A stretch of 32,350 nt of DNA from Bacteroidia bacterium (GTDB taxonomy: Bacteria > Bacteroidota > Bacteroidia > Chitinophagales > Saprospiraceae). A model generated the notes under the pieces. The model saw only the letters and a list, made by a program, of their open reading frames with translations. It made no database searches and was not told the origin of the DNA. Shown here in pieces: positions 1-32,350 of this stretch (within the stretch, counting starts at the first letter, position 1; every line of letters starts with the position of its first letter). The position numbers were made by a program, and so were the translations under genes. Location of the stretch: assembly GCA_030431945.1 (NCBI GenBank), contig JAUIIF010000002.1, positions 1-32,350 of the forward strand, in the 5' to 3' direction.

Positions 1-339
1 TATTCCATCTGCAGGTATCCTGCGTCGGAAGTTCCCCGGGCCTTTCGCCCCGCTATGACCTTACAGTTCAACCAGGCAGAGAATGAAATAGATAAGGTAA
101 CGCTGCACGAAACAGCAACTTTCAAAGTGTATCGTTCGGCGCTGATGGCTGGCTTTCATCAGCAGTCAGGGCTCCCAGGGATGTCCGTACTAGTGGCTAC
201 GGCCGATTACCTCTATCAGTTTACGGTCGTTGGGGCTAACGAAGCAGAAGTTCTTTCCTGGCTCAACACCGTCAGCGTTGCCGGTAAATCCTTGCGTATT
301 GAACCACAGGGAGAAGGCTATTCCGTAGCTCTCAAATAG
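1..339 (+). CDS. C-terminal part of a hypothetical protein (5' end outside window)
   Basis: Frame is open from base 1 through the listed 55..339 ORF to the TAG stop; upstream codons read YSICRYPASEVPRAFRPAM. Confidence 0.6.
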   Translation, partial: YSICRYPASEVPRAFRPAMTLQFNQAENEIDKVTLHETATFKVYRSALMAGFHQQSGLPGMSVLVATADYLYQFTVVGANEAEVLSWLNTVSVAGKSLRIEPQGEGYSVALK

Positions 340-1000
340 TTTTCTTCCTGATTTCCTCCAGGTAGGGATAGTAGGCTGGTAACACTTCGGCACCGGCCCC
401 CCAGACCCACTGCGCCGGGTAGCCATTAGTCAGGCGGAAGGCATCTTCAATAATATCGGCCTGCTGCTCGTAGTTAAAATCTTCGAGCCTGGTCATTGCC
501 CGCAGAGGAGCGAGCCCGCCGTAGTTATAGCCAGCGGAGGTGGTCTGGGCGTAAAGTGCCCGGGGGATGTAGACCGCCCCGTGCTGGGTATACTGCCAGA
601 TGTGGACAACTTCATGAACGAGAGTGGGCGGGCTCATGGGGCCCCAGCTATTGATGGTGTGGAAGCTGACGTAACAAAATTTGGCCCAGGACGGGCCAAC
701 GACGGCCCGCTCATCAATCCGAATCAGATCATAGGGCACGGTATCGCCAAAAATGGGGTACAGCAGGAGGTGTTCCTCCGGAGTCAACGGTCGGGTACGG
801 GGAAAAAGGGTATTGGTAACGGCTTCGTAGACGTCAAAAGCCCCCAGCAGGTCTGCCTTGGCAAAAGCGACTTCCGCCAGGCCCCACCAGGAGTGGCAGT
901 TCCTGAGAGCGGCAAGCAAGCGCCGCAGTCGGAGCCCCCCAAGACGCAGGGGCTGCCGGAGGCGCTGAAAGAAATAGGACAAACGAGCCATAATTGCCAT
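332..1000 (-). CDS. Hypothetical protein with HEVVH zinc-metallopeptidase-like motif
   Basis: 222 aa ORF; PTLVHEVVHIWQYTQHG resembles an HExxH-type motif. Start may be the second Met (MARLSYFF). Convergent 8-bp overlap with the preceding ORF. Confidence 0.7.
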   Translation of the reverse strand: MAIMARLSYFFQRLRQPLRLGGLRLRRLLAALRNCHSWWGLAEVAFAKADLLGAFDVYEAVTNTLFPRTRPLTPEEHLLLYPIFGDTVPYDLIRIDERAVVGPSWAKFCYVSFHTINSWGPMSPPTLVHEVVHIWQYTQHGAVYIPRALYAQTTSAGYNYGGLAPLRAMTRLEDFNYEQQADIIEDAFRLTNGYPAQWVWGAGAEVLPAYYPYLEEIRKKTI

Positions 1001-1053
1001 GAAGACAATTCAGCACCAGGACTGGTTGGTTCACCGCAGCATCTTTTAGGGCG

Positions 1054-1070
1054 GGCGGGGACGCAGGTGC
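1054..1070 (+). repeat. Diverged copy of the GGCGCGGCCGCAGGTGC dispersed element (copy F, 2 mismatches)
   Basis: GGCGGGGACGCAGGTGC, intergenic between the divergent genes at 332..1000(-) and 1162..1719(+). Confidence 0.55.
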
Positions 1071-1161
1071 CGGAGAACGTTTTTTCAAGGAGCCGGCAGT
1101 TCTCTGGCACTTACGGCTTGCCCGGCCAACCATTCCCCTGCACCAGCGTTCCCGCCACATA

Positions 1162-1719
1162 ATGATTACTGATACGACGATCGTGCTGAGCCCCCAGCTC
1201 CGGCTTCAGCTTATCACCGCGGAAGATCACGCGCAGCACCTGGCCTTGATGCAGCGCATTTACCCCCCGGCCTTTGCGTACTTATGGCCCGATGGCGGCG
1301 CCTGGTACATTAATCATGTCCACCGGAAAGCAGCCCTCCTTGCTGACCTGGCGGTGGCCAACGCCCCCTACTACCATGTGTACCACCGGGGCGCGCTGCG
1401 GGGTATTTTGCGCCTGAAACGGGAGAGCGCCTGCCCCGACCATCCGGACTTACTGGCCCTGAAGCTGGATCGGCTATATCTCGATGACGCTGTACGGGGC
1501 CAGGGAATTGGCACGACTCTGATCGATTATTGCAAGCAGCTGGTCCGGCAGCAAGGCGCCTGTCTGTTGTGGCTGGAACGCATGGATACTAATGCCGCCA
1601 CCATTGGGTTTTACCAAAAAAACGGCTTCAAACCAGGGGGCCGGTTTCGGCTAACGTTTGCGGAAATGTATCCCCACTTCCGGGGAATGCAACGGCTTTG
1701 GTGGCGGGTTCCCACCTGA
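1162..1719 (+). CDS. GNAT family N-acetyltransferase
   Basis: 185 aa; RLYLDDAVRGQGIGTTLIDYCKQL (R/Q-x-x-G-x-G/A acetyl-CoA loop) and IGFYQKNGFKPGGRF C-terminal motif. Confidence 0.9.
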   Translation: MITDTTIVLSPQLRLQLITAEDHAQHLALMQRIYPPAFAYLWPDGGAWYINHVHRKAALLADLAVANAPYYHVYHRGALRGILRLKRESACPDHPDLLALKLDRLYLDDAVRGQGIGTTLIDYCKQLVRQQGACLLWLERMDTNAATIGFYQKNGFKPGGRFRLTFAEMYPHFRGMQRLWWRVPT

Positions 1720-1722
1720 TTT

Positions 1723-1754
1723 GCCCGCCTCCTGCTTGCTACAATGAGGCGGGC
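1723..1754. other. Intergenic stem-loop downstream of the GNAT gene
   Basis: GCCCGCCTC ... GAGGCGGGC, perfect 9-bp stem; no T-tract follows. Confidence 0.5.
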
Positions 1755-2065
1755 CTCCGGGCCTGCGCGCCCTACCTTGGGTTTAGTGCCGGCGGTGCAG
1801 CTCGTTACAGTCACAAATAAAAGCATTATGTCTTCTTTCCGATCTGCCACCGTATCTTGCCCTTAAGGAATGTCAATTCAATAACTGTCGGATTTGTAAC
1901 TTGCTCTCGTGGCACTGCACTTCCCGGCCGAAAACATCGCTTAGCTTTGGCCAGGCGTAGCTTTTGTCCGGTCGTTCAGCACCACGACAGCGGCGTCTCC
2001 ATCAAGGCACTTATTAAATCGTCGTTCCTTAAGAACCAGATAAACGACTACAGAACTTTATCCTT

Positions 2066-3403
2066 TTGAGTATTTGGGATACCCTCTTTGGCCGCTCCCC
2101 AGGCTACGACCCTACCAACGGCCCCGACTTCAGCTTCGGGCGCTATACTGATGCCTTTAAGACACCCGAAAATTACGCGGCCTGGGACAAGGCCCTCAAA
2201 ACCTTCGAGAAAGGTAAATACCTGCAGAGTATCGAAGCTTTCATGGCCTACCTGTACGACCCCCGCGAAGACAACGTAAAGTGGCACGCGGAGGGGGACA
2301 AATTGTACTTCGAGTTCTACCAGGGCAGCAAACGCGTTACGGGGTTTGCCGACGGGGAACAACTGCGGGCTACCGCCCGCATTGCCCGGCTGGATGCCAA
2401 CAATGTTGACCTCTTACACCGGCTGACCACCATGAACTACGAGATGAAATACAGTCGCTTTGCCATTGACGAAGAAGATTGCCTCACCATCGTTTTCGAC
2501 AGCCCGATCAATGACGCCAGCCCGCACAAGCTCTACCATGCCCTCAAAGAAATGGCGCTGCGGGCCGATAAGCAGGACGACCTGCTGCTGGAGGAATTCA
2601 GTGAAAACCTCAGCCCCGTGGAAATCACCCACCTGCGGGAACTCTCTGACGAAGAGAAAAAGCTCAAGCTCGACTTCCTGCGAAGCCATATTCAGGGAGT
2701 GATTGACTACCTGGCCAGGGGCGTCCTGAACCCGGAGGAGCAACCCGGAGCGGTTGCTTACCTGTTGCTCGACCTGGTGTACCGCCTCGATTATTTGCTC
2801 ATTCCGGAAGGGTATACGATGGAGGCCCTGGAAAGGATGCACCGGATGTATTTTGCCCGGGAGGAGGAGCAACCCGTTACGTACAAAAACGTCCGGCTAC
2901 TGAGTGAGCTGCAACACTTGCTCCGGCGTGCCCCTGAGTCGTTCAGCCAGGAGCTGTACGCGGGTAAATCCACCTTCGGGATCACCCTACCCGCCAACCA
3001 CGATCGGCTGGCGAACCTGATCAATAACGAGTTGCCGAACATGGACTGGTATCAGGACAACGGCTTTCCGGAAGTTGCCCAGGGCATCCCCGGGTACATC
3101 GCAGGGTATGCCCTGTTCAATTATGCCGTCCCCCCTCCCGACAAAGAGTTTCTTGAACTGTATTACCGGGTTTGTGAAGACGCTTATTTTCGGGCCCTCG
3201 GGTATAAGCAGCAGTTTTTGGATCGGGACGGCCGGCCGGCCAGGCGGCCCATCCGGGCGGCGATCAACGACCTGGCCGAACGGCACCGGGAAGCTTATCC
3301 GCGACTACGGCCTGCCGTCAGCCAGCTGAGTTTTGATAACCTTATGGACTTTGGTCGCAGCTACCTGGGCATGGTCCGCGACCTGAACCTGAGCAAACCC
3401 TGA
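2066..3403 (+). CDS. Hypothetical protein (445 aa), function unknown
   Basis: Long ORF with plausible globular composition, TTG start in the track; no domain recognised. Confidence 0.75.
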   Translation: MSIWDTLFGRSPGYDPTNGPDFSFGRYTDAFKTPENYAAWDKALKTFEKGKYLQSIEAFMAYLYDPREDNVKWHAEGDKLYFEFYQGSKRVTGFADGEQLRATARIARLDANNVDLLHRLTTMNYEMKYSRFAIDEEDCLTIVFDSPINDASPHKLYHALKEMALRADKQDDLLLEEFSENLSPVEITHLRELSDEEKKLKLDFLRSHIQGVIDYLARGVLNPEEQPGAVAYLLLDLVYRLDYLLIPEGYTMEALERMHRMYFAREEEQPVTYKNVRLLSELQHLLRRAPESFSQELYAGKSTFGITLPANHDRLANLINNELPNMDWYQDNGFPEVAQGIPGYIAGYALFNYAVPPPDKEFLELYYRVCEDAYFRALGYKQQFLDRDGRPARRPIRAAINDLAERHREAYPRLRPAVSQLSFDNLMDFGRSYLGMVRDLNLSKP

Positions 3404-3463
3404 TATGCTGGGCGTAGCGGTCATCAGCAATTTAGCAATACCCTCCGTCGTGCCCGGGAGAAA

Positions 3464-3919
3464 TCAGAACCAGGGGGAGAACCGTCCGACCCGTTGGCGG
3501 TAAGCGGCGTAGCCTGGGTACCGGGCCGCCAGCCGCTGTTCTTCGTAACGGGATTTATAGTAAAAAAGCAGCCACAAGCCGGCCGTTATGAGCAGGCGAT
3601 ACCCAGCACCGGTATAAAGGGCATAGCCGAAGGCTGCCAGTAGCAGGCTGCTGTATATCGGATGGCGGGCGAGCGCGAAAGGTCCGCCCGTGATCAATTC
3701 GCCTGCTGCGACGGGAGTGGGAAACGGAGAGAAGCTTTTCCACAGGTGAAGCAAGGCGGCACATCCGGCCAGGGTGGCCACCACGGCGAGGAGTAGCCCC
3801 AGGTTGCCCAGCACGGCGGGCCGGCTGAAAGTCAGCCAGTTTGGCCTCCAGGCGTAGGCCACGAAGAGCAACAGCTGAACGCCGACAAACAGGTAATCTT
3901 TAGCGGTTTTAGGGGCCAT
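3464..3919 (-). CDS. Isoprenylcysteine carboxyl methyltransferase-family / NnrU-like membrane methyltransferase
   Basis: GGPFALARHPIYSSLLL ... RYEEQRLAARYPGYAAYRQRVGRFSPWF is typical of the ICMT/PEMT family. Confidence 0.85.
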   Translation of the reverse strand: MAPKTAKDYLFVGVQLLLFVAYAWRPNWLTFSRPAVLGNLGLLLAVVATLAGCAALLHLWKSFSPFPTPVAAGELITGGPFALARHPIYSSLLLAAFGYALYTGAGYRLLITAGLWLLFYYKSRYEEQRLAARYPGYAAYRQRVGRFSPWF

Positions 3920-3937
3920 GTGGGTGTTATTCCGTTT

Positions 3938-4603
3938 TCATGCTGCCCGTAATTTATCTACTTCGGCCATTCCGGCAGCAATGAATTCCGGCAGCGTAAG
4001 CTTGCTGTTGTCAATAACGACGGCGTCAGCAGCCTGGCGTAGCGGACTGTCTGCGCGCGAACTGTCGATGTGATCCCGTTCCGCCAGGTTAGCGGCAACG
4101 GCGGCGCGGGTGGTAGCAATGCCTTTGGCGGCCATTTCAGCCAGCCTGCGGTCCGTCCGGACGTCCATACTAGCCGTAACGAAGAGCTTCAGGTCGGCGT
4201 CCGGAAAAACAACGGTTCCGATATCCCGTCCATCCATGACGATGCCTCCGGCGTCTCCCATTTCCCGCTGCTGCGGAACGACCCAGCGCCGCACGGCGGA
4301 GATGGCGGCTACCGGGGAGACGTAATTGGTTACTGCCGGCTGTCTGATTTCTGCTTCCACGTCTTCGCCGTTGAGTAAGGCGTGGTTAGAACCGGGAACA
4401 AAGTCAACCTTTAGTCCTTCCAAGGCACCTGCGACCGCGCCCGCATCCTCCAGGTCGATAGCGTTGCGCAGAAAGTGGAGCGTCACCATCCGGTACATTG
4501 CCCCGGTATCAATGAATCGGTACCCCAATTGCCGCGCCATGGCGCGGGCCAGGGTTGATTTTCCACAGGCGCTGTAGCCGTCAATGGCAATAATGTAAGA
4601 CAT
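3938..4603 (-). CDS. cmk: Cytidylate kinase
   Basis: IIAIDGYSACGKSTLARAMARQLGYRFIDTGAMYRMVT ... MDGRDIGTVVFPDADLKLFVTA; R..R...R motif region. Confidence 0.95.
   Translation of the reverse strand: MSYIIAIDGYSACGKSTLARAMARQLGYRFIDTGAMYRMVTLHFLRNAIDLEDAGAVAGALEGLKVDFVPGSNHALLNGEDVEAEIRQPAVTNYVSPVAAISAVRRWVVPQQREMGDAGGIVMDGRDIGTVVFPDADLKLFVTASMDVRTDRRLAEMAAKGIATTRAAVAANLAERDHIDSSRADSPLRQAADAVVIDNSKLTLPEFIAAGMAEVDKLRAA
4425..4441 (-). repeat. Copy G of dispersed element inside cmk (1 mismatch)
   Basis: Plus strand GCACCTGCGACCGCGCC; minus-strand extension GGGCGCGGTCGCAGGTGCCTTGGAAGGACT parallels copy B GGGCGCGGCCGCAGGTGCCGGGAAAGGACC. Confidence 0.55.
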
Positions 4604-4681
4604 AGCAGAGGTTGCGGGTAAATTTTTCCGGCCTTCCCGTTATCTGGCGCAGGCTGCCGGCGGGGACAGCCCTACACAACG

Positions 4682-4707
4682 AAGCCGGTGATTTTCATCA
4701 CCGGCTT
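4682..4707 (-). terminator. Stem-loop downstream of the DUF2795-like gene
   Basis: AAGCCGGTGAT-TTTC-ATCACCGGCTT, 11-bp perfect stem; no strong T-tract on either strand. Confidence 0.5.
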
Positions 4708-4728
4708 GGCCATTAAGGTTATTTGTTG

Positions 4729-4950
4729 CTAATATTCATCTTCGTTGAAGAGGAAATCATCCTTACGGGGGTAATCAGGCCAAATGTCATCGATGACTTC
4801 GTAAGTTTCCCCTTCATCTTCCATGGCCTGAAGGTTTTCAATCACTTCCAGCGGGGAGCCAGAGCGAATCGCATAATCGATGAGCTCGTCCCGCGTAGCG
4901 GGCCAGGGGGCATCTTCCAGGTGGGAAGCGAGTTCTAGAGTCCAATACAT
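4729..4950 (-). CDS. DUF2795-like small protein
   Basis: 73 aa; YWTLELASHLEDAPWPATRDELIDYAIRSGSPLEVIENLQAMEDEGETYEVIDDIWPDYP. Confidence 0.85.
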   Translation of the reverse strand: MYWTLELASHLEDAPWPATRDELIDYAIRSGSPLEVIENLQAMEDEGETYEVIDDIWPDYPRKDDFLFNEDEY

Positions 4951-5025
4951 ACTAACGCGTGGTTTTTAAATTGCTTACTTTAAAGAAGCCGTCAGGGAAC
5001 GATTTGTTTTCCTGCTTCCGGTCGG

Positions 5026-5033
5026 CAAAAGTA
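5026..5033 (-). promoter_or_regulatory. Bacteroidota-type -7 element (TACTTTTG) for the DUF2795-like gene
   Basis: Matches TAnnTTTG on the minus strand about 75 nt upstream of the start codon. Confidence 0.4.
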
Positions 5034-5094
5034 ATAATTGGACGCGAACCAGTTGATTTAAGTCACGAATAGTTTATATTTATTTGATTTACAG

Positions 5095-6294
5095 CTACTT
5101 GTAAGTGCCGATGATCTGAAATTTTTTATTTTCATATCCGGGAGGAATCTGACCGATCCGGCTGGAATCTTTTGGTCCCGTGGGGTCACAGAAAACGTAA
5201 CGCTGGTCATTGTATACGAATCCGTCGCCTTCGATTGCCTCTGAACCGACGGCAATGGTCAGGTGGTCATCATAAGCCACTACTGCCATCGGCAGGTTGA
5301 GCAGGTCCCTGACCAGGGCAAAAAACAGAGCGGAGCGATCTTCGCAATCAGAGAAATTGTAGCCGAACAGTTCCTCCGGCACCATCGGTTTGGAGTGGCC
5401 GAAATACTCATTGTCTTCTTTGTAGTTGAAAGCCGAGCGGGTGAAGCTGACCAGAAGTTCCACGCGTTCACGCTCATTCAGGGGCTCCAGGTAGCGACGC
5501 AGCTGAGGAAGCAGGCTGTTGCGCAGGGTGGGAGAAAGGGGCGTTTCCAGGTAACAATATTCGTGGATGAAGGGATAATCCCGCATGATGTCCACCATCG
5601 TCCGGTCGAAAGTAACCTCCATAGATTGCGGCACCCCGTGGTAGTTGAACCGCATGGACTTTACCGTTGGCTGTACGCCCAGTGCCGGCCACTTGCGTAG
5701 CTGAAAACCAAAAGACCGGCCGTGTGGGTTAGGGCGCTCATCAAAAATGTAGAGCCGCTGGCGCCCGTCACAGGCACCGTCGAGGCAACTCAGGTTAGCG
5801 TACGGCCGGCCACCAGTATCAATAATGGGCACTTCAAACAAGTCTTCCGTGGTGTAGACGTTGACAAATACCTGATTACCCCGGAAGGTAAGGCGGGCAT
5901 CAAAGCCCGCATCAATCAGCATGCCGAAGAGGGTGATTTCCTGCGCGTTGCGGTTTTCGTTGTTGTACACTACCTGCACGCTGGTCCGGGCCAGCTTGTA
6001 AAAGAGAAAATCGTTCAGCTCGTAGCGCTGCTTGGCTTCCAGCAGTGAATTGAGTAAGACGCGGTGGGGCTTGCGCAGCACCTGTCGGTAAGCATTCCGG
6101 ATGCTGACGTTGGTAAGTGCACCGGGCTCTGCAATCACCATTGCCGGATCGTACACAATGTTTACATCCTGCGCATAGAAAGGCAGGTCGAACCGATTGT
6201 AATTGGCGGGATTGCCCAGGCGAGGCGCGCTGGACCCGGCCAACAGCAGAATAAATACGCTCGTATAGCTGAGCGTGGCAAAGAAAGTTTTCAT
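5095..6294 (-). CDS. Hypothetical exported protein with transglutaminase-like core
   Basis: 399 aa with N-terminal signal-like segment; YNFSDCEDRSALFFALVRDLLNLPMAVVAYDDHLTIAV resembles the transglutaminase-like Cys...His arrangement. Confidence 0.75.
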   Translation of the reverse strand: MKTFFATLSYTSVFILLLAGSSAPRLGNPANYNRFDLPFYAQDVNIVYDPAMVIAEPGALTNVSIRNAYRQVLRKPHRVLLNSLLEAKQRYELNDFLFYKLARTSVQVVYNNENRNAQEITLFGMLIDAGFDARLTFRGNQVFVNVYTTEDLFEVPIIDTGGRPYANLSCLDGACDGRQRLYIFDERPNPHGRSFGFQLRKWPALGVQPTVKSMRFNYHGVPQSMEVTFDRTMVDIMRDYPFIHEYCYLETPLSPTLRNSLLPQLRRYLEPLNERERVELLVSFTRSAFNYKEDNEYFGHSKPMVPEELFGYNFSDCEDRSALFFALVRDLLNLPMAVVAYDDHLTIAVGSEAIEGDGFVYNDQRYVFCDPTGPKDSSRIGQIPPGYENKKFQIIGTYK

Positions 6295-6599
6295 TCGTCA
6301 ACTGAGGTGTGAAAGTTCAGGAAGGGGGAGACAGAGCAATGGGTTGACGGTTCGGCTAATGTGTCCTCAATATACGTTCAGCGACGAAAAAAAGTATGTC
6401 TTCGCGAAGGCTTTAAGATTTTTTATTGGTCGTTTTTTCAGTGAGGGCAAAGTTTATTGGGCGCCATCCTGCCCGCGGTAGTACCGGCAACAGGAATTCA
6501 CCATCGTTCGTCCGCCCGCCTCACGGTGCGGAAGGCGGCTGCAGCGCCATTTGCCAACGAAATACGACTTAAGTGCAGGTTGCTGCACGATCTTTCCGG

Positions 6600-8540
6600 C
6601 TAGCCCTCCAGGGCCTCACTCGCGGCTTCCCACGACGCCATGACGCTTTCCAACTCCTCCTGCTTGGCCTTCAGGGCTGCGGTCGTTTTATCGACCAGGG
6701 CGGGATCGTTGTAGAAGTCGGGGTTCGACATCTTGAGGTGAATCTTCTCGATGTCCTGCTCCAGCCGCTCAATTTTGCGCTCGGCGTTACCAATGTCTTT
6801 CTCGAGCCGGCGTTTTTCCTCGTGGGTCAGAGTAGAAGCTTTAGGCGCGCTGCCGTTTGCCCTGTCCGTGGTTGCGACCTGCTGCTCCGTGTCGGCTTTT
6901 GATTTCTCCAACTCTACCGCCCGCATATTGTCGAGCGCGCGCTTTTCCAGGAAAAAGTTGATGTCCCCTAAGTGCTCGTGCAGTTTATGATCGCGGAACT
7001 CGATGGTTCGGTCCGTCAGCCCGGCCAGGAACTCCCGGTCGTGACTCACGACAATGAGGGTTCCATCGTAGTTCAATACCGCCTGTTTCAGGGTGTCCTT
7101 GGAGGCCATGTCCAGGTGGTTCGTAGGTTCGTCAAGCACCAGGAGGTTGAAGGGCCGCAGCAACATGCAGGCCAGGGCCAGGCGGGCCCGCTCCCCGCCC
7201 GAGAGGACGGATACTTTCTTATCCACATCCTCCCCACTGAACAGGAAGCTGCCCAGGATCGACCGCAGGCGGGTCCGCATTTCGGGCGGACTGGCCTCCT
7301 CCATCGTTTCCAGCAAGGTCTTTTTGCCATCCAGCGCATCACTCTGGTTTTGCGCGTAGTAGCCGATGGCGACGTTATGGCCAATCTCCACCTCTCCGGA
7401 GGTTGCCGGAATCTGATCGATCAGGATCTTAGCCAGGGTGGTTTTCCCCTGTCCGTTCTGGCCCACAAAGGCCACGCGGTCTCCCTTGTCCACTTTCAGG
7501 TCCACGCCCCGGAGTACGTTCAGTTTGCCGTAGGTTTTGGTGATGTCACGCGCCTGGAGCGTAATTGCACCAGACCGCGGCGCTTTGGGAAAGCGCAGGT
7601 TCATGACCGCCGTATTCGTGACGTCCAGTTCGATCCGTTCTACTTTGTCGAGCTGCTTTTGCATACTCTGCGCCATCTTGGTCTTGGTCGCTTTGGCCAT
7701 GAACCGGTTGATGGTGCGTTCTTTTTCAGCAATGACCTTTTGCTGGTTTTCGTACGCCGCTTCGGCTTTCTCCCGGCGCTCCGCCTGCAGCTCTACGTAT
7801 TTTGAGTAGCTGGCTTTATAATCATAGACTTTACCCAGTTCGATCTCCAGGGTCCGGTTCGTTACGTTGTCCAGGAACTGCTTATCGTGAGAAATGGTAA
7901 TGACGGCTCCGGTGTAGGAAGAGAGCCAGTTCTCCAACCAAATGATGGACTCGATGTCCAGGTGGTTCGTCGGCTCATCGAGCAGAAGGTAATCCGGTCG
8001 CATGAGCAGCATCTTGGCCAGTTCGATGCGCATTTGCCACCCGCCCGAAAACTCCGTGGTCTGCCGTTGAAAATCGTTTTGCTGAAACCCGAGGCCTTTC
8101 AGTACCCGCTCTGCTTCTGCTTCCATGGTGATCCCGCCGACCATCGCGAAGCGCTCGGTCAGAGAGGTAAATTCCTCCAGCATGCTGGCGTAGCTGTCCG
8201 TCTCGTAATCCGTCCGGATTTCCATTTCCCGGTTCAGTTCCTCCAGGCGGTCTTCCATGGCCTGGATGTGCGCGAAGGCCGTGAGGGTTTCCTCCATGAC
8301 CGTACGGCCGGTGGGCAACTCCATCTCCTGGTGCAAAAAACCGAGGGTACTTCCCGTGGGTCGTACCACCGTTCCTTCGTCACATCCCTGGTCTCCGGCA
8401 ATGATCTTGAGCATGGTCGACTTCCCGGCGCCATTCCGGCCCACCAGCCCGACTTTATCACGGGGCATAATCACGAACGATACGTGGTTGAACAGCACCC
8501 GATCGCCGTATTGTTGGTAAATGCCGGTTGCGCTAAGCAT
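6600..8540 (-). CDS. ABC-F family ATP-binding cassette protein
   Basis: Two ABC domains (GRNGAGKST, SGGWQMRIELAKML, LLLDEPTNHLD; GQNGQGKTT, LSGGERARLALACML, LVLDEPTNHLD), interdomain linker and C-terminal coiled coil. Confidence 0.95.
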   Translation of the reverse strand: MLSATGIYQQYGDRVLFNHVSFVIMPRDKVGLVGRNGAGKSTMLKIIAGDQGCDEGTVVRPTGSTLGFLHQEMELPTGRTVMEETLTAFAHIQAMEDRLEELNREMEIRTDYETDSYASMLEEFTSLTERFAMVGGITMEAEAERVLKGLGFQQNDFQRQTTEFSGGWQMRIELAKMLLMRPDYLLLDEPTNHLDIESIIWLENWLSSYTGAVITISHDKQFLDNVTNRTLEIELGKVYDYKASYSKYVELQAERREKAEAAYENQQKVIAEKERTINRFMAKATKTKMAQSMQKQLDKVERIELDVTNTAVMNLRFPKAPRSGAITLQARDITKTYGKLNVLRGVDLKVDKGDRVAFVGQNGQGKTTLAKILIDQIPATSGEVEIGHNVAIGYYAQNQSDALDGKKTLLETMEEASPPEMRTRLRSILGSFLFSGEDVDKKVSVLSGGERARLALACMLLRPFNLLVLDEPTNHLDMASKDTLKQAVLNYDGTLIVVSHDREFLAGLTDRTIEFRDHKLHEHLGDINFFLEKRALDNMRAVELEKSKADTEQQVATTDRANGSAPKASTLTHEEKRRLEKDIGNAERKIERLEQDIEKIHLKMSNPDFYNDPALVDKTTAALKAKQEELESVMASWEAASEALEG

Positions 8541-8606
8541 AGTTCGTTCGTCGGTTAGTGGATAAGTCGATTAGCTTCCGAAACAGAAAATAGTCGTTTC
8601 GGCGCG

Positions 8607-8614
8607 CAAAGGTA
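8607..8614 (-). promoter_or_regulatory. Bacteroidota-type -7 element TACCTTTG upstream of the ABC-F gene
   Basis: Minus strand TACCTTTGCGCGCC about 67 nt before the start codon. Confidence 0.4.
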
Positions 8615-8740
8615 GGCAAATACTAAAGTAGTCTGATAGTCAAACGGTAAGATAGTCGCTCCCGCACAGCAATAGGTGGCCATAAACAGCCCCGTGGAAA
8701 GGCGACAACCGGCTGGCCGGAGGTGACGGGCAGTCAAGGG

Positions 8741-8757
8741 GGCGCGGCCGCCGGTGC
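8741..8757 (+). repeat. Copy E of dispersed element (1 mismatch)
   Basis: GGCGCGGCCGCCGGTGC followed by AGGCAAGGTAAAAGGAGCAGGC; divergent intergenic region. Confidence 0.65.
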
Positions 8758-8915
8758 AGGCAAGGTAAAAGGAGCAGGCGAAACGGTTCTTCGCACTTGT
8801 CGGGCATGCCTGCAGGCTTATTGACTGATCAGGACGGGGAGCGAACCGTGCCAGGGGTACAGGGTGTTTCCCTGAAGACGACCATCTATTCTCCCAGTCT
8901 ACTATCTTGCCGGAC

Positions 8916-9572
8916 ATGCATGAAAACGCCCTCCTCCTCTTTATTAAAAACCCGATTCCCGGAAAAACCAAAACCCGTCTCGCTGCTGACGTCGGCGACG
9001 AAATGGCCCTGAGGATGTACCACGTACTGTGCAACTGGACCCGGGAGCAGGCCCAGGCCCTGCCGGACACGGATCGCTACCTCTACTACTCAGCGCAAAT
9101 CATCAAAGCAGACGCCTGGCCTGACCAGAAGTTCCACAAGGAGCTTCAGCACCAGGGAGACCTCGGGGAGCGAATGGAGGCAGGCTTTGCCGCGGCCTTC
9201 GCCGCGGGCCACGAGCGGGTAGTGATTATTGGCAGCGATTGCCCCGGCATCACCACTGAATACCTCGCCCAGGCTTTCGCCGCACTGCGGGAGACCGATA
9301 TTGTAATTGGCCCCGCCCTTGATGGCGGCTACACCCTCCTGGGGATGCGCTCCTTCACGCCCAACCTGTTTCGAGCTGTTGCCTGGAGTACCGAGGCCGT
9401 GCTGCCAACTACTTTGGAACGTGCAGCGGCGGCCGGCAAATCTGTGACCCAGCTAAGGCCGCTTTCGGACGTTGACTACCTGGAAGACTGGCTGAGTTAT
9501 GGCTGGGCGTTACCGGAAGCGGAGCCATCCGCAAAGGCATTACCCGACTCGGGTAGCCCTGATGATTGCTGA
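8916..9572 (+). CDS. TIGR04282/DUF2064-type glycosyltransferase
   Basis: MHENALLLFIKNPIPGKTKTRLAADVGDEMAL ... VVIIGSDCPGITTEYLAQAFAAL ... DIVIGPALDGGYTLLGM. ORF track starts at TTG 8907; ATG 8916 preferred. Confidence 0.88.
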   Translation: MHENALLLFIKNPIPGKTKTRLAADVGDEMALRMYHVLCNWTREQAQALPDTDRYLYYSAQIIKADAWPDQKFHKELQHQGDLGERMEAGFAAAFAAGHERVVIIGSDCPGITTEYLAQAFAALRETDIVIGPALDGGYTLLGMRSFTPNLFRAVAWSTEAVLPTTLERAAAAGKSVTQLRPLSDVDYLEDWLSYGWALPEAEPSAKALPDSGSPDDC

Positions 9573-9748
9573 CGGATACTTTTTCCGCCTTGTTGCTCGT
9601 CAATACCCTGTATCCCGGCGTTTTCTGCTTTGCGCGTCAAAAAAAATCAACGCGGCAAATTTTCCTCTCTGAGGCCCTGGTGATGATCGGTCAAGTCATA
9701 AAGGCAAGCAAAAAGCACCCGTCCGGTGTGCGCTACGGTCTTTTCCTG

Positions 9749-9765
9749 GCACCTGCGGCCGCGCC
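9749..9765 (-). repeat. Copy A of dispersed element (exact 17-mer)
   Basis: Plus strand GCACCTGCGGCCGCGCC; intergenic, between convergent 8916..9572(+) and rnc(-). Confidence 0.8.
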
Positions 9766-9825
9766 CTATTGGTGGCGGAAGAAACCATGCCGTCGTCGGA
9801 TGGGCCCGGGCACTTTACGCCAACC

Positions 9826-10566
9826 TTATTTGGTCGGTACTGGTAGTCCCAAACCCTGCAATGCCCGGCGGCTGGCGATTTGCTCGGCGCTTTTCTTATT
9901 GAAGTCTTCGCCCACGGCCAGGCGGTTGCCATCCACCAGGACGGCCACCCGGAAACGATCCCGTTTATCCTGTTTAAACCGGCGCAGGATTTCATAATCC
10001 ACCCGCTGTCCGTTTTTCTGGCAATGCTCCAGCAGCTGGCTTTTGTAGTTGTCGTCGTAGGTTTCCAGGCCTTCCACATCTACGTAGTTGCGCAGCATTC
10101 TCCGCAGGACGAAGCGGGTAGTCAACGCATACCCCTGTTCTACGTACACTGCACCGACGAGGGCTTCCACCGCGTTGCCCAGCATGGACTTGGCGATTCT
10201 GGTGTTGTTGTAGGTGGAGAGTATTTCGTCCAGTCCCATGTTAAAGCCGATCTCATTGAGGCTTTTGCGCTTTACGATTTTCGACCTCATTTTGGTCAGA
10301 AATCCTTCGTCTTCCGTAGGGTATTTTTTATACAGGTATTCCGCGACAATGGTGCCGAGTACGGCATCACCCAGGTACTCGAGCCGTTCGTTGCTCTGCC
10401 CGCCATAGGGGGATGATTTTCCGTCGTTGCTACTCTTGTGGTGAAAAGCGAGCTTAAAGATCTGGAGATAAGCCGGCGTAAAGCCAAGCAGACGTCTCAG
10501 CCGGCGAACGAAGTCTTTCTCCGGAGATAGATAGAAATTATAAAAACGTCTGATCGCTTTGATCAC
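9826..10566 (-). CDS. rnc: Ribonuclease III
   Basis: NERLEYLGDAVLGTIVAEYLYKKYP signature; GNAVEALVGAVYVEQGY; C-terminal dsRBD-like tail. Confidence 0.95.
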   Translation of the reverse strand: MIKAIRRFYNFYLSPEKDFVRRLRRLLGFTPAYLQIFKLAFHHKSSNDGKSSPYGGQSNERLEYLGDAVLGTIVAEYLYKKYPTEDEGFLTKMRSKIVKRKSLNEIGFNMGLDEILSTYNNTRIAKSMLGNAVEALVGAVYVEQGYALTTRFVLRRMLRNYVDVEGLETYDDNYKSQLLEHCQKNGQRVDYEILRRFKQDKRDRFRVAVLVDGNRLAVGEDFNKKSAEQIASRRALQGLGLPVPTK

Positions 10567-10572
10567 AATTTC

Positions 10573-11844
10573 TTAGGGGTTGTAACGCTTGAAAATAGTG
10601 GCAGAATTATGTCCTCCAAACCCAAAGGTATTACTCAAGGCGACATTTACGGTTTTTTCAACTGACTTATTAAACGTCAGGTCGAGTTTCGGGTCAATGT
10701 CCGGGTCGTCCGTAAAGTGGTTAATGGTGGGCGGGATAAAATTGTGCTGGATGGCCAGGATACAGGCAACGGACTCAATGGCTGCTGCGGCGCCGAGCAA
10801 GTGGCCGGTCATGGATTTAGTAGAGCTGATATTCAGTCCGTACACGTCCTCGCCAAAGGCCAGTTTTATCGCCTTCAATTCGGCGGTATCTCCCAACGGG
10901 GTGGAAGTACCGTGGGTGTTGATGTAGTTGACCTGACCGGGGGTAAGGTCTGCGTACTTAAGCGCATTGATCATGGCCATCTTAGCGCCGGCCCCTTCCG
11001 GGTGCGGTGCTGAAATGTGGTAGGCATCCGAGCTGGCGGCATAGCCGGCTATTTCTGCCAGAATAGTAGCTCCGCGGGCCTGGGCGTGTTCCAGGCTTTC
11101 GAGCACAAGGGCACCGGCGCCCTCTCCCAGGACAAAACCATCGCGTTCCGCATCGTAGGGCCGTGAGGCCGTGGTGTAGTCATCGTTACGGGTGCTCAGT
11201 GCTTTCATACTGTTAAAGCCGCCGATTCCTACTTTGGTGACTACGGCTTCTGATCCGCCGGTCACCATAACGTCTGCACGTCCGAGGCGAATATCGTCCG
11301 CTGCCGCCGCGAGGGCGTGGCCACCGGAGGCACAGGCGCTGACGGTAGCATAGCTGGGGCCGCGCAGATTGTACTCCATACTTACGTAGCCGGCTCCCAT
11401 ATTGGCAATCATGCGGGGGATCATGAAGGGGTTATAGCGGGGGGTGCCGCTGCCTTTTTCGAAGATTTCGATCTCCTGCTCCAGGGAGCGGAGGCCACCG
11501 ATGCCGCTGGCCCAGATGCAGCCGGCGCGATCAGGATCCACGGCGACTTCTTTCTTCCCTTCTTCATTAACGGAGAGTAAGCCGGCCATTTCCAGTGCTT
11601 CGTCCGCCGTGTAGAGTGCCATGACGGTGTAACGGTCCTGGCGGCGGAGTGCCCGGGCATCCAGGCGGTCCGTAGGGTCCCAGTCCGTGACCTCACAAGC
11701 AAACTTAGTCTTGAAGAGCTCAGGATCAAATTGCGAAATGGGTTTGGCACCGCTGCGGCCAGCTTTGAGGCCGGCCAGGTATTCCGGGACGTTATTCCCG
11801 ATGGCGGTTAGTGCTCCGATACCGGTAACTACAACACGTTGCAT
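10573..11844 (-). CDS. fabF: Beta-ketoacyl-ACP synthase II
   Basis: RVVVTGIGALTAIGNN ... SACASGGHALAAAADDIRLGRADVMVTGGSEA ... NTHGTSTPLGD ... SMTGHLLGAAAAIE ... NTFGFGGHNSATIFKRY. Confidence 0.97.
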   Translation of the reverse strand: MQRVVVTGIGALTAIGNNVPEYLAGLKAGRSGAKPISQFDPELFKTKFACEVTDWDPTDRLDARALRRQDRYTVMALYTADEALEMAGLLSVNEEGKKEVAVDPDRAGCIWASGIGGLRSLEQEIEIFEKGSGTPRYNPFMIPRMIANMGAGYVSMEYNLRGPSYATVSACASGGHALAAAADDIRLGRADVMVTGGSEAVVTKVGIGGFNSMKALSTRNDDYTTASRPYDAERDGFVLGEGAGALVLESLEHAQARGATILAEIAGYAASSDAYHISAPHPEGAGAKMAMINALKYADLTPGQVNYINTHGTSTPLGDTAELKAIKLAFGEDVYGLNISSTKSMTGHLLGAAAAIESVACILAIQHNFIPPTINHFTDDPDIDPKLDLTFNKSVEKTVNVALSNTFGFGGHNSATIFKRYNP

Positions 11845-11862
11845 GGGCTTCGTTTTTTTGGT

Positions 11863-11882
11863 AGCGGTGCGGTAGCACCGCT
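11863..11882 (-). promoter_or_regulatory. Perfect 8-bp stem / 4-nt loop hairpin just upstream of fabF start
   Basis: AGCGGTGC-GGTA-GCACCGCT, about 20 nt before the fabF ATG on the minus strand. Confidence 0.5.
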
Positions 11883-11915
11883 GAGGTTTCCCGGCATCCA
11901 GCCGGGGTCACATAC

Positions 11916-11961
11916 AAAAACCGCCGCCCGTGGCTCGCAGAGCGGACACGTCGGGCGGCGG
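11916..11961 (-). terminator. Hairpin plus T-tract between acpP and fabF (terminator or attenuator)
   Basis: Minus strand CCGCCGCCCG...CGGGCGGCGG (10-bp perfect stem) followed by TTTTTG. Confidence 0.7.
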
Positions 11962-11982
11962 AAAGAAAGGGAACGGGAACAA

Positions 11983-12222
11983 TTACTTCTCCACGCTGCT
12001 TTCAAGGTAGGTAACAGCATGGCCGACGGTTTGGATATTCTCCGCCTGCTCGTCCGGGATGCTGATATCGAATTCTTTCTCGAATTCCATGATCAGTTCG
12101 ACAGTGTCAAGACTGTCGGCTCCCAGGTCGTTTTGGAAACTGGCCTCAGGGGTAACTTCAGCTTCGTCTACGCCGAGCTTGTCGACAATGATTTGTTTTA
12201 CTTTTTCCTCAATGCTAGCCAT
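11983..12222 (-). CDS. acpP: Acyl carrier protein
   Basis: 79 aa with [40 protein letters not shown] (phosphopantetheine DSL site). Confidence 0.97.
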
Positions 12223-12533
12223 AACTTATTGGCGTTTAATGAACAATTGCGGCGCAAAGTAAGCCAGCATGGCTAACTTACGCAAATCCAAATTGCTGCT
12301 GCAATTCGGAACCGCGGTGCAAACTTACAACAACATTACTAAGTAATTTGTGGACTTTTGCTGTAAACTATTCTCTCATCCCTCTCAAAAACCTAGTGTT
12401 TAGTAACAATTAGCCATTATTTCCCCCTTCGGAAAAGTGCTGAAAATTGACAAATCATACCGTTTAAATTGCCGGAACCGGGTGATTTAACCCCTTGAAA
12501 GTTAAAGGACTGAGTATTTGAGCTGGTACTCTT

Positions 12534-12541
12534 TATCTTTG
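12534..12541 (+). promoter_or_regulatory. Candidate -7 element TATCTTTG upstream of the 1721-aa surface protein
   Basis: Matches TAnnTTTG 52 nt before the ATG; no well-spaced -33 TTTG found. Confidence 0.35.
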
Positions 12542-12593
12542 GTATGTTTTTTATGTTTAAGCCGATTGGATCAGAACACTACGCCCAAATTTT

Positions 12594-15500
12594 ATGAAAG
12601 CGCATTTATTTTGTCTCGCGCTCTGTCTGGTCGGGGGTATTTTACTCGCTCAGACTGGTTCGACTCCCAAAAACGACCTGGAATTACACCGCATCTCCGG
12701 ACAGCCCTTCTGGCCATCTTCCGCGAAAATGCTTTGTGACCCCGCCACCAACCCGGTTTCCATCACCAGCTGTGATGGGGAAACCCCGATCAACGGAGAC
12801 AACAATCCCGAAGACGGTGCCTTTATGCAGTGGACCGCCACCGGCAGTTCGCTATACTACGTCAGAATCTACAGCCTGACGGATACTTTCGAAATTTTTC
12901 GAACTGATTTCACCGACCGCACCGTATTCAGCCCCAACGACCCGGACGGCACCACCCTTAATCAGGTTATTTTTGTCGGTGACAACATTACCAACAACTG
13001 CCTGCCCGAAGGATTCTACACCGTGCAGGTTTGGAGCGTACAGGACCTTGATGGTGATTTACTCCCCGACCGCGACCCGACCGGCGCCATCATCGGATGT
13101 TTTGTCGAATGTTCCTATGAATTCCGGCCATCCTGCGCCAGCAGTACCCTGCGTTTTTTTACCGTCGATGCCCGGGATATTGGCTGTAACGGGGTTGGGG
13201 GCTCCGTCCGCCTTTACGATTTCCGGACGGAAAACCTCTACTGTATCGATGTAGACGGCGGCGGCACCACCATTAATTGGACCGGCCCCAACAACTTTAC
13301 CAGCAACAGTACTTTTATTGACAACCTCGAACCAGGCATCTACAGTGTGGAAGTTATGGACCTGTACGGCTGTACCGCTTACTGGGCCCTGGATATTGTT
13401 GAAACGGACAATGTTGCCTTCGCTTGTTCAGTAGTAAGCGGGCCTACTACTTTAGGAGGGGCAGACGGCAGCGCCGGCATCAACATTACGGCGGGGCTCG
13501 GCGAATACAACCTTTACTGGGTCGGCCCCAATATGATCCGGGATTCCCTGCTGCGCATCAGTGACGGGGAAACCGTTATTCCCGATTTGCCCGCTGGCAC
13601 CTACACTTTTACCGTACGGGACCTGGAAAGCACGTGCGAGGAAGATTGCACCCTGGTTATTCCGGAACCTGACTGTTCGGACATTTCGGCAGCCATCATT
13701 GAGCTCCGCAATAGTGATTGCGACGGCAACCTCAACGGTCGCATTGCCATCACCTTTGCCGGAAACTTCATGCCTGACCTCATTTGGGAAGGCCCCGGAG
13801 TCGACGGGGTGGATACCACCGTAATTGAAAATCTCGGCCCCGGCACCTACATCTACACGGTCGCCGACGCACGCGGCTGTGGCGTTTCGGACACCATCAG
13901 GATTATTTCCGAACCCTCTTTCACCTTCAATTGCGGCGGCGTAGATGAAACGCTTCCATTTCTCGATGACGGCCGCATCGGCCTTACCCTCGCTGGCGGC
14001 ACCCCTCCATTTTTACTGAGCTACGTCGCCGTAGATCAGGCCGGAGACACTTTACCTCCGCTTAACGACCAAGTGGTAATGGATGGGGACACCATTCGCA
14101 ATTTGTCCGCAGGGGCCTACTTTTTGGAAATTACTGACCAAAGTGGATGCCAGCGGACTTGTATTGCGACTATCGGCGAAGCTAATTGCGACATCTTTCC
14201 CAATTGTACCCCCATCAACCCCGTCTCCATTAACGGGCTGGGGAGTGTCCTCCTCAATTTTGACAGTGGTCCGAACTGGTTCGTTACGGTTAGCGGTGCC
14301 AAGGACACCATTTTCACCACGACTGACCCCAATGTATTGCTGACGGATCTGCCCCAGGGGGATTATGCCGTGAGCGTCTACAATACTGAAGGATGTACGG
14401 GGAGTTGTACCTTTTCAATTATCCCCCCTCCCTGTACCCTGGCCGCAACGGCTACTGCTTCCGACCCGCAGTGTTTTAACGAAAACAGTGGCCGGATAGC
14501 CATCAATATTACCGGAGCAGGAAACAACCTTGTGGTGGACTGGAATGTCGACGCCTACGACGGCCGTTGGGTTGTCGGCAGCCTCCCCCCCGGAACCTAC
14601 CGGATTCATATTTCTGACGAAACACAGTGTCCACTTGACACCATTGTATTTACGCTGACCAACCCTGATCCATTTACGGTCAACCTGGCCCTGGCCAACC
14701 CCATACTATGTTTTGGAGACAGCACCGGAGCCATCCGGGCCACCACGATTGGCGGAGATGGTCCTTTCCGGTACGATTGGTCGGTGGATTCCCTTCCGGA
14801 CACCAGTTTAGTCAGCGGGCTTATTGCCGCTACCTATTCGCTGGCGGTAACGGATGCCAATGGCTGTGTTGCCCAGGATGACATCACTATCACCCAGCCT
14901 CCGCTCCTGAGTATGAGCTGTGCGGCCACGGCCGAATCGTTTGCCGGAGTGATGGACGGAACAATTTCAATCGGGAACGCAGGTGCAGAGAATGTGGTGA
15001 CGCTAAGCGGTGACCTTGGCAACTTCACGCTTACGGCCAATACGGATACTACTTTTACGGACCTGGGGCCAGGCACCTACAACCTGTTCATCACCGACAG
15101 CAACGGTTGTACTACCGAGTGTTCCGCGATTGTAAACCCGGGTCCCTGCCAGATTGGCCTGATGACCACCACTACGCAGCCGGACTGTGCGGATGCGCTC
15201 GGGTCGGCAACCGGCATACCGACGAATCCGTTTGGAGCCGTCCGCTACCAGTGGAGCAATGGAGATACACTGGCCACCGCAGATAGCCTGGCAGCAGGCA
15301 TTTACCGGCTTACCGTAGTTGATGCTTCCGGCTGTGAAGCTACCGGCAGGGTCGTCATCTCCCCCTTTACGGACATTCCTGCGGTGGGCGCAGCCACCGT
15401 TTCCGGTGTTTGCGATGACGGCTGTACGGACCTTCAGCTCAGCCTCGTCGGCACCCCTCCGTTTACCGTTGACTATGCTTACCGGGAGAATGGCGGTGCC

Positions 15501-17759
15501 GAATCTTTCAACAGTTTTATGCGCAACAGCTCTGGTACGGAGACAATCTGCCCCGGTGATCTGGGACTAACTTCTTTGGTCAACGTCTCCCTGCGGCTGG
15601 TAAACATAACCGACGGCAACGGCTGCCTTCGCCCCATTGACCGCCTGCTGCCCATCAACGTCTTCCCCCCCGCCGTCCGGCAACTAGATACCGTCCTTTG
15701 TCCTGGAGAGCGTATTAATTTATTCGGTGAAATATTCGATGCCAGCCGGCCGACGGGCCAGACCATTATCCCGATCCCATCCTCCAACGGCTGCGACAGT
15801 ACGGTGCTGGTCAATCTGCAATACTTTGCACCTGCGGTGAGCGCCCTGGATACTACCCTCTGCGTAGGCGAGCGATTCAGTTTTTTCGGCCAGGTTTTTA
15901 CGGCGAACCGCCGTTCCGGCCGGGTTTTACTCCCCATGCCTTCCAGTAATGGCTGCGACAGCATGGTGGATATTTCCATCAACTTTTTCCCCGTGGCAAC
16001 GGGGACTTTGGACACGACCCTATGCCCCCGGGAACGCTTAAACTACTTCGGTCAGGTTTTTCACGCCAACCGCACCTCTGGCCAGGTCACCATCCCCAAT
16101 GCAACGGTAAACGGCTGTGACAGCCTGGTTGATGTTTCCGTCACTTTCCGGGAAGACATTATTGGGACCGTAGACACTACAATTTGCGAATTTAGCCGCC
16201 TGAATTATTACGGTCAGTACTTTGATGCCAACCGGACGTCGGGAATGGTTCGCTTACCGATTCTCAGTGCTGCAGGTTGTGACAGTTCGGTGTTCGTACA
16301 GATCAGTCTACACGAATCATCGCCAGGGCGCTTGGATACCGCTGTTTGTGCGGGGGAAACGCTGCAGTTTGGAGACGTCTTTTTTGACGGGCCGGCAAAC
16401 AATGTACTCACCCAGTTGGATATTCCGGACCAGTATGGCTGCGACAGCCTGGTCTTTGTTACGCTCCGGGAAATTCCCCTGCCGATCATTGAGCTCTCCG
16501 GGGACGGCATTATTTGCCCGGGTGGAGAATTGGAAATGACCCTTACGTATGACGGGCCGGGCATCGGAACCGTGGTGCTTAGCTCCAACCCGAATGAGCG
16601 AATTTCGTTGGTTGCCGGAACAACCACCATCAGCCGCCCGGTGGCCGTTGGTGCCACCGTCAGCATCCTTCAGGTCATGAGTGGGGGGGACTGCCCGGCA
16701 ATTGGCATCGGAGAATTGCTGGTACGGGAAACGGACCTTGCGGTTAACATCGACGTGATTAGTGGAGACGCTGTATACGCCGTCAGCTGCGCAGACGGAG
16801 ACGATGGCGCCGTACTGGCCATTCCTTCCGGAGGGCTCCCCCCCTATACTTTTCAATGGAATACTGGCGGGCAAAATGCCGTCCTGCGTGATCTTCCGGC
16901 GGGCAACTACAATGTGCTGGTCACCAGTGCCCGCGGCTGCCAGGCCGCTGCCAGGGTAGGCCTGGAAGCACCAGAAGTACTTTTTGCCGTGACCAATGAG
17001 GTGGAGGCCAATTGCCTGGACACCCTTCCTTCACTTATTCTGAGGGACATTCAAGGGGGCATCAGTCCCTACCTGTTTCGGATCGGGGGCAATAATGCTT
17101 TCCTCCCGGTCGCCAACTTCCCCGACACCCTACGGTTGCCCGTAGGCAGGACGGTGCTGGAAATTGAGGACATTAACGGGTGCCGCCTGAGTGAAACTTT
17201 TAATTTTTCTCCCCCTCCGGAGCCCCAACTCGTCGCCACGCCTTCCCTCGCGGTGATCCCGGCGGGAGATAGTGTTCGCATTCAGCTTTTAACGAACCTT
17301 GACGTACAGGGATTCAGGCTTTTTCCCGGTCCGGACTCCCTGATCCCCAGCGATGTATTTTACGTGGCGCCGACGGATAATGCGCTGTACGAAATTACGG
17401 CCATGGATTCCTTCGGGTGCAGGGCGACAACCTTCGTTGAGGTAATAATCGACGACTTCGTTCCCATCTACACCCCTAATGTATTCACGCCTAACGGAGA
17501 TGGGGTGAACGATGTCTTCCGCCTGTTCGCCAGGCCTACAGTACTTGCTTTCAGTAACTTTTCCATTTTCAACCGCTGGGGAGGCAGGGTTTACTATCTG
17601 GAAGACACCATTGGGCCCAATGAACTGAACTGGGGATGGGATGGTTATGCCGAGAATGGAAAAATTCACGAACAGGATGTTTACATTTATACCGTTACCG
17701 TAGAGCTTGCAGACGGAAGAACGGTGGAAATTGCCGGCGATGTTTTATTACTTCGGTAA
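12594..17759 (+). CDS. Large secreted T9SS/gliding-motility-associated C-terminal domain surface protein with SprB-like repeats
   Basis: Signal peptide MKAHLFCLALCLVGGILLAQ; many 'LPAGTYTFTVRD..GC' repeats; C-terminus YTPNVFTPNGDGVNDVFRLF...FNRWGGRVYY...WGWDGYAENGKIHEQDVYIYTVTVEL (CHU_C type). Confidence 0.93.
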   Translation: MKAHLFCLALCLVGGILLAQTGSTPKNDLELHRISGQPFWPSSAKMLCDPATNPVSITSCDGETPINGDNNPEDGAFMQWTATGSSLYYVRIYSLTDTFEIFRTDFTDRTVFSPNDPDGTTLNQVIFVGDNITNNCLPEGFYTVQVWSVQDLDGDLLPDRDPTGAIIGCFVECSYEFRPSCASSTLRFFTVDARDIGCNGVGGSVRLYDFRTENLYCIDVDGGGTTINWTGPNNFTSNSTFIDNLEPGIYSVEVMDLYGCTAYWALDIVETDNVAFACSVVSGPTTLGGADGSAGINITAGLGEYNLYWVGPNMIRDSLLRISDGETVIPDLPAGTYTFTVRDLESTCEEDCTLVIPEPDCSDISAAIIELRNSDCDGNLNGRIAITFAGNFMPDLIWEGPGVDGVDTTVIENLGPGTYIYTVADARGCGVSDTIRIISEPSFTFNCGGVDETLPFLDDGRIGLTLAGGTPPFLLSYVAVDQAGDTLPPLNDQVVMDGDTIRNLSAGAYFLEITDQSGCQRTCIATIGEANCDIFPNCTPINPVSINGLGSVLLNFDSGPNWFVTVSGAKDTIFTTTDPNVLLTDLPQGDYAVSVYNTEGCTGSCTFSIIPPPCTLAATATASDPQCFNENSGRIAINITGAGNNLVVDWNVDAYDGRWVVGSLPPGTYRIHISDETQCPLDTIVFTLTNPDPFTVNLALANPILCFGDSTGAIRATTIGGDGPFRYDWSVDSLPDTSLVSGLIAATYSLAVTDANGCVAQDDITITQPPLLSMSCAATAESFAGVMDGTISIGNAGAENVVTLSGDLGNFTLTANTDTTFTDLGPGTYNLFITDSNGCTTECSAIVNPGPCQIGLMTTTTQPDCADALGSATGIPTNPFGAVRYQWSNGDTLATADSLAAGIYRLTVVDASGCEATGRVVISPFTDIPAVGAATVSGVCDDGCTDLQLSLVGTPPFTVDYAYRENGGAESFNSFMRNSSGTETICPGDLGLTSLVNVSLRLVNITDGNGCLRPIDRLLPINVFPPAVRQLDTVLCPGERINLFGEIFDASRPTGQTIIPIPSSNGCDSTVLVNLQYFAPAVSALDTTLCVGERFSFFGQVFTANRRSGRVLLPMPSSNGCDSMVDISINFFPVATGTLDTTLCPRERLNYFGQVFHANRTSGQVTIPNATVNGCDSLVDVSVTFREDIIGTVDTTICEFSRLNYYGQYFDANRTSGMVRLPILSAAGCDSSVFVQISLHESSPGRLDTAVCAGETLQFGDVFFDGPANNVLTQLDIPDQYGCDSLVFVTLREIPLPIIELSGDGIICPGGELEMTLTYDGPGIGTVVLSSNPNERISLVAGTTTISRPVAVGATVSILQVMSGGDCPAIGIGELLVRETDLAVNIDVISGDAVYAVSCADGDDGAVLAIPSGGLPPYTFQWNTGGQNAVLRDLPAGNYNVLVTSARGCQAAARVGLEAPEVLFAVTNEVEANCLDTLPSLILRDIQGGISPYLFRIGGNNAFLPVANFPDTLRLPVGRTVLEIEDINGCRLSETFNFSPPPEPQLVATPSLAVIPAGDSVRIQLLTNLDVQGFRLFPGPDSLIPSDVFYVAPTDNALYEITAMDSFGCRATTFVEVIIDDFVPIYTPNVFTPNGDGVNDVFRLFARPTVLAFSNFSIFNRWGGRVYYLEDTIGPNELNWGWDGYAENGKIHEQDVYIYTVTVELADGRTVEIAGDVLLLR
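15675..16475 (+). repeat. Five consecutive ~50-aa protein repeats (LDTTLCxGERxxxFGQVFxANRxSGxVxxPxxSxNGCDSxVxVxxxF)
   Basis: Five successive units in the translation of 12594..17759 sharing LDT.LC, the FG/YG...F.A.R core and NGCDS/AGCDS/YGCDS. Confidence 0.85.
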
Positions 17760-17898
17760 AGCTTAATTTACCCGAACTGCCTAAAAAAGTATTAAACTTT
17801 TGATTTTCCGGCTTAACAAAGCCAAAAAATGGGGTCAGTGAACAACGAATGCCTTACCCTTTCTCGTTATTCCCGACACTAACCTAGAGCACAGAGAC

Positions 17899-19344
17899 AT
17901 GATCAAGTACCTTTTCACCGCCCTATTATTTTTGTGCTGTCTTAGTACGAGCCAGGCAGCTATTACCCCGGAAGCGATCCTGGCGAAAGTAATGACTTCT
18001 TCCCCAGCCGATCAGGAAGATTACATTAAGCGCTACAAAAAAATCGCCATTCGGGAAATGGAGCGAACGGGTGTCCCCGCAAGCATTAAACTGGCACAGG
18101 GGCTTCTGGAGAGCGACTCGGGCAAGAGTAAACTTGCCCGCAGTGCCAATAATCATTTTGGTATCAAGTGCGGTAGCCAGTGGAATGGCGACACCTACTT
18201 CAAAGAGGACGACGACTATGATGAAAATGGTCGGCTGGTGAAGAGTTGTTTTCGTCAGTACCGCAACCCGGAAGCCAGCTTTGTTGCCCATTCAGAATTT
18301 TTGCGCGACCCCAATAAATCCTTTCGCTACGGTTTTCTCTTTCGCCTTGACCCCGCCGATTACCGCGCCTGGGCGGAAGGGCTCCGTCGTTCCGGATATG
18401 CCACCAACCCCAACTACCCGAACCTGCTGATTTCGCTAATTGAGCGGTATAATCTTAATCAATACGATCAGTCCAGTGTGGTGGTTGAAACTCCGGAAGT
18501 GGTTCTGGAGCCCGTAGAAGACCTGCAACGAGGCATTTTACGGACCAACGACGTCAGTTATTTCATTAATGACGCCCCCATCAGCGTCCAGGAAATTGCC
18601 CGTCAGGTAGACGTTAGTGTCGGGCGCTTGCTTGATTACAATGAAGGCCTGCGCCAGGAAAGTCAGCGTGTTGACACCGGTGATCGGGTCTACTTGCAGA
18701 AGAAGCGTAAATCCTACCGTGGGTACGAACAGTACCACGTAGTTGAGGAGGGCGAGAACCTCTACGATGTTGCCCAGCGCTACGCCCTGCGGCTTGATAA
18801 GTTGGCCAAGCGGAATCGCCTGCAGGAAAACAGCGACCCGGCTACTGGTGAAAAAATCAAACTTCGCGGCAGCAAGGTGAAAGACCCGATCCGCCTTGAA
18901 GGAGAGATAGACCCTGACGCCACCCTGGAGGATATCCCGACCGGAGATGACGGACGCATTATTGTTGACGACCCGACCTCGCCAACCACCCCACCTGATT
19001 TTCCGACGTCCCCGACCACCCCACGTCCACAGGTCCCAGGCCCGGGAACAACGACTCCGCCCACAACGACGAATCCCAACCCGGTCCCACAACCGACAAC
19101 GCCGCCTTCGACGACAACACCGCGCCCCGTTCCTCCGGTAGTAGTGCCCCCGCAGGTTACGAACCCGCCGAGCGTACCACCGAGCCAGCCGACCACCACT
19201 ACAGCACAATACCATACGGTAGTAGCGAAAGAGACCTTGTACGCCCTCAGCCGCCGGTACGGCCTGACGGTGGACGCCCTGAAGCAACTTAATGGCCTGA
19301 CGAGTAATACCATTTCCATTGGCCAACGACTCAGGGTCCGGTAG
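17899..19344 (+). CDS. Glucosaminidase (FlgJ/LytG-like) with LysM domains
   Basis: PASIKLAQGLLESDSGKSKLARSANNHFGIKCGSQWNGDTYFKEDDDYDENGRLVKSCFRQYRNPEASFVAHSEFL; LysM-like segments (YHVVEEGENLYDVAQRYAL, YHTVVAKETLYALSRRYGLTVDALKQLNGL) and Pro/Thr-rich linker. Confidence 0.93.
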   Translation: MIKYLFTALLFLCCLSTSQAAITPEAILAKVMTSSPADQEDYIKRYKKIAIREMERTGVPASIKLAQGLLESDSGKSKLARSANNHFGIKCGSQWNGDTYFKEDDDYDENGRLVKSCFRQYRNPEASFVAHSEFLRDPNKSFRYGFLFRLDPADYRAWAEGLRRSGYATNPNYPNLLISLIERYNLNQYDQSSVVVETPEVVLEPVEDLQRGILRTNDVSYFINDAPISVQEIARQVDVSVGRLLDYNEGLRQESQRVDTGDRVYLQKKRKSYRGYEQYHVVEEGENLYDVAQRYALRLDKLAKRNRLQENSDPATGEKIKLRGSKVKDPIRLEGEIDPDATLEDIPTGDDGRIIVDDPTSPTTPPDFPTSPTTPRPQVPGPGTTTPPTTTNPNPVPQPTTPPSTTTPRPVPPVVVPPQVTNPPSVPPSQPTTTTAQYHTVVAKETLYALSRRYGLTVDALKQLNGLTSNTISIGQRLRVR

Positions 19345-19667
19345 TACCCCCCCGGCATTACTGTTGTTTCCGCACGCAAGCGAAGATTAGGGTAGAGAAC
19401 GAGCGGCACAGATACGTGAGTCCTCCCGAGTTTTCACTGTGCTGTTTTAGCCCTGAGAAAACAAGTCAGCTCGTATCACCTCCCTGCCGGGGCAAAGTCA
19501 AAATTCGGTGTAACGCCTATTTGCGAGGGCGGGAGGTCGGTCTTCCGTAGCGAGGAGGGCTGCTTATACCCCTCATCTATGTTGTACAAGTGGTTATGCT
19601 CCCGAAAGAGGGGGTATGACGCTTTCGGAGGGAAGTAGCTACCTTAGCCACAACCAAAACATTTGTC

Positions 19668-20456
19668 GTGCGGCCTGCCCTCTTTGCCTTATTATTCCTG
19701 GCGTATTCGCTTTTCACCCCCAGCCCTCTGTTTGCTCAGGACCTTGAGCAGGAAGGCGAATATGGTATAGACTGGGGAGGATACCTCTTTGGCATCAAGG
19801 GAGGGCCCAGCCTGGGCAATCAGGATTGGTCCGGGTTGGAAACCGAGCTGTTGCTGGGGTATCACGGTGCCCTTTTTCTGGAGTCCATTCCGGCCCAAGG
19901 CAGGTTCAGCCTCTACGGCCAGCTGGGATACCATTTGCGTGGCAGTAAGATCAGCCGCCGCAGAGCCTTTACCTTTGGCGGCAACCGGGTAACCCTACCG
20001 GCGGATGATTTCCGCTTTCAGAACCTTTCGCTTGCCCTTGGCGCCAAGTCGGTTTTCAATTACACAAGTTTTGCAGACCTCTATTACGTACTGGGGCTGC
20101 GGGTTGATTACAACCTGGATACGAACCTCGATCAATACGACCAATTGGAAGGGGCATTCGGTACGTCTTTTCGCTTAAATTATCCGTTTGAAAGTCCGGA
20201 CTTCATTAATGAGGTGACCTACGGCGCCACTTTCGGCGCCGGCGCCCTGATCCCCATTTCCGAAAACATGAGTGGTTTCATCGAAATTACGGCCCACCCC
20301 GATTTTAATTTTCAGTACAACCAACCACCGCTGGACAACATTATCGACCCCTTTGGCGGTGCCCCCCGGACCATCGGCGCCCGGCAAATCCGCAACTTCA
20401 CGCTTGAAATCAGCTTCGGGCTTCGCTTCCTTCGTAAATGGCGCTATGTCAATTAA
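19668..20456 (+). CDS. Outer membrane beta-barrel protein
   Basis: Signal peptide (LLFLAYSLFTPSPLFAQ), GIKGGPSLGNQDW and alternating beta-strand pattern ending in aromatic-rich FGLRFLRKWRYVN. GTG start. Confidence 0.75.
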   Translation: MRPALFALLFLAYSLFTPSPLFAQDLEQEGEYGIDWGGYLFGIKGGPSLGNQDWSGLETELLLGYHGALFLESIPAQGRFSLYGQLGYHLRGSKISRRRAFTFGGNRVTLPADDFRFQNLSLALGAKSVFNYTSFADLYYVLGLRVDYNLDTNLDQYDQLEGAFGTSFRLNYPFESPDFINEVTYGATFGAGALIPISENMSGFIEITAHPDFNFQYNQPPLDNIIDPFGGAPRTIGARQIRNFTLEISFGLRFLRKWRYVN

Positions 20457-21156
20457 GCGGGAATTACGATCACTTGCCGAGGGGCTGACGACTCTGCTTT
20501 ATCCTCGTCTCTGCCTTAATTGCCGCAGCGTCGTCCGCCAGTCCCAGACCCCTCAGCTTTGCGCTACGTGCCAGGCAGCGTTGGCTTATACCGAACAGTG
20601 GTTGCTTCCGGAAAACGCCCTGACCGACCGCCTGAAGGGCAGACTGCCGCTGACCTTCGGTGCCGCCCTGCTCGCATTTGGAACCGGAACGGTTTGCCAG
20701 CAACTCATCCACGCCCTCAAGTACCATCACCGGCCGGAAATTGGCCTTCAACTGGGGGAGCAGCTGGGAGAAATCCTGGTAAAACAAGCGGTGCTTGCTG
20801 ACCTCCAGGGGATTGTCCCCGTACCCATCCACCCAGATCGACGCCACGACAGAGGGTACAATCAGGCCGAAGAAATAAGCAAGGGCATTGCCCGGGTACT
20901 GGGGAAACCAATGTTTCCGGAAGCCCTGCGCCGAAAAGTATTTAAAGGGTCCCAAACCAGGAAGTCGCGCTTTGAGCGCGTGGAAAACACCCGCGAATCT
21001 TTTGCCGCAGGGAAGGGGGATTTCAGCGACAAGCATCTGCTCCTGGTGGACGACGTGCTGACCACCGGCGCTACCCTCGATTTTTGTGGAAATATATTGT
21101 TGGAGCACCACCCGGGCGTACGGATCAGTATCGCGACCCTGGCCATGGCCACGTAA
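20446..21156 (+). CDS. ComF family protein / phosphoribosyltransferase-like
   Basis: LYPRLCLNCRSVV...CATCQAAL zinc-ribbon-like N-terminus; PVPIHPDRRHDRGYNQAEEISKGIARVLG; LLVDDVLTTGATLDFCGNILLE. ATG at 20446 overlaps the upstream gene by 11 bp. Confidence 0.92.
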   Translation: MSIKRELRSLAEGLTTLLYPRLCLNCRSVVRQSQTPQLCATCQAALAYTEQWLLPENALTDRLKGRLPLTFGAALLAFGTGTVCQQLIHALKYHHRPEIGLQLGEQLGEILVKQAVLADLQGIVPVPIHPDRRHDRGYNQAEEISKGIARVLGKPMFPEALRRKVFKGSQTRKSRFERVENTRESFAAGKGDFSDKHLLLVDDVLTTGATLDFCGNILLEHHPGVRISIATLAMAT

Positions 21157-21179
21157 ACGTGCAGCATTCAGCAGATTAG

Positions 21180-22766
<1,587 letters not shown>

Positions 22767-22804
22767 CCGGGCGTGAGCTTTGCTTTGCTCCTCCTGCTTA
22801 GCTT

Positions 22805-22858
22805 GTACCCGCGGCCGCGCCTCCACTTCCAGTAAATGGCGGGCGCGGACGCGGGTGC
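22805..22858. repeat. Inverted pair of diverged dispersed-element cores (copies I and H)
   Basis: GTACCCGCGGCCGCGCC (22805..22821) and GGCGCGGACGCGGGTGC (22842..22858): 17-bp arms with 2 mismatches and a 20-nt loop; each core differs from the consensus at 2 positions. Confidence 0.7.
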
Positions 22859-22918
22859 AGGGCACAGGGTAAGAAGCAAGCCCCTCACCACCGCAATCTT
22901 TGTTTACCTTAGCCGCCC

Positions 22919-24028
22919 ATGTCGCTATCCTTACTCGTTGTCAGTGATTATCGGGACAGCCGTAATGCTGTCCGCCCCGAAGGCCGCTGGTTTATTGGCC
23001 TGATCCGGGATTTCGGCTATTCGATCACGCTGATGACCCCCCGGGAGGGCGCCAGCTACCTGGAAGAACTGGAGGCTGCGGGGGTGCGGATCATCGACTG
23101 GCATCCGGCGACAAAATTCGGCAAGGCCGACCGGGAAGGCATCCGTGCCGAACTCGAGGCGCACCATTACGATCTGCTCCACCTCTTCAACAATAAAAGT
23201 ATTGTCTCCGGAATCCGGGCAGCTAAAGGGTGGCCCGGTAAAGTGCTTACCTACCGCGGCTATACCGGGAACATTCACTGGTGGGACCCAGGCGCCTATT
23301 TTCAGCACCTGAGCAGCCGCGTAGACGGGATCATCTGCGTCAGCCAGGCCGTTAAGGAAAGTTTTGACCGGCTGCCGCGCTTTGATCGTAGTAAAACCCT
23401 CGTCGTCGGTAAAGGCCACGACCCCGCCTGGTACGCCAGGATTAACCCCGGCAACCTGGAGGAGCTTTTCGGGATCGGTCCCGAAAAAACCACCATCATC
23501 GTCATCGCCAACGCCCGGCGGATGAAGGGGATGGACTACCTCGGCACGGCCATCCGGCGTTTGCCGCCGGAACTGAACCTCCATTTCCTGTTCGTAGGCC
23601 GGGGCCTGGATACGCCGGAACTGGAATCTGACCTGGCCGACAGTTACTACAGTCATGAATACACTTTTGCCGGGTTCCGGGAAGATGTGCTTGAGCTACT
23701 GGCCGCGGCCGATGTAAGCCTGCTGCCCAGTGTGAAGGGGGAGGGCCTCAGCAAGGTTTTACTCGAAAGTATGTTCCTCGGCCGGCCCACCGTCATGACC
23801 GACATCGGGGGCAACCAGGGCCTGGGCATTGACGGCGAAACGGCGCTGATCGTTCCCGCCCGCAGTGACGAAGCCCTGACGCAGGCCATGACTCGTCTGG
23901 CCCAAGACCATGCCTTGCGCCAGCGCCTGGGGCTGGCCGGCAAAGCCTACATTTCTGAAAAATACCATGCTGACCGGACCGTAAAGGACCTGGACGCGGC
24001 TTACCGAACGGTTTTAGCAAGGGATTAG
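22919..24028 (+). CDS. Glycosyltransferase family 4-like protein
   Basis: DGIICVSQAVKESF ... VIANARRMKGMDYLGTAIRRLP ... FLFVGRGLDTPEL ... AADVSLLPSVKGEGLSKVLLESMFLGRPTVMTDIGGNQGL. Confidence 0.92.
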   Translation: MSLSLLVVSDYRDSRNAVRPEGRWFIGLIRDFGYSITLMTPREGASYLEELEAAGVRIIDWHPATKFGKADREGIRAELEAHHYDLLHLFNNKSIVSGIRAAKGWPGKVLTYRGYTGNIHWWDPGAYFQHLSSRVDGIICVSQAVKESFDRLPRFDRSKTLVVGKGHDPAWYARINPGNLEELFGIGPEKTTIIVIANARRMKGMDYLGTAIRRLPPELNLHFLFVGRGLDTPELESDLADSYYSHEYTFAGFREDVLELLAAADVSLLPSVKGEGLSKVLLESMFLGRPTVMTDIGGNQGLGIDGETALIVPARSDEALTQAMTRLAQDHALRQRLGLAGKAYISEKYHADRTVKDLDAAYRTVLARD

Positions 24029-24095
24029 CGAACGCTTCGAACGCGAAATCCCTTACTGTTTCCTATCTTTCCCTCGACTTATCTAATCTACGTTC

Positions 24096-24863
24096 ATGCA
24101 AATCAAACAACTAGGCCTCGCTGCTGCCCTGCTCTTGCTGGCAGCTTGTGGCGACTCAAGTACGGCAACCACCGACTCTTCCGCTGCCGCGATACCGCCG
24201 CCACCGCCACCGGTCATCGCAGAAGATGGGGAGTGGACGCCTCTTTTCAACGGCAACGACCTTACGGGCTGGCATACTTACGGTAAAGAAGGCGTAGGTG
24301 CTGCCTGGAAAGTAAAACACGGAGAAATCTACCTCGACGTAGCAAACAAAGACGGTTGGCAGGCGGAGGGAGGTGGAGACATCGTAACGGACGAAGCCTA
24401 CGGCAATTACGAACTGGAACTGGAATGGAAAATTGGTGAATGCGGCAACAGCGGCATCATTTACAACATCGTCGAAAAAGCCGACTACCCCTACCCCTGG
24501 CTTACCGGCCCGGAAATGCAGGTGCTGGACAACACCTGCCACCCCGACGCCAAGATCGTCACCCACCGAGCCGGCGACCTCTACGACTTCATTTCCGTTA
24601 AAGAGGAAAATGTGCGTCCGGCCGGCGAGTGGAACCAGGTGAGACTTGTCGTCACTGACGGGAGGGTCGAACACTGGCTGAATGGCCAAAAACAAGTCGA
24701 GTACGTCAATAAAGGCCCGGAATGGGAGGCCATGATCGACGACTCCAAATTCAAGGACTACGACTCCTTTGGGATGTCCACTTCCGGTAAAATCTCCCTG
24801 CAGGATCACGGCGACGCCGTCTGGTTCCGTAATATTCGAATCCGGGAACTGGGCGCAGAGTAG
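24096..24863 (+). CDS. DUF1080 (3-keto-disaccharide hydrolase-type) lipoprotein
   Basis: Lipobox LLLAACGD; EWTPLFNGNDLTGWHTYGKEG ... NYELELEWKIGECGNSGIIYNIVEKADYPYPWLTGPEMQVLDN. Confidence 0.92.
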   Translation: MQIKQLGLAAALLLLAACGDSSTATTDSSAAAIPPPPPPVIAEDGEWTPLFNGNDLTGWHTYGKEGVGAAWKVKHGEIYLDVANKDGWQAEGGGDIVTDEAYGNYELELEWKIGECGNSGIIYNIVEKADYPYPWLTGPEMQVLDNTCHPDAKIVTHRAGDLYDFISVKEENVRPAGEWNQVRLVVTDGRVEHWLNGQKQVEYVNKGPEWEAMIDDSKFKDYDSFGMSTSGKISLQDHGDAVWFRNIRIRELGAE

Positions 24864-24934
24864 TGAGGTAGCCGGGTAGCATTGGTGACGGCTAGTTGCC
24901 GGTCACGTGCGTTACTACCCATCGACCAGACTAT

Positions 24935-24966
24935 CACACTCCCCAACTTCCACACACCCCAACTTC
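24935..24966 (+). repeat. Two tandem 16-bp units upstream of the MFS gene
   Basis: CACACTCCCCAACTTC / CACACACCCCAACTTC (15/16 identical), followed by a degenerate ACACTCCATCTTC. Confidence 0.6.
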
Positions 24967-24998
24967 ACTAACACTCCATCTTCTAAAAGCTTACCCTC

Positions 24999-26279
24999 AT
25001 GTCTACTACCGCGACTAAAACGTTCGCAGACGTACCCGCTAACCGGGACCGACTTTTCCTGGCCAGTTGTTTTGCCCTTATCGTAACGTCCATGACCTTC
25101 GCCATTCGCGCAGGTATTCTCGGTAACCTTGCTACTGACTTTGGCTTATCGGATGCGCAACTCGGCTGGGTCAACTCCATGGCGTTTTACGGCTTCCCAC
25201 TTGCCATGCTGGTGGGGGGTGCCATTTACAACTCCGTAGGGCCTAAGGTACTCCTGTGGCTGGCGTTCATCAGCCACGTACTGGGCCTGGTGCTCACCAT
25301 GACAGCCGGCGGCTTCTGGGGGCTCATCATTTCTACTTTCCTGATTGGCTTTGCCAATGGCTCGGTGGAAGCAGCGTGTAACCCGCTGATTGCGGACATG
25401 TACCCCGATAAGCAAACGGAGATGCTGAACAAGTTCCACGTCTGGTTCCCCGGCGGTCTGGTTATCGGCTCCCTGATTGCCTTCTTCATTGGCGACAGCG
25501 TCTCCTGGCAAACCCTGATTGCCACCATGTTTATCCCAACGGCCATCTACGGCTTCCTCATCCTGGGGCAGAAATTCCCGAAGGGTGACAACATTGTCAG
25601 CGATACCGGTGAAAACATCAAAGGAATTCTTACGCCGCTATTCATCATTATGGCCCTGATTATGACGATGACGGCCACCACGGAATTCGGTGCTACACAG
25701 TGGGTGGAGCGCATCCTGGGTAACGCCGGTGCAAATGCGATGATCCTCCTGGCCATGACGGCAGGCATCATGGCGGCAGGACGATACTTTGCCGGACCAC
25801 TCATTCACAGTTTCAACGCTGCGGGCGTACTGATCGGCTCGGCGGTACTGGCCTGTATCGGTCTGTTTATGCTCAGTATGGTTACCGGGCCGATGGTTTA
25901 CGTAGGCACGGCCATCTTCGCGCTTGGTATTTGTTACTTCTGGCCAACCATGCTCGGCTTTACGGCGGAGAACCTGCCGAAGTCCGGTGCCTTCGGTCTT
26001 TCCCTCATCGGCGGCGCGGGCATGCTTGGTGCCGGTATCTGGAACCCGATCATCGGCGGCTGGATCGATAGCGGCCGTGAAACGGCCATTGCTGCCGGTC
26101 TTTCCGGTGACGCTGCCGAGCTGGCCACCGGCCAGGCGACCCTGGGGAACATTGCCATTTTCCCCGGCATCCTCATCTTTGTTTTCATCGGTCTTTATTT
26201 TTACATGAAGAACCGTACACCGGCCGATGAGGCGGTACTTAACCCCGATGCCATGTCCGCACCGGGTTCTGCGCGGTAA
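24999..26279 (+). CDS. MFS transporter
   Basis: 426 aa with about 12 hydrophobic segments; GFANGSVEAACNPLIADMYPDKQTEMLNKFHVWFPGGLVIGSL. Confidence 0.92.
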   Translation: MSTTATKTFADVPANRDRLFLASCFALIVTSMTFAIRAGILGNLATDFGLSDAQLGWVNSMAFYGFPLAMLVGGAIYNSVGPKVLLWLAFISHVLGLVLTMTAGGFWGLIISTFLIGFANGSVEAACNPLIADMYPDKQTEMLNKFHVWFPGGLVIGSLIAFFIGDSVSWQTLIATMFIPTAIYGFLILGQKFPKGDNIVSDTGENIKGILTPLFIIMALIMTMTATTEFGATQWVERILGNAGANAMILLAMTAGIMAAGRYFAGPLIHSFNAAGVLIGSAVLACIGLFMLSMVTGPMVYVGTAIFALGICYFWPTMLGFTAENLPKSGAFGLSLIGGAGMLGAGIWNPIIGGWIDSGRETAIAAGLSGDAAELATGQATLGNIAIFPGILIFVFIGLYFYMKNRTPADEAVLNPDAMSAPGSAR

Positions 26280-26300
26280 ACGATCTGTCCGCAGTAAGGC

Positions 26301-26341
26301 ACAACGCCCGCTCTCCGCCCGGAGGGCGGGCGTTGTCTTTT
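26301..26341 (+). terminator. Rho-independent terminator after the MFS gene
   Basis: ACAACGCCCGC...GCGGGCGTTGT perfect 11-bp outer stem, inner CTCC/GGAG, then CTTTTA. Confidence 0.8.
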
Positions 26342-26395
26342 ACCCCTGGTGGTTCACCCCGGTAAGCGGTAAGCCGGCTTCTTAGCTTGCCGGCA

Positions 26396-27295
26396 TTATT
26401 TTTTTGCGATGGCTGCCAGCGCTTTGCGCCTGGTCAGTACCCGTTTCATTCCGGCATAGCCAAAAACGGCCAGGATAATTACCGCTGTTCCCCAGTAAAA
26501 GCGGGGCGTTAGTTCCTCGGCATCGTTCAACAGAAAATAAGCGAGGGCAATACCGTACACCGGCTCCAGGTTGACCGTCAGGTTGGCGGCGAAGGCGGAG
26601 AGCTTTGTTAAAGTCCGCAGGAAGAGGTAATTGGTGAAGGTGGTACAGAGCGCGGCCAGGACGATGAGCAGCAGCCAGTCCTTCGGCGTCGGCCAGAATG
26701 CGCCGCCCAGAAAAGGGAGCACGGGGGTGAGGAAAAGGGCCCCGGCCGTCATTTCGATGAACGTGATTCGAAATGGATCGGCTTTTTCCACGTAGCGTTT
26801 ATTGAAGGACGTAAAAATCGCTACCAGTAAGGCGGAAAGTAAACCGACCAGGATACCGGGCGTCATGGAGGCATCTACCCCATCCACGATCAGCCAGATG
26901 CCGGGCAAAATAAAAGCACCGAGCAGAAGTTCGTACCACAGGAATTTCCGCCCCGTAATCCAGGGCTCGACGATGCTGGAGAAGAGGGAGGTAGTGGCCA
27001 TGCAAATAAGTCCGACACTGGCATTGGCCAGCTTGATGGCTCCGTAAAACGTAACCCAGTGCACGGCAACAATGCAGCCCAGACCGGCAAAGATCAGGGC
27101 CTGACGACGGCCAACTTCCCGTAGTATTCGGCCGATCTTCACGAAAGCCAGGAGGCTGATGCTGGTCAGCAACACCCTCCACCAAACCAGGGTGACGGCG
27201 GACAGGGAAATCAGGTCCCCCAGAATAGCCGTAAATCCCCAAAGGAAAACGGCAAGGTGGAGTTCCGCGTAAGCGCGGGATTCGGAGTAAGCCAA
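26396..27295 (-). CDS. EamA/DMT family transporter
   Basis: 299 aa hydrophobic, two EamA-like halves (LHLAVFLWGFTAILGDLISLSAVTLVWWRVL ... LTVNLEPVYGIALAYFLLNDAEELTPRFYWGTAVIILAVFG). Confidence 0.9.
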   Translation of the reverse strand: MAYSESRAYAELHLAVFLWGFTAILGDLISLSAVTLVWWRVLLTSISLLAFVKIGRILREVGRRQALIFAGLGCIVAVHWVTFYGAIKLANASVGLICMATTSLFSSIVEPWITGRKFLWYELLLGAFILPGIWLIVDGVDASMTPGILVGLLSALLVAIFTSFNKRYVEKADPFRITFIEMTAGALFLTPVLPFLGGAFWPTPKDWLLLIVLAALCTTFTNYLFLRTLTKLSAFAANLTVNLEPVYGIALAYFLLNDAEELTPRFYWGTAVIILAVFGYAGMKRVLTRRKALAAIAKK

Positions 27296-27404
27296 AGTGT
27301 AATGAATAGGTAGTGAATAGTGGGCTGCGGGTTAAGCAGCTACTGCCAACGTCACGGGCAAATATCGGAAGCAATTGGTTGGGACGGGCAGAAACCTGCG
27401 GCAC

Positions 27405-27442
27405 AAAAAAACAGGTCGCTCTCTTGGAAGAACGACCTGTTT
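27405..27442 (-). terminator. Rho-independent terminator downstream of rnr
   Basis: Minus strand AAACAGGTCG...CGACCTGTTT stem followed by a T-tract. Confidence 0.8.
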
Positions 27443-27493
27443 ATAGAAAGCTATTGGGTCAGCGACGACACTACCGTCTGTAGTACCGGCAAC

Positions 27494-29845
27494 TTATTTC
27501 CGCTTACGCGGCGTCCGTTGCTTGCGGGCCGGAGCGGAGCTCCGGGATTTGGCCTTTCCCCCACTGCTCTTCCGAGGTCCTTTCCCGGCACCTGCGGCCG
27601 CGCCCCCTGAAGATTTGTTACCGCCGGAGCGCCGCCGGTGGTTCCCCCCCTGGGCCGGAGCCTCTTCTCCGTGAATTTTCAGGACTTTCACCAACGCCAT
27701 ATCTATCCGACGCCGTTCCAGATCCACATCTTCGATTCGTACGCGCAGCTGGTCCCCCATTTTAAGGGTTTTTCCGGTTTTACGACCAGTGATGGATAGT
27801 TTCCCTGACCCAATGTCGTAAGGCTCATCCATCTCTGCGTAAGTGATCATGCCTTCTACGTAGTTCTCCGTGAGTTCCACAAATACGCCGAAGTCGGCCA
27901 GGCCATTAATGATCCCGTCGTACTCTTCGCCGACGTTATCCAGCATGAATTCCGTTTGCTTGTACTTGATGGATTCGCGCTCTGCCGTTACGGCTTTACG
28001 TTCCTGGGCCGAGATGTGCTTACAGACTTCCTCCAGCTTCATTGGGTTTGCCTTGTAAAGGCTTCCCTTTTCCAGGTTAGCGTGCAGAATCCGGTGGACG
28101 AGTACGTCCGCATAACGGCGAATCGGACTCGTAAAGTGGGTATAATTTTCGAACCCCAGGCCATAGTGGCCGATGTTCTCCGTTGTGTAAGTCGCTTTGG
28201 CCATCGTACGGATAGCGATCGGGGCGATCATTTTCACCAGGGGGTCTTCGTCGGCCTTGCTCAGCAATTCGTTGTAGCTCTTAGCGATTGTTTCCGGAGA
28301 GCGCAGGTCCATTTTATAACCAAGTGCCTCGGCAAACATGGCCAGTTCTTCCACCTTCTCCATGTTCGGTTCGTCGTGGACCCGGAAGACAAAGGGGATG
28401 AGTTCCTTCAACCGTTCCGCTTTCTTCACCATGTAGGTCGCCACTTCCTGGTTAGCCAGGAGCATGAAGTCCTCGATGAGCATATTGGTCTCAATACGGT
28501 CTTTGATGTAGACTTCGAGCGGCGTACCGTCTTCGTCCAGCTTGAAGCGCACCTCATTGGAGTTGAAGTCAATGGAACCGCTCTTGAAACGCTTCTTGCG
28601 CAGCGTTTTGGAAATTTTGTGCAGCTGGAAGAGTTCGTCCCGGAAGTCTCCCTTGCCGGTATCCAGTACTTCCTGGGCTTCTTCGTAGGTGAAGCGGCGA
28701 TCGGAGTGGGTTACCGTCCGGCCGAACCAACGTTTCCGGATTTGGAAGGACTTGGGGTCCATGGTGAAGACGGCGCTGAAGGTCAGCTTATCTTCGTTAG
28801 GGCGCAGGGAACACAGCTCGTTGGAGATACGCTCCGGCAGCATCGGACAAACCCGGTCAACGAGGTAAACGCTGGTGGTCCTTTCGGCAGCTTCGCGGTC
28901 CAGGGCACTTCCCGGTTTTACGTAGTGGCTGACGTCGGCAATGTGGATACCGACCTCGATCTGGCCGTTTTCCAGGGTTTGGATGGACAGGGCATCGTCA
29001 AAATCCTTCGCCGTCAGCGGGTCAATGGTGAACGTAGTCACGTCCCGCATATCGCGGCGGATGTTGATTTCCTGGGGGCTGATCTTTCCGGGCAGCGCTT
29101 CGCTTTCCCGGATAACGTCTTCGGGGAAGGTAATCTGGAAACCGTTATTGATCAGAATCGTCTGCATTTCGATTTCCGAGGTACCTTCTTCACCGAGGAC
29201 GGCCGTCAGGGTACCGGAGAGCTGCTTAAAGCGATTGGGTTCCCAATTGTCGATGCGGACCACGACTTTTTCGTTGGTCTGTGCACCAAGGTTTTCGGAC
29301 CGGTGCACGGCCACCAGAAGTTTTGGCGCACCGACCTGGTCGACTTCCACCTCGGCGTACTTAGGGTATTCCTTGTAGGTGCCGACAAAATGAGTGATGC
29401 TGCGTTCGAGCACTTCCGTTACCTCACCTTCCGGCTTCCGGCGGCGGGTTGGTGTCCAATACCGGACTTTTACCTTGTCGCCATCCTGGGCGGAGCCCAG
29501 GCGGCTGCCGGGTACGAAGATGTCGTCTCCGTCGCCGTCTACGACGATGTAGGCATCTCCCGTACGGGTTTTGTCTACGCGCCCCTCGAGGTAATCGGAG
29601 GAGGTTTTCTGCCGGAAATCCCGGGCAATCTGAAACTTATAATTGTCAGTAGCGCGGACGGTGCCGGCTTTTTCCAGGCTTTGCAGGGCGGAGAGCACGC
29701 TGTCCTGGCTATTTTTCACTTTCAGCTTTCGAATCAGCTGCTTGGGGTTGTACTGTTTACTATCGTTTTGCTTCAGTTCTTTGAGGATGGCGCGTTCTAA
29801 ATCGCGCGCCTTGAGCTTAGTGCCCTTAATCTTATTTCTAGACAT
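27494..29845 (-). CDS. rnr: Ribonuclease R
   Basis: MSRNKIKGTKLKARDLERAILKEL...; RNB motif TIDPLTAKDFDDALSI, HIADVSHYVKPGSALDREA, YTHFTSPIRRYADVLVHRIL, S1 domain EEYDGIINGLADFGVFVEL, basic C-terminal tail. ATG at 29845 preferred to the longer ORF start. Confidence 0.95.
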   Translation of the reverse strand: MSRNKIKGTKLKARDLERAILKELKQNDSKQYNPKQLIRKLKVKNSQDSVLSALQSLEKAGTVRATDNYKFQIARDFRQKTSSDYLEGRVDKTRTGDAYIVVDGDGDDIFVPGSRLGSAQDGDKVKVRYWTPTRRRKPEGEVTEVLERSITHFVGTYKEYPKYAEVEVDQVGAPKLLVAVHRSENLGAQTNEKVVVRIDNWEPNRFKQLSGTLTAVLGEEGTSEIEMQTILINNGFQITFPEDVIRESEALPGKISPQEINIRRDMRDVTTFTIDPLTAKDFDDALSIQTLENGQIEVGIHIADVSHYVKPGSALDREAAERTTSVYLVDRVCPMLPERISNELCSLRPNEDKLTFSAVFTMDPKSFQIRKRWFGRTVTHSDRRFTYEEAQEVLDTGKGDFRDELFQLHKISKTLRKKRFKSGSIDFNSNEVRFKLDEDGTPLEVYIKDRIETNMLIEDFMLLANQEVATYMVKKAERLKELIPFVFRVHDEPNMEKVEELAMFAEALGYKMDLRSPETIAKSYNELLSKADEDPLVKMIAPIAIRTMAKATYTTENIGHYGLGFENYTHFTSPIRRYADVLVHRILHANLEKGSLYKANPMKLEEVCKHISAQERKAVTAERESIKYKQTEFMLDNVGEEYDGIINGLADFGVFVELTENYVEGMITYAEMDEPYDIGSGKLSITGRKTGKTLKMGDQLRVRIEDVDLERRRIDMALVKVLKIHGEEAPAQGGNHRRRSGGNKSSGGAAAGAGKGPRKSSGGKAKSRSSAPARKQRTPRKRK
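27588..27604 (-). repeat. Copy B of dispersed element in the rnr 3' end (exact)
   Basis: Plus strand GCACCTGCGGCCGCGCC; encodes GAAAGAGKG in the RNase R C-terminal tail. Confidence 0.85.
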
Positions 29846-29983
29846 GTTATGCTGGGTGGTTCCGCCGCCCCTTTGGCTGGCGGGCCGCCGGGTATCGGCG
29901 GGCTTTGGTTTGGGGTATTTGGTATCTTTTATTCGAGAGGTGTAACAAGGCATCTTACTGAAAAGTTCTGTTTGGTGGAATTG

Positions 29984-30000
29984 GGCGCGGCCGCAGGTGC
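29984..30000 (+). repeat. Copy C of dispersed element (exact)
   Basis: GGCGCGGCCGCAGGTGC followed by AGGGAAGG; between divergent rnr and the oxidoreductase gene. Confidence 0.85.
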
Positions 30001-30151
30001 AGGGAAGGGGGATTTGCAGCAGCGTTTGGGACATCAGGATGGCCGGCAAACAGATTGGTGCTGTTTTTCGTACGTTCTTTGCCGTAGGGAAGACGGAACG
30101 ATGCCCGTCCCCGGTAAAAAGTCATCCCTAACCCGTCGTACCTTCGCCACC

Positions 30152-31435
30152 ATGTCAACCTCTCAAGCAGCCCCCATTGTCATTATTGGAGCCGGCCCTG
30201 GCGGCGCAGCCACTGCATTACGGCTTTCGTACCTGGATATTCCCTGTGTCCTGATCGACAAGGCAACCTTCCCCCGCGATAAGATTTGCGGCGATGCCCT
30301 CAGCGGCAAGGTACCGACCCTGCTGAACCGGCTCGACCCTGCCATCATGGAACGCTTTCGTCAGCGTTTCACCCCCATCGATGTCTGGGGCATCCGCTTC
30401 ATCCCCCCCTCGAAAAAACTGATTGAACTGCCCTTTAAGGTCGGCTACGAACGCGTCCCTGACGAAGCGCCCGGCTACGTCTCCAAACGCATGGATTTTG
30501 ATGCGTTCCTGGTGGAAGAGGTACAACGCCGGAGCAATATTACCTTACACCTTGGTACCGAGATCGGTAGTTGGGAGAAAACGGCTACGGGCTATACCGT
30601 TTATACCAAGGACAAGGCACAGAGCTGGTCTTGCCGCCTGCTTATCGATGCCAGCGGTGCCCACAGCCGCTTCAGCAGAAAGGAGGCCGGTCAGGAAATT
30701 GACCACGACCACCATGCGGCGGCCGTCCGGGCCTACTGGAAGGGCATCAGTGGGTTTCACCAGGACAACTTCATCGAACTCCACTTTCTGGAAAAGTACA
30801 ATCCGGGCTATTTCTGGATCTTCCCACTCCCGAACGGAGAAGCCAACATCGGACTCGGGATGCGGTCCGACATCGTCAAAAGAAAGAAAATCAACCTGCG
30901 CGAGGCACTGGACGAGATTGTTGCCTCTCCGGAATTCCGGGACCGTTTTCAGGACGCTGAGCCGATTGGCCCGACAATGGGGTACGGGTTGCCGCTGGGC
31001 TCGAAAGACCGGGTACTGTCGGGTGACAACTACCTCCTCGTCGGAGACGCCGGTCATTTGATTGATCCACTTACGGGAGAAGGCATTGGTAATGCCACCT
31101 ACTCGGGCTTTATTGCCGCGGAACTGGCAGAAAAGTGCCTGGCCGAGCAGCGTTTTGACGCAGCGTTTTTACGGGACTACGATGTTCGGATTGAGCGGGT
31201 ACTACGCTCAGAATTGCGACTCAGTTACCGGATGCAACAGATCATGCAAATTAAATGGTTGACAAATTTGCTGACGGGCATCGTTGCAGCCAACCCGAAG
31301 GTCATTGAAGTACTCTGTAGAATGTACACCGATTTTGAATTGCGCAAGCAATTGGTCAAACCGATGTTTTGGTGGAAGCTGTTTCGGGCCAAAAATGGCA
31401 AGCTCCCGGCAATAGATTCAGCGGCTACAAAATAA
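30152..31435 (+). CDS. Geranylgeranyl reductase family / FAD-dependent oxidoreductase
   Basis: PIVIIGAGPGGAATALRLSYLDIPCVLIDKATFPRDKICGDALSGK ... LLVGDAGHLIDPLTGEGIGNATYSG. Confidence 0.92.
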   Translation: MSTSQAAPIVIIGAGPGGAATALRLSYLDIPCVLIDKATFPRDKICGDALSGKVPTLLNRLDPAIMERFRQRFTPIDVWGIRFIPPSKKLIELPFKVGYERVPDEAPGYVSKRMDFDAFLVEEVQRRSNITLHLGTEIGSWEKTATGYTVYTKDKAQSWSCRLLIDASGAHSRFSRKEAGQEIDHDHHAAAVRAYWKGISGFHQDNFIELHFLEKYNPGYFWIFPLPNGEANIGLGMRSDIVKRKKINLREALDEIVASPEFRDRFQDAEPIGPTMGYGLPLGSKDRVLSGDNYLLVGDAGHLIDPLTGEGIGNATYSGFIAAELAEKCLAEQRFDAAFLRDYDVRIERVLRSELRLSYRMQQIMQIKWLTNLLTGIVAANPKVIEVLCRMYTDFELRKQLVKPMFWWKLFRAKNGKLPAIDSAATK

Positions 31436-31541
31436 GCTAACGAAATTTTAACGTTATTTTAGTGATATTTCGTAACAAATTGGCCGGATCGGCAGTTAAA
31501 GAATTAGTTGATTAAGTTTCATATACTAGTGAGTGTAAAGT

Positions 31542-31583
31542 GAGCCTCCGACCCTGTTTGACGGGTACGGGGGTTCTTTTTTT
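31542..31583 (+). terminator. Rho-independent terminator after the geranylgeranyl-reductase-like gene
   Basis: GAGCCTCCG ACCC-loop-GGGT CGGGGGTTC stem (with G:U pairs) followed by TTTTTTT. Confidence 0.75.
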
Positions 31584-31600
31584 GGGGAAGCGATACCGAC

Positions 31601-31658
31601 CGGGTCATATGGAGAAGTCCCTGTTGCAATTGCAACAGGGACTTCTCCATATGACCCG
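31601..31658. repeat. 58-bp perfect palindrome, zero spacer
   Basis: CGGGTCATATGGAGAAGTCCCTGTTGCAA|TTGCAACAGGGACTTCTCCATATGACCCG; all 29 arm positions complementary. Confidence 0.97.
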
Positions 31659-31694
31659 CGGTCTGTTTTACCAGGGCCTTTCGCGCCCTGCAGC

Positions 31695-32350
31695 CTAAGG
31701 CTGCACCGTTTCCACTACCCGGACGAACCTTACTTCGCCCGTGGCACTATCCCTTACGCGTACCAAGTAGCTGCCGGCCGGTAGCCCCAGTCCCGTCAGG
31801 CGGGCCGTCCGGGTTCCGGCGTCAAGGGTGCGACTGTTCAGTAACCGTCCATTGACGTCCATCAGTTCCAACGTTGCGATTGCCGCCAGGGGCTCCCGGA
31901 ACTGCAGGGTGAGTTCATCCGTAAACGGGTTGGGGAATACCTTGCTTTCCAAAGCATTGTCAGCACCTGCGGCCGCGCCTACGACGACCCGTCGTGGCGC
32001 CCCGTCTGCAGCCACGGCGACGGATTGCCCCGCCTCTTCCACCAGGCTAAGCATTTCCGGTAAACGCCCGGCCTCCTCGGCCAGTACGTTCAGCACCAGG
32101 GTATGTTCCGTTTGGCCTGTTTCCAGTTGCAGCAGCTGCAGCGTGCCGTTGTCCAGGCGGAATGCATGCGCCGGTAAATCCGTGTGTGCAATGCCGAGCA
32201 ACTGCAGGCCCGTGGCCGCCAGTTTCAGCTGAAAACCCGCCAGTTGTTCGCCCGTAAGGCGGAGCTCCACCAGGCGTTGCTCGCCCCGCATTACCGTTGC
32301 CTCCGGCACTTCCACCGTGAGACCAACCTGTAAGTTGTCTACGCTGAGGA
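31695..32350 (-). CDS. Secreted protein with T9SS type A C-terminal sorting domain (5' end outside window)
   Basis: ESKVFPNPFTDELTLQFREPLAAIATLELMDVNGRLLNSRTL...LPAGSYLVRVRDSATGEVRFVRVVE; frame remains open to the window edge. Confidence 0.9.
   Translation of the reverse strand, partial: LSVDNLQVGLTVEVPEATVMRGEQRLVELRLTGEQLAGFQLKLAATGLQLLGIAHTDLPAHAFRLDNGTLQLLQLETGQTEHTLVLNVLAEEAGRLPEMLSLVEEAGQSVAVAADGAPRRVVVGAAAGADNALESKVFPNPFTDELTLQFREPLAAIATLELMDVNGRLLNSRTLDAGTRTARLTGLGLPAGSYLVRVRDSATGEVRFVRVVETVQP
31963..31979 (-). repeat. Copy D of dispersed element in the T9SS protein gene (exact)
   Basis: Plus strand GCACCTGCGGCCGCGCC; encodes GAAAGAD just before the sorting domain. Confidence 0.85.

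Follow-up and report, generated by a model that had tools for sequence, protein, structure and literature searches.

This locus raises the question of why a perfect palindrome of 58 bp should stand between two convergent genes. The stretch of DNA analysed in full (hereafter the window; 32,350 bp) is contig C828 of a 5.09-Mb draft genome in 884 contigs. Its host is a marine bacterium represented by a fragmented, Neolewinella-like draft, and its closest named relatives are Neolewinella. A preliminary description had reported the palindrome, its perfection, its zero spacer, its central motif, and the convergent orientation of its neighbours; all of these were confirmed, and the neighbouring genes were identified. 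The upstream gene (30152..31435, plus strand, start inferred) encodes a geranylgeranyl reductase family protein (TIGR02032, 182 bits, above the cut-off) that is 91% identical to its counterpart in N. persica. The downstream gene (31695..32348, minus strand) codes for a T9SS type A sorting-domain protein (TIGR04183); the window covers its C-terminal part, and the 5' part extends past the contig end.

Anatomy and uniqueness of the palindrome

The palindrome occupies positions 31601..31658 and belongs to neither strand in particular. Its arms (31601-31629 and 31630-31658) are 29 nt each, 100% complementary, and separated by 0 nt, meeting at TTGCAA/TTGCAA (the slash marks the junction). It is real and far beyond chance, as about 2.5e-11 such palindromes are expected per 5.1-Mb genome of the same composition. 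No other perfect hairpin with arms of at least 12 nt was detected in the window. As RNA, either strand gives a 27-bp stem with a 4-nt loop, with folding energies of -59.5 and -60.2 kcal/mol on the two strands (z about -13), and the DNA fold reaches -37.3 kcal/mol. The hairpin also has an imperfect outward extension (31595..31662), in which ACCG..CGGT pairs with a 2-nt bulge.

A genome search with the 29-bp arm, proposed in the preliminary description, found a single copy even when 3 mismatches were allowed, and the 32-bp core matched nothing in any other of the 150 family genomes. Comparison with viral contigs, phages, and plasmids gave no match either, and a mobile or phage origin was rejected on this ground. 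In Rfam 15, the palindrome had no match above the gathering score; microRNA-type matches were rejected, as they lay far under their cut-offs and reflected merely a long hairpin. An invertible DNA switch has a flippable segment between inverted repeats, which a spacer of 0 nt does not provide.

Like REP/BIME elements, the palindrome is extragenic and lies between convergent genes, as REPs often do (PMC3733652), and it could accordingly be viewed as a REP/BIME-type repeat or the end of a MITE or transposon. However, such elements occur in many copies, whereas this one is single, lacks the GTAG/CGTC tag, and is absent from the phages, plasmids, and viral contigs mentioned above. Furthermore, no match to a Y1/REP-type (RAYT) transposase was found in the genome with PF01797, a model that did give matches in 5 of the 14 genomes used as controls. 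For the palindrome sequence this reading is already refuted, unless copies sit in assembly gaps, and we regard it as extremely improbable. Membership of a repeat family was likewise rejected, the arm being single-copy and unlike the other hairpins of the genus.

The perfect dyad symmetry and the strong DNA fold would also suit an element that works at the DNA level, either as the site of a dimeric protein or as a cruciform affecting supercoiling or replication between the converging units. Converging transcription increases positive supercoiling between genes, which counts in its favour. On the other hand, regulator sites recur in a genome whereas the arm does not, 58 bp exceeds typical dimer sites, and the other hairpins of the genus have no sequence in common with the palindrome; a DNA-level function is therefore unlikely.

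In a fragmented short-read draft, a fold-back or chimeric join introduced during assembly or library preparation has to be considered as well. The number of contigs is high, the palindrome is 692 bp from the contig end, and contig C56 matches the final 140 bases of the window contig at 139 positions (one mismatch). Because C56 repeats these 140 bp, the contig end can be regarded as an ordinary assembly break. A fold-back would run into the same flank, whereas the palindrome is bordered by two distinct genes. This pair is likewise convergent in N. persica, with a 57% identical T9SS orthologue, and in a second congener (G016), with a weaker homologue; a fold-back is unlikely for this reason, and a chimera is not supported in view of the synteny with N. 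persica. In addition, 58 bp is shorter than what seems to be the scale of the overlaps (140 bp), and comparable hairpins are present in the assemblies of cultured type strains. Taken together, an artefact is very unlikely.

Long hairpins at gene ends in Neolewinella

We surveyed 1.21 Mb of Neolewinella DNA for hairpins with a gapless stem score of at least 9, mismatches being allowed. Such hairpins were present in 24/74 convergent spacers (none once the sequences were shuffled), 37/249 tandem spacers, and 9/77 divergent spacers, although the gene calls were mechanical and crude and the true counts will differ somewhat. The difference between convergent spacers (24/74, 32%) and all others (46/326, 14%) was significant (p = 0.0005), and the convergent excess was also seen for stems of at least 14 (p = 0.006). 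The palindrome itself was left out of the convergent count because the gene caller missed the reductase gene of the window. The earlier proposal of a bidirectional 3'-end hairpin is retained as a candidate function. The preliminary description had added that the palindrome would be an ordinary terminator if most convergent gene ends had perfect hairpins like it; about one third of these ends carry one, more than elsewhere. Since two thirds of the convergent spacers are without such a hairpin, it is not obligatory there.

Several hairpins of the genus are perfect and combine long arms with short loops, with arm/loop sizes of 28/12, 26/2, 25/9, 24/1, 20/5, 20/0, 19/4, 19/1, and others, and a 22/3 hairpin lies beside the reductase gene of another congener (G004). 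A T-tract is missing from several, and probably many, of the convergent hairpins, as it is from the palindrome. The arms that were compared showed no sequence shared with the window arm, and most of them are unique. The palindrome, as a long near-perfect stem with a short loop between convergent genes, corresponds to the definition of this class. An excess of closely spaced inverted repeats in intergenic DNA is general to most bacterial phyla (PMC4060949), and the palindrome fits this picture; the arms in such surveys are about 8-15 nt, whereas the palindrome has a perfect arm of 29 nt. Separately, N. persica contains a 40-bp perfect palindrome (L106:4684-4730) that arose from tandemly repeated ATAGTTCA and resembles a product of fold-back copying.

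Three spacers with orthologues in other genomes showed that the position of the hairpin is kept while the stem is altered; in one clear case the changes are compensatory. One of the three involves a second long hairpin in the window (26294..26343), which belongs to the same class and lies between convergent MFS (plus strand) and EamA (minus strand) transporter genes. The spacer (26280-26395) has orthologues in N. persica, G008, G015, and G019, and a strong hairpin occupies the same place in four of the five genomes; that of G019 has none. The stems of this genome, G008, and G015 are GC-rich and related, and that of N. persica is AT-rich and unrelated to them. At another gene end, common to G015 and G008, the hairpins of the two genomes are distinguished by three double compensatory changes in a row (GGGCAGAA/TTCTGCCC versus GGGTGAAA/TTTCACCC), and a hairpin between tandem genes of G010 is retained in G002, where its T-tract has been lost. 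To judge from these alignments, a constant place with changing stems would look like the expected picture of selection on the hairpin with occasional block replacement. Terminators used on both strands by convergent genes are known, and they are more strongly constrained (PMC5381666, PMC1852404). Template switching gives block-wise matched changes, and a single switch can yield a stem without mismatches (PMC8794818); the clustered changes between G015 and G008 match the pattern expected of it. Long hairpins are common at gene ends in the genus, and in three spacers they hold their position although the stem differs; for these reasons we take the palindrome to be the largest member of the class among those with no spacer.

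Possible role and origin of the palindrome

On the plus strand, a strong intrinsic terminator (31542..31583), consisting of a stem followed by T7, ends 17 nt upstream of the palindrome, which counts against a 3'-end role. The preliminary description had assigned it to the upstream gene; the hairpin and its T7 are indeed present, but they end a separate conserved element, a candidate small RNA, and not simply the reductase gene. On the other side, the palindrome provides a stable RNA hairpin just 3' of a gene, as intrinsic terminators do, 36 nt after the stop codon of the T9SS gene; a small hairpin without a T-tract (CAGGGC...GCCCTG, 31674..31692) lies in between. The lack of a T-run immediately beside the palindrome, which had been pointed out before, was confirmed on both sides (on each strand, the 8 nt that follow the stem include 3 T), and the terminator scan did not list the palindrome. 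Because no U-tract directly follows the stem on either strand, classical intrinsic termination at the palindrome is doubtful. Lacking a U-tract, it would act as a pause or termination hairpin, or as a barrier to exonucleases after Rho-dependent termination.

The best explanation, which we hold to be reasonably probable, is that the palindrome is a lineage-specific, extreme transcript-end hairpin of the Neolewinella class that ends or protects transcripts, chiefly the mRNA of the T9SS protein. Transcription from either side, which we infer for this spacer, would produce an RNA that folds into the 27-bp stem, and this stem may help to stop or pause RNA polymerase or may block 3'-5' exonucleases after Rho-dependent termination. 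The palindrome would thereby form a 3'-end structure common to both sides, chiefly serving the T9SS mRNA, whose stop codon is close by and for which no other good terminator is present, and would back up read-through from the side of the small RNA and the reductase. The emphasis on the T9SS transcript is proposed because the plus strand has its own terminator upstream and the T9SS gene has none besides the palindrome; its counterpart in G016 has a T-tailed hairpin, which lies in the spacer nearer to the T9SS gene.

The closest known systems are bidirectional intrinsic terminators, described as 'tail-to-tail' by TransTermHP (PMC1852404) and in B. cereus (PMC5381666). Like them, the palindrome is a strong GC-containing hairpin near two convergent gene ends and folds from the same DNA on both strands, and compensatory pairing was seen in related spacers. 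Unlike them, it has no A-tract or T-tract flanks, its perfect zero-spacer stem of 29 bp is much longer, and its plus side already has a terminator.

The perfection of the palindrome would be best explained by template switching during replication, whereby the growing strand serves as its own template and a single event creates or repairs the two arms. Such an origin is plausible. As in template-switch hairpins and quasipalindrome correction (PMC8794818, PMC7202029), the arm pair could be explained by one event, and a neighbouring class member carries a clustered multi-base compensatory change; an ancestral or intermediate sequence is absent for the palindrome, in contrast. The same mechanism might have left a functionless palindrome, made by fold-back copying in an unconstrained spacer and short enough to be tolerated. 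Perfect hairpins are possible in one step (PMC8794818), and the palindrome is perfect, unique, and located where every relative differs after the conserved element. A weak likeness to a single arm in G016 (GGAGGAGTCCCTCGTTGAATT versus GGAGAAGTCCCTGTTGCAATT; score 22, between the 99% and 99.9% null levels) would be compatible with a single ancestral arm that was duplicated later; a single-arm ancestor was nevertheless rejected, as the alignment, though suggestive, is non-significant after 20 regions. However, the hairpins of the genus are concentrated between convergent genes and keep their place despite stem change, a pattern not expected of a purely neutral process; it was seen in other spacers and not in that of the palindrome. 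A neutral by-product is conceivable, and we consider it doubtful.

The exact spacer of the palindrome is kept in no close relative, and past the conserved element the sequence of each relative differs completely. In N. persica, the nearest relative, the T9SS orthologue is convergent to the reductase gene on the same contig, 2.1 kb downstream. An insert of about 1.9 kb (G005:C2:146342-148274) with peptidase-like and RHS-like fragments separates the conserved element from the T9SS gene in that genome.

The preliminary description had also argued that cleavage of the SbcCD type usually makes such palindromes unstable. Palindrome inviability is known for lengths well above 100 bp, and this argument is weak at 58 bp; N. 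persica, which has SbcD, carries hairpins with arms of 20-28 bp. SbcD scored over the cut-off in 19 of 20 congeners, including those with long hairpins, and was not found in the draft genome of the host. Of sbcC, at least the C-terminal part is present in the host (G000:C719:6167-6856, L185), and because of this sbcD is probably in an assembly gap rather than lost. Loss of SbcCD as the reason why the palindrome is tolerated was rejected, given the sbcC part in the host and the long hairpins in N. persica. The risk of instability rises with arm length and with a shorter spacer (PMC7999016). The earlier interpretation of the palindrome is, overall, partly supported.

More speculatively, near-perfect hairpins without a U-tract might be rebuilt continually by template switching in Neolewinella and its relatives and serve convergent genes as shared 3'-end structures. 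The palindrome would then be the freshest or most perfect of them, its pairing renewed by the mechanics of mutation rather than by slow pairwise compensation. Mutation in single steps hardly accounts for long perfect stems. In Neolewinella, long hairpins occupy about one third of the convergent spacers, and stems are entirely exchanged or altered block by block at an unchanged position. Such a genus is a natural setting in which to test whether terminator-like RNA hairpins are built and renewed by template switching, and whether a bacterial transcript can terminate at a hairpin that has no U-tract.

The adjacent conserved element

The element that ends with the intrinsic terminator described above spans 84 nt (31500..31583, plus strand). 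It occurs in one copy in each of the 21 genus genomes (21/21), where its core (AGTTGATTAAGTTTCATATACTAGTGAGTGTAAAGT) is nearly invariant and its terminator stem is variable. The best Rfam match was BTnc049, which at 18 bits against a cut-off of 81.9 was not significant. The element looks like an undescribed small RNA or an RNA linked to a 3'-UTR. As a candidate Saprospiraceae small RNA absent from the Rfam library searched, it is a more novel find than the palindrome. Its position is often, though not always, 3' of the reductase gene. Among 395 genomes of the class, the strict core pattern matched two, both Neolewinella. Outside the genus, a covariance model detected the element in eight further genera of the family Saprospiraceae (ten genomes) and gave one weak match, without the element core, in another family of the order. 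The copies in the other genera retain the core (GTTGGCTTAAGTTTCATAAACTAGTGAGTGTAAAGT), and their terminators are largely replaced.
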